Below, in pieces: positions 1 through 42,597 of a DNA stretch of 42,597 nt (positions are counted from its first letter, which is position 1; each line of letters begins with the position of its first letter). The notes below the pieces were generated by a model. The model saw only the letters and a list, made by a program, of their open reading frames with translations. It searched no databases and had not been told where the DNA came from. The translations under genes and the position numbers were made by a program. Origin of the DNA: Candidatus Woesearchaeota archaeon (lineage in GTDB: Archaea > Nanobdellota > Nanobdellia > Woesearchaeales > JAGVYF01). The DNA is taken from contig JACQSS010000071.1 in NCBI GenBank assembly GCA_016211195.1, positions 1 to 42,597 on the forward strand, given 5' to 3'.

Positions 1-2
1 CG

Positions 3-863
3 TATTGCCAAAGCCTTGCACAGAAGCCGCATGAGCAAAAAAAAATCGAGCTCGTCAAACGCCTGTTAAAGAGGGATGGCAGTTGCATCATCGGTGACTA
101 CCTGACTGCACTTTCTAAAACGACGCGCCAGCAACTGGAGCAGTGGAGTCTAGGCCGCAAATCATCTACGGGCAAGGATATGTTCACTGCCCCCATAGGT
201 GAGTGGGTGGAAGGATACAGAGATTTCCTCATAATGCTTGCTAAACAAGAACTGAATATTTTCCTTCAGATGAAGCCCCGTACAGAAAAGGTAGATACAC
301 TGGAGACTGTCTTCAGAAAATATCACCCGGAAAACTATGACAAGGTCTTTAGCGGAGGCCCCTACACAATAGAGGCCACGCGCAATGGCCACCTCATCAA
401 GCAAGCTGCATTGGCCACACAGCAATCCTGCATCCGGCAGGAAGCATTGGAATTTTTTGAAGAGGATGCAGCCGATCCCGGAACACGATACCATATCGCC
501 AAAAGAAAGGGCAAATTGATGGGCTATGTGCGCACGTTTTTTATGCGGAACAATAAAGGGCAGCTGGTCACTGCCATCGACACAATGGAAGTGCCTCATA
601 AGGATTTTGAGAAGCACACAACATTGTTGTCAGCAATGGCATTGGGGACAATCCTCTTCAGTTTTGACAGCGGGGCAAGCTCCGTCATTGGCAAGGAGGG
701 CAGAATCAAATACGTGCGGGAAAGCTTCAGCAATGCCAGCAAGCATGTGTCCTTGACAAAGACAGGACGACTTGATGAGGTTTGGCATTATGAGTTCCAA
801 TGGTCCAGAGATGGCAATGTCTCGGCAGATGCGTATCTGCTTATGACAAACTGGAAAGTATGA
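3..863 (+). CDS. Unrecognised protein, 5' end cut by the window edge
   Basis: The ORF track starts this gene at an ATG at 180, but the same frame has no stop codon back to base 3. The true start may therefore lie outside the window. The upstream part would encode a charged stretch (KKIELVKRLLKRDG) that looks like ordinary coding sequence. I do not recognise the family. The visible protein is soluble-looking, with no membrane segment, and mixes alpha and beta character. Its central part (GKLMGYVRTFF...GQLVTAIDTMEV) faintly recalls acetyltransferase-like strands, but no diagnostic motif is present. No promoter is visible directly before the 180 ATG, which favours the longer reading. A TATA box for the next gene follows within 30 nt of the stop. 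Confidence 0.6.
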   Translation, partial: YCQSLAQKPHEQKKIELVKRLLKRDGSCIIGDYLTALSKTTRQQLEQWSLGRKSSTGKDMFTAPIGEWVEGYRDFLIMLAKQELNIFLQMKPRTEKVDTLETVFRKYHPENYDKVFSGGPYTIEATRNGHLIKQAALATQQSCIRQEALEFFEEDAADPGTRYHIAKRKGKLMGYVRTFFMRNNKGQLVTAIDTMEVPHKDFEKHTTLLSAMALGTILFSFDSGASSVIGKEGRIKYVRESFSNASKHVSLTKTGRLDEVWHYEFQWSRDGNVSADAYLLMTNWKV

Positions 864-888
864 GCTGTAGAATCTTCTTCACCAAATA

Positions 889-898
889 ACTATATAGT
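889..898 (+). promoter_or_regulatory. TATA box of the P-loop kinase-like gene
   Basis: ACTATATAGT is centred about 26 nt before the ATG at 920, the usual archaeal TATA-to-start spacing. A GGAGG lies only 2 nt before the ATG, so close that a nearly leaderless transcript is as likely as Shine-Dalgarno initiation. Confidence 0.55.
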
Positions 899-919
899 GG
901 CCGCTGCTCTCCGGAGGCA

Positions 920-1450
920 ATGACCAAGCTGTATGTCCTCACCGGCGGCCCGGGAACAGGCAAGAGCAGCATTATTCTCGCTCTCGAGCAGCTTGGCGAA
1001 TACGTCATGCGCGAAGCTGCAGAGGATTACATCAAACTGCGACAAGCGCACGGTCAGAAAACGCCATGGACAGAGCCGGATTTTCAGGACAGAATCCTTG
1101 ATTTACAACTCCAGCGGGAAGCCCGCATCCCGAAAGATGCAAAGCGCGCGTTTCTTGACCGCGGCATCCACGATGGTCTCGCGTATGCACAGAAAGGAAC
1201 GCAGACATATGACAGGATACTGACCGAAGCGCAAAAAGCCAGGTATGATACGGTCTTTCTCATTGGAATGTTGGACAGCACTGAAACAACAGAAACGCGC
1301 AGGGAATGCCACGAAGAAGCTGCATTGCTTGGTCAGCAGCTTGCACACATCTACCAGGAGCATGGCTACGAGATGATTGCCCTCAAAGCAGGAACCCTGC
1401 AGGAACGGGTTGCGCGAATCCTGAAGCACGCCGCAAGATATAGTTACTAA
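920..1450 (+). CDS. P-loop NTPase, AAA_28 / NadR-kinase-like
   Basis: A clear Walker A motif (GGPGTGKSS) sits at residues 9-17, directly after a hydrophobic first strand (LYVLTG). FLDRGIHDGLAY near residue 80 fits the second conserved acidic motif seen in small nucleoside or NMN kinases. TRRECHEEA further on supplies the arginine-rich lid-like region. At 176 residues it matches the usual size of AAA_28-type single-domain ATPases. These proteins bind ATP and probably phosphorylate a small metabolite, but the substrate cannot be read from sequence. The gene has its own TATA box and is followed by a separately promoted endonuclease V gene, so it is probably monocistronic. Confidence 0.75.
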   Translation: MTKLYVLTGGPGTGKSSIILALEQLGEYVMREAAEDYIKLRQAHGQKTPWTEPDFQDRILDLQLQREARIPKDAKRAFLDRGIHDGLAYAQKGTQTYDRILTEAQKARYDTVFLIGMLDSTETTETRRECHEEAALLGQQLAHIYQEHGYEMIALKAGTLQERVARILKHAARYSY

Positions 1451-1472
1451 TTGGTAGTTACAAAAAGAAAGA

Positions 1473-1480
1473 TTTAAATA
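1473..1480 (+). promoter_or_regulatory. TATA box of the endonuclease V homologue
   Basis: TTTAAATA lies about 40 nt before the ATG at 1518, leaving a short leader. It sits in the 67-nt gap after the P-loop gene. Confidence 0.45.
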
Positions 1481-1517
1481 GAGCTTACCCACCCCACCAG
1501 TAAAAAGGGCGACGGCA

Positions 1518-2165
1518 ATGTATCTTGATCTTGGAAAGCTGAAAAAAGAGCAACTCAAGCTCGCAAAGAGTATTGTCACCCGTGACGATTTCGAAAGCTC
1601 GGATCTGCTGGGAGGCTGCGACTTCTCGTACTGGGACAAGACGATTGCATGCACAATCGTGGTTTATGACACAAAAGAGAAAAAAATTGTTGAGAGCCAG
1701 ACAGCATTAGGAGAGATCCCGTTTCCATACATTCCGGATTTGCTTTTCTATCGTGAAGGACCAATTGCCATTGAAACATACCATCAACTTCAGATAAGGC
1801 CATCGATTATGTTTGTTGCGGGGCAAGGCATCCTCCACCCACGGGGCATAGGCATTGCATCGCAATTGGGACTTGTTCTCGATATCCCGACAATAGGCAT
1901 TGCGCACAAGCCATTATTCGGCGAGATACGGGGAAATGACATCTATTGCAAGCAGGAAAAGGCAGGCGCAGCACTGGTCACACGGCAGTTCAGTAAACCC
2001 ATCATCATCTCCCCGGGCTACAAGGTCAGCCTGAAGACAGCCATTCAATTAATGAAAGATAACTGCATCATGCCCCACAAGCTGCCTGAGCCATTGCATC
2101 TCGCACACAAGTATGCAACAAAACGAAAGAAGGACGCGACAGGAAAAGACGACGATGATGCATAA
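1518..2165 (+). CDS. nfi: Endonuclease V homologue with altered active site
   Basis: Endonuclease V nicks DNA one nucleotide 3' of deaminated bases such as hypoxanthine. Family landmarks are present in order: GCDFSY with D35, the wedge PYIPDLLFYREGP with E80, then GQGILHPRG with H107 and PTIGIA. Spacing matches Thermotoga maritima EndoV (D43, E89, D110, H116, K139) almost exactly. However, the position of the third metal-binding Asp is Ala101 (codon gcg), and that of the active-site Lys is His130. DNA recognition parts look intact, so the protein may bind lesions without cutting, or use different chemistry. The reading frame is otherwise clean and 215 residues is normal for the family, so it does not look like a decaying gene. 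Confidence 0.88.
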   Translation: MYLDLGKLKKEQLKLAKSIVTRDDFESSDLLGGCDFSYWDKTIACTIVVYDTKEKKIVESQTALGEIPFPYIPDLLFYREGPIAIETYHQLQIRPSIMFVAGQGILHPRGIGIASQLGLVLDIPTIGIAHKPLFGEIRGNDIYCKQEKAGAALVTRQFSKPIIISPGYKVSLKTAIQLMKDNCIMPHKLPEPLHLAHKYATKRKKDATGKDDDDA

Positions 2166-2176
2166 ATCCCTAAACC

Positions 2177-2184
2177 TTTATAAA
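2177..2184 (+). promoter_or_regulatory. TATA box of rpoL
   Basis: TTTATAAA lies about 38 nt before the rpoL ATG. A GGTGGT at 2208-2213, 5 nt before the ATG, is a good ribosome binding site, so this mRNA probably has a short leader. Confidence 0.6.
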
Positions 2185-2218
2185 CCGCTACCTTTTCCTT
2201 CCCGTCAGGTGGTCATTC

Positions 2219-2479
2219 ATGGAGCTTAAAGTCATTGAACAGACGGATAAAACATTCGTTTTCGAGATTGTTGGCGAGGATCACACGTTCTGCAATGCGC
2301 TCAAGGACGAGCTGGCACAGGACGAGGACGTCAAGTTCACATCGTACAAGATAGAGCACCCCCTCATCGGCATTCCAAAGTTTTTTGTTGAGATGAAGAA
2401 AGGGGATGCCAAAAAGGCGCTTGCAGGCGCAGCCAAACGGCTGAAGAAAAACCTCGAGAAGGTACAGGACCAGTTCTGA
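2219..2479 (+). CDS. rpoL: DNA-directed RNA polymerase subunit Rpo11 (RpoL)
   Basis: Rpo11 pairs with Rpo3 to form the alpha-like assembly platform of archaeal RNA polymerase. The 86-residue length is typical. The family signature EDHTFCNALKDEL (residues 20-32) and the following YKIEHPLIGIPKFFVE are close to archaeal and eukaryotic Rpb11 sequences. A lysine-rich C-terminal helix (KKALAGAAKRLKKNL) follows, as in the dimerisation helix. This gene is the best single piece of evidence that the DNA is archaeal. Its stop codon overlaps the start of the next ORF (TGATG), suggesting translational coupling. Confidence 0.95.
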   Translation: MELKVIEQTDKTFVFEIVGEDHTFCNALKDELAQDEDVKFTSYKIEHPLIGIPKFFVEMKKGDAKKALAGAAKRLKKNLEKVQDQF

Positions 2480-2838
2480 TGCCCTATATCCCACGGGAGG
2501 GCTATTCCCGGCAGATTCTCGAGACAATTGTGCTCGGCTCCAACATATTGGATGTGTGCAAAGAAAGTCTCCTTTTTTCGCTTCGTGGCTATGTAGCCTA
2601 TAAACTGACGCCAGTCAATGGCATCTTCCATATTGAGGATGGAGAAGGCAGACTCTTGTATAAGGGACGCCTGCAGGATTGGCAGGAGAATACGACGCTG
2701 CAAGACGAGCAACTCATTATTTCATATATCCTGCAAAAAGGGGAAGAATATTTCTTTGGCTATGATGCTAATAATGATCCTTCTTTAGCAGTTCAGCAAA
2801 AACGTAGACTGCGAAAGCAAAGAAAATCGCGCCGATGA
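2479..2838 (+). CDS. Small unrecognised protein coupled to rpoL
   Basis: The ATG overlaps the rpoL stop codon by one base, a typical translational-coupling arrangement, which argues that this 119-residue ORF is real. The protein is soluble-looking and ends in a very basic tail (KRRLRKQRKSRR) that could bind nucleic acid. I recognise no family. Its last 71 nt overlap, tail to tail, the 3' end of the large minus-strand surface protein gene, so the basic tail is partly antisense to that protein's C-terminal membrane helix. A shorter natural protein or a chance ORF is possible. Confidence 0.55.
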   Translation: MPYIPREGYSRQILETIVLGSNILDVCKESLLFSLRGYVAYKLTPVNGIFHIEDGEGRLLYKGRLQDWQENTTLQDEQLIISYILQKGEEYFFGYDANNDPSLAVQQKRRLRKQRKSRR

Positions 2839-5236
2839 GTGCATAGATATGCATTGGTGAGACGGATGAGACAGTCGGTTCACCTTGTATCAGAGGTGCC
2901 ACCTGCATTTTCTTGACAAATGGCTGGTTCACGATGATGTGATCTACCCGCTCAGTATCCATTTCCTGCACATCAAGTCGAGTCTGTTCATCGCACGATG
3001 CAACAGCGAGGGAGACAGTCTGTTCATGCTCAAGTTTGTCTTTCCTGTAGATTCGTGCAGTGACGGGATAATCACCCGGTGCAAGCTCTGCATGGACATC
3101 AATGGAAGTACTGTAGAGGTATTCGCTGTCTTTTGATGCATCATCAGTCAGTTTCAGGTTATCTTCTGCAAAATCAAGCCCAAGCGCGCGGCTTGTCACC
3201 TCAACGCGGACATCTTCTTCATCATTCCTGCCGAGATTTTTGAAATGCACTTCGACAAGCGCATTCCCAGCACATGATTCCTGCCTGCTTATATCGACTT
3301 TGACAATGCGCAGATCATGCAAATCTTTTTCAATACTCAATGATATCGTCGCTTTCACGATATGCTGCTGGTTGAATTCATCCACACCCGTCGCCTCTAT
3401 CTCAAGCAGATAGGTCTTATCTTCGACATCGAGCGGGATGGTGAACAGCAGTGTCTTCCGGGAGGAAGTACCAGCAAGGAGCGACCCGATCTTTGCGCTC
3501 TCATCCACGTCATCACCGTCTGCTTCAAGCCCCTTAATGACTGCATCAAGCGTGATATCACTGATATCAAGATTCTCACTCCGCAGATAATCGTTCGAGA
3601 GCTCAAGCCCCAAAGACAGCATCGAGCCCGGATGTACCTTTGTCAGCACAGAGCCGTCAACAAGATGGCGTCTGCTCTCATCGTCAATCCGCGCAGTTAT
3701 ATCCGTGAAGATAAGCTTTGACTGCAAGGAGACAGTAAGAGGGATTGTCTTGTTTGCTATCTCATTGGCGGATATGTGTAATGTACCGAGCCGTACATTC
3801 CTGACGTCCTGGCCAGATGGCACAAACGTCGACAGAACAATAGTCCTGCTCTCTCCTGCTGCAAGCGTATATGGCCCAAGCTGCTTACCCGTTACGCCGG
3901 CAGATGTTATGTTGACATCATATCCTCCGTCAGGAAGCAATGCAAGACGCACATTGGTCAGCGATTCTGTGCCTGCATTGGCCAAAACAATGCTCTGTGT
4001 TGACTGTTCGCCTTTCCTGGCACTGATCAAAACGCTCGCCGGCGCTGTCAGTGAATAGACGCTTGCATAGTCGACAACCTTATATTGTGAGAAGGATGGA
4101 ACAGTGAATGTCACTGTTGATGCTGAGCGCCCGGTGATAATACAAGTAGTGCACGGGGTGGCTGGCGTGCCGGTGAATGATACACTGGTGACGATAAAGG
4201 GATTGGGAACAAGTGCTGCGAGCGTGATGGTTGCGTTCCGTGTAAGCTGAGGGAACAATGAGCCGTCTAGTGCAACACTATCAGCGGTGATGCGAACTCC
4301 GGCGTCAACATCAACGACATCACTCAAGTCAATTTCCTGTGCACCGAAGTCAATGCGGCTCGTACCACGGGAAAAGACCACGTCCCTCGCCCTATTTATG
4401 CCGTTGGAACTATTGTAGGTCAATGCCAAAGCAGCAGAGACAGGCACAGAACTAACAGTCAGGTTCCATGCTTTAGTGATAGTAAACTCGCTGTCAGACA
4501 CAATGACTGTAACCGTATGATTGCCCAGTGCATGCTGGGCTGCAGTAAAAGTGAAAGAGGATGATGTCCCAGCCAATGACCCGTCAACCTGCCATGCGAT
4601 GGCAGCATTATTCTGTGCATCAGTCACATTGACATTAAATGGTTGCGTTTTATCTTCACCAAGGATAATTATTGTCTTGTCTGGAGACGTGACGAGGCTT
4701 GGTGCTGAATTGAATGCGATGTTAATTGCACCGGGCGTTCCTCCCAATGGGCTTTGCCTGAACAGCGTATTGATCGTATTCGTCCGTTCAATGGTCTTGT
4801 TGTTATTATCTGCAAGTGAGGCAAAAGAAGTATAATCAACGGTGTCGACTACCACACCATTGCCATCGGTGAGCGTGACGGTTTTACCGCCATTAGTGAG
4901 CTCAAACTGCCCATCAACGGCTGCATAGCCGTCACTGCCATTCCACACACCATCGTGATTGCCATACTCTGTAGCGAAGCTCACATTTCCGAGAAGCTTG
5001 CGCGCAACAATGAGGTAGCCTCCAGCGGGAATAACTGCATCCTCAAAGTGATTGCCATCTATTTTGTATGCAGCAACATCAACAGTGGAAGTGCCATCAT
5101 TGACCAACTCCACCCATTCAAGGCTGTCATCATCACCAACAGGGCTATACATTATTTCATTAATGGCGACTTTCGCTTGCACTGCCGGGATGGAAAAGAA
5201 GAGCAGGGCAAAAATGGTCACGAGTGTTCGATTCAT
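2768..5236 (-). CDS. Membrane-anchored surface protein with lamin-tail (LTD) domain
   Basis: An N-terminal signal peptide (residues 1-21, ending AVQA) is followed by an LTD domain at about 22-150: INEIMYSP, then EWVELVND, later an AGGYLIVARK strand. Beta-rich, Ig-like repeats fill the middle (SPDKTIIILGEDKTQPFNV and onward). The last 30 residues hold one membrane helix (IYALIGAIFFAFAVYVFAEL) and a short basic tail, so most of the 822 residues face outside. The C-terminal third resembles that of the next gene (compare SLSIEKDLHDLRIVKVDIS with FVLEVSRKPNEISIQKVTL). Both are probably cell-envelope proteins and possible glycosylation targets. A TATA-like CATTTATATATGAG lies about 30 nt before the start. 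Confidence 0.82.
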   Translation of the reverse strand: MNRTLVTIFALLFFSIPAVQAKVAINEIMYSPVGDDDSLEWVELVNDGTSTVDVAAYKIDGNHFEDAVIPAGGYLIVARKLLGNVSFATEYGNHDGVWNGSDGYAAVDGQFELTNGGKTVTLTDGNGVVVDTVDYTSFASLADNNNKTIERTNTINTLFRQSPLGGTPGAINIAFNSAPSLVTSPDKTIIILGEDKTQPFNVNVTDAQNNAAIAWQVDGSLAGTSSSFTFTAAQHALGNHTVTVIVSDSEFTITKAWNLTVSSVPVSAALALTYNSSNGINRARDVVFSRGTSRIDFGAQEIDLSDVVDVDAGVRITADSVALDGSLFPQLTRNATITLAALVPNPFIVTSVSFTGTPATPCTTCIITGRSASTVTFTVPSFSQYKVVDYASVYSLTAPASVLISARKGEQSTQSIVLANAGTESLTNVRLALLPDGGYDVNITSAGVTGKQLGPYTLAAGESRTIVLSTFVPSGQDVRNVRLGTLHISANEIANKTIPLTVSLQSKLIFTDITARIDDESRRHLVDGSVLTKVHPGSMLSLGLELSNDYLRSENLDISDITLDAVIKGLEADGDDVDESAKIGSLLAGTSSRKTLLFTIPLDVEDKTYLLEIEATGVDEFNQQHIVKATISLSIEKDLHDLRIVKVDISRQESCAGNALVEVHFKNLGRNDEEDVRVEVTSRALGLDFAEDNLKLTDDASKDSEYLYSTSIDVHAELAPGDYPVTARIYRKDKLEHEQTVSLAVASCDEQTRLDVQEMDTERVDHIIVNQPFVKKMQVAPLIQGEPTVSSVSPMHIYALIGAIFFAFAVYVFAELLKKDHY

Positions 5237-5278
5237 TTTGTTACTTGCCGGTGATTATGACTCATATATAAATGTTGC

Positions 5279-6904
5279 TCACTCTTTCAGCAAAATCCAG
5301 AACAGCAGGATGACTGTCCCCATTGCTGCAAGCATAGAGAGACCAAGCACAGGATACACCCACAGAGCAGTCTCCTGCTTTACCACCTCAACTGGCGCGA
5401 GCGGCACAAGATCAGACTCACTGGTCTCCACTGCTGGCTCTGTTTTTTCTTCCAGTTCCTGTCTGGTCTGTTCCACAACATCCTTTAGCTTGGCTGCACA
5501 GTCAGGGATATCAAGCACAAGTGCATCAGTTGCACTCACCTTGTCAGTATCATAAAATGCCTCTATCTGGATTGTTGCCTTGCCTGGCTTGAGTTGTAAG
5601 ACAAATTTCTCTTCCTGCGTATCATCGCGCGCAAGACGGAAGGGCATCTTCTTTTCAGCAAAGTCAAGTTCCTTGCTCTGCACATGGACACTGGCCTTTT
5701 CCTCATGGGAGTTACCCGTATTATGGAGCAGAACAGTGAGCGTTGCCTGCTTTGTGGTGCAGGCTGGCTTTTCCGGGCTCAGCGTGACCTTCTGGATACT
5801 GATCTCATTCGGTTTCCTGCTCACTTCAAGGACAAATGACATCTGTTCGCCATGAATGGCACCATTGTCATCCTGCCCAGTGACTTCCAAGGTAATTTTA
5901 TAGGTGCCGCCCTGCGCATCGTCTTCCACATGGAACGTGAGCGAGCCTGTTTCAATAGAATCAGCCCTGACATCGTTGATATCAAGCTTGTTGTCGATGT
6001 CAAATGTCTTCGTGTTGGTGTCTATGTTGACGACGACGTCATTCATGTCAAGGTCTTCATTCTCGCTTGACGAGTACAGGTTCTCAAGATCAACATCCAG
6101 CTGCACAATATCGCGGATCTTCAGATTCTCGACCCGATCACTTTCATCGACACTCTTTGTCCTTCCGCGGACAATGACAGTAACATCGCGTATGACTAAC
6201 ATATTGGCAGCCTGCATCTCAAGCGGCTGCTTTGTAGTAAGCGAGACATTATTGCTTCGTGCTGTCCCCGTCAATTCGCCCAAGAGGAGTCGCGGACTTG
6301 TTTTGTCTGGGAAAAAGGCATCGAGGTCTTCAGGGACCCGTGCTTTGACGGTAACCGTCGCTTCCACACCCGGATCAAGCGTTGACGGTACACCTGAGAA
6401 GGTAACATTAAACTTGCTTGCAGCGTTCGAGGAAAATGCGATAGTGGTGAGTGGGGTCGTTCCTGTGTTTTTGATGGTCATCTTTTCTTCGACATAAACA
6501 TTCTTGCGGGAATCATCAAAAGCTGCAGGATTGGAGCGGCGCTGCTTTGGCCCGCCAAGCAGAGGTGCTGAAAAGCTGAGTGCAGAGTTTTGCGTACTCT
6601 CAAGCGTGTAAGATTGAGTTACCTGCTGAGTCCCATTGCTGACTGAAATCGTGATATTATTGCTGCCAATCGCTGCAGGCAGGAAAGAGATAAAGCCGGA
6701 TGTTGTATTAATTGTCATTCCACTGGGTGCAGTGGACAAGGAATAGGTTAGATTTGCCACACCATCAAGACTGGTCGTGACCTGATAGGTATACTGAGTC
6801 CCCACAGTCGCCTGTGTCGGGGCTGTACTAGTAATAGTTAAGTTCGCTGCTGAAACCAAGGGCAGTAAGAGCAGGGCCACCAACAAGGACATCACAGATT
6901 TCAT
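5279..6904 (-). CDS. Membrane-anchored Ig-like surface protein
   Basis: A signal peptide (MKSVMSLLVALLLLPLVSAA) is followed by a putative-Ig (He_PIG-type) domain at about 20-105. It carries the usual pattern of such domains (TVGTQYTYQV, then PSGMTINTTSGFISFLP). Two or more CARDB-like beta domains follow, then a Glu-rich stalk near residue 480-505 and one C-terminal membrane helix (WVYPVLGLSMLAAMGTVILLFW). The start is supported by a strong ribosome site, GGAGGAG, about 4-10 nt upstream. It lies 42 nt upstream of the LTD protein on the same strand and shares its C-terminal architecture, so the two may be an old tandem duplication. Function is structural or adhesive by inference. Confidence 0.8.
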   Translation of the reverse strand: MKSVMSLLVALLLLPLVSAANLTITSTAPTQATVGTQYTYQVTTSLDGVANLTYSLSTAPSGMTINTTSGFISFLPAAIGSNNITISVSNGTQQVTQSYTLESTQNSALSFSAPLLGGPKQRRSNPAAFDDSRKNVYVEEKMTIKNTGTTPLTTIAFSSNAASKFNVTFSGVPSTLDPGVEATVTVKARVPEDLDAFFPDKTSPRLLLGELTGTARSNNVSLTTKQPLEMQAANMLVIRDVTVIVRGRTKSVDESDRVENLKIRDIVQLDVDLENLYSSSENEDLDMNDVVVNIDTNTKTFDIDNKLDINDVRADSIETGSLTFHVEDDAQGGTYKITLEVTGQDDNGAIHGEQMSFVLEVSRKPNEISIQKVTLSPEKPACTTKQATLTVLLHNTGNSHEEKASVHVQSKELDFAEKKMPFRLARDDTQEEKFVLQLKPGKATIQIEAFYDTDKVSATDALVLDIPDCAAKLKDVVEQTRQELEEKTEPAVETSESDLVPLAPVEVVKQETALWVYPVLGLSMLAAMGTVILLFWILLKE

Positions 6905-6974
6905 CTTCTCTCCTCCAGTAGTTTTTACTGAATAGGGACGCTTTTTTTACAACCTATAAAAAGCTATCTATCGT

Positions 6975-8417
6975 TCAGCGGAGCAGCTGCATGGCAACCT
7001 GTTCAAGGCAATGCAGCAAGGCAATCATTCCCTCAGTATCTTGCTTGCAATACATCAGCAGAGCCTTCCTCAGAGAGGGGTTTTGTTTTCTCTCTTTGTA
7101 CGTCATCTGCAAGAACTCCCGTGCTGCCTGATCGCCTTTGCTGACTTCCAAATGATTATAGCTCTTCCCCGTCAGAGCAGGAAGCACTGCCTTGATAGAG
7201 CAGCTCCCGTGCTGTGCGGGATGGTAATACCAGAAATTCCTGAAAGGGATGAGGAGGTCATCGAGCCGTTCAATAACTGATGCAAGCCATTTTTCCTCAG
7301 GATAGGTGTCAAGCAAGTCACGCAGGATGCCTTGTTCAAACATTTTGTTGTAAGCCAACACTGTGCCCGTGCTTCTGATAGCACGGAGTGTGTCAACCAC
7401 AGCACGTCGGGGGTCTTCGGGACTATCTGCAAGGAATGCAACATGGTCCGGTGTGCTGCCTGGTTGCTGGATGATGTGCAATGAGAGCTGAAACGGAACC
7501 TGTTGGTATGGATGTGTGCCATCAAAGAGCGGCACTGCGGGATTCACTGCTTCAAAGTCAAGCAGATACAGAGGATAGTGCAACCCCGCAAGGAACTCCT
7601 TTATATGGGCGGGTTCTGTGTGCGCCTGGCCAGTTTGGATGCAATCACGCTGGATACGCTGTTTCTGATTTAATAGATGGTCCGGCAAGTCGGTAATGAG
7701 AGTAGTATTCTGGTTAAGAAATGCATACGCCCGTTTGCCGAACTGGTATAATTCAGTAACATTATGGTCCGGCAGGCCTGTCATACACACAGGACAATCT
7801 TTTGGGTCAATGCATTCGGTGCCGAGCTGGGGATGAGGCATGGGACCTTGGATGATGGCCATCAGATCATTGAGATTATTTTCGACAGATGGCAACAAGG
7901 ATGTCACTTGTTCAGTGACATCTTCGCACGAGAATAATTGCTGCGGATCAATATCTCCGTGTCGCACATACTCACTGTTGACATGCATGAGGTGGCATCG
8001 CCTGATGCGGATACCTGCACCCTCAAGGCAGTAACGCTGGAATGCAACATCATGCAGATGTTCTTCTGTGACCTGCGTTGAGCTTTTCACTTCTATCAGA
8101 TCCCAGTCCCCATCCACCGGTACCAGGATATCAACACGACAGTATGCATCTCCATGGATGAAGCTGGCTTCGAAGATAGTCTTGCGCTGTACAACCAATT
8201 CCTTCGTTCTAGTGAGCGTATGATTAAAACCCTTATCCCACTCTACTTCTATGCCAAGAGGATACAGCTTCTTGGCAAATGCACCCACTTCATGTCCCTG
8301 ATCGAACAATGCCTGCGTGGCGTCATCAACTGGTGGAATCATATCTGGCGCATTATACACGCACCAGAGCTGCCGGGGACAGTGCAAACCGATGAGGTAC
8401 TTTGATTTTGAGAGCAT
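6975..8417 (-). CDS. DUF2779 protein: Cas4-like nuclease fused to DEDD-like exonuclease
   Basis: The ORF track starts at 8468, but the ATG at 8417 (MLSKSKYLIG) is preferred. DUF2779 proteins begin this way, and a minus-strand TATA box (8440-8448) sits about 27 nt upstream of it. The N-terminal half has a PD-(D/E)XK-like core: AYCRVDILVPV, then WDLIEVKSST near residue 110. A cysteine pair in the middle (CIDPKDCPVC) could help hold an iron-sulfur cluster, as in Cas4-type nucleases. The C-terminal half carries a DEDD-type exonuclease pattern: LDFEAVNP near 283, AYNKMFEQG, and YCKQDTEGM near 455. The family is thought to be nucleolytic but its biological role is unknown. No cas genes are nearby. 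Confidence 0.8.
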   Translation of the reverse strand: MLSKSKYLIGLHCPRQLWCVYNAPDMIPPVDDATQALFDQGHEVGAFAKKLYPLGIEVEWDKGFNHTLTRTKELVVQRKTIFEASFIHGDAYCRVDILVPVDGDWDLIEVKSSTQVTEEHLHDVAFQRYCLEGAGIRIRRCHLMHVNSEYVRHGDIDPQQLFSCEDVTEQVTSLLPSVENNLNDLMAIIQGPMPHPQLGTECIDPKDCPVCMTGLPDHNVTELYQFGKRAYAFLNQNTTLITDLPDHLLNQKQRIQRDCIQTGQAHTEPAHIKEFLAGLHYPLYLLDFEAVNPAVPLFDGTHPYQQVPFQLSLHIIQQPGSTPDHVAFLADSPEDPRRAVVDTLRAIRSTGTVLAYNKMFEQGILRDLLDTYPEEKWLASVIERLDDLLIPFRNFWYYHPAQHGSCSIKAVLPALTGKSYNHLEVSKGDQAAREFLQMTYKERKQNPSLRKALLMYCKQDTEGMIALLHCLEQVAMQLLR

Positions 8418-8439
8418 CAGAAAGGGAAAGACGACAACC

Positions 8440-8448
8440 AATATAAAA
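8440..8448 (-). promoter_or_regulatory. TATA box of the DUF2779 gene
   Basis: On the minus strand TTTATATTG lies about 27 nt before the chosen ATG at 8417. The MITE-like element starts only about 12 bp upstream, leaving this core promoter intact. Confidence 0.55.
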
Positions 8449-8451
8449 CAT

Positions 8452-8460
8452 ACGTGAAGC
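8452..8460. repeat. Left 9-bp target-site duplication of element A1
   Basis: ACGTGAAGC directly precedes the element and is repeated exactly at 8627-8635 directly after it. Confidence 0.85.
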
Positions 8461-8626
8461 GGCTTCATCCAAAAAATCCGCTTCGCTCTGGGTTGGCATC
8501 GGTTCGGCTCATCCTATAAACCACACAGAGTGGCACCTTCCCGTATGGAGCGACCCCTTCCGCTTGTCCATGGTACCCATTCTTTGACCTCACAAAAATG
8601 ATGCCAACCTATTTTTGGATGAAGCC
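8461..8626 (+). mobile_element. MITE-like palindromic element, copy A1
   Basis: This 166-bp non-coding element has perfect 15-bp terminal inverted repeats, GGCTTCATCCAAAAA at 8461-8475 and its reverse complement at 8612-8626. An inner inverted pair (GGTTGGCATC at 8491-8500, GATGCCAACC at 8600-8609) would extend it into a long hairpin. It is flanked by a perfect 9-bp duplication. Its first 50 bp match the inverted copy A2 at 44 of 50 positions. It carries no gene, so it would need a transposase in trans. It sits between the divergent promoters of the DUF2779 gene and manC without breaking either TATA box. Confidence 0.85.
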
Positions 8627-8635
8627 ACGTGAAGC
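8627..8635. repeat. Right 9-bp target-site duplication of element A1
   Basis: ACGTGAAGC, identical to 8452-8460. It lies just upstream of the manC TATA box. Confidence 0.85.
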
Positions 8636-8640
8636 ATCAC

Positions 8641-8648
8641 TTTTATAA
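8641..8648 (+). promoter_or_regulatory. TATA box of manC
   Basis: TTTTATAA is centred about 27 nt before the GTG/ATG pair at 8670-8675, which implies a leaderless mRNA for manC-manB. Confidence 0.6.
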
Positions 8649-8672
8649 GGAACTACTTTCTTCCGAGCCGTG

Positions 8673-9860
8673 ATGCTCAAGACAATCATTCTTGCCGGTG
8701 GATCAGGCAAGCGGCTCTGGCCACTCTCACGGGGGAACAGACCAAAACAATGCCTGTCACTCGTCTCAAGAAAAACGCTACTTGAAGATGCAGTTGAACG
8801 CATGGAATGGGTCACTGAACGGGAAAATATCACCATCGTCACAACCAAGGACCTTTATCCTCAATTACATGCACTTGCACCGGATATTACCTATATTATT
8901 GAACCCATGGGGCGGGGTACTGCAGCAAGCATCGGGTTAGCGCTCATTGCTGAGAAAGGAAATCCGACCGTCGTCATTGGAACAGCAGACCACGCAATAA
9001 CCAACCCGGAACAGTTTGCACAGAATGTCGAGCAGGCATCTGCGCTTGCTGAATCAGGTCACCTCGTCTTGTTCGGCATCCCCATCAACCGCCCGGAGAC
9101 GGGCTATGGTTATATCACTCGGGGGAAACAGCTTGCCACACGCATGATTGACGCATACGTTGTCGATGGCTTTAAAGAGAAACCAAATGTCCAGACCGCA
9201 GCAGCATATATGCAGAGTGGTTGCTATTTCTGGAACTCAGGTATGATGATTGCGAAGCGCAATGTGCTGCTTGACGGTTTCAGGCACCACATGCCTGCCT
9301 TGTGGGATGGGCTCCAGAATCTTGCGCAGAACCTGGCAACTGCAGAAGAGGTCTTTGCCGCATTGGAGACAGTCTCGATCGACGTTGGCGTCACAGAGAA
9401 GTCACATAATGTGGCAGTGGTCAGAGCAACATTTCTATGGGATGATGTCGGTGACTTCCTCGCATTTTCCAGACTTTATCCAAAAGACGAACAGGAAAAC
9501 GTGATTAGGGCAAAGTATCAGGGCAATGCCCGCGGGTCAATTATTGTTGGCAGTAGCCGCATCATCTATGCGCATCAGGTCAACAATCTCGTCATTGTTG
9601 ATACGGATGATACAGTGCTTGTCAGTGCCAAGGATAAGACACAGGATGTCGGAAAACTTGTGACCGCACTTGAGCAGCGGCCCGAGTTTGCACCCTATGC
9701 ACGCACAAAGGGGGATTATGCACCGGGAACATCATACTGCCATAATGGAAGCAATACTATTAATAACAAGGACTCCTCATTTGTCGCAACAGTCGGTGTC
9801 AGTGGACTGGATATTATTGTCAACTCTCAATCAGTCATTGTAAAAAATGGGCGTTGTTAA
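8673..9860 (+). CDS. manC: Mannose-1-phosphate guanylyltransferase
   Basis: This enzyme makes GDP-mannose from mannose-1-phosphate and GTP in the cytoplasm. The nucleotidyltransferase signature AGGSGKRLWPLSRGNRPKQ is at about residues 8-26, followed by EPMGRGTAASIG (about 74-85) and the sugar-binding YFWNSGMM. The C-terminal region has beta-helix-like repeats (SSRIIYAHQVNNLVIVDTDD and after) and lacks the fused isomerase domain of long bacterial ManC proteins. The start could be the GTG at 8670 or the ATG at 8673; both sit at the expected distance from the TATA box. The gene overlaps manB by 14 nt, so the two form an operon. Confidence 0.9.
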   Translation: MLKTIILAGGSGKRLWPLSRGNRPKQCLSLVSRKTLLEDAVERMEWVTERENITIVTTKDLYPQLHALAPDITYIIEPMGRGTAASIGLALIAEKGNPTVVIGTADHAITNPEQFAQNVEQASALAESGHLVLFGIPINRPETGYGYITRGKQLATRMIDAYVVDGFKEKPNVQTAAAYMQSGCYFWNSGMMIAKRNVLLDGFRHHMPALWDGLQNLAQNLATAEEVFAALETVSIDVGVTEKSHNVAVVRATFLWDDVGDFLAFSRLYPKDEQENVIRAKYQGNARGSIIVGSSRIIYAHQVNNLVIVDTDDTVLVSAKDKTQDVGKLVTALEQRPEFAPYARTKGDYAPGTSYCHNGSNTINNKDSSFVATVGVSGLDIIVNSQSVIVKNGRC

Positions 9861-11166
9861 AGCATATGACATCAGGGGAATTGTACCTCATGAGATAGAT
9901 CAATTTCTCACGCACAAGGTCGGGAAAGCCGTCGTGTCACTTTTACAGGCACGAAATGTCCTTGTTGCCCACGATATGAGGACGAGCAGTCCACAGATGG
10001 AGTATGCGCTCCGGTATGGAATCATTGGCCAGGGAGCTGACGCCCTCAAAGCAGGCCTCCGCTCAACACCAGAATTTTATCACCTGTTGGCGACCGGAGG
10101 CTATGATGCGGGCGTTATCGTCACAGCATCTCATAATCCCAAAGAATATAATGGTTTCAAGATCTGCAAAAAGAATGCGGTGGCGCTTAGCTATGAAACG
10201 GGTTTGGCGCAGCTCGAACAGATGCTCGCTGCGGATTCCTGGGCTACTACCGGAATTGGCAAGCTGCACACGGTGCAGGACATGCCGTATGCATCGTTCA
10301 TCGCAAAGCATATGTCTCTAACCTTGGGACACCGGCTCGTCTGTGATGCTGGCAACGGCATGGCCGGTCATACATTACCCACACTCCTCTCCCAATACCC
10401 CATGGTGGAAACGCAATGCCTCTTTTTCGACCTTGACGGCACGTTCCCGAACCATGAAGCAAATCCAATCAAGGAAGAAAATCTTACTGCACTGAAACAG
10501 GCAGTTCTCAATACCAAGGCAGAACTAGGACTTGCATTTGATGGCGACGCTGACCGTGTCGGTTTTGTGGACGAACTAGGGAAGGCAGTACCGGGTGACA
10601 TCATTCTGTGTCTTCTTGCAACACACATGCTCAAGGCAAATCCGGGTGCGGCAATTGTCTATGATACACGGAGCACGCGAGCCCTCCCAGAAGCCATTGC
10701 ACAAGCTGGTGGCACGCCTGTCATGTGGAAAGGCGGACACTCCCGCGTCAAGACCAAGATGCTTGAAGTCTCGGCACTGCTTGGCGGCGAAAAGTCTGGC
10801 CATTTCTTTTTCCGCGATTTCTTTTCTGCAGATTGCCCAGATATGGCATGGCTGCACGTCCTCAGAATAATGGAAGAGACCCGGCAACCATTATCTGCTT
10901 TAGTGGCACCGTTCCAAAAGTACTTTACGGGGGAAGAGATAAATTTCAGGGTACCCAGCGACCCGCAGGAAGTCCTGAAGATGGTCGAAAAACGATATAA
11001 AGGCAAAGCGACGTATCTTGATGGGCTTTCAATGGACATGGGGACATGGTGGTTTAATCTGCGCACATCCAACACAGAGCCGCTGCTGCGCCTGAATCTC
11101 GAGGCCATTGACAAGGATTTGTTTGAAGAGAAGAAACAGGAACTAACAGCGTTGCTGAACCAATAG
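9847..11166 (+). CDS. manB: Phosphomannomutase / phosphoglucomutase
   Basis: This enzyme interconverts hexose 6- and 1-phosphates and supplies mannose-1-phosphate to the ManC encoded just upstream. All four family signatures are visible. The phosphoserine loop TASHNPKEYNG is near residue 93 and the metal loop DGDADRVG near 235. The sugar-binding GGEKSGH is near 313, and the phosphate-binding RTSNTEPLLRLN near 403. The 439-residue length is normal for the archaeal PMM/PGM family. The ATG overlaps the end of manC, which argues for co-translation. Dual glucose/mannose activity is common in this family, so it could also feed RfbA with glucose-1-phosphate. Confidence 0.92.
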   Translation: MGVVKAYDIRGIVPHEIDQFLTHKVGKAVVSLLQARNVLVAHDMRTSSPQMEYALRYGIIGQGADALKAGLRSTPEFYHLLATGGYDAGVIVTASHNPKEYNGFKICKKNAVALSYETGLAQLEQMLAADSWATTGIGKLHTVQDMPYASFIAKHMSLTLGHRLVCDAGNGMAGHTLPTLLSQYPMVETQCLFFDLDGTFPNHEANPIKEENLTALKQAVLNTKAELGLAFDGDADRVGFVDELGKAVPGDIILCLLATHMLKANPGAAIVYDTRSTRALPEAIAQAGGTPVMWKGGHSRVKTKMLEVSALLGGEKSGHFFFRDFFSADCPDMAWLHVLRIMEETRQPLSALVAPFQKYFTGEEINFRVPSDPQEVLKMVEKRYKGKATYLDGLSMDMGTWWFNLRTSNTEPLLRLNLEAIDKDLFEEKKQELTALLNQ

Positions 11167-11188
11167 ATTTTTATTCAAAGGGGGGCTG

Positions 11189-11611
11189 ATGTCTTTCATG
11201 AAGTTGTATCTTATCGTCTTTGCCTTGGTGTTACTCGGATGTGCGGTCGCACCACAAAAACCATTGACACCGGAGCAGCCAGAAACTCCATCGGCCGAAG
11301 AGCCGGTATTGCCGCCCCCACCACCAGTGGGGGAAATAGGACAACGTGAGCAGCCACAAGAGAAATCTGGTGAAACTCAACCAGAAAAGACACGACCCTC
11401 TGACGAACAACCATCAAGCCCAGCAAATGCCTGTTCTCGAGATGCCGACTGTAAATTACTCTACAGCAGCTGCAGTTGCATTGCTGTGCCAAAAACAGAC
11501 ACAAGGACATTTGACAACAGCGATCCACGCATCTGCGTCAGGAACAGTTGTGCGGGCTTACTAATTGCTGCCTGCAGTGAGGGAGCCTGCCAAACAAAAA
11601 TCCTTAAATAG
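11189..11611 (+). CDS. Cys-rich lipoprotein
   Basis: A short hydrophobic leader ends in a lipobox (VLLGCAVA), suggesting a lipid-anchored secreted protein. A Pro/Glu-rich spacer of about 60 residues (PPPPPVGE and similar) follows. The final domain of about 60 residues has eight cysteines (ACSRDADCKLLYSSCSC and onward), probably disulfide-bonded outside the cell. The start is uncertain by three codons: ATG at 11189 lies 3 nt after a G-run, while ATG at 11198 is further away. It follows manB by 22 nt and may be in the same transcript. I know no specific function. Confidence 0.72.
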   Translation: MSFMKLYLIVFALVLLGCAVAPQKPLTPEQPETPSAEEPVLPPPPPVGEIGQREQPQEKSGETQPEKTRPSDEQPSSPANACSRDADCKLLYSSCSCIAVPKTDTRTFDNSDPRICVRNSCAGLLIAACSEGACQTKILK

Positions 11612-11642
11612 CACGAGACCTCTGAAAAGACTGGTGATAGAT

Positions 11643-11885
11643 ATGCCAAAGCAGACTGTAAAAGTGTATTCGACGCCGACATGCGTCTACTGTCAGAAAG
11701 CAAAGGCCTTCCTCAAAGAAAACAAGATTGATTATGAGGAGATTAATGTTGCCGAAGACGAGGAAGCGCGCGAGGCAATGATTGAGAAAACAGGACAGAT
11801 GGGTGTTCCAGTCATTGAAATTGGTGACACCATTATTGTTGGCTTTGACAAGGAAGCCATGAAAAAAGCCCTAAACCTTAAGTAA
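11643..11885 (+). CDS. Glutaredoxin
   Basis: This is a compact 80-residue thioredoxin-fold redox protein. The active site CVYC at about residues 13-16 follows the first strand (VKVYSTPT). The cis-proline loop GVPVIEIGD is near residue 55 and a final GFDKEAMKKAL helix closes the fold. The ORF track begins at 11565, but the ATG at 11643 is chosen because it begins the domain cleanly and has a GGTGAT ribosome site 5 nt upstream. A TATA box (TTAAATAG, about 11604-11611) lies inside the end of the preceding lipoprotein gene. It would reduce disulfides or act with a thioredoxin-reductase-like partner. Confidence 0.9.
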   Translation: MPKQTVKVYSTPTCVYCQKAKAFLKENKIDYEEINVAEDEEAREAMIEKTGQMGVPVIEIGDTIIVGFDKEAMKKALNLK

Positions 11886-11906
11886 TGCTTCTTTTTTTCT
11901 TCTATC

Positions 11907-12578
11907 ATGAAGGTATTAGTTGGCTGTCCTACGTATGATGGGAAATTGTATTGTCTTGAAAAATATGCAGACGGACTCAAAGCGCTGACTTACCCGGAGA
12001 AGGATATTCTCCTTGTGGACAATTCATCGTCCCCTTTTTTTGCAGAGCACTTGAAACAACGAGGCATTCCTGTCATCCATTATGGTTATGACCTTGCAAC
12101 ACCTCGTGACCGAATCATTCACTGCCGCAATCTCCTCCGCAAGAAAGTCATCGCTGGGTATGACTATTTTTTGAGCCTTGAAGCAGATGTCGTACCCCCT
12201 CCATCTGTTATTGAACACCTGCTGGCGCACAAGAAGGACATCGTGTCTGCAGTTGTTTGGTATTACGCAGATCATGATGGCAAGCGGGTCCCGGCGCCAT
12301 TGCTCTGGGACATTGACCCGCAAGGTGATGAGAATTACATGGTGTACATTGCAAAGGACGAGCTTGCAAAACCCCAACTCAAAGAAATAAAAGCATGCAG
12401 CTTAAGCTGTTGCCTGATGACGCGTGAGGTTCTTGAGAAAGTCGTCTTCCGCTATAAGGGAGAGAGCTATGATGATGTCATGTTCTGTCTGGATGCGCGT
12501 CAGAAAGGCTACCGGGTGTACGTTGATACACGTGTAGAATGCACCCACTATTATAAAAAGAGAAAAGAAAAAAACTAA
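11907..12578 (+). CDS. GT-A fold glycosyltransferase-like protein
   Basis: The N-terminus (VLVGCPTYDGK) and the strand ILLVDNSS match the nucleotide-binding start of family-2-like glycosyltransferases. FLSLEADVVPP near residue 91 is a good metal-binding DxD-type motif, in an Anp1-like context (LEADV). The C-terminal part keeps the usual late acidic region (YDDVMFCLDARQKGYRVYVD). At 223 residues it is a catalytic domain only, without a membrane anchor, so it acts at the inner face of the membrane. Donor and acceptor are unknown. Its stop overlaps by 4 nt the stop of the convergent channel-like gene. Confidence 0.75.
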   Translation: MKVLVGCPTYDGKLYCLEKYADGLKALTYPEKDILLVDNSSSPFFAEHLKQRGIPVIHYGYDLATPRDRIIHCRNLLRKKVIAGYDYFLSLEADVVPPPSVIEHLLAHKKDIVSAVVWYYADHDGKRVPAPLLWDIDPQGDENYMVYIAKDELAKPQLKEIKACSLSCCLMTREVLEKVVFRYKGESYDDVMFCLDARQKGYRVYVDTRVECTHYYKKRKEKN

Positions 12579-13243
12579 AACATCTTCTTTAATTTCTTGA
12601 TTTGGGCAACTGCCTCATCTTTCAGAGCAAGACCGAAACCAAGCCCGAGTGCCAAGGCTGTGGCAAACACGATGCCTGCGAGCAGGATGAGGAACGTGTT
12701 CTCTGCTAATGACACAGCAACGCTCATCTGCGTCAATGCCATCAGACCTGCAAACACCAAAATACCGCCCCATGCAATGTCCGCAATCACATTCGCGCCT
12801 TTTGCCTTTGTTGCGACAATTTCCTTTGCTGCATACTCTGCACCCAGCCACCCAAGCAATGCCAGAATGACAGCAGTAATGAGGTTGGGAATCCATAGCG
12901 CCAGTCCCCGCAAGAGATCAGACAACCCACTCAGTTGCACCATGTCCGCTGCTGAAGGCAGGAACAGGATGAACACGTACCATTTGACAAGGGTCCCCAC
13001 AAAGGACGCAAGGTCAAACTTTCCTACAACTGGTTTAAGATTCGTTTTCTCAAACAGCCATTTATCAAGCTGACCTTTCACCACTAGCTTATGCACAGCA
13101 TATGCAACCAGCTTCGCGACCAGATAGCCGAAAAGCAGGATGACAATACCAGCCAGAAGACCAGGCAGCATATTGGTTGTGCTTTGCCAGATTGTGGTCA
13201 AAGGATCAACCAAAGCCTGACGTGTTTCTATTAATATACTCAT
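12575..13243 (-). CDS. Small mechanosensitive-channel-like membrane protein
   Basis: The protein has several membrane helices: about 28-50, 80-98, 112-132, 155-172 and 180-208. It shows the repeated glycine-rich pattern of the 'conserved TM helix' family (PF05552-like), for example LPGLLAGIVILLFGYLVAKLV and later LGLGFGLALKDEA. It lacks the cytoplasmic beta domain of full MscS, so channel activity is only a guess. A ribosome site, GAGGTGG, precedes the ATG, and TATA-like TTTATATACT lies further upstream, implying a leadered mRNA. Its 3' end overlaps the convergent glycosyltransferase gene by 4 nt. Confidence 0.78.
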   Translation of the reverse strand: MSILIETRQALVDPLTTIWQSTTNMLPGLLAGIVILLFGYLVAKLVAYAVHKLVVKGQLDKWLFEKTNLKPVVGKFDLASFVGTLVKWYVFILFLPSAADMVQLSGLSDLLRGLALWIPNLITAVILALLGWLGAEYAAKEIVATKAKGANVIADIAWGGILVFAGLMALTQMSVAVSLAENTFLILLAGIVFATALALGLGFGLALKDEAVAQIKKLKKMF

Positions 13244-13344
13244 CTCATACCACCTCTTTTTTTACAAAAAAACATTAATGTCTAGAGTATATATCCCATA
13301 GTATATAAACATTTATTACCATTCGAAAATGGTAATTGCATGCT

Positions 13345-13478
13345 CTTGAAAAGTCCCTTCCCACGGGTCATCGATCGGCATGGAGCTATCTCTAGTAATG
13401 ACCAAAACTCCATTGCAATTTCCTTTTTGCTTGCAAGAAAAAAAGTTGATGCTCACAGGAGTGATGAACTTTTCAGCG
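13345..13478 (+). repeat. Palindromic repeat family B, copy B1 (degenerate)
   Basis: It begins CTTGAAAAGT and ends ACTTTTCAGCG, an 8-bp inverted repeat at its core. The interior matches copies B2 and B3 (TTTCCTTTTTGCTTGCAAGA, then GATGCTCACA), but with a small deletion near the right end. It ends 2 nt before the stop codon of the minus-strand metallopeptidase-like gene. No target-site duplication is recognisable, so it is probably an old insertion. It occupies most of the 237-nt gap between 13244 and 13480. Confidence 0.65.
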
Positions 13479-13480
13479 AT

Positions 13481-15052
13481 TTACCCTGAAGAGACATAAT
13501 TATCAATAGAGTAGCGTGGCAGTTTCCATTGATGCTGCAGAATGGGCTCCTGGCCCAGCAGTCGTTTCAAGGCCAAGACATATCGTTCCGGGTACACAAT
13601 ATCCTGAAATGTCGGCGGTGCTGCAATGACATGGGACAGATGCTGTGCCCCTATTTCAGTTACCACATAATCAACAAAGATGTAACCAAGCGAATAATGA
13701 TGCGATTTTGACATGAGCAGGGACCAATCATCGCCACTCGCGAGATACTGGGCAATATCGGCCATGCAGAAAAGGCGATGCTGATGAATACGACCGAACA
13801 CGTTCTGCCGCTGCCGCAGTGCAGTGATTGCTAGGTATTCAGCGAGGCCTTCGTGAAACAGGCTTTGTTCGAGCGCCTGTTTCGAGAAGTGGCGGTCAGC
13901 AAGTTTAGGGTTAATCATATCAACATAGTGATGACCGAGTTCATGGAAGAGCACGTAGCGCTCTTCAGAGATGAGTCCAGAGCCGCGATAGTACGGCAGA
14001 AATGTAACCTGCTTTTGCTCAGGTGAATACATGCCTCTGTACCGGTCACAGAGACCCATCAACCCGCTGCCAAGATACGTGTACACCAGTGTTGCGTGGC
14101 GCAAGCCGGGTAGAGCGAGCACAGGCAGGTTTGCCTCAACAGCAGCCTGGGCTTCACTGGACAGTGCATAATGCAGGGCGCGATGACCCATTTTGATAAC
14201 AGGAAGATGACCATTTCCAAGATTATTCGCACGGTACAAGGTCTGCTGCAAACCAGTCACTTCCCGGGAAACAGCGGGTCCGAGCTGGCGACGTGCTGTG
14301 ACTAGATCACGATACCCAAACGTCGTTTCGAAAAAAAGAGCAGAGGACAGCAAGGTCGCAAGTAACCCCTTGACTGTCCCGGACAAGCATGAGATGGATT
14401 TCCGCATGAGTAATGACGAAGCACTGTCTTCAATAAGATGCCCATTCTGTCGGAGTCGCTCCCTAATAATAGCCCATTTGACACCGGACATCTGTTGCAT
14501 AGAAGCCAGTAATTCCTGTCCATCATGACATGAGGACAAGCGCACCTTTTCATCATGGTCCAGCCGGTCGCTTATATATGATCCATGAGACGGGAACTGG
14601 GTCTCGAGAAGTTGGTCCAATGGCACTGCTGCAATCGCATGACGCTCTCGTTCGTACTGAGCAAGCGCACGGCTGTTGATCACATAACGATAGGCATGGA
14701 CCCCCACCCGATTTGCCAAAAGCCCAAGGGGAACACCCATGCCAAAGCCGCAGAAGAGGAGATACTCTGCAGCTGCCACCGCAGGCAGCCAGAATGGCAA
14801 GTGGGCAAAGAACTTCTTTTCTTTTTCAACAGCGAGCATGAACCCATAACCAGCCTCGGGAGCTGGCTCCCGGAGAGGAGATGCATTATCACAGTCCTCC
14901 GGCGAGTAGCCCATTGTTTTCAGGTACGCGACAAAATCATCACGGGCAGCGACACGGCCGATTGCACGTTTCAGATATGCTCGTTCAGACTCATCCTTTG
15001 TCGGCACAATTCCAAGAGAATCATAGTAGAATAATTTCTCCAGTTGAGACAT
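13481..15052 (-). CDS. Membrane protein with HExxH metallopeptidase-like domain
   Basis: HELGHH at residues 370-375 and EGLAEYLA with E401 make a gluzincin-like zinc site (His, His, Glu). Two hydrophobic stretches near residues 88-116 and 222-242 suggest membrane anchoring. The residues just before the site (MYSPEQKQVTFLP) resemble those in the minus-strand gene at 16908-18449 (SYNPITKQIRVTP), whose HExxH is at almost the same position. The two are probably distant paralogues. No known peptidase family is certain. A minus-strand TATA box (ATTTAAAT, about 15075-15083) lies about 27 nt before the start. Substrate and cleavage activity are unknown. Confidence 0.72.
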   Translation of the reverse strand: MSQLEKLFYYDSLGIVPTKDESERAYLKRAIGRVAARDDFVAYLKTMGYSPEDCDNASPLREPAPEAGYGFMLAVEKEKKFFAHLPFWLPAVAAAEYLLFCGFGMGVPLGLLANRVGVHAYRYVINSRALAQYERERHAIAAVPLDQLLETQFPSHGSYISDRLDHDEKVRLSSCHDGQELLASMQQMSGVKWAIIRERLRQNGHLIEDSASSLLMRKSISCLSGTVKGLLATLLSSALFFETTFGYRDLVTARRQLGPAVSREVTGLQQTLYRANNLGNGHLPVIKMGHRALHYALSSEAQAAVEANLPVLALPGLRHATLVYTYLGSGLMGLCDRYRGMYSPEQKQVTFLPYYRGSGLISEERYVLFHELGHHYVDMINPKLADRHFSKQALEQSLFHEGLAEYLAITALRQRQNVFGRIHQHRLFCMADIAQYLASGDDWSLLMSKSHHYSLGYIFVDYVVTEIGAQHLSHVIAAPPTFQDIVYPERYVLALKRLLGQEPILQHQWKLPRYSIDNYVSSG

Positions 15053-15102
15053 CAGAGCATGGACTCAAGGGCAGCATTTAAATGAGACCCATATAGTATA
15101 TA

Positions 15103-15789
15103 TCACTCGTGGGTAACGTGCCGCGATGAACCACCCGTCTTGCATGCCCCCACAAGAACGCATGCCTCACAAAGAGGCTTTTTCCTGCATGACTGCTTGG
15201 CGTGCTCAACGAGTAATGCATGGTATTCGTTGAATAGTGCTGCATCTGCCGGGAGATTGTGATGAAAGAACTGTTGCCACTCATCGTATGAAGCGGATTC
15301 ATGCAGATAGCCCAATCGCGAAAAGATACGGCGGGTATAGGCATCAATGATAAAAGTAGGTTTATCGACCGCATAGAGCAGAATAGAATCTGCTGTCTCG
15401 GGACCAACCCCGTTCAATGCGAGCAGCATCTGGCGCAAGGTAGCGACATCATACAACAGGAGGTCTGTCTTAAGAAAGAAGCGTGCCATGGTTTTCAGCC
15501 GTGCTGCTTTCTGGTTGAAATACCCCGCAGGCCTGATGAGTTCGGGCAGGTTCTTCGCAGCCAATATTCTTCGTGGTCGAAGCATTTGCTTTCTGTTGAG
15601 TGCAATCAGCGCTTTCTCAACATTTGTCCATGCCGTATTCTGAGTCAGAATCGCACCAACAGCGATTTCAAACTGGTGCTCTGGTGAGCGACGCGCACCA
15701 TATTTTGGCGCCTCTTCACCCGCGGGCGTGACAGGCCACCAGCCTTGAGAGCCATAGGCGGATAGGAGACGATGATAAATGGAGAGCAT
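15103..15789 (-). CDS. Endonuclease III-like DNA glycosylase (HhH-GPD, Fe-S)
   Basis: This is a base-excision-repair glycosylase of the endonuclease III superfamily. The helix-hairpin-helix LNGVGPETAD spans residues 125-134, and the catalytic Asp is D149 in FIIDAYTRR. The residue that is the catalytic lysine in true endonuclease III is Glu131 here, as in the COG2231/MagIII-type branch. A monofunctional glycosylase without lyase activity is therefore more likely than Nth. A C-terminal four-cysteine cluster, C201-x5-C207-x2-C210-x5-C216, would hold a [4Fe-4S] cluster. Helix AILTQNTAW (47-55) is also typical. A TATA box (AATTTATACC) lies about 27 nt upstream. The substrate may be an alkylated or mispaired base. 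Confidence 0.87.
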   Translation of the reverse strand: MLSIYHRLLSAYGSQGWWPVTPAGEEAPKYGARRSPEHQFEIAVGAILTQNTAWTNVEKALIALNRKQMLRPRRILAAKNLPELIRPAGYFNQKAARLKTMARFFLKTDLLLYDVATLRQMLLALNGVGPETADSILLYAVDKPTFIIDAYTRRIFSRLGYLHESASYDEWQQFFHHNLPADAALFNEYHALLVEHAKQSCRKKPLCEACVLVGACKTGGSSRHVTHE

Positions 15790-15827
15790 ACTCTTGGGAA
15801 GAGAACGCTGGTATAAATTACTGCGGC

Positions 15828-16553
15828 TTATTTCGCAATCTTCACAAGAGTAACTGGCTCATCACCGGGCGTGTAATAGACATTATCCCCTACAACGAGT
15901 TTTAGGGAATTTGTCAAATAGCGGAACTCGTCACCTGTTCTGCTGTTGCGCAGTGTGCCCCGCAAACCATCACGCGAAGAAATGACTGTCTTAACACGTG
16001 CCAGTTCTGTGCCTGCCGGCTGTGATGTATCTTCTGTTGCAGTCTCATTCTTCTGAAGGCGTGGATCGGCTTCCTTGGCAATAATCTTCGCTGCATCGTT
16101 GCTCAAAGTAAATGTTACTATGTCGCCGCGAATGATCTCAACAGAAGTCGTGAATGGATAATGTTTATACGTTTCCATGTCAGTCAGTTCGCCTGTGTAA
16201 ACGCCATTTTTTATAGGATTAAGAGTTGTGATGCGACCTTTGTAGACACGTGGGGGAGCTTCTTTGACTACTTGTTCCACACGTTGTACCGGCTCTGCCA
16301 CTTTTTCTTCAACAGGTTGCTTTTCTTCAACGGGAATTCCCTCTACGGGTTTTTCAGCAGGCTTCTCCTCTGGCGCGTCAATCACTTTCTCAGTCGGCAT
16401 CTCCAGTTTCTCCACAATCTTCTCAACCTGTTGCTCTTCAACAGGCTCCTGCACAACAACTTCCTCAATTTGAGTTTCCTCAGTGACGTCTTCAGCAGTG
16501 CAACCGACAAGGGCAACAAGCACAACAATGAATGAGAGAATGGATTTGTTCAT
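15828..16553 (-). CDS. Lipoprotein with Glu/Pro-rich stalk
   Basis: The leader MNKSILSFIVVLVALVGC ends in a lipobox (LVGC), so the mature protein is likely lipid-anchored outside the cell. Residues 20-100 form a low-complexity Glu/Val/Pro/Lys stalk (EEKPAEKPVE and variants). The C-terminal 130 residues are a compact, beta-rich domain I do not recognise (VYKGRITTLNPIKNGVYTG and onward). The gene has a clear minus-strand TATA box (GCTTTATATAG, about 16573-16583) and probably a short leader. The A2 element is inserted just upstream of this promoter. A structural envelope role is inference only. Confidence 0.75.
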   Translation of the reverse strand: MNKSILSFIVVLVALVGCTAEDVTEETQIEEVVVQEPVEEQQVEKIVEKLEMPTEKVIDAPEEKPAEKPVEGIPVEEKQPVEEKVAEPVQRVEQVVKEAPPRVYKGRITTLNPIKNGVYTGELTDMETYKHYPFTTSVEIIRGDIVTFTLSNDAAKIIAKEADPRLQKNETATEDTSQPAGTELARVKTVISSRDGLRGTLRNSRTGDEFRYLTNSLKLVVGDNVYYTPGDEPVTLVKIAK

Positions 16554-16572
16554 GCCCTTTTTTTAGGTTTTC

Positions 16573-16583
16573 AACTATATAAA
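16573..16583 (-). promoter_or_regulatory. TATA box of the stalked lipoprotein gene
   Basis: The minus-strand GCTTTATATAG is centred about 25 nt before the ATG at 16553. The mobile element A2 begins 16 bp upstream. Confidence 0.6.
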
Positions 16584-16589
16584 GCCATC

Positions 16590-16598
16590 TTTTTACAC
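16590..16598. repeat. Left 9-bp target-site duplication of element A2
   Basis: TTTTTACAC directly precedes A2 and is repeated exactly at 16811-16819. Confidence 0.85.
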
Positions 16599-16810
16599 GG
16601 CTCCATCCTGAAGTAGGTTGGCATCTTTTTTGTGATGCTCTAAAAAGGAGGGAAACAAAGCGGAAGGGGATAGCTGTTAGCGAGCGCAGCGAAGCTAACC
16701 ACCGAAGACGCAGCCTGACTGTGCCTACGGGAGGGACCCGCTTCACGCAAACACAACAACGAGCCGAACCGATACCAACCCGAAGCGGAGCGGAGTTTTT
16801 GGATGGAGCC
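16599..16810 (-). mobile_element. MITE-like palindromic element, copy A2
   Basis: This 212-bp element has 10-bp terminal inverted repeats, GGCTCCATCC and GGATGGAGCC. An inner pair follows: GGTTGGCATC at 16616-16625 and GATACCAACC at 16771-16780. It lies in the opposite orientation to A1. The two share their ends and interior blocks (CGGTTCGGCTC, CCCCTTCCGCTT, a CACAAAAA run), while the middle of A2 holds about 46 bp more. A perfect 9-bp duplication flanks it. It contains no credible ORF and takes up most of the 354-nt gap between the lipoprotein and metallopeptidase-like genes. Confidence 0.85.
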
Positions 16811-16819
16811 TTTTTACAC
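16811..16819. repeat. Right 9-bp target-site duplication of element A2
   Basis: TTTTTACAC, identical to 16590-16598. Confidence 0.85.
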
Positions 16820-16882
16820 TTTATTCTCCAACAGCGGACGGTATTATTTATTGATTGGTTTTATTCCCGATTGAGTTTAATG

Positions 16883-16903
16883 CCCCGTAGCTCTGCTGCG
16901 GGG
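16883..16903 (-). terminator. GC-rich hairpin after the metallopeptidase-like gene
   Basis: CCCCGTAGC-tct-GCTGCGGGG forms a 9-bp stem with one wobble pair and a 3-nt loop. It lies 4 nt past the stop codon of the 16908-18449 gene. No U-tract follows on the minus strand, so it is a weak intrinsic terminator. It could instead be an mRNA 3'-end stabiliser or a REP-like palindrome. Confidence 0.45.
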
Positions 16904-16907
16904 TAGT

Positions 16908-18449
16908 TCACTGGTAGTCTTTCACAGGACGATAAACTGCCGGGACAGTAAGCGCATCAAAATTGTTGTGCAGCACGTCGTCATATATCTTTTGTCCATG
17001 CTCGTGTTCAGCAATCCGGAACACTGCAATCCCTTTAGCATGGCCGTCTGCAGCGAGCTGTTCATACATCGCTTTCGTCACTGCATCAACGTCGTGCTCC
17101 CCAAGGAGCGTTGCATCCGGAGCTACAGCATATTTCATGCACAGTGTGTAATAAACAGACTTAAGCTCCACAAGTTCCCGCTGGACAGGCCCACGCAGCC
17201 ATGCATCATCTTTTGTCTTATTGGCAAGATCTTGTGCGCACATACGTTCAATAGCACGGGCATGGCCCTCCTGCAGCAGACTATTCGTAGGCCAGTTCAT
17301 TCTGTCCTGATAGTAATGGGTGTTTTCATGAGCCAGTACAATGGCAAGGTCTTCCTTTGTCCGGCCAACATCAAGGATACTTGATGGTGTCACTCGTATC
17401 TGCTTTGTTATGGGATTATAAGAGTTGGATTGACCGACGACGAATTGCATGCCGACACTGAGACAGACCACGACACCAAGCAGATTTACCTGAGCCAGCA
17501 GGACATGTCCAAGGTATGCAGTGCCGTGATAGAGCGACCGGCAACCGCCTTCAACGCGTTCAACCAAGCCTACACGACGATGGTCGACTGCATCATAGAG
17601 ACTCCGACCCATATTGTAGAAGCTTATTCCCGCATACCGGAATCGCTTTTGCCAGCCGGCACCGAAGATGAGCATGCCGAGCCCGAGAAAACCCAGTACA
17701 TCAAAGAATATAGGTTCCTGGGCGATGCTCCCGTACCCAAACTGCGTTCGGGGCAGAGGCTCGCTTCTCTTAAGGATTGTGTCAAGCGTCGGCTTGACCT
17801 CCGCTTGATAGTAGTCAAGAAATTGAGACTCGACAACGTAGTCCTTCCCAGAGACTGAAGGAAGACGAGAGAGGAGGTCTTTATCATCCCGGATTCGCTG
17901 TGCGATGATGGGGATAGACTCTTTACGGTAGAGAAGCGGCTCGAACTCCTTATCCAGCACTTGCTGTTTTTGTATCCGGTCAAGCTCATGCTTATATTTC
18001 TCTTGAAATGCTTTGGCATCATAAGAAGCCTTGACATGCAGCGCACTGCCGAGGGCAATAAGGATGCTCCATTTGGCAACAAAGCGCCGGGTCCATGTAC
18101 GCCGGCGCTGAGCCCAAGTCGTTCCTTCCTCTGCAGTCATCATGGATCCAGCGATACTGCCCGGCGCTTGCCCACATGCATAAGGAAGCGCACGCAAGGC
18201 GGTTTCCGCCATACCGACCATAAAGCCAAGTTCTATTCCTTCAGGACCGAGAAAAAGACCCCCGATTGCACTGTACAGCAAGGGGTTGGTAACAAACGTC
18301 ACTACCGTCGCTGTGCGCGGGTTATAAGACACACCAAATCGCTTCACGAGATTGTCCTTGCAGCCCTCAGGAAAGTTCCCAGAAATAGGATAACTGGCTT
18401 TGGCAAGAGCATGACCCCATGCATTCCGTAGTCTGGATTCAAGACTCAC
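16908..18449 (-). CDS. Membrane protein with HENTH metallopeptidase-like domain
   Basis: HENTH at residues 374-378 and Glu394 in LLQEGHARAIE give a gluzincin-like His-His-Glu zinc site. Hydrophobic segments near 52-80, 125-140, 248-265 and 315-340 suggest a multi-pass membrane protein. The stretch before the active site and its position (about 374 of 513) parallel the other HExxH membrane protein in this window, so I infer a shared origin. A minus-strand TATA-like ACATTTAAG (about 18474-18482) precedes the start. Known membrane gluzincins include CAAX proteases and HtpX/Ste24, but the overall pattern here matches neither clearly. Confidence 0.7.
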   Translation of the reverse strand: MSLESRLRNAWGHALAKASYPISGNFPEGCKDNLVKRFGVSYNPRTATVVTFVTNPLLYSAIGGLFLGPEGIELGFMVGMAETALRALPYACGQAPGSIAGSMMTAEEGTTWAQRRRTWTRRFVAKWSILIALGSALHVKASYDAKAFQEKYKHELDRIQKQQVLDKEFEPLLYRKESIPIIAQRIRDDKDLLSRLPSVSGKDYVVESQFLDYYQAEVKPTLDTILKRSEPLPRTQFGYGSIAQEPIFFDVLGFLGLGMLIFGAGWQKRFRYAGISFYNMGRSLYDAVDHRRVGLVERVEGGCRSLYHGTAYLGHVLLAQVNLLGVVVCLSVGMQFVVGQSNSYNPITKQIRVTPSSILDVGRTKEDLAIVLAHENTHYYQDRMNWPTNSLLQEGHARAIERMCAQDLANKTKDDAWLRGPVQRELVELKSVYYTLCMKYAVAPDATLLGEHDVDAVTKAMYEQLAADGHAKGIAVFRIAEHEHGQKIYDDVLHNNFDALTVPAVYRPVKDYQ

Positions 18450-18510
18450 GACCCGTGTTAGTCTTGCAGATTCTTAAATGTTTAGCAACTGCTGGCGCAG
18501 GCTCATGACC

Positions 18511-18664
18511 CATTGAAAAGTTCCTTCGCTGTCGCTTCGTGGCCATCGGTTCGCATGGAACTTCCCATAGTAAAGGCAAAAATTCTTCTTGCAATCCCCT
18601 TTTTGCTTGCTCGAGTAACGAGCCAATGTTCACAGAATTGATGGCCAACGTGACCTTTTCAATG
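18511..18664 (+). repeat. Palindromic repeat family B, copy B2
   Basis: This 154-bp element starts CATTGAAAAG and ends CTTTTCAATG, a perfect 10-bp inverted repeat. An inner pair, GTGGCCATC and GATGGCCAAC, lies about 22 bp in from each end. Its right half matches B3 closely (GGCAAAAATTC, AATCCCCTTTTTGCTTGC, GATGGCCA). Its left half shares TGGCCATCGGTTCG with family A (TTGGCATCGGTTCG), so A and B look related. It sits between the divergent promoters of the metallopeptidase-like gene and the small membrane protein gene. No exact target-site duplication is visible. Confidence 0.72.
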
Positions 18665-18684
18665 GCGCCCAGGCCCAGATATGT

Positions 18685-18693
18685 TTTTATAGT
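18685..18693 (+). promoter_or_regulatory. TATA box of the small four-helix membrane protein gene
   Basis: TTTTTATAG is centred about 26 nt before the ATG at 18714, about 20 bp after the end of element B2. Confidence 0.5.
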
Positions 18694-18713
18694 ACGGAAT
18701 CATAAGTGAATCG

Positions 18714-19139
18714 ATGAAAAATAGCCTGGATACGCAGAAGTTGCTGCGCAGTTACCTATTGGTCACATTCTTCTATGGCCTGCTTGGGCTTCTTGATGCT
18801 GCGTTCTTTTCCCGGAATGGCGTCATCAGCGATATCAATACATACCACTATCTGGCCACTTTTATCTTTTTTTCATTTTTCTTCTTTAGCATAGTCGCAT
18901 TGATTTCATTTATCCAGTACAGTCTCCCCCGCATTGCACTGGTTTTGCCGGTTTACACCATTGTCAGTAAAATCACCATCATCATCGCTGCATTTGCTTG
19001 GGCAAGCACGCTTGCCAACGCCAATATAGATATCAGCACGCAGCCAGTGCCAGTCTGGCTTATCTATGGAGCAGTCTTCTTGTCTCTGTTTGAGTGCGTC
19101 TTTTCACTTTTTCTGCTGCGCCGATTCAATATGCTTTAG
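18714..19139 (+). CDS. Small four-helix membrane protein, unrecognised
   Basis: The 141-residue protein has four clear hydrophobic helices: about 12-32, 48-68, 78-100 and 112-135. It has a basic C-terminal end (LLRRFNML) and no catalytic motif that I can see. The TATA-to-start distance suggests a leaderless mRNA. Its last 14 nt overlap, tail to tail, the coiled-coil gene on the other strand. The topology is compatible with a small transporter subunit or a structural membrane protein, but nothing distinguishes these. Confidence 0.7.
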   Translation: MKNSLDTQKLLRSYLLVTFFYGLLGLLDAAFFSRNGVISDINTYHYLATFIFFSFFFFSIVALISFIQYSLPRIALVLPVYTIVSKITIIIAAFAWASTLANANIDISTQPVPVWLIYGAVFLSLFECVFSLFLLRRFNML

Positions 19140-19995
19140 GCTTTAGCATCTTCCGTACCTCGCCAAGCATGGTATCCAGAACATTCTCTTTTTTCTTGGG
19201 TATCGGTGGAGGGGGCAAAAGCTCTTCTGGTGGCGCTTCACGGACAGCAAGCTCTGGTACTGGGGATGGAAGAGGTAACTCTTCTTCTTCAGTAACCACA
19301 AAGTCCGGAAGGTCAAGCGTCACGGCTTGCGCTTTGATATCCTCTGCAAGCTGTGCCATTTCTTCTTCGATGCGGCCGGCAGCTTCTTGTGCAGCGACGA
19401 CTTCTTCACGGGGAAGCTCCATCTGCGCAACATGCTCCCGTAGCTCTTCAGCAGCTTCCTCAATGGCTTCCTTTGCTTCGGGTACTTCCTTAGCAGTGAG
19501 GGTCTTATGCTTTTCCCGCAATGCTGCAATCTTCTGCCGCAGCGGAAAGAGTGCCTCATCACGATACCGCGTGGCTGCCTCTACCAATCGGGCTTCAAAT
19601 GCTGCAAGCTGCTCTTCGACAACCCGCAGGTGCCGTTCACGGGCTGAGAGCTTGGCAGTCTTCTCTTCCTCTTCGTAACTGGCAATTTTTTCCACGACAC
19701 TGCGAAGGTCGCTGACTGCTGCATGGATATTGTCAATCCTCGCATCGCGTTTGTCTATCTTCTCTGCGAGTTTTGCAAGATATTGCTGCAGGGCATCCAG
19801 CTGGTCATTACGTGTTTCGAACTCAGGTATAACTGGCTGTTTAAACTCATGAATCTCCTGTTCAATGGGCGTTTGCGGCTCATGTTGGCTTTCCATCCTT
19901 TCCAGCAAATCACGGTGTGCCAACCGCTTGCGCGAGGCATGCACCGTGCGCAGGAATGATTTCACCTTTCTGCGTGAAAACTTTGCATCGTGCAT
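19126..19995 (-). CDS. Coiled-coil protein with Pro-rich region
   Basis: The basic N-terminus (FSRRKVKSFLRTVHASRKRL) is followed by a long, charged, heptad-like region from about residue 60 to 220 (ARERHLRVVEEQLAAFEARL and similar). This should form an extended coiled coil. A Pro-rich linker (LLPPPPIPKKKEN) precedes a short conserved-looking tail (LDTMLGEVRKML). The start lies 1 nt after the stop of the upstream coiled-coil gene, so the two are co-transcribed and may form a complex. Proline-rich linkers like this often bind partner domains. No enzymatic domain is seen. Confidence 0.72.
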   Translation of the reverse strand: MHDAKFSRRKVKSFLRTVHASRKRLAHRDLLERMESQHEPQTPIEQEIHEFKQPVIPEFETRNDQLDALQQYLAKLAEKIDKRDARIDNIHAAVSDLRSVVEKIASYEEEEKTAKLSARERHLRVVEEQLAAFEARLVEAATRYRDEALFPLRQKIAALREKHKTLTAKEVPEAKEAIEEAAEELREHVAQMELPREEVVAAQEAAGRIEEEMAQLAEDIKAQAVTLDLPDFVVTEEEELPLPSPVPELAVREAPPEELLPPPPIPKKKENVLDTMLGEVRKMLKPKAY

Positions 19996-19996
19996 C

Positions 19997-20467
19997 TTAG
20001 AAAAGTCCCTTTTTCGGCGGTGGAGGCGGTGCCATGGGCCTGGGGGCTACTGGCGGTGGCGGCCCGAGCGGTGTACTGAACAGTGACGATGACGGTGATT
20101 CCAATGGCGGCAATGTTGGCCGGACACGCAGAGAGGGCAATTCACGGTTCAGCATGTCCGCAATTGCAACAATGCCTTGCGCTATTTTCTGATTGTGATC
20201 AATCAGCTGATCAATTTTCTCATGAAGAGGCCGGAGTTCAGTAACGATCAATTCCTCTTCACGTTCTTCAATTTTCATCTCCTCAATAGCTGACTGGAAG
20301 AGTTCCATGAAATGATCCAAGGTCTCTGTAAGCTTGTCCATGGACTGCATAACATCCCGGGAATGAGGGTGCTCTGGCGTGCGTTCAGATTTCAAGCGCG
20401 AGAGCTCATTGCGTAGCGCCTCTATTTTGTCATGAGGCATAATCTCATAGTCACCTGGTTTTTTCAC
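19997..20467 (-). CDS. Short coiled-coil protein with poly-Pro tail
   Basis: Residues 10-120 are helical and charged, with heptads (IEALRNELSRLKSER, IEEMKIEEREEEL, LHEKIDQLIDHNQK). The last 35 residues are Pro-rich (LGPPPPVAPRPMAPPPPPKK). The track start is a GTG at 20467. The ATG at codon 10 (20440) is a reasonable alternative, since GGTGA lies 10 nt before it. The next gene starts 1 nt after its stop and has the same coiled-coil plus Pro-rich design, so they probably work as a pair. TATA-like TATATATA lies upstream near 20505-20515. Confidence 0.68.
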   Translation of the reverse strand: MKKPGDYEIMPHDKIEALRNELSRLKSERTPEHPHSRDVMQSMDKLTETLDHFMELFQSAIEEMKIEEREEELIVTELRPLHEKIDQLIDHNQKIAQGIVAIADMLNRELPSLRVRPTLPPLESPSSSLFSTPLGPPPPVAPRPMAPPPPPKKGLF

Positions 20468-20581
20468 ATTGCATCACCGCCAGATACGAAAAAATGAGGG
20501 ATGAGTATATATAAATGTTTCGAGCATCGGTTCAGACGTCCATGACACCCAAAAACAAAGGAGCATCGCCTCGGCTCAAAA

Positions 20582-20591
20582 GCTATTTAAA
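20582..20591 (+). promoter_or_regulatory. TATA box of the 20614-22248 operon
   Basis: CTATTTAAAG is centred about 27 nt before the ATG at 20614, fitting a leaderless mRNA. Confidence 0.5.
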
Positions 20592-20613
20592 GTTATGAAC
20601 CAACGGCGTCTCA

Positions 20614-21207
20614 ATGCCCGAAAAAGCTCCAGAGCCGATCCAGATTTTCAAGACAACGTTGAAGTTCAAGGATGTCTTTGATGCACAAGGACTGTATACG
20701 CTCATGCATGCATGGCTGACTGAGCGCGGCTGGGTCGACCCGGACACGAACAGCCCGGATAACCATGAGGTATCCTACCTCGAGAAAGTGACAAGTTCTG
20801 GTGCCAAGATACACATGATTGTCTGGCAGTTCCATAAGCTGCCGGAGAAAAGCAAGTTTTTCAAGTGGATTCTCAAGATGAATATCAATACGTCAGACCT
20901 TGCAACTGTGGAGATTATGCATCAAGGCAAAAAAATCAAGGCAAACAAAGGGGGCATTGACATCATCATCGATGCCAAGATGCAGATTGATTATATGGCA
21001 GTCTGGGCAAACCACCCATTTCTCGCGCTGTTCAGGATCTTTTTCGAGAAAAAAATCTATAAAGGAGAGATTGACCGTATGAAGAATGGCCTGTTTGGCG
21101 AGATGACGGAGCTGCAGGCACGCATAAAGCAATATCTTGAGCTGAAACAGTTTGTGTCAACAGCAGACATAAGGGGATTTGTGCCATCAGGTGTATACAG
21201 GGGATAA
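20614..21207 (+). CDS. Unrecognised alpha/beta protein
   Basis: The 197-residue protein opens with a lysine-rich strand (FKTTLKFKDVFDAQGLYTLM) and has several aromatic-rich strands (KIHMIVWQFHKLPEK, IIIDAKMQIDYMAVW). A stretch near residues 130-145 (HPFLALFRIFFEKKIYKG) is amphipathic and may touch the membrane. I do not recognise a named family; similar lysine-rich domains may be common in DPANN archaea, but I cannot check. It is the first gene of a three-gene plus-strand operon, with a 2-nt gap to the small TM protein and then RNase HIII. Confidence 0.65.
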   Translation: MPEKAPEPIQIFKTTLKFKDVFDAQGLYTLMHAWLTERGWVDPDTNSPDNHEVSYLEKVTSSGAKIHMIVWQFHKLPEKSKFFKWILKMNINTSDLATVEIMHQGKKIKANKGGIDIIIDAKMQIDYMAVWANHPFLALFRIFFEKKIYKGEIDRMKNGLFGEMTELQARIKQYLELKQFVSTADIRGFVPSGVYRG

Positions 21208-21209
21208 CT

Positions 21210-21458
21210 ATGGACGAAGATGAAAAAAAGAAGAAAGAACGCAGGGAATTTTATATGGGCCTTGGGCAGGCGTATGACCTATCATGGCGCATTGCCGCAG
21301 TTGGTGTCATTGTAGCCGGGGCTATTTATTTCATGGCGACGTCATGCGTCCCGCGAAGCGGATTGGAGAAGAAAGTAGAACAGCATTATGGGACAGAGCA
21401 GACCGGCCGTCCCATGAGTTATATCTCCCCGGCAGGAAGCGATGGTTACCTTCATTGA
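21210..21458 (+). CDS. Small single-helix membrane protein
   Basis: The 82-residue protein has a very charged N-terminus (MDEDEKKKKERREF), then one membrane helix at about 27-47 (IAAVGVIVAGAIYFMATSC), and a short polar C-terminus. It lies 2 nt after the upstream ORF and overlaps the RNase HIII start by 17 nt, so it is embedded in an operon and likely real. The charge pattern suggests an N-in, C-out orientation. Function is unknown. Confidence 0.6.
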   Translation: MDEDEKKKKERREFYMGLGQAYDLSWRIAAVGVIVAGAIYFMATSCVPRSGLEKKVEQHYGTEQTGRPMSYISPAGSDGYLH

Positions 21459-22248
21459 TGTGAAAAAGGAAGCAGTGCAACCGCTTCTTCTGCAGGCAGG
21501 CCTCGCGCTTTGGGAGCTGAAGACGCCATGGGAACTCCTGCGGATGAAAGGGCCTGTTACAGCCGTACTTTTCAAATCAGGGAAACTCCTGCTACAGGGA
21601 CGCCCTGATGCGCTTGAAAAATACCATAAGCTCCTGTTGGCACATGGCTTCAGAGAAGAGAAAAAGCCGTCTTTTGTCAGGGAGTCCGGTATCATTATTG
21701 GCAGCGACGAAACACTTAAAGGTGATACCTTTGGCGGTCTTGTGGTGGCTGCAGTGATGGCAGATGACAAGGTACGGGAGGAACTCTTGTTGTTAGGCGT
21801 CCAGGACTCAAAGAAAATCAACGATCGTGACATTCCAGATCTTGCGCGTGAAATCGAAAAGCGAACAGACCACGTGGTCAAATCCATCTATCCAGAGGAA
21901 TACAACAGGCACAGCCAGACAGAGCTGCTCAATACCCTGCATCGGCAATGTGCAGAACAGCTCACACAAAAGGCAACCCACGTCGTGGACAAATATCCGG
22001 GCTGCACAGTGGGCGATATCCGGACAACGCATGCAGAAGACAAGTATCTGGAAGTGGCTGCAGCGTCAATTCTTGCACGCCATGCCGGACTCCAGCAGTT
22101 ACAGGTGCTTTCTGCACAGCTCGGTTATCCTGTGCCCAAGGGAAGCACTCATGTAAAGGACGCTCTTCTTTTCGTAAAAACGTCAGGAAAAGACCCCCTC
22201 CAGTTTGTAAAACTTCATTTCCGCAATGTAAAAGAGATACTGGGGTAA
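21442..22248 (+). CDS. rnhC: Ribonuclease HIII
   Basis: RNase HIII cuts the RNA strand of RNA-DNA hybrids, as in R-loops and primers. Residues 1-70 form the TBP-like substrate-binding domain that separates HIII from HII (VTAVLFKSGKLLLQGRPDA). The catalytic domain opens with GSDETLKGDTFGG (D89, E90). It continues with VQDSKKIND, then D183 in VVDKYPG and AEDKYLEVAAASILAR near 198-213. The 268-residue length is slightly short but complete. HIII is best known from Firmicutes and is patchy in archaea. The gene ends 1 nt before the convergent cold-shock-like ORF. Confidence 0.9.
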   Translation: MVTFIDVKKEAVQPLLLQAGLALWELKTPWELLRMKGPVTAVLFKSGKLLLQGRPDALEKYHKLLLAHGFREEKKPSFVRESGIIIGSDETLKGDTFGGLVVAAVMADDKVREELLLLGVQDSKKINDRDIPDLAREIEKRTDHVVKSIYPEEYNRHSQTELLNTLHRQCAEQLTQKATHVVDKYPGCTVGDIRTTHAEDKYLEVAAASILARHAGLQQLQVLSAQLGYPVPKGSTHVKDALLFVKTSGKDPLQFVKLHFRNVKEILG

Positions 22249-22249
22249 C

Positions 22250-22504
22250 TCAAGCACTCTTGCCGCCTTTGCGACGCAATGGGCTCACTGATGCAGCAGT
22301 GATATCGATGGCAAAGCCTTCCTTGCTAACACGGAAAGAGACCTGATCTTCCTTTCCGAATCCCTTCTTGCGCCAGCGTTTCATGCCCTCTTCATTGATG
22401 TCATCGATGCCATAGGGAATGAATATCCCCCCATCGTCTGCCTTGATCTCCCCCAATTCATCCTGTGTCGCGACGCGTTTGACGCGACCTGTTCGATACG
22501 ACAT
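22250..22504 (-). CDS. Small protein, possible cold-shock-like OB fold
   Basis: The 84-residue protein reads TGRVKRVATQDELGEIKADD, then IFIPYGIDD and DQVSFRVSKEGFAIDI. The order of short strands, with a GxV opening, a G-I turn, an IF(I/V) strand and a final A-x-x-I strand, resembles a cold-shock domain. The RNP motifs are not exact, so this is a fold-level guess. The C-terminus is basic (PLRRKGGKSA), which would suit RNA binding. It follows the next small ORF on the minus strand by 11 nt and converges with rnhC. Confidence 0.6.
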   Translation of the reverse strand: MSYRTGRVKRVATQDELGEIKADDGGIFIPYGIDDINEEGMKRWRKKGFGKEDQVSFRVSKEGFAIDITAASVSPLRRKGGKSA

Positions 22505-22515
22505 TGTTGACCCCC

Positions 22516-22842
22516 CTATTGTTTAAAATGATGCTGGACAACCAGTTCCACTTCCCGAAAGACTTTGTGCAGTGTCCGTGCAAAGTCCCAGTCTGCAGCA
22601 GAGGCTTCAAAAAGCTTGCTTGGTGCAATGGCACGGACATGGACACTGAATTTTGCGTGCTTTTTCTCCTTGCCTTCCCCACCAGCCTTGTCCTCATATT
22701 TCTTGACGTGAATGACAAGGGAAAACGTCTTGTTATGGACGCTTCGCTGAATCTTATCGTAGTACTCAGCTGAAAGTTTGTCAAGAACTACCCGCTGTTC
22801 ATCACTCACCAAATCAAGGCCCTTATACTGGATTGCTTCCAT
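22516..22842 (-). CDS. Small protein, faintly ribosome-hibernation-factor-like
   Basis: The 108-residue protein has a helix (VVLDKLSAEYYDKIQRSV), three strands (FSLVIHVKKYED, KKHAKFSVHVRAIA) and a final long helix (DWDFARTLHKVFREVELVVQHHF). That helix-strand-strand-helix order and the paired histidine-rich strands recall HPF/RaiA proteins, but no signature residue proves it. A ribosome site, GGAGGG, sits directly before the ATG, and a palindromic TTATATAA near 22866-22873 is a candidate TATA box. It is probably co-transcribed with the cold-shock-like ORF. Confidence 0.58.
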   Translation of the reverse strand: MEAIQYKGLDLVSDEQRVVLDKLSAEYYDKIQRSVHNKTFSLVIHVKKYEDKAGGEGKEKKHAKFSVHVRAIAPSKLFEASAADWDFARTLHKVFREVELVVQHHFKQ

Positions 22843-22955
22843 CCCTCCATTTCAGGGGGTGGCGATTATATAATGTTTCTTCTTCACTTGTAAGTAAAAA
22901 CGGGAGCAAGCGATAAAATATTTAAAAGCAGGCGTGATAAGCTTTACCTGTCTGC

Positions 22956-25900
22956 ATGACAAAGATCAATAAAATAGTAATGCATGGTTTCAAGAGCTTT
23001 GCAAAGAGGACAGAATTGTTGTTCGGCAACCAGTTCAATGTTATCCTTGGTCCGAACGGCTCAGGCAAGAGTAATGTGGGCGATGCTGTCTGCTTTGTCC
23101 TCGGCCGTGGCTCAAGCAAGGCGCTGCGCGTGGAGAAGTCAGCAAACCTCATTTACAATGGAGGCAAGCTTAAGACACCAGCCAAGCTCGCAGAAGTCAG
23201 CATTTTCTTTGACAACGAGAAAAAGACATTCCCTTTTGAAGAAAAAGAAGTGAAGCTGTCCCGCATCGTCAAGCAGAATGGGGCAAGCGTCTACCGCATC
23301 AACAACAAGAAGCACACACGGCAGGAGATTCTTGATATGCTCTCTCATGCGCGGATTGACCCGGATGGATTCAATCTTATCCTGCAGGGAGATATCGCAC
23401 ATTTCATTGAAATGCCCCCTGTCGAAAGGAGGAAAATCATTGAAGAGATTGCCGGCATCTCTGTCTATGAGGACAAGAAAGAGAAAGCAGTCAGGGAACT
23501 GACTGCTGTTGAGCAGAAGATAAATGACGCAGAGCTTATCCTCTCTGAGCGTAAGACACATCTGAACGAGCTCCGCAAGGAACGCGATCAGGCGCTCAAG
23601 TTCAAGGAGCTGCGCGACAAAGTGAATGAGAATAAGGCGACCTACCTCAAACTGCAGATAGATAAGAAACAGGAAGTCCATGATACATTACAGAAGAAAA
23701 TCGACCATGGCAAGGAGCAATTCGATGATGTCGAGCAAAACGTCAAGGGGCTCAAGACAAAAAATGAAGAGAAGCGGAAAGAAGTCGAGAAAATCACCAA
23801 GGAGATAGAGGACAAGGGAGAACGGGAGCAGGTACTCCTCCACAGGGAAGTCGAGCAGCTCAAGGTTGCATTGGCAACAAACAAGACACGCATCAGCAAT
23901 TGTCAGCAGGAAATAGCCAAAGTCAAGTCACGGAAAGAACAGCTCAAGGCAAACCTGACAGAGGTGGCGGACCGCATCAAGGCATTGGAAGCACGCAAGA
24001 AAGAGATAGGCAAGCTGCGGCAGGAGAAGCAGAAACAGCTTGAGCGGCTGGATGTTTCCCTTGCCCAGTTCAATGCAAAGCACGGTATTAATGATGCAAC
24101 AGCTATCGAGAAGGAAATCGGGGAACTTGACCAGCAGGCAGACGTGCTGGAAAAACAGATTCAGGAAATTCGTACACGGCAGCAGGACCTCCTCCGGCGC
24201 AAGGACCAGATTGACTATGAGCTCAAAACGATTGATGCGCGTCTTGACAAGGTGAAGCAGCTTGAGGCAGAGAACGCTGGTCAGATACAAGCGCTCAAGA
24301 TGAAGCGTGAGCTGTTCAAGAAAACCACGCTTGAACTGAACACACTCCTGTCTGAGGATTCCAGCCTTGCGGCACAGATGGCAAACGCCCGGTCACGATT
24401 CAGCGATGCCAATGAGCGCCTCGCAAAGGTGCAGGCAAAAACAATCAGCGTGCAAGAAAAGCTGGCAGGGGACCTTGCAGTCAAGAAGATACTAGAGCTG
24501 CGTCGGGAAAAACATGGCATCCATGGCATGGTCTCTGAATTGGGCGAAGTCAACAGCAAATATGCCACAGCACTCGAAGTTGCTGCCGGGAATAAAATCA
24601 CCAGTATCGTTGTCGAAAATGACAAAGTGGCGGCGGACTGTATCGCCTACCTCAAAGAGAACCGGCTGGGTATTGCAACATTTTTGCCGCTGAACAAAAT
24701 AAAGCCCATCAGGATAGATGATGAGACAAAGGATTGTGTCAAAGCAAAAGGGACTCACGGCCTTGCGCTGGACCTTGTCTCTTATGACCCCAAATTCAAG
24801 AACGTCTTTTCTTATGTCTTTGGCGGAAGCGTTGTCGTGGATGACATCGAAACTGCGCGCCGCATCGGAGTGGGCAGAGCAAAGATGGTCACGCTCGATG
24901 GAGACCTTGCAGACATTTCCGGCGCCATGAAAGGCGGCTTCCGGACAAAAGGGAAAACTGGCCTCGGTTTCCAGCAGAAAGAGCTTATGAAAGAATTGCA
25001 TGAGCTTGAAAAGGCTGTCGCAGATAGCCAGCAGCTCATGGATGCGCTTGACCGCAAACGGCATGAAAACGAAGAGCGCATTGTATCGCTGCGCAAGGCA
25101 AAGGCAGAGATGGAAGCAGAAATCATCACACTTGAGAAATCACTGCATCTTGAATCGAGTGACCTTGAGACAACGAAACGGGGGCGTGAAGGGCTTCTGG
25201 ACGAAATGAAAGCAGTGGACAAGGAACTGGAGCAGGTCATTGGCCGCATCAGTACCGTCAACCGTGACCTTGCTGCAATCAAAATAAAGAGACAGGAATT
25301 GCGCACCCGGATTTCCCAGCTCCATAACCCGTCGCTTGTCGCAGAGCTCAAGTCATTCGAGGAAATGCGCACCGCAGTACGAGAGGAAATGATCAAGCTC
25401 GATGCAGAAGTGACGAATGCAGATGCGCAGATTGCGCTTGCTGTGCCGGAGCATGAAAAGACGATCAGCATTCTCAAGCAGCACGATAAAGAAATTGAGG
25501 ATTTTGACCATGAAAGCAAGAATCTTAGTGAGAAAGTAAAACAAGACGAGGCACTGCTGGCAGAACGGGAACGGCAGACGCAGGAGTTCTACCAGAAGTA
25601 CAAGGAATTGTTTGCAAAGCGACAGGCGATCAATGATGAGATAGCTAGGAACGACCGTCAGGCAGACGAGTTACGGGAGCGTCAACGGAAGATTGAGATC
25701 GAGATGAATACCCATTCGCTGGAGACTGCGCACATCAAAGGGGAACTGGCTGCGCTGCTGACAGAATTCGAACAGTACAAGGGTACCACGATCAATGATA
25801 AGACAGAAGGTGTGCTCCGTCAGGAAATCGAGCGATACGAAAAGATGGTCCAGAACCTCGGTGCCGTGAATATGCGCGCCCTTGACGTGTACGAAGCAAT

Positions 25901-26447
25901 TGAGAAAGAATATAATGCACTGCTGGAAAAGAAAGAAAAGCTCAAAGTGGAAAAAGGAGATGTGCTGGCACTGATCAATGAGATCGAGACAAAGAAGAAA
26001 GATATCTTCATGAAGTCATTCGACGTGGTCAATGAGCACTTCAAGAGCATCTTCCTGACTCTGTCCACCAAGGGAGAGGCATTCCTTGAGTTGGAAAATC
26101 CCGAGACGATTTTTGATGAGGGTGTGCTGATAAAGGTCAGATTGATCGGCACCAAGTTCCTTGATATCCGGTCATTGTCCGGCGGAGAAAAGGCCATGAC
26201 TGCGCTCGCGTTCATTTTCGCTATACAGGATTACCAGCCACACTCATTCTACATCTTCGATGAAGTGGATGCAGCGTTGGACAAGCACAATTCCGAGAAG
26301 CTTGCCAAGCTCATCAGGCAATATTCTGACAAGGCCCAGTACATTGTCGTCTCGCATAATGATGCCATCATCTCAGAAGGCGACTATCTCTATGGCGTCT
26401 CCATGGACGAACATAATGTTTCGAATGTGACGAGCTTGAAGCTGTAG
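22956..26447 (+). CDS. smc: Chromosome segregation ATPase SMC
   Basis: SMC dimers organise and segregate chromosomes. The Walker A loop GPNGSGKSNVGDA lies near residue 33, followed by the Q-loop LQGDI. Coiled-coil arms run from about 170 to 510 and 670 to 1000. The hinge lies at about 515-660 (HGIHGMVSELGEVNSKYATA, ending GAMKGGF). The ABC signature LSGGEKAM and Walker B FYIFDEVDAALD lie near 1075-1110. The full 1163 residues are normal. A TATA box (ATATTTAAAAG, about 22918-22926) precedes it by about 33 nt. No scpA follows directly; instead the AT-richer MNT/HEPN pair comes next. Confidence 0.96.
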   Translation: MTKINKIVMHGFKSFAKRTELLFGNQFNVILGPNGSGKSNVGDAVCFVLGRGSSKALRVEKSANLIYNGGKLKTPAKLAEVSIFFDNEKKTFPFEEKEVKLSRIVKQNGASVYRINNKKHTRQEILDMLSHARIDPDGFNLILQGDIAHFIEMPPVERRKIIEEIAGISVYEDKKEKAVRELTAVEQKINDAELILSERKTHLNELRKERDQALKFKELRDKVNENKATYLKLQIDKKQEVHDTLQKKIDHGKEQFDDVEQNVKGLKTKNEEKRKEVEKITKEIEDKGEREQVLLHREVEQLKVALATNKTRISNCQQEIAKVKSRKEQLKANLTEVADRIKALEARKKEIGKLRQEKQKQLERLDVSLAQFNAKHGINDATAIEKEIGELDQQADVLEKQIQEIRTRQQDLLRRKDQIDYELKTIDARLDKVKQLEAENAGQIQALKMKRELFKKTTLELNTLLSEDSSLAAQMANARSRFSDANERLAKVQAKTISVQEKLAGDLAVKKILELRREKHGIHGMVSELGEVNSKYATALEVAAGNKITSIVVENDKVAADCIAYLKENRLGIATFLPLNKIKPIRIDDETKDCVKAKGTHGLALDLVSYDPKFKNVFSYVFGGSVVVDDIETARRIGVGRAKMVTLDGDLADISGAMKGGFRTKGKTGLGFQQKELMKELHELEKAVADSQQLMDALDRKRHENEERIVSLRKAKAEMEAEIITLEKSLHLESSDLETTKRGREGLLDEMKAVDKELEQVIGRISTVNRDLAAIKIKRQELRTRISQLHNPSLVAELKSFEEMRTAVREEMIKLDAEVTNADAQIALAVPEHEKTISILKQHDKEIEDFDHESKNLSEKVKQDEALLAERERQTQEFYQKYKELFAKRQAINDEIARNDRQADELRERQRKIEIEMNTHSLETAHIKGELAALLTEFEQYKGTTINDKTEGVLRQEIERYEKMVQNLGAVNMRALDVYEAIEKEYNALLEKKEKLKVEKGDVLALINEIETKKKDIFMKSFDVVNEHFKSIFLTLSTKGEAFLELENPETIFDEGVLIKVRLIGTKFLDIRSLSGGEKAMTALAFIFAIQDYQPHSFYIFDEVDAALDKHNSEKLAKLIRQYSDKAQYIVVSHNDAIISEGDYLYGVSMDEHNVSNVTSLKL

Positions 26448-26485
26448 CACGTGGTGGTTCCAAAAAAGTTCATGTGGGTTCTTAT

Positions 26486-26501
26486 GTTACCACGTGGTAA
26501 C
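26486..26501. promoter_or_regulatory. Perfect 16-bp palindrome, probable operator 1
   Basis: GTTACCACGTGGTAAC is perfectly symmetric and lies just upstream of the TATA-like CTTATATAG (about 26510-26517) of the HTH-nucleotidyltransferase gene. A related CACGTGGTGGTTCCAAAAAA occurs 43 bp upstream at 26448, giving a degenerate direct repeat of the right half. Confidence 0.65.
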
Positions 26502-26516
26502 CAAAAAACTTATATA

Positions 26517-26530
26517 GTAACGTAAGTTAC
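26517..26530. promoter_or_regulatory. Second inverted repeat, probable operator 2
   Basis: GTAAC-gtaa-GTTAC overlaps the downstream edge of the TATA box and the likely transcription start, 10 nt before the ATG at 26541. It uses the same GTAAC/GTTAC half-site as operator 1. A repressor bound at both sites would block the TATA box from two sides, which fits autoregulation by the HTH domain encoded next. Confidence 0.6.
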
Positions 26531-26540
26531 CATAGAAATA

Positions 26541-27146
26541 ATGACCAGAGAACCAAAGACGAAAAAAATACTCTCAAGGGTAGAGTTATTTGAATTGAAC
26601 GAAGCGTATCAAAAAGCAGTCTACTGGTTCTTTTCATTTCCAGCCATACCAATCGGTCTCAATGATTTGTCTTCTGCACTGGACATATCAAAAACAACGA
26701 CAAAGAAGATTATAGCGAGCCTTGAAAAGGAAGGATTTGTGACAAAAAACATCTACGGCAAGACCTGGATAATCACATGCAATAAGAACCACCATTTCAA
26801 TTTCACGAAGAAGATAGCCTTTAATCTTGCCATGGTTTTTGAGGCGTATGAATCGGGGCTGAGAGACCAGATTCTCCCCCTTGTGGGAAATGCTCAGGCA
26901 GTCATCCTTTTTGGCAGTTATCGGAAAGGAGATGATACTGAAAAAAGCGACATCGATATCGCGGTTGAGGTAACCGGCAATGCTGACTTAAGGATAATCC
27001 AGCTCGGAAGAATCTCACAATTTGGATATCGAATGGATGTGCCCGTCAACGTGCACATTTTTTCAAGGGACAGGATTGATATCAACCTGTTCTCAAATAT
27101 TGCAAATGGGATTGTATTGGAAGGGTTTCTTGAAGTGAGAATATGA
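26541..27146 (+). CDS. HTH-fused minimal nucleotidyltransferase (MNT-type)
   Basis: The N-terminal 80 residues form a winged-helix DNA-binding domain (LSSALDISKTTTKKIIASLEKEGFV). The C-terminal part has the nucleotidyltransferase signature GSYRKGDDTEKSDID (residues 125-139), the GS-x10-DxD pattern that holds the nucleotide and metal. MNT proteins paired with HEPN proteins form type VII toxin-antitoxin-like modules in which the MNT can AMPylate and silence the HEPN nuclease. The stop overlaps the next ATG by 4 nt (ATGA), as expected for such a pair. Its own HTH and the two palindromes upstream suggest autoregulation. Base composition is AT-richer than smc, suggesting later acquisition. Confidence 0.85.
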   Translation: MTREPKTKKILSRVELFELNEAYQKAVYWFFSFPAIPIGLNDLSSALDISKTTTKKIIASLEKEGFVTKNIYGKTWIITCNKNHHFNFTKKIAFNLAMVFEAYESGLRDQILPLVGNAQAVILFGSYRKGDDTEKSDIDIAVEVTGNADLRIIQLGRISQFGYRMDVPVNVHIFSRDRIDINLFSNIANGIVLEGFLEVRI

Positions 27147-27550
27147 GATATAAGCGCCCAGACAGGAAAAATGCCATGAGTATTCTTGAAGCTGCTCAAC
27201 GGGACATGAAGTATACGGACTCACTTGAAGTCTCTGAATACTCCGGGCCGACAATTATAAGGAATATCTATGAATGTTTCAGGATGATGGGTGACTCAAT
27301 ATTGGTTGCCGAAGGAATAGAATCCGAAGACCACATAACTCCAATTAACGAACTCATGAAATTGAAGGTAACAACAGATAGGCCTGTTAATCTTCTTGAT
27401 AATCTACGTCGATTACGGCATAACATCAATTATTACGGATACAAACCATCTCCTGAGGACGTAAGGGAAGTCAAGGCCATAGCAAAAAGCCTTTTTGAAC
27501 CAATCAGGAATGAAGTCCTAAGAAAGATTACGAAGAATATGGACGGATAA
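27143..27550 (+). CDS. HEPN-like partner of the nucleotidyltransferase
   Basis: The 135-residue, all-helical protein is translationally coupled to the MNT gene. The helix LDNLRRLRHNINYYGYKPS (residues 85-103) resembles the catalytic or nucleotide-contacting helix of HEPN proteins. However, the textbook R-x4-6-H spacing is not met: the nearest arginines are 1, 3 and 4 residues before H93. It may therefore be a divergent HEPN, or a non-catalytic substrate-binding partner. The size, helical content and gene order still fit the MNT-HEPN arrangement. It could act as an RNase toxin neutralised by AMPylation, but that is inference. Confidence 0.68.
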   Translation: MRYKRPDRKNAMSILEAAQRDMKYTDSLEVSEYSGPTIIRNIYECFRMMGDSILVAEGIESEDHITPINELMKLKVTTDRPVNLLDNLRRLRHNINYYGYKPSPEDVREVKAIAKSLFEPIRNEVLRKITKNMDG

Positions 27551-27565
27551 CCGTTAAAGAGAAAA

Positions 27566-27575
27566 CTATTTATAG
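27566..27575 (+). promoter_or_regulatory. TATA box of the secreted-protein gene
   Basis: CTATTTATAG in the gap after the HEPN-like gene lies about 40 nt before the preferred ATG at 27613. A GGTGGTG a few nt before that ATG is a strong ribosome site, so a short leader is expected. Confidence 0.5.
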
Positions 27576-27612
27576 AAGCCACACGAAGGCATTGGTGCAT
27601 GGGGTGGTGTAC

Positions 27613-28323
27613 ATGAATCTACGATTTGTTGTGGAAGGAACGCTCGTGGCAGGTCTTGGCCTTGCGGCAGGGCTCTTGATTGGAACGGCAGATGCAACAA
27701 GAAAATATGAGCAAGGCATTATACAATACATGGTGCAACAGAAGGGAGATGCGCAAGCGCGCGAAGCAAAACAGCAGGAAGCGCAGCAACATGACCTCGC
27801 GTATATGTTGTCCCAAGGCAAAGATATCCTTGCACCAATCGGATTACCAAAAGGGTATCAGTACGGAGTAATTTCATTTGGACCGGCTAACAATTCAGCA
27901 TCTTTCCAAGGGCCGGCAAGTGCTCAAGTGGGAAGTTTCTCTGTTGCTAACAGGGATATGCTCATCACGCTGAGGAACGCCTATGGTGGATTCCTCTGCA
28001 CGAGCACGTTACAAGAAGAACCAAGCATCGTTGTTCTTGCGGGAACCGGCAATCTGTCACGAGCGGCAGTCAATGACCTTTCTAGGGAATTTCAAGCTGG
28101 TTTGGGAGGCGCAATCCTCAAGAAGGGAGATTGTTACGTTGCTGTTCTCAATGTGCCAGATAGGGGCGCACGGCGTGAATATAAGGAGAATAGTAGTAAC
28201 GCCCATGGTAGACCTGAATTCACTGACACTTTAACACCACAGGATACCCAAGATAGAGATGTGTGCATTGAATTGACGGATAAACTCCAGAAGCAGTATG
28301 GATTGGAAATTATACTGAAGTAA
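27613..28323 (+). CDS. Secreted or membrane-tethered unrecognised protein
   Basis: The track starts at a TTG (27592), but ATG 27613 is preferred because a GGGGTGGTG ribosome site lies a few nt upstream. The N-terminus is then MNLRFVVEGTLVAGLGLAAG, a good signal or anchor helix. A helical Gln/Glu/Ala-rich stretch follows (AQAREAKQQEAQQHD), then a soluble domain with strands GVISFGP and YVAVLNVPD. I do not recognise the family. It has its own TATA box and ends 10 nt before the stop of the convergent deacetylase gene. Confidence 0.62.
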   Translation: MNLRFVVEGTLVAGLGLAAGLLIGTADATRKYEQGIIQYMVQQKGDAQAREAKQQEAQQHDLAYMLSQGKDILAPIGLPKGYQYGVISFGPANNSASFQGPASAQVGSFSVANRDMLITLRNAYGGFLCTSTLQEEPSIVVLAGTGNLSRAAVNDLSREFQAGLGGAILKKGDCYVAVLNVPDRGARREYKENSSNAHGRPEFTDTLTPQDTQDRDVCIELTDKLQKQYGLEIILK

Positions 28324-28332
28324 AATTTTTTC

Positions 28333-28938
28333 TTATTTTTTATGATTGTTCTCCAGCCACTTCTCCAACTCCGTCCTGTACCTCGGATATGCATAGCAAT
28401 GCATCATCAGACGGCCTTCTTTCTGGAAGAAGCAAGGGTCTTCCAGATCGACATGATCCCACGGACGCTCAACAAGGTGGGAAGGCAATGGCACTGGCAG
28501 AAAAAACTGGCCGCGCTTGAGATTGGAGAGCCAGTTCCGCAGGAAGATAAAAGCGCCCCAGCGTCGCCAGACAGATCTATTGAAAGAAGAGTCAAAGATG
28601 CCCATCTGTGCCAGAATGCGCAGTGATGCATTAGTGAAATCGAGACAGGGAAACCGCCACCCGGCCATCATCATCCCGTACCGTAAAAAAGCGGCCCTCG
28701 TTTTCCCAATAAGCAGTTTCTGCCGGGCAGACGACAGCAGCGCAAAGTTCTCATGGTGAAACCCATGACCACCAACAGTATGGTATTTCGCAATAAAACG
28801 GCATTTCACCGGATATTTCTCGACAAGATAGCCACAGATGTAGAACTCGCCATGAAGGCCATGTTTCCTCAACAGGTTAGCACAATCCACTGCAGCAGCA
28901 ACGTCCTGCTCCACATCCATGGTAAAGATTTGTTTCAT
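28333..28938 (-). CDS. Polysaccharide deacetylase (NodB-like)
   Basis: The track ORF begins at 29091 inside asnB. The ATG at 28938, one nt after the asnB stop, is the real start because it opens with MKQIFTMDVEQDV. The NodB fold is indicated by TMDVEQD (an Asp-bearing motif 1 at residues 6-12) and GGHGFHHENF (the H-x-x-H zinc motif near 67-76). LRILAQMGIFDSSF further on matches the later strand of the family. At about 200 residues it is short but complete. It would remove acetyl groups from a cell-surface or lipid-linked sugar. Being last in the asnB operon supports a glycan-modifying role. Confidence 0.82.
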   Translation of the reverse strand: MKQIFTMDVEQDVAAAVDCANLLRKHGLHGEFYICGYLVEKYPVKCRFIAKYHTVGGHGFHHENFALLSSARQKLLIGKTRAAFLRYGMMMAGWRFPCLDFTNASLRILAQMGIFDSSFNRSVWRRWGAFIFLRNWLSNLKRGQFFLPVPLPSHLVERPWDHVDLEDPCFFQKEGRLMMHCYAYPRYRTELEKWLENNHKK

Positions 28939-28939
28939 G

Positions 28940-30748
28940 TCACACCAGATACTGCTTCGCCCATTCGCCCAGTAACGCCAGGGGAAAGACACGATTGCCG
29001 TGTTCTGGATTTTGCGGTTCCAGCAATCGGGCAACCTGTTGATGCGTGATGCCGATAGCGTTGCAAACGTGCTTGTCACCGAACAAGTCATTGCAATGAC
29101 CTTTTAGCACCGTTTCACTCCACTTCTTCACGGGCGGCGTGAACCCATACTTGCTGCGTGACAAGATTTCTTTTGGCAACGTGTCTTTCAGGGCATAGCG
29201 TACCAGATACTTTCCTGTCAAACCATTGACTTTGTACTGAACGGGAAGATGTGCTGCAAACTCGAGCATCAGATTATCAAGATACGGGACCCGCGATTCG
29301 ACTGCATGGGCCATATTCACCTTGTCATCCACCATGAGATAATTCTCAGCAAGCATGAATCGCATATCGAGCCTGATGACCTGATTAACAGCCTTGTCCT
29401 GTGTCGCAAAAAATGGGGCAAGCCGTTCATGTGCAGACTGATGAGGGAATCCTAGGTCGTTAATGACCATGTCCGGGAACGATTTGTAAATGAGTTTTGC
29501 ATAGGCCTGCGCAGGCTCCCGGGCAAGTGGCGCCAGCTCTGCCCCGAACTGCGCATAGCGTGCCCATTTACCCGACAGGAATGATGTTGACGCATGAAGC
29601 AGCTTACCGAGCGGAGCAGGCATCCGCTGTATATGCGCGATGACTTTGTGCTGCCGGTACCCACCAAAGAGTTCATCCCCCCCATTGCCCGTCAGCACAA
29701 CAGTCACTTTCTTTTTTGCCTGCTTTGCCATATGGTACAAAGGGATTGACGCTGCATTGGCAATGGGTTCGTCCAGCTGATGCGCCAGTATCGGCAAGGT
29801 ACCAAGGACCTGCTCACTGGTAACAATAATTGCCTGATGGTCGGTCGAGAACTGTTCAGCAACGAGGGACGCATATTTGGTTTCATCCACAACATCGGGT
29901 GAGTCAAACCCCACTGAGAAAGTGCGCACGGGTTGCTTTGACAGGGATGCCATGGAAGCAACCACAGAACTGCTGTCCAATCCGCCGGAGAGATACGCAC
30001 CATACGGGACATCGGACATCAGCTGCTGCTTGACGCACTGCTTAAGCAGTGCACGGAAGCCGAGTGCATAATATTCCCTGCTCCCACCGCCTTCTGCAAA
30101 AGTGATATCCCAATACTTCTTCAGCTCAAGCTGGCCATCCTTTAGCACAGCATAATGGCCGGGCGGAAGCTTATGGATATCTTCCCACATGGTTGACGGA
30201 CTGGGTACAAAACCGTACTGGAGCATATCGCCCACACTCTCCTTACGCAATGTCCGCGGAATATCTGCTGCGAGCAACGCTTTGATCTCCGACGCAAAAA
30301 GAAGCTTTCCGTTTTTCCAGTAATAATAAAGCGGCTTGATGCCGACCCGATCCCGACCGAGCAGAAGGAGCTTCTTCTGGTCATCATACAGCGCAAATGC
30401 GAACATCCCATTTAATTTTGATATGAAACCAACGCCCCATTCCTCATAACCATGGACAAGCACTTCTGTATCGGCATTGCTCGTGAAACGATGACGGATA
30501 AGCTCATTGCGTAATTGCTGATGATTGTAGATTTCCCCATTGAGGATGACACAGATGGTTCCATCTTCATTGTACATGGGCTGCCGTCCTTTTTCACTCA
30601 CATCAACGATACTCAGACGTTGATGGCCAAGACTTATTCCCTGAGAAAGATGAGAGCCATGCTGATCCGGTCCTCTGTGGGCGACGGCCTTCATCATGCG
30701 CTGCAGCTGGTTTTTTTCCTCCCAATTCATGCCGACAATGCCGCACAT
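28940..30748 (-). CDS. asnB: Glutamine-dependent asparagine synthase family protein
   Basis: The protein begins MCGIVG, so Cys2 is the glutaminase nucleophile exposed by Met removal. Residues 20-200 hold the rest of the amidotransferase domain (HRGPDQHG, GHQRLSIVD, LNGEIYNH). The ATP-pyrophosphatase loop SGGLDSSSVVA is near residue 255, and FGGYRQHK follows. At 602 residues it is complete. In polysaccharide loci such enzymes often amidate a sugar acid or other carboxylate rather than make free asparagine, and its neighbours here favour that. It lies 2 nt after the glycosyltransferase gene and 1 nt before the deacetylase gene. Confidence 0.93.
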   Translation of the reverse strand: MCGIVGMNWEEKNQLQRMMKAVAHRGPDQHGSHLSQGISLGHQRLSIVDVSEKGRQPMYNEDGTICVILNGEIYNHQQLRNELIRHRFTSNADTEVLVHGYEEWGVGFISKLNGMFAFALYDDQKKLLLLGRDRVGIKPLYYYWKNGKLLFASEIKALLAADIPRTLRKESVGDMLQYGFVPSPSTMWEDIHKLPPGHYAVLKDGQLELKKYWDITFAEGGGSREYYALGFRALLKQCVKQQLMSDVPYGAYLSGGLDSSSVVASMASLSKQPVRTFSVGFDSPDVVDETKYASLVAEQFSTDHQAIIVTSEQVLGTLPILAHQLDEPIANAASIPLYHMAKQAKKKVTVVLTGNGGDELFGGYRQHKVIAHIQRMPAPLGKLLHASTSFLSGKWARYAQFGAELAPLAREPAQAYAKLIYKSFPDMVINDLGFPHQSAHERLAPFFATQDKAVNQVIRLDMRFMLAENYLMVDDKVNMAHAVESRVPYLDNLMLEFAAHLPVQYKVNGLTGKYLVRYALKDTLPKEILSRSKYGFTPPVKKWSETVLKGHCNDLFGDKHVCNAIGITHQQVARLLEPQNPEHGNRVFPLALLGEWAKQYLV

Positions 30749-30750
30749 CG

Positions 30751-31614
30751 TTATGCTCCTCCTTGCGTTACGTACTTCTCAAGAACTGCACAATACTTCT
30801 TCGCCTGTTCCATCCACGTGCCCGAAGTCTGTTGGAACCATTCGCGTGCTGCTGCACCGAGAGCAGCAGCTTCTTTCGGGTGCTGGATAAGATGCTTAAT
30901 GCCTGACGCAAGGTCTGACGTATAGTATGCAGGATAGCCCACAAGCTCGGCAAGATTCGGTTTTATGGCAACCACGGGCTTTGCCATTGCAGCATAATCA
31001 TACATCTTGATGCTCGAATCCCATGAGATGGGATAAACACAGACTCGCGCTTTGGCAATGTATTGCGGAACCTCCTCATTGGGAATATCCGTCACAATCT
31101 TCAGGGAAATGCCTGCTTTTTTGCAGGCGTCTATCAACGCTGGAATATTGTAAATAGGGACAACCTGCCCGACATAACAAGCATCATACTCCTGCTTTTC
31201 TTTGCGAGGAACAAAATCAGAACCATTGGGAATCAGGTCATCACCGTCATAGGTAACAAGGTTATACCTTGTCGGGGCAGTGACATAATCATGATGTCGC
31301 CTGAAGAAACGAATGCGTTTCTCAGAAGGATACAGCGCAAAGTGGTCCGTCAGGTCATGCACAAAAACAGCATGCCTTTTTCCGGGCAGCAGATGGTGGA
31401 ATCCGGTAATCAGACCAGCCACTTTACCTACGGAGATCACAACATCCGGTTTGAACCGCCAATATGTCCAGAGATAATGCCACCAGTCCTGCTTGTAGAT
31501 ATAGGTCACCTGATGCCCTAATTGCTGGAAGAGATACGGGAACCGCGTCCAGCGCATTTTTGCCTTATGCGCATGATACGGCTGCGTATCGTGTGTGATG
31601 ACGAGGATTTTCAT
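30751..31614 (-). CDS. GT4-like glycosyltransferase
   Basis: A GT-B fold glycosyltransferase of 287 residues, shorter than usual because the N-terminal Rossmann domain is compact (MKILVITHDTQPYHAH). The C-terminal donor domain shows CYVGQVVPIYNIPALIDA near 165-182 and MYDYAAMAKPVVAIK near 230, the equivalent of the E-x7-E loop region. It has no signal or membrane segment, so it works at the inner membrane face. A minus-strand TATA-like ATTTAAAAATAA near 31633-31643 lies about 24 nt upstream. This gene starts the asnB-deacetylase operon. Confidence 0.8.
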   Translation of the reverse strand: MKILVITHDTQPYHAHKAKMRWTRFPYLFQQLGHQVTYIYKQDWWHYLWTYWRFKPDVVISVGKVAGLITGFHHLLPGKRHAVFVHDLTDHFALYPSEKRIRFFRRHHDYVTAPTRYNLVTYDGDDLIPNGSDFVPRKEKQEYDACYVGQVVPIYNIPALIDACKKAGISLKIVTDIPNEEVPQYIAKARVCVYPISWDSSIKMYDYAAMAKPVVAIKPNLAELVGYPAYYTSDLASGIKHLIQHPKEAAALGAAAREWFQQTSGTWMEQAKKYCAVLEKYVTQGGA

Positions 31615-31657
31615 ACGACGACTGATGGCAGTTTATTTTTAAATGTAGCGTAAATTC

Positions 31658-32677
31658 TCACAGAGCCTTATATTGCTGCTCGTACCATTGTTTGAACGCG
31701 CCTGTCGTGATGGGCTCCCACCAGGTCCTGTTCTGCCTGTACCACTCAATGGTCTTCTCCAGCCCAAGCAGCAACGGTGTCTTTGGCTCCCAACCGGTCT
31801 GTTCAGTCAATTTCTTGTAGCTGAGACTATATCTCCGATCATGATGCGCCCTGTCGCCAACATGGGTTATCAGTCTCCTGTCCTTGTGCAGATGGTCCAC
31901 AATGCGTTCAGCGACTTCTTTATTGGTATAATCACGGAAGACGTACCCTCCCACATTGTAGATTTCACCGGGTTTTCCTTTTTCCAGCGCAGCAAGGATG
32001 GCTTCGCAATTGTCTTCGACATAAAGCCAATCACGGACCTGGAGGCCATCACCATAGACAGGAATAGGTTTATCATCAAGGGCATTCGTGATAGCAAGCG
32101 GGATGAATTTCTCCGGATATTGGAAGGGGCCAAAGTTATTGGATGGCCTGATGATAGTGACCGGGACATGGTATGGATGCAACCAATAGGACTGCGCCAA
32201 TTTGTCTCCCGCTTCCTTTGTAATGGCATAGGGATTACCAACGGTAGCACGCAATGGGTCTATCTCAGCACTTGCTCCAACCCGGTTGGCACCATATACT
32301 TCATCCGTGCTTATATGGACAAAGCGTTCCAGCCGCACCCGACGGGCACATTCCAGAAGAGAGACAGTACCAGTAATATTTGTGCGCGTAAAGTCCTCTG
32401 CAGCAACGAGAGACCGGTCAACATGAGTCTCTGCAGCGAAATGGATGACAGCATCAATTGATGGTGTCAATAAATCACTAACTAATTTCGTGTCGCAAAT
32501 ATCCCCATGCACAAACTGATACCGTCGGTCTGTTTCCAAACCAGTATGATTCGCTGGATTGCCGCAATAGGTCATTTTATCGAGATTGGTCACACGCCAC
32601 GCAGGGCGCTTTTCGAGCACATACCTGATGAAGTTTGTACCGATGAAACCTAATCCCCCAGTCACAAGAATGTTCAT
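31658..32677 (-). CDS. rfbB: dTDP-glucose 4,6-dehydratase
   Basis: RfbB converts dTDP-glucose to dTDP-4-keto-6-deoxyglucose. The track ORF starts at 32821, overlapping rfbA. The ATG at 32677 is chosen because the NAD-binding loop follows at once (MNILVTGGLGFIGTNF) and the shared TATA box lies about 27 nt upstream. STDEVYG near residue 123 and the catalytic YAITK are both present, as is the C-terminal DRRYSLSYKKL. The 339 residues match the family. It pairs with RfbA on the opposite strand; no RfbC or RfbD is in this window. Confidence 0.93.
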   Translation of the reverse strand: MNILVTGGLGFIGTNFIRYVLEKRPAWRVTNLDKMTYCGNPANHTGLETDRRYQFVHGDICDTKLVSDLLTPSIDAVIHFAAETHVDRSLVAAEDFTRTNITGTVSLLECARRVRLERFVHISTDEVYGANRVGASAEIDPLRATVGNPYAITKEAGDKLAQSYWLHPYHVPVTIIRPSNNFGPFQYPEKFIPLAITNALDDKPIPVYGDGLQVRDWLYVEDNCEAILAALEKGKPGEIYNVGGYVFRDYTNKEVAERIVDHLHKDRRLITHVGDRAHHDRRYSLSYKKLTEQTGWEPKTPLLLGLEKTIEWYRQNRTWWEPITTGAFKQWYEQQYKAL

Positions 32678-32699
32678 GGCGACCGTCATGAGGCAAGAT

Positions 32700-32707
32700 T
32701 TTATAAA
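32700..32707. promoter_or_regulatory. Single symmetric TATA box shared by rfbB and rfbA
   Basis: TTTATAAA is its own reverse complement. Its centre (32703.5) lies about 26.5 nt from the rfbB start on the minus strand and 28.5 nt from the rfbA start on the plus strand. The two starts are only 55 nt apart and no other TATA-like sequence lies between them. Confidence 0.7.
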
Positions 32708-32731
32708 TGTTGTCACACCAACCCACGAAGC

Positions 32732-33481
32732 ATGGCAATCGAAGATAGACTCAAGGGAATCATCCTTGCAGGCGGTACTGGGTCGAGGTTGAAACAGAAC
32801 ACAGAGGTGCAAAACAAGCATCTTGTCCGTGTAGGAAAGTATCCCATGATTGAGTACCCATTGGCCACTTTAGCGAAATTGGGAGTCAATGACATCACCG
32901 TCGTGACCGGTGCGGAGCATGCCGGTTCCATCATGAATTATCTCACACGCAGGCACCCCGAAATCGATTTCACATATAAGGTCCAAAAGGAAGCAGGCGG
33001 CATTGCACAGGCACTGGCGCTTACAAGAAATGTTGTGGAAGGGCATAAGATTGCAGTGATTCTCGGAGATAATATTTATGAGGAAGATTTCCGGCTCTAT
33101 GCTTCTGGGTTCCTGCAAAAGAATGAAGGTTGCCAACTCTTCCTCAAGAGGGTACCAGATCCTCACCGATTCGGCGTTGCAGAAGTACGTGATGGCCGCG
33201 TTTTCTCTATTGAAGAGAAACCAACACACCCAAAATCAAACCTGGCAGTCACTGGCCTGTATTTCTTTGATGCCAGCGTCTTTGACAAGATAGGGCAGCT
33301 CAAGCCATCTGCACGGGGGGAATATGAGATAACCGACGTCAACAATATGTATGTCCATGAAGACCGTGCATGTGTCGCACTGGTGGATGGATTCTGGTCA
33401 GACGCCGGTACACTGCCCAGTCTTGACCATTGCGAGGAATGGCTCAGGGAGTCTGGGTATGACCCATTGCGTGCGAAATAG
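32732..33481 (+). CDS. rfbA: Glucose-1-phosphate thymidylyltransferase (short form)
   Basis: The enzyme makes dTDP-glucose from dTTP and glucose-1-phosphate, the substrate of RfbB encoded divergently. The signature ILAGGTGSRLKQNTEVQNKH lies at residues 11-30, and GDNIYEEDF with its metal-binding Asp lies near 111. EEKPTHPKSNLAVTGLYFFD near 160-180 is the sugar-binding region. FWSDAGTLPS near 230 is typical of the family end. At 249 residues it is the short form, lacking the C-terminal extension of the long bacterial RmlA. The gene is followed after 3 nt by a glycosyltransferase, so they are co-transcribed. Confidence 0.92.
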   Translation: MAIEDRLKGIILAGGTGSRLKQNTEVQNKHLVRVGKYPMIEYPLATLAKLGVNDITVVTGAEHAGSIMNYLTRRHPEIDFTYKVQKEAGGIAQALALTRNVVEGHKIAVILGDNIYEEDFRLYASGFLQKNEGCQLFLKRVPDPHRFGVAEVRDGRVFSIEEKPTHPKSNLAVTGLYFFDASVFDKIGQLKPSARGEYEITDVNNMYVHEDRACVALVDGFWSDAGTLPSLDHCEEWLRESGYDPLRAK

Positions 33482-33484
33482 CCC

Positions 33485-34426
33485 ATGGAGAAACTCGTCG
33501 TCTGCATTGTTAACTGGAATACAAAAGACTTATTGACGACTTGCTTGCAGTCCCTCACTAGCCAAAAAACAAAAATCCCATTTTCTATCCGCATCATTGA
33601 TAACGCTTCAACTGATGGCAGCCAGAATGTCGTCAGGAAATTCCCAACGGCACGGCTCATCAGGAATGCTATTAATACGGGCATGGCTGCCGGATTGAAC
33701 CAGATCATGCAGGCATCTCCTGCGGAATACTACCTGTTCCTCCATCCGGATACGGAGCTGGCTCCGGACGTGATAGAAAAGATGGTACCCTATCTTGACA
33801 ACCATCCCGAAATAGCAATGGCAGGTCCCCACCTGCGTTACCCAAATGGGGATGATTTTGCATCCAAACACAGATTTCCCACGATAAGGGCCATCGCTTT
33901 CGAACTTCTGCCCGTCCCTCTGGCACAACGCCTGTCATTGCATGGTGTCTACCTGCGCAGCACTGACTACCGGAAGGAAGCTGACGTGGACATCATCGCA
34001 AGTGCGTGCTGTTTTGTGCGGAAGAAAGCATTGGATGAAATCGGTTTGCTTGATGAGCGTTTTACCAACTGGATGGCTGAATGGGACTTGTGCGCACGAC
34101 TCAAGGCAAAGGGATGGGTAATCCGCTACGCACCGCTTGTGACCGTTGTCCATTACGAAGGACAGGCAACAGTTACCGGAGACACGATGACGTACAAGAG
34201 ATACGCATATGTCATTGCGGAGAAGATGCTGAATTCATTGTTCCTCTTTTACCGAAAACATTATTCCCGAGGGGCACTTCTTGGATTAAAGATGGCGGTT
34301 ATCTGTGGCTTGCTCGGCAGAACAGCCATCATCACTCCAAAAGTAATATTCCCTTCAACAACAGAGGATGCACGCGCGCGTATGAATCATTACCTGCACG
34401 CAGTGCTGCATACCATTACTCACTAG
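33485..34426 (+). CDS. GT2 family glycosyltransferase, rhamnosyltransferase-like
   Basis: A GT-A enzyme: VVCIVNWNTKDLL at the N-terminus, IIDNASTDGS near residue 38, and FLHPDTELAPD near 90 as the metal-binding DxD-type motif. DIIASACCFVRKKALDEIG and FTNWMAEWDLCARLKAKGW are the typical acceptor-side motifs. The layout is like that of WbbL-type dTDP-rhamnosyl transferases, which suits its place right after rfbA, but donor use cannot be proven. A weakly hydrophobic C-terminal stretch (GLKMAVICGLLG) may associate with the membrane. Its stop overlaps the convergent GT4 gene by 11 nt. Confidence 0.87.
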   Translation: MEKLVVCIVNWNTKDLLTTCLQSLTSQKTKIPFSIRIIDNASTDGSQNVVRKFPTARLIRNAINTGMAAGLNQIMQASPAEYYLFLHPDTELAPDVIEKMVPYLDNHPEIAMAGPHLRYPNGDDFASKHRFPTIRAIAFELLPVPLAQRLSLHGVYLRSTDYRKEADVDIIASACCFVRKKALDEIGLLDERFTNWMAEWDLCARLKAKGWVIRYAPLVTVVHYEGQATVTGDTMTYKRYAYVIAEKMLNSLFLFYRKHYSRGALLGLKMAVICGLLGRTAIITPKVIFPSTTEDARARMNHYLHAVLHTITH

Positions 34427-35516
34427 TGCGTGCGACCGTCCGGGCATGTTTTTCAAACTCATCCAGAAACCGCTTCCAGGAATAGTTCGCGATAACATGC
34501 TTTCGTCCGACCCGACCCATTTTCTCAACGAGCGATGGGTTATTGGTGAGCAGTTCCATTTTCTCTGCCATTTCCTGCACGCTGTTGACCAGATAGCCCG
34601 TGGTACCATCAATAATTGATTCACGCGGACCGCCTTCATTGACGCTGATAATGGGCTTCTGGCTTGCCATGGCCTCAAGAGGCACTATCCCGAAATCTTC
34701 ATTGATACCGGAAAAAAGAACTGCGTAGCAGCGCGCATACAACTGGCGGAACTGCGCTTCAGGTACATCAATCATGATACATGAGTGGAGTTTCCTCATC
34801 TGCTCAAGGTATGCACGGTCTTTTTCCTGTAAACCACCAGCAATGACGAGCTTGAATGGAGACGAGGGATTACGTTGCATAAAGAGGCGGTACGCTGCAA
34901 TGACATATTCAAGCCGCTTGCTCGGGGTGATGCGTCCCGGATAGAAGAAATAACGGTCATAGCACTCGTTCACAAACTGTTGCGGATCAACTGCGGGATT
35001 GAGTACAGTTGATTCCTTGTTGAGATACTGCTGCAATTGGTACTGGACATTCCGTGAATTAGCAAGGACGCATTCAATCTGTGATACAACCTCTGCATTG
35101 AGATGACGATACAATTTGGTGAAAATGTAGTGGCCGACTTTGACAGGGGGTGAGTATTCCCGCATACGCACCTGATAGAGGTCATAAGCTGCCCTGCCGG
35201 GAGAATGGCAATACCAGAGCACGCGCGGATTCCGATGACGGATGAACTGTGACGGGGGGAAATGGGCATTGATGATATCATAATCATCTTTCACCTTCAT
35301 CTGATAGTACCCCAAGCCTGTCCGCATCATGAAAAGCGAATCCATCCGCAGCGGTTTCACCACGCGCACGTCACATTCTTTCAGCTGCTCCCAGCTATTC
35401 TCCTTGTGCCAGGCATAGGTATAAATGACCGGATTGAACCGCTCAGCTATCTTTGTGATGACAAGCTCTGCGCCGCCTTTCAGGACAAAATTGGGATGCA
35501 CAACGACGAGATCCAT
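34416..35516 (-). CDS. GT4 family glycosyltransferase
   Basis: The track ORF runs to 35660, but ATG 35516 (MDLVVVHPNFVLKGGAEL) is the proper start: it opens the first Rossmann strand and the glycine loop, and the shared TATA box lies about 26 nt upstream. The donor domain has FFYPGRITPSKRLEYVIAAY near 195-214 and EDFGIVPLEAMASQKPII near 305-320, the E-x7-E signature of GT4 enzymes. At 366 residues it is complete and soluble or peripheral. WYCHSPGRAAYDLY is similar to mannosyltransferases of GT4, so a GDP-mannose donor from ManC/ManB is plausible. Confidence 0.87.
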   Translation of the reverse strand: MDLVVVHPNFVLKGGAELVITKIAERFNPVIYTYAWHKENSWEQLKECDVRVVKPLRMDSLFMMRTGLGYYQMKVKDDYDIINAHFPPSQFIRHRNPRVLWYCHSPGRAAYDLYQVRMREYSPPVKVGHYIFTKLYRHLNAEVVSQIECVLANSRNVQYQLQQYLNKESTVLNPAVDPQQFVNECYDRYFFYPGRITPSKRLEYVIAAYRLFMQRNPSSPFKLVIAGGLQEKDRAYLEQMRKLHSCIMIDVPEAQFRQLYARCYAVLFSGINEDFGIVPLEAMASQKPIISVNEGGPRESIIDGTTGYLVNSVQEMAEKMELLTNNPSLVEKMGRVGRKHVIANYSWKRFLDEFEKHARTVARTSE

Positions 35517-35537
35517 AGGACTATGGCTTTGGGAAAC

Positions 35538-35547
35538 TTTTAAATAG
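35538..35547. promoter_or_regulatory. Single symmetric TATA box shared by the GT4 and PMT-type genes
   Basis: TTTTAAATAG has a palindromic TTTAAA core centred at 35541.5. It lies about 25.5 nt from the minus-strand start (35516) and 27.5 nt from the plus-strand start (35569). No second TATA-like sequence exists in the 52-nt gap. Confidence 0.65.
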
Positions 35548-35568
35548 CTTTCCCTTTTCGGCACAAGG

Positions 35569-37026
35569 ATGATAAGGGTCTCCAAGTGGACTGTGCTCTT
35601 CCTGCTGGTGCTCGGGATAGCAGCATTCTTCCGGGCGCAATATCTCTTCGCAGAAAGCATATGGGTTGATGAAACAGTCTACGCGTGGCAAGGATACCGC
35701 CTGCTACATACCCCTTCGTTGATGGCAACGTCGGATTATTATGGCAACACACCATTCCCGCTCCTGTTCATTGCCTTCTTCAATATGTTCACCTCAGACA
35801 GGTTTATTGCAGCACGGCTTACTGCGTACTTTTTTTCCCTCGTCGGCATTATCCTCGCATATCTCATGGGCAGGGAATTGAAGGACGAGATGGTTGGACT
35901 GCTGGCTGCCTTGCTTGTTACCTTCAACCCATTGCACTGGTTCATTGGTTCCCGCACCCTGATGGACCTGCCTGAGGCGACGATGGTCAGCCTCTCTGTC
36001 TATCTCCTCCTGCGATACGAGAAGCATCGTACTGCCAGGGGCTTTCTGGTCCTTACAGGTGCAATTATCGCAACAGTGCTCACAAAACTACCAGCCCTTC
36101 TTGTCGTACCGGGCATCATTTTGTACTATGTCATGGTCGCCTGTTCACGACCTACCGAGACCATCACATACATAAAGGGACTGACCTCCAAACAAAAGTT
36201 CGGCGGTGCTCTCTTGGGGATTGGATTCAGCGGTCTTGTCGTAACAAAAATTAATTTTTTGTGGGGTTTGTTGCAGACAATGACACCACGCTGGGATTTT
36301 ATCCAGCATCTCCCATTCATGTTCACATCAAGCATCCTGCTCTTCCTTGCTATCGGTATCGTCCTTGGTTTGTATTACCGGAACTGGAACGCTCTTGCGC
36401 TCGTCTGCGTTATGATTTCTTTTTTGCTTGCGTTTTCCATTTTTCCCGCTGAGCCAGACCCACGGCACATTGCACCCATCATCCCGTTGGGAATCGTCAT
36501 TGCAGCATTCGGCTATTTCGAGCTTGCTGCGATGGTGAAACTCCTTTTGCAAGTGCCTCACCTTGAGTGGGGATTCCTTCTGCTGGGATCATTGATAACC
36601 ATCCCCCTATTTTCCTTAGGGGTTGCTCTTAACGTCGACAAATCGTACGCATTCACTGGCTACAATGAAGCCGGCCAATGGTTTGCAGACAACCTGCCCC
36701 CAGACACGTTGGCATATGTCAGTTCGCAAGGGCCAATCCGGCTGTTCTCCGGACTCGGTTACATAACCGAAAGGGGTCCCATTCGGCAAATTCAGGCATT
36801 TGGCGATGGATCCATTCCGGACTTCTCCAAAGCAACATTGCCGATTTACCTGCACATTGATATCTGGGAGCGCGGACCGGAATGGAGCTATCCGTTGACT
36901 GACCAGAAATTGCAATACCTGACGCAGCAGGGATTCCGCGTCGCCAAAGTCGTCCAACGGAAGTTTCCGACCACGAACGGAATACAGGATGTGCCGGCCC
37001 ACCTCATTTTGGTAAAAGAGAAGTAA
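35569..37026 (+). CDS. PMT/ArnT-type (GT39-like) membrane glycosyltransferase
   Basis: About ten to eleven hydrophobic helices fill residues 8-370. The first external loop carries SIWVDETVYAW near residues 30-40, the catalytic acidic motif of lipid-phosphate-sugar-dependent glycosyltransferases (GT-C fold). LMDLPEATMVSLSVYLLLRY further on also fits the family. The last 110 residues form a soluble extracellular domain. Such enzymes move a sugar from a polyprenyl phosphate to a protein, lipid or glycan on the outer face. The neighbours here suggest a role in glycan attachment or decoration. Confidence 0.85.
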   Translation: MIRVSKWTVLFLLVLGIAAFFRAQYLFAESIWVDETVYAWQGYRLLHTPSLMATSDYYGNTPFPLLFIAFFNMFTSDRFIAARLTAYFFSLVGIILAYLMGRELKDEMVGLLAALLVTFNPLHWFIGSRTLMDLPEATMVSLSVYLLLRYEKHRTARGFLVLTGAIIATVLTKLPALLVVPGIILYYVMVACSRPTETITYIKGLTSKQKFGGALLGIGFSGLVVTKINFLWGLLQTMTPRWDFIQHLPFMFTSSILLFLAIGIVLGLYYRNWNALALVCVMISFLLAFSIFPAEPDPRHIAPIIPLGIVIAAFGYFELAAMVKLLLQVPHLEWGFLLLGSLITIPLFSLGVALNVDKSYAFTGYNEAGQWFADNLPPDTLAYVSSQGPIRLFSGLGYITERGPIRQIQAFGDGSIPDFSKATLPIYLHIDIWERGPEWSYPLTDQKLQYLTQQGFRVAKVVQRKFPTTNGIQDVPAHLILVKEK

Positions 37027-37036
37027 TTTTATAAAC
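37027..37036 (+). promoter_or_regulatory. TATA box of the radical SAM gene
   Basis: TTTTATAAAC is centred about 26 nt before the ATG at 37058, fitting a leaderless mRNA even though the upstream gene ends right here. Confidence 0.55.
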
Positions 37037-37057
37037 ACTACCTAGTTATAGGTATCT

Positions 37058-38485
37058 ATGAGAGTCCTCCTCATTTATCCGAATATCATTGAAAGCCCGA
37101 AGGAGATATCTGCCGGGCTCGCATCAGTAGGGGCCATACTCAAGGAGGACGGGCACACCGTGCGTCTTATTGACACGACCTTTGGCGGACGCAGCGACAA
37201 AGAAATCATGGAGCGGGTGAATGCGTTCAAGCCTGAAATGGTCTGCATCACGGTCGCTACAAATGATTTCAAATTCGGTATGCACCTCCTTGATATTATC
37301 CGGGAACAATATCCCCATGTGCCTACTATCGTCGGCGGCATCCACCCCACCGTTGCTCCTGAAGAAACACTGATGCAGAAGAATGTGGACATGATTTGCG
37401 TCGGAGAAGGGGATTTGCCCATACGTGACGTGGCACGGATGCTGCAGAAAGGCGAGAAGAGGACCGATATTCATAACATCTGGTTCAAGAAAAATGGGAA
37501 AGCCATTCCAAATCCACAACGGCAATTACCCAATCTTGACGATCTCCCCATCCCGGACAGAGGCCTTTTCGACTTTCAACGGTATATCGATTGGCACGGA
37601 GGAACAGCGACAGTCATTTCCACCCGTGGCTGCCCATATCCATGCACCTACTGTGTCAATAGAAAACAGAAAGAGATCTACAAAGGCAACGGGCTTTTCG
37701 TCCGGTACAAATCAGTAGACAAGCTCCTTGCCGAAATAAAAGAGATGAAAGAGAAGTATCGGCTCAAAGAGGTATTGTTTAATGATGATACGTTTACATT
37801 GGATCCGCGACGCATCAAAGAGTTCTGTGAAAAATATCCCACAATCATTGGGACGTTGCCTTTCACGATCAATGGCCGGGTGAACACGGTGACGCGCGAG
37901 ATGCTCATGATGCTCGGGAAAGCCGGCTGCACACGCATCAACATGGGTGTTGAATGTGGTAATCCTCATATCAGGAACACCATTCTGGAACGCGACATGA
38001 CTGATCAGCAGATTATTGACACATTCCGCTGGGCGCGGGAAGCAGGCATCAAAACGTATGCGTTCAACATGATTGGTATTCCCCATGAGACCAGAGAGAA
38101 CATTCAGGAAACCATCGAGCTCAACCGGAAAATCAATCCTGATTTTGTCGGGGTTTCAATTTTCACTGCATTTCCTGGCACACCCTTGTATGACTTATGC
38201 AAGAAGAATGGTTGGCTTGAAGAGGAATACTCGTCATCCTATTTTCAGGACACAAATGTCAGGCACCCGAATTTTACCATTGATGAGCTAAAGAAAATAC
38301 GGGACTCATTCGGCTTTGAAGTCTACAGGAAGACAAAGCCCCTCCGCGCCTATGTCGACCTCATTGACAAGAAATTCACCAAATATCACACATATATGCG
38401 GGTGCGCAGCATGCTCATTGCTGCAGGATTCAAGAAAGTGCTCGCACGGTTAGATAAAGACAATTTCTTTGACGTGCCGGCATAA
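37058..38485 (+). CDS. Radical SAM protein with B12-binding-like domain
   Basis: The N-terminal 140 residues form a cobalamin-binding-like Rossmann domain (VLLIYPN, later IVGGIHPTVAPEE). The classical cobalamin-ligating D-x-H-x-x-G motif is not present: the segment reads IDTTFGG, with Thr where His would be. The radical SAM core follows with RGCPYPCTYC near residue 190, which binds the [4Fe-4S] cluster that cleaves S-adenosylmethionine. GVECGNPHIRNTILERDMT and AFPGTPLYDL are standard later motifs. It could methylate or rearrange a sugar, lipid or cofactor. Its place at the end of the glycan locus hints at surface-lipid or sugar modification. Confidence 0.87.
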   Translation: MRVLLIYPNIIESPKEISAGLASVGAILKEDGHTVRLIDTTFGGRSDKEIMERVNAFKPEMVCITVATNDFKFGMHLLDIIREQYPHVPTIVGGIHPTVAPEETLMQKNVDMICVGEGDLPIRDVARMLQKGEKRTDIHNIWFKKNGKAIPNPQRQLPNLDDLPIPDRGLFDFQRYIDWHGGTATVISTRGCPYPCTYCVNRKQKEIYKGNGLFVRYKSVDKLLAEIKEMKEKYRLKEVLFNDDTFTLDPRRIKEFCEKYPTIIGTLPFTINGRVNTVTREMLMMLGKAGCTRINMGVECGNPHIRNTILERDMTDQQIIDTFRWAREAGIKTYAFNMIGIPHETRENIQETIELNRKINPDFVGVSIFTAFPGTPLYDLCKKNGWLEEEYSSSYFQDTNVRHPNFTIDELKKIRDSFGFEVYRKTKPLRAYVDLIDKKFTKYHTYMRVRSMLIAAGFKKVLARLDKDNFFDVPA

Positions 38486-38506
38486 CGGCAAAAATGGGGA
38501 GTAATC

Positions 38507-38515
38507 TTCTTAAAG
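38507..38515 (+). promoter_or_regulatory. TATA-like box of the three-gene unknown operon
   Basis: TTCTTAAAG is centred about 27 nt before the ATG at 38538. It is a weaker match than others here, but no better one is nearby. Confidence 0.4.
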
Positions 38516-38537
38516 GGATGCCGGCTGCCCCACCAGC

Positions 38538-40295
38538 ATGATAAAACCCGGACTTGAAACCATAAAGAATGCACTTTTTTACACATTGTATGGCGGCGGC
38601 GGCTTGGTGCTTGCGCATGAAGCTGCAAAGATTCCGGCAGTCGAAGCGACAGCACGCACATTAGAACAACTTGCTGTCTCTGTGGGTAGTACTGTCATGA
38701 ATCCGCACATGGCTGCTGCACTGACCAATCTGGGCGAATTCTCTGCTGGAGCAGCAATCCTGTATGGAGCAAACCATTGCATCAAGAAGGCAACAAAGAA
38801 AAATGACCTTGAACGCCTCGTGGGTCCTGAGAGGAAACAGGCGAGCGTGACACATCGGACATTCGCCGCGACCATGAGTACAATTCCTGCTGTGCTGGGA
38901 GGAGCACTTCTGCTCGGCTCGTATGCCTTTGTTCCTGAGGCAATGCACACGCTTGCCGCAACAGTCGAACAAGGCATGCAGCAGCTTTCACTGGGAGTTG
39001 GCCAGTTTTACACGCAATATTTTGGCTCTAGTGCTTCTCTGGTGATGAGCGCAGTAACAAGAAGTATCGCTGCACTTGGCATCATGGCAACTGGTGCTGC
39101 ATTGCATGCCCGATGGGCCAGCCGGAAGCATGGACCAATCCTCGTCCGATACAAGATTGATGGCTATACCAAACCGTATGAGAAATTTTTCTCGCTGCAG
39201 AACCTCGGTGTCTGGATCAATGCAAAATTTGGCAATATGTTCAAGTCTGCCAGCTATGTCCGATTGGCGGATGACACTAGTCTTGCTGCTGCTGTTGAAA
39301 AATATGATTACCGCACAGGCCAGCATGAGGCTGGCTATGCAATAGGATACAATACAGATCTTGAGCCGACGCGGACAAAACGAATGTCCATGGATGTCTT
39401 CAAACAAATGAGGGATACGTTACTTGACGGACGAAAACCGCTGCTCGGGAAAGATGTTGCTGCACGTGCCAAAGAGCCGGCCGTCCAGCAGGCCATTGCT
39501 GGATTCGGCCATGCACGGGAAGATGTCCGCGCTGCATTGCATGCCCTCGCTGCAGTTCCTGATGAAGATCTCGCGGCAATTGCTGACCATGATCTCGTCA
39601 AGAGGTATGAATACATGGGAGAACGCACTGCGGAACGCAAGTTCAGACGCGTATTCTATGAGTATGATAACACCGTCCCGGAGCAAAGTGTCATCCTCAC
39701 CGAAGATATCGCAGCGACGAAGCGGGAATCACGACGAGGCTATGGAGATGATTTTGTCCGCAGACATGAGCTTCTTCCCGTCCTGACATACCGGGTGATG
39801 AAAGGGTCGACAGAAGATGTTGTCGAGCACCCGGATGATACCCACACCGATGATGAACATGATGCGCATGCCACTGATGCCCAGCTGAACGTCATCAAGG
39901 CATGGAAAAAGGGGCTTAATCAATTGCTCTACCTTGGACTCGGCGACTCGTATACGCTTGACTTCCTCAAGAAGAACTACCATTATGAAGAGAGCTGGCT
40001 CCGCTCATTTCCGATAGGAATCGGCAAGAGGCTGAGCAGAATCGGGTACCTCTCTGACTCGAAGGGAGATATTGTTGCAAAAATCGAAGAAACAAGCTCT
40101 TTCAGCAAGGCACTGGGAAATTATGATGCCATTGTCGACATTTATGACAGAGAACTGGCAAACAATCCGGCATTTGGGCAGCTGCTCTGTCTCTTTTCGC
40201 AGTTCCTCACACACAAAAAGAAATACATGGATTATCGGCTGACAAACATTCTCGTGAGAGATCAAGGGCTCTATGGGACGTTAGGTGACCGCTGA
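38538..40295 (+). CDS. Unrecognised membrane protein, first gene of operon
   Basis: Residues 1-200 contain about four hydrophobic segments (near 15-30, 65-80, 110-130, 170-190) rich in Ala and Gly. The rest is soluble, with an acidic His/Asp-rich patch (DDTHTDDEHDAHATD near 432-446) that could bind metal, though no known motif is met. The final 100 residues mix helices and strands (NILVRDQGLYGTLG). The stop codon overlaps the next ATG (TGATG), so the genes are coupled. I recognise no family. Its size and membrane part recall the two HExxH membrane proteins, but it lacks HExxH. Confidence 0.68.
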   Translation: MIKPGLETIKNALFYTLYGGGGLVLAHEAAKIPAVEATARTLEQLAVSVGSTVMNPHMAAALTNLGEFSAGAAILYGANHCIKKATKKNDLERLVGPERKQASVTHRTFAATMSTIPAVLGGALLLGSYAFVPEAMHTLAATVEQGMQQLSLGVGQFYTQYFGSSASLVMSAVTRSIAALGIMATGAALHARWASRKHGPILVRYKIDGYTKPYEKFFSLQNLGVWINAKFGNMFKSASYVRLADDTSLAAAVEKYDYRTGQHEAGYAIGYNTDLEPTRTKRMSMDVFKQMRDTLLDGRKPLLGKDVAARAKEPAVQQAIAGFGHAREDVRAALHALAAVPDEDLAAIADHDLVKRYEYMGERTAERKFRRVFYEYDNTVPEQSVILTEDIAATKRESRRGYGDDFVRRHELLPVLTYRVMKGSTEDVVEHPDDTHTDDEHDAHATDAQLNVIKAWKKGLNQLLYLGLGDSYTLDFLKKNYHYEESWLRSFPIGIGKRLSRIGYLSDSKGDIVAKIEETSSFSKALGNYDAIVDIYDRELANNPAFGQLLCLFSQFLTHKKKYMDYRLTNILVRDQGLYGTLGDR

Positions 40296-40948
40296 TGCCA
40301 ACCTATCGTGGTATTCAGCAGGTGCATGTGAAAAATTCAAAAGTAGATATAGAGCTGCCAAAACGACAATTCTGGGCAGAGAGAACAGCGACCCTTGAAG
40401 ACATAGCACGGCAGGAAGCGACAGCACTTTTTGTTGAAAATTATAGAGGAAAAATCCTGCTCGGTGCACGGACTGACTTGTATGTGACTGACCACTCCAG
40501 TATTACTGGGATGCATCCCGGTGGCAATCTAAAGATAGATGCCACAAGCGATGCGGACTTGAAACAACCACGACAGCTGCATCCAGCCATGGAATACGTA
40601 GCAGGATATCTCGGCGATGCCGGCAGGATGGCAGCCCTCATGTTGCCCGCTGCAGCACTTGCTGCTGCAGGAGAGACCATTCTGGGAATCAACGCCATGC
40701 AGCATCTGGAATGGATTCCGTTAATGGCAGCAGGCATGTATCTCGGGACGAATGGAGGTGTCCCCCGCGCCGCTTCTGCAAGTATTGCTGTCTATCTCGC
40801 CATCACTTTTGGTCCAGACCTCGTGCATATCACACAGGCTGGTCTCCAGCACTTCGGATGGCACACCCTGCTCAAGACTGGTGGCTATCTTGGCTCCAAC
40901 CTGCTTGGATATGGAATCAGGAAGTGGCATGAAAGCATCACCGAATGA
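40295..40948 (+). CDS. Unrecognised protein, middle gene of operon
   Basis: The 217-residue protein has a basic, soluble N-terminal half (VHVKNSKVDIELPKRQFWAE, then LFVENYRGKILLGA). The C-terminal half has three or four Ala/Gly-rich hydrophobic segments (MAALMLPAAALAAAG, LMAAGMYLG, IAVYLAITFG). It starts on the stop of the preceding gene and its own stop overlaps the next start by 4 nt. That spacing indicates a fixed stoichiometry or complex. The N-terminal half, with short alternating strands, may be a small beta domain. No function is suggested by motif. Confidence 0.65.
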   Translation: MPTYRGIQQVHVKNSKVDIELPKRQFWAERTATLEDIARQEATALFVENYRGKILLGARTDLYVTDHSSITGMHPGGNLKIDATSDADLKQPRQLHPAMEYVAGYLGDAGRMAALMLPAAALAAAGETILGINAMQHLEWIPLMAAGMYLGTNGGVPRAASASIAVYLAITFGPDLVHITQAGLQHFGWHTLLKTGGYLGSNLLGYGIRKWHESITE

Positions 40949-42507
40949 CACTAACAGCGAAAGTTGCAGAGTTGTACACAGATATCAGCGGCCTTGTCTA
41001 TTTTCCTGAGTTCCTCATGAAGGTGAGCGATGTCCTTATCAATCGCTCGTTCCGGAGAACAACAGCATTCGCCACACTTTTTTTTGGCGCAGCTTTTTTT
41101 GGAGATGTCAGCAATAAGGAATGGATAACCTACAAACAAGCTGCCGGATACACCATTGCGGTTCTCGCCGGGTCTTTAGGACTGGGTTATCTCTCAAAGT
41201 TTCTAGCCGGATACAAAGTAATGGGAAATCTCCAGACTGCGGAAGCCAATGCATTTGAACTGCTGGAAGAGAAAAAAAAATCACGGGCTATCGCTCATCT
41301 CGATGAACTTTGGGAACGTGTCTATAGTTATGACGCAGAGATGAAATACACAGAGAAGGAGCAACTTGAGGAAAAGGTCCTCATCAAAGAAAAATGGCCC
41401 CTCCTGCAAGCCCAGACAAGTTGCCTCACTGGGATTTTGCTGCCTGACGATGCATCTACTACAGAGGTTATCCGGAATCTGGGAAGAACGAAAGACGGAT
41501 TCGTCATTTCCATGCTCTATGGCTTACAGCAGAATATCCCTCTCGTGGAAAAAAAAGAGCTAATAGGTTTTGAAATTGGGAAACTAGTTGGATGGTATAA
41601 CAGCTCGTACTTTGATACACGCAACAATGCAATCAGCGACCACTATCGGGCATCGCGGACAATTTTGAAAATCAAACGCAGCATTGGCTGGAAAAACAAG
41701 CACCAGGAGATTGTCGCTTCCTACATACGGGATTTCTGGCTACGGCGCATTGCCCACACACTTGCTATCAGAGTCGGAGCAGGAATCACAACATTGGAAG
41801 CACAGCATGGCCGCCAGTACCTCAATGCGCAGCATTTCCTCTGGCCGACAAAAAAGACAGATGAGCTGCTGGTTCAGGAATTCGGTGTCGAGAAGCTCAA
41901 ACAGCTTGACGAGTATCGTAGATCAATGCTTTTGCAGATGTTCCACAGCGAGAGGATAGCAGAAAGAATTTTGAGCAGGGCATATGGTCCCAATGTTGAA
42001 CTGACAACACTTCTGCGGGCAGATTATGATCATGAATATATCTTGCAGGAACTACGACAGACTCCCCAGGGAGACTATGCACGGGCTGGACTTGCCTTTC
42101 CGGCGAAAATAAAGCAAAGACAGGAACAAGCTGCAGCGGACAAAAGAGTACTCGATGAATTCATCACAGAATATTGGCCAGCTGCACAGCAGGACAAAGA
42201 AGCTTACCGGGCAGTGCGCATCGCATACCATGTCAATATCGACGGAGTGGGACGCTCGATCAAGCGCCGACGCTGGAAACGTGATCACCACCAGATTCTT
42301 TCGGCCCTTGCCAACGTCGCACAAGAGAAAAAGCAGTATACAGAAAGAATTATCAATCTACGTAAACATCATACGCTGGCGCTCATTGAATTATTGGACT
42401 GCGGGCAGGAAATCAATGGCCTGATGACGTACCGGTCACCATTGTATGAGGAAACTAATGCGCCAGTCTCACTCCCCAGGTGCCCGGTCTCATTGAAAAG
42501 TTCATGA
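40945..42507 (+). CDS. Unrecognised protein, last gene of operon, C-terminus from a repeat
   Basis: The 520-residue protein has two hydrophobic segments near residues 34-50 and 65-90 (FATLFFGAAFFG and YTIAVLAGSLGLGYL). A long, charged, helical soluble region follows (LLEEKKKSRAIAHLDELWER, RILKIKRSIG-like segments, RQEQAAADKRVLDEF). I do not recognise a family or active site. The last five residues (SLKSS) and the stop codon come from the palindromic repeat B3, which begins at 42491. The original C-terminus may have been replaced by the insertion. It is translationally coupled to the two genes upstream. Confidence 0.68.
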   Translation: MTLTAKVAELYTDISGLVYFPEFLMKVSDVLINRSFRRTTAFATLFFGAAFFGDVSNKEWITYKQAAGYTIAVLAGSLGLGYLSKFLAGYKVMGNLQTAEANAFELLEEKKKSRAIAHLDELWERVYSYDAEMKYTEKEQLEEKVLIKEKWPLLQAQTSCLTGILLPDDASTTEVIRNLGRTKDGFVISMLYGLQQNIPLVEKKELIGFEIGKLVGWYNSSYFDTRNNAISDHYRASRTILKIKRSIGWKNKHQEIVASYIRDFWLRRIAHTLAIRVGAGITTLEAQHGRQYLNAQHFLWPTKKTDELLVQEFGVEKLKQLDEYRRSMLLQMFHSERIAERILSRAYGPNVELTTLLRADYDHEYILQELRQTPQGDYARAGLAFPAKIKQRQEQAAADKRVLDEFITEYWPAAQQDKEAYRAVRIAYHVNIDGVGRSIKRRRWKRDHHQILSALANVAQEKKQYTERIINLRKHHTLALIELLDCGQEINGLMTYRSPLYEETNAPVSLPRCPVSLKSS

Positions 42508-42597
42508 TGGCCATCAATTATGTGAGCATTGGCTTCCTTCTCTTGCAAGCAAAAAGGGGATTCCAAGAGGAATTTTTGCCATTAACAGGCAAAAGCA
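42491..42597 (-). repeat. Palindromic repeat family B, copy B3 (cut by window end)
   Basis: Reading the minus strand, the sequence GGCAAAAATTCCTCTTG, AATCCCCTTTTTGCTTGC, CCAATGCTCACATAATTG and GATGGCCATC, ending CTTTTCAATG, matches B2 in order and spacing. The element's right end lies at 42491. The left end lies beyond the window. It covers the end of the third unknown operon gene and supplies its stop codon. Confidence 0.72.

Follow-up and report, generated by a model that had tools for sequence, protein, structure and literature searches.

What are the short palindromic repeats of this archaeal contig, are its two families related, and why do they lie where they do? The window analysed here is the whole stretch of 42,597 nucleotides from contig JACQSS010000071.1 of a Candidatus Woesearchaeota archaeon, in which the first-pass annotation had recognised a second palindromic family, B, besides a family A. 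Family B is real, with copies at about 13345-13467, 18506-18669 and 42486-42597. Its blocks occur in the order and at the spacing described earlier, but its ends extend about 5 bp past CATTGAAAAG (GGTCCCATTGAAAAG), which brings the full length to 164 bp. The elements of the window and their flanking features are the following.

8452..8460, no strand: left target duplication of A1, 9 bp, ACGTGAAGC
8461..8626, plus strand: MITE A1, family A, 166 bp, terminal inverted repeats (TIRs) GGCTTCATCCAAAAA/TTTTTGGATGAAGCC
8627..8635, no strand: right target duplication of A1, 9 bp, ACGTGAAGC
8641..8648, plus strand: TATA-like box TTTTATAA right of A1; gene start GTG at 8670
13345..13475, plus strand: B1, degenerate copy of family B; nhmmer match 13345-13467, 39 bits, E 1.5e-10
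16575..16583, minus strand: TATA-like box TTTATATAG beside A'; minus-strand gene start ATG at 16553
16590..16598, no strand: target duplication of A', TTTTTACAC, promoter-proximal copy; second copy at 16811-16819
16599..16810, minus strand: MITE A', 212-bp variant of family A, with an exact 9-bp duplication
18498..18505, no strand: left target duplication of B2, 8 bp, CAGGCTCA
18506..18669, plus strand: MITE B2, family B, 164 bp, with TIRs and the duplication CAGGCTCA/CAGGCCCA
18670..18677, no strand: right target duplication of B2, 8 bp, CAGGCCCA
18684..18691, plus strand: TATA-like box by B2, 6 nt past the duplication
42486..42597, minus strand: MITE B3, a family B match, incomplete at the contig end

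A divergent gene has a second TATA-like box on the left side of A1, the gene behind B2 starts with an ATG at 18714, 36 nt past the duplication, and B3 extends into the 3' end of the ORF upstream of it (40945-42507).

Both families are MITEs, homologous to one another and present in many copies in a single 1.1 Mb archaeal MAG, with lengths of 166 bp for A, 212 bp for A' and 164 bp for B. Genome-wide searches gave at least 40 matches to A, mostly at 90-99% identity, and at least 40 to B, down to E 4e-22. The TIR pattern of A was found at 91 sites, compared to 1 with the reversed-pattern control, and that of B at 75 sites, compared to 2; the single match outside, on a Bacteroidota contig (L075), is a chance match. 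The estimated number of sites is about 50-64 for the A type and about 50 for the B type. As is typical of MITEs, both families carry TIRs and are short (mostly 160-212 bp), non-coding and present in high copy number. When the interiors of A and B were compared without their TIRs, the similarity scored 18.0, whereas shuffled sequences averaged 10.5 (sd 1.9) and 5 of 1000 shuffles reached the observed score; it was confined to the same strand, the reverse strand giving no similarity. Together with the conserved order and spacing of the blocks, this score bears out the proposed homology. The proposal that the small palindromic elements form one diversified superfamily is also supported: A, A', B and their relatives in three other genomes (G001, G054 and G245) can be aligned from one end to the other and share one architecture. 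The layout common to A, B and the relatives in other genera consists of the TIR, a sub-terminal stem, a GGTTCG block and a central hairpin. It is improbable that A and B are MITEs of separate origin that resemble each other through end motifs common to a transposon group. Their duplications differ in length, their TIRs are partly different and the pairwise similarity of the interiors is modest, at a level that 5 of 1000 shuffles attain; however, the blocks keep their order and spacing on one strand only, and the intermediates from the three genomes align over their full length. Common descent is the best explanation of the internal blocks that A and B have in common.

The flanks of the copies revealed how the elements spread. 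Duplications match at exactly 9 bp for A (17 of 28 with at least 8 of 9 positions; mean identity 0.71 compared to 0.26 when shuffled) and at exactly 8 bp for B (17 of 36 with at least 7 of 8 positions), all other lengths being at background. Such fixed-length duplications are a further MITE property, and exact target duplications identify the elements as transposons. An autonomous relative with the same ends exists for family A: the same-genus genome G001 contains an IS5-type element of 1,183 bp (L116:1091-2273) that carries A's TIR, is flanked by a 9-bp duplication, TACAGCTTT, and itself lies beside a TATA box. Its protein is a DDE_Tnp_1 transposase (PF01609, 5.7e-17) whose best model is IS5 (NF033579, 6e-25), with 88 bits, below the 140-bit cut-off of that model; a related protein (L117) reaches 145 bits, above the cut-off. 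IS256-type models were not among the matches listed for the partner transposase. The element shares with the IS5 family (NCBIfam NF033579) the transposase domain, GG...CC-ended TIRs, a short length (about 0.9-1.2 kb) and a duplication of fixed length (8-9 bp). Duplications of other ISs, in other genomes, measure 8-10 bp. PF01609 had no match in the window's own genome, and a search with the exact TIR pattern, covering that genome as well as 288 genomes of its order, gave no autonomous partner of B with an 8-bp duplication. Only one widely spaced pair of B ends occurs in the genome (C72:12372/13357), and it consists of a truncated copy of B and a chance match around ordinary genes. Elsewhere in the order, B-type ends mark only MITEs or chance matches.

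The internal blocks had earlier been taken as a hint of conserved structure. Inside B this found no support: in 26 clean copies analysed with RNAalifold, 0 of 31 predicted pairs showed changes on both sides and the covariation term was unfavourable. The same program found almost no structure with all B copies, because degenerate copies spoil the alignment. Between families the suggestion fared better, since the two arms of the sub-terminal stem change together across families and genera (TGGCCATC/GATGGCCA, TGGTCATC/GATGACCA, GGTTGGCATC/GATGCCAACC, GCAACGCC/GGCGTTGC, GCAGCGCC/GGCGCTGC and GGTGCCGCC/GGCGGCACC). RNA, a DNA cruciform or a mutational effect are candidate causes of this complementarity. 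We regard it as very unlikely that the elements serve as conserved RNA genes or as structured RNAs and are more than mobile DNA. Maintained complementarity of the stem arms would agree with such a role, as would the central hairpins of some foreign copies, which outdo shuffled sequences in folding (L182, z -3.3; L175, z -2.3). However, the exact target duplications denote transposition, Rfam gave no match for the elements, covariation inside B is absent, shuffled sequences fold as well, or nearly as well, as the central region of B and A, and covariation of the arms can also arise by template switching between the arms of a palindrome.

Where the elements insert is strikingly uniform. Outside the duplication, one side carries RAAANN-TTTAWAWA, an archaeal BRE followed by a TATA box that starts about 6 bp out, and an ORF begins about 36 bp past the duplication on that same side, a BRE/TATA-leaderless architecture. 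The motif is usually present on one side only. In unselected flanks, information is concentrated at offsets 1-3 (BRE) and 6-13 (TATA), with almost none within the duplication; the target has the signature RAAANNTTTAWAWA, and offset 3 is an A in 97% of A's TATA-bearing flanks. With promoters predicted from sequence in all offset counts, a TATA box fell in the 4-7 nt bin in 17 of 22 cases for A (p 9e-27), 15 of 30 for B (p 3e-19) and 9 of 12 for autonomous ISs of other genomes (p 3e-8), the frequency in bins further out being 1.6-8% per bin. In 41 of 46 TATA-bearing flanks an ORF begins 20-54 nt away, with a mode at 36, counting ORFs of 50 codons or more and those that run off the contig. Among 22 ends of such ISs, a sample mostly one-sided and at contig ends, 11 had TATA at offset 6. 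ISs from many other genera show the same offset, and throughout the phylum related IS5-type elements use the same promoter slot. Roughly half of the B copies show no strict TATA in the 4-7 nt bin; a large share of them are old copies, lie stacked against A or have weaker boxes. B1, which has neither a recognisable duplication nor a TATA box at the usual offset, is a misfit that counts against the explanation we prefer. The first-pass annotation had contained neither the target duplications nor the fixed BRE/TATA target nor the IS5-type partner.

We consider it very probable that IS5-family elements, and the MITEs A and B moved in trans, insert directly ahead of the core promoters of archaeal genes. 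A and B would be non-autonomous DNA transposons with TIRs, mobilised by IS5-family DDE transposases; a supplier with A's ends is at hand, and one for B is presumed. They would prefer one place, immediately upstream of the core promoter, at which the staggered cut, 9 bp wide in A and 8 bp in B, would abut the BRE and yield the order element, duplication, RAAANN, TTTAWAWA, about 22 nt, start codon. The sub-terminal inverted repeat stays complementary across families. Integration at this place leaves the downstream promoter intact. The guide would probably be the BRE/TATA DNA itself or bound TBP/TFB, guidance by the latter being a predicted step. Points against this reading are the negative searches, described above, for a partner of B and for PF01609, and that TBP and TFIIB had no match in the window's own genome, whose assembly is 91% complete. 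TBP is present in three relatives, and this, with the BRE/TATA-leaderless architecture, is what marks the genome as archaeal.

Two other accounts of the insertion pattern were weighed. Random insertion, followed by selection for copies just upstream of promoters because other positions harm genes, would suit a compact genome in which upstream intergenic positions are generally best tolerated. We find it most unlikely: the offset is fixed within a few nt, almost nothing lies at 12-67 nt on the same side, and the identical offset recurs in ISs of many other genera. Nor is free space limiting. On the distal side the nearest long ORF is 10 to several hundred bp away in 18 of 30 elements and runs into the element in the other 12, so that the position is held even at a cost to the end of the upstream gene. 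By contrast, it is a genuine possibility, if short of an even prospect, that the transposase directly reads the sequence or bendability of AT-rich TATA-like motifs, independently of TBP/TFB, promoters being targeted for the motif alone. The target does carry a sequence signature, and many ISs prefer AT-rich flanks; on the other side, the motif includes a BRE part, with its nearly invariant A at offset 3, and is usually one-sided, followed by an ORF start about 36 nt out. These last three features are all compatible with direct reading too, which is a variant of promoter-adjacent integration with a different guiding step.

Promoter-adjacent integration of the IS5-type elements and their MITEs has counterparts elsewhere. 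Such targeting is rare; certain DDE elements of bacteria and retrotransposons of yeast are known to insert at a set distance ahead of promoters. The TnGBS, ISLre2 and ISKra4 group comprises promoter-directed Mutator-like DDE elements of bacteria, which insert 15-17 bp upstream of core promoters, at a fixed distance (PMC3942029). Like these p-MULT elements, the archaeal ones are DDE transposons at a fixed distance upstream of promoters, with about 14-16 bp between element end and TATA; unlike them, they have an IS5-type partner transposase (PF01609) instead of a Mutator/IS256-like one, and their target is the archaeal BRE/TATA instead of bacterial sigma-A promoters. Yeast Ty3 integrates at a fixed place beside the promoter-bound TBP-Brf1 complex and keeps the gene intact (PMC8632968). 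The fixed place by the promoter is a shared feature, and archaeal TBP and TFB are homologous to TBP and Brf1/TFIIB, but Ty3 is a retrotransposon with an integrase that acts close to the transcription start of Pol III genes, and contact with TBP/Brf1 is proven for Ty3 and only predicted for the archaeal elements. In archaea, a promoter preference of ISH6 is only a speculation (PMC3942029). The Sulfolobus MITEs SM3A and SMN1 (164-320 bp) have TIRs and are mobilised in trans by resident ISs, SM3A by ISC1058; like A and B they are short and non-autonomous, but they have far fewer copies, and the part of the source consulted does not mention promoter targeting (PMC3718332). In the literature searched, outside subscription journals, we found no description of promoter targeting by archaeal ISs and no report of fixed BRE/TATA-adjacent insertion by the IS5 family.

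If promoter-guided insertion occurs in archaea, it would provide a transposon that lands safely upstream of genes, and insertion sites would be natural core-promoter markers in uncultured archaea. It would also permit a direct test of general transcription factors as docking sites for a transposase, in the domain with the simplest TBP and TFB. For up to about 100 promoters of the genome, one repeat has taken the place of the DNA just upstream, with possible effects on regulation and on the insulation between genes. We tentatively propose, as slightly less likely than not, that a phylum-wide archaeal IS5 clade and its MITEs dock on the TBP/TFB-bound core promoter, as an archaeal counterpart of Ty3/TFIIIB targeting that is independent of the bacterial sigma-A-targeting Mutator-like elements, and that it has placed elements directly ahead of at least several per cent of the promoters in this genome.

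Integration into the same slot makes successive insertions stack, the newer one between the older element and the TATA box. Adjacent A and B elements are spaced 8-9 bp apart, as both families use this slot, and in the stacked pairs L003, L006, L015, L029 and L036 the TATA-proximal element is the one with the better-preserved duplication. A preference of A for B ends as a target, suggested by exact 8-bp spacing, was dropped, since the shared distance from TATA suffices. The gene behind A1 has an ortholog in G001 with an empty promoter.

Intact copies of the palindromic repeat families A and B carry the terminal inverted repeats (TIRs) GGCTTCATCCAAAAA and GGTCCCATTGAAAAGTTC, respectively, at both limits, with direct repeats outside them of 9 bp for A and 8 bp for B. 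Left and right flanks matched with an identity of 0.71 in A (at 9 bp) and 0.64 in B (at 8 bp), compared to about 0.26 for shuffled flanks; identity was at background for both families at every other length tested from 6 to 12 bp. These repeats are target site duplications, and A and B are therefore MITEs; both their transposition and their duplication lengths are established by these data. The three B repeats described in the first-pass annotation were all recovered in the window, together with two copies of family A.

Copies of A and B in the window
8461-8626: A1, family A copy
~13345-13467: B1, degenerate family B copy
16599-16810: A', 212-bp variant of family A
18506-18669: B2, good family B copy
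42486-42597: B3, family B copy, cut by the contig end

Genome-wide searches (G000; 1.11 Mb in 76 contigs, the window being contig C60) gave at least 40 scored matches for A and at least 40 for B. The TIR search yielded 91 A-type sites (1 with the reversed control) and 75 B-type sites (2 with the control). In terms of elements, this is about 50-64 sites of A type and about 50 of B type; many lie at contig ends, since the assembly breaks at near-identical A copies. An A copy was seen at the start or end of many contigs (e.g. C7, C10, C15, C21, C23, C25 and C35), and C38, C39, C43, C45, C53, C64 and C67 also end or start within one. Among the main causes of breaks in the assembly is the MITE burst. 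The copy numbers should accordingly be read as minima, and the breaks may have cost the assembly an autonomous partner. Adjoining A1, positions 6975-8468 encode a protein with DUF2779 and Cas4-like nuclease matches; the start of its longest ORF falls within A1, and its true start is therefore probably near 8416.

Archaeal promoters consist of a BRE and a TATA box, bound by TFB and TBP; transcription starts about 25 nt downstream and many messages are leaderless. One flank of an element usually has a TATA-like box, set at a constant distance outside the duplication. In the unselected set of all flanks, information content is raised mainly 1-3 and 6-13 nt beyond the duplication; the TATA-bearing flanks give the consensus RAAANNTTTAWAWA, an archaeal BRE followed by TATA, and no clear consensus emerges within the duplication. 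A strict TATA pattern started at offset 4-7 in 17/22 A elements (p 9e-27) and 15/30 B elements (p 3e-19), compared to a rate of about 1.6% in each 4-nt bin between 12 and 67 nt. Outward-reading ORFs, 50 codons or longer or running off the contig, started 20-54 nt out, with a mode of 36, in 41 of the 46 TATA-bearing flanks, and a start about 36 nt out fits a leaderless gene. A fixed position relative to a BRE/TATA-like sequence and an ORF start is thereby established. The end of A facing the promoter was the left in 13 cases and the right in 3; B showed no orientation bias (left 7, right 10).

Selection for gene-free DNA could be invoked as the cause of the fixed offset. However, 12 of 30 elements are entered from the other side by a long ORF, and 10 to several hundred bp lie free on that side of the remaining 18, so that the offset is not due to lack of space and is not explained by such selection. 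We infer that the TATA-like boxes are working promoters and that integration would be guided by TBP/TFB. In G001, a genome of the same genus, the gene behind A1 has an ortholog (65% identity) whose TATA box is spaced about equally far from the start and which lacks an element, as expected if the promoter predated the A1 insertion. TBP (PF00352) and TFIIB (PF00382) gave no match in the 91%-complete G000 assembly, probably an assembly gap; TBP is present in three relatives. B1 departs from the promoter offset. Between it and a TATA box lying farther off, in front of a minus-strand mechanosensitive-channel-like gene, is a short palindrome (13316-13337, TTACCATTCGAAAATGGTAA). A recent pair of 165-bp B-type MITEs in G141 (L178, L179; 97.6% identical, perfect 8-bp duplications) has no clear TATA box at the offset typical of the elements.

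A and B are often stacked, 8-9 bp apart. In all five stacks with a visible promoter (L003, L006, L015, L029, L036), the TATA-adjoining element is the one with the better-preserved duplication, and the same stacked arrangement occurs in G001 (L065). Each later insertion takes the one slot on the upstream side of the BRE, displacing the older element outward.

No PF01609 transposase was found in G000. In G001, a 1,183-bp element (L116:1091-2273) with A's TIR and a perfect 9-bp duplication encodes a 315-aa DDE transposase (PF01609, 5.7e-17; NF033579 IS5 model, 6e-25), and its left flank, duplication-gaaaac-CTTAAAAGC, places it in the same slot as the MITEs; this demonstrates an IS5-type partner for A. 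The same TIR is found on related elements in G051, G039, G200, G143, G219, G274 and G077, with TATA at offset 6 in 11 of their 22 available ends. A-type IS5 elements in several copies, truncated where contigs end, were seen in G143, G200, G219 and G077 (L153-L172), a sign of recent activity in several genera of these uncultured archaea. More distant IS5-type elements have matches in 119/371 genomes across the phylum. An automatic scan placed a TATA-like box at offset 4-9 in 10 of the 12 with exact 8-10 bp duplications, one further element (L145, 8-bp duplication) also has such a box, and a strict binned test on a curated list of IS5-type elements gave 9/12 matches (p 3e-8), demonstrating that use of the slot recurs across the phylum. 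B's own transposase was not found; the 8-bp duplications of the IS5-type elements L145, L209, L212 and L217 make a close relative its likeliest source, and B would have been moved by such an IS5 relative.

As MITEs with an IS5-type partner, A and B are ordinary. Insertion at a fixed distance upstream of promoters is known from Ty3, which targets Pol III genes bound by TBP/Brf1 (PMC8632968), and from bacterial Mutator-like elements, which insert 15-17 bp before sigma-A promoters (PMC3942029); for ISH6, promoter targeting is speculation only (PMC3942029). TATA targeting goes unmentioned in the available parts of a MITE review (PMC10969869) and of an account of Sulfolobus MITEs (PMC3718332). As far as the open-access literature can show, the new part is the combination of an archaeal BRE/TATA-fixed target with an IS5-type transposase.

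The proposed homology of B with A was borne out. With TIRs removed, the two consensus sequences scored 18.0 on the same strand (shuffled mean 10.5, sd 1.9; 5/1000 shuffles at or above 18.0) and showed no similarity on the opposite strand; A and A' are plainly related (36.0 compared to 11.4 shuffled). Copies from G001 and from G054 and G245, which belong to other families of the order, link A with B in a single full-length alignment. Their common layout is a TIR, a CGCTTCGCTC-like segment, a sub-terminal arm, a GGTTCG/GGCTCGC block, a central TTCCCC...CCCCTT hairpin, a CTCACA block, the second arm and a TIR. The first-pass annotation had taken conserved inner blocks as a hint of RNA structure or a protein site, to be checked by covariation. 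Within B this found no support, as none of 31 predicted pairs changed on both sides among 26 clean copies and the tested region folded no better than shuffles. Between families it held, the pairing of the sub-terminal stem being kept while the letters differ on both arms.

Arms of the sub-terminal stem in each group
B: TGGCCATC/GATGGCCA
G001: TGGTCATC/GATGACCA
A: GGTTGGCATC/GATGCCAACC
G054, three forms: GCAATGCC/GGCATTGC, GCAACGCC/GGCGTTGC, GCAGCGCC/GGCGCTGC
G245: GGTGCCGCC/GGCGGCACC

Own arms scored 17.1 compared to 11.3 for arms mixed from different groups, so that the symmetry of this inverted repeat is maintained; candidate routes are RNA, a DNA hairpin, protein-binding symmetry or arm-to-arm template switching. 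Near its 5' end, the coding sequence of the L116 transposase gene (L116:1165-1200) contains a small inverted repeat, GAATCGGTT-CGT-AACCGAATTC, that has ATCGGTTCG in common with the block conserved in the A and B MITEs.
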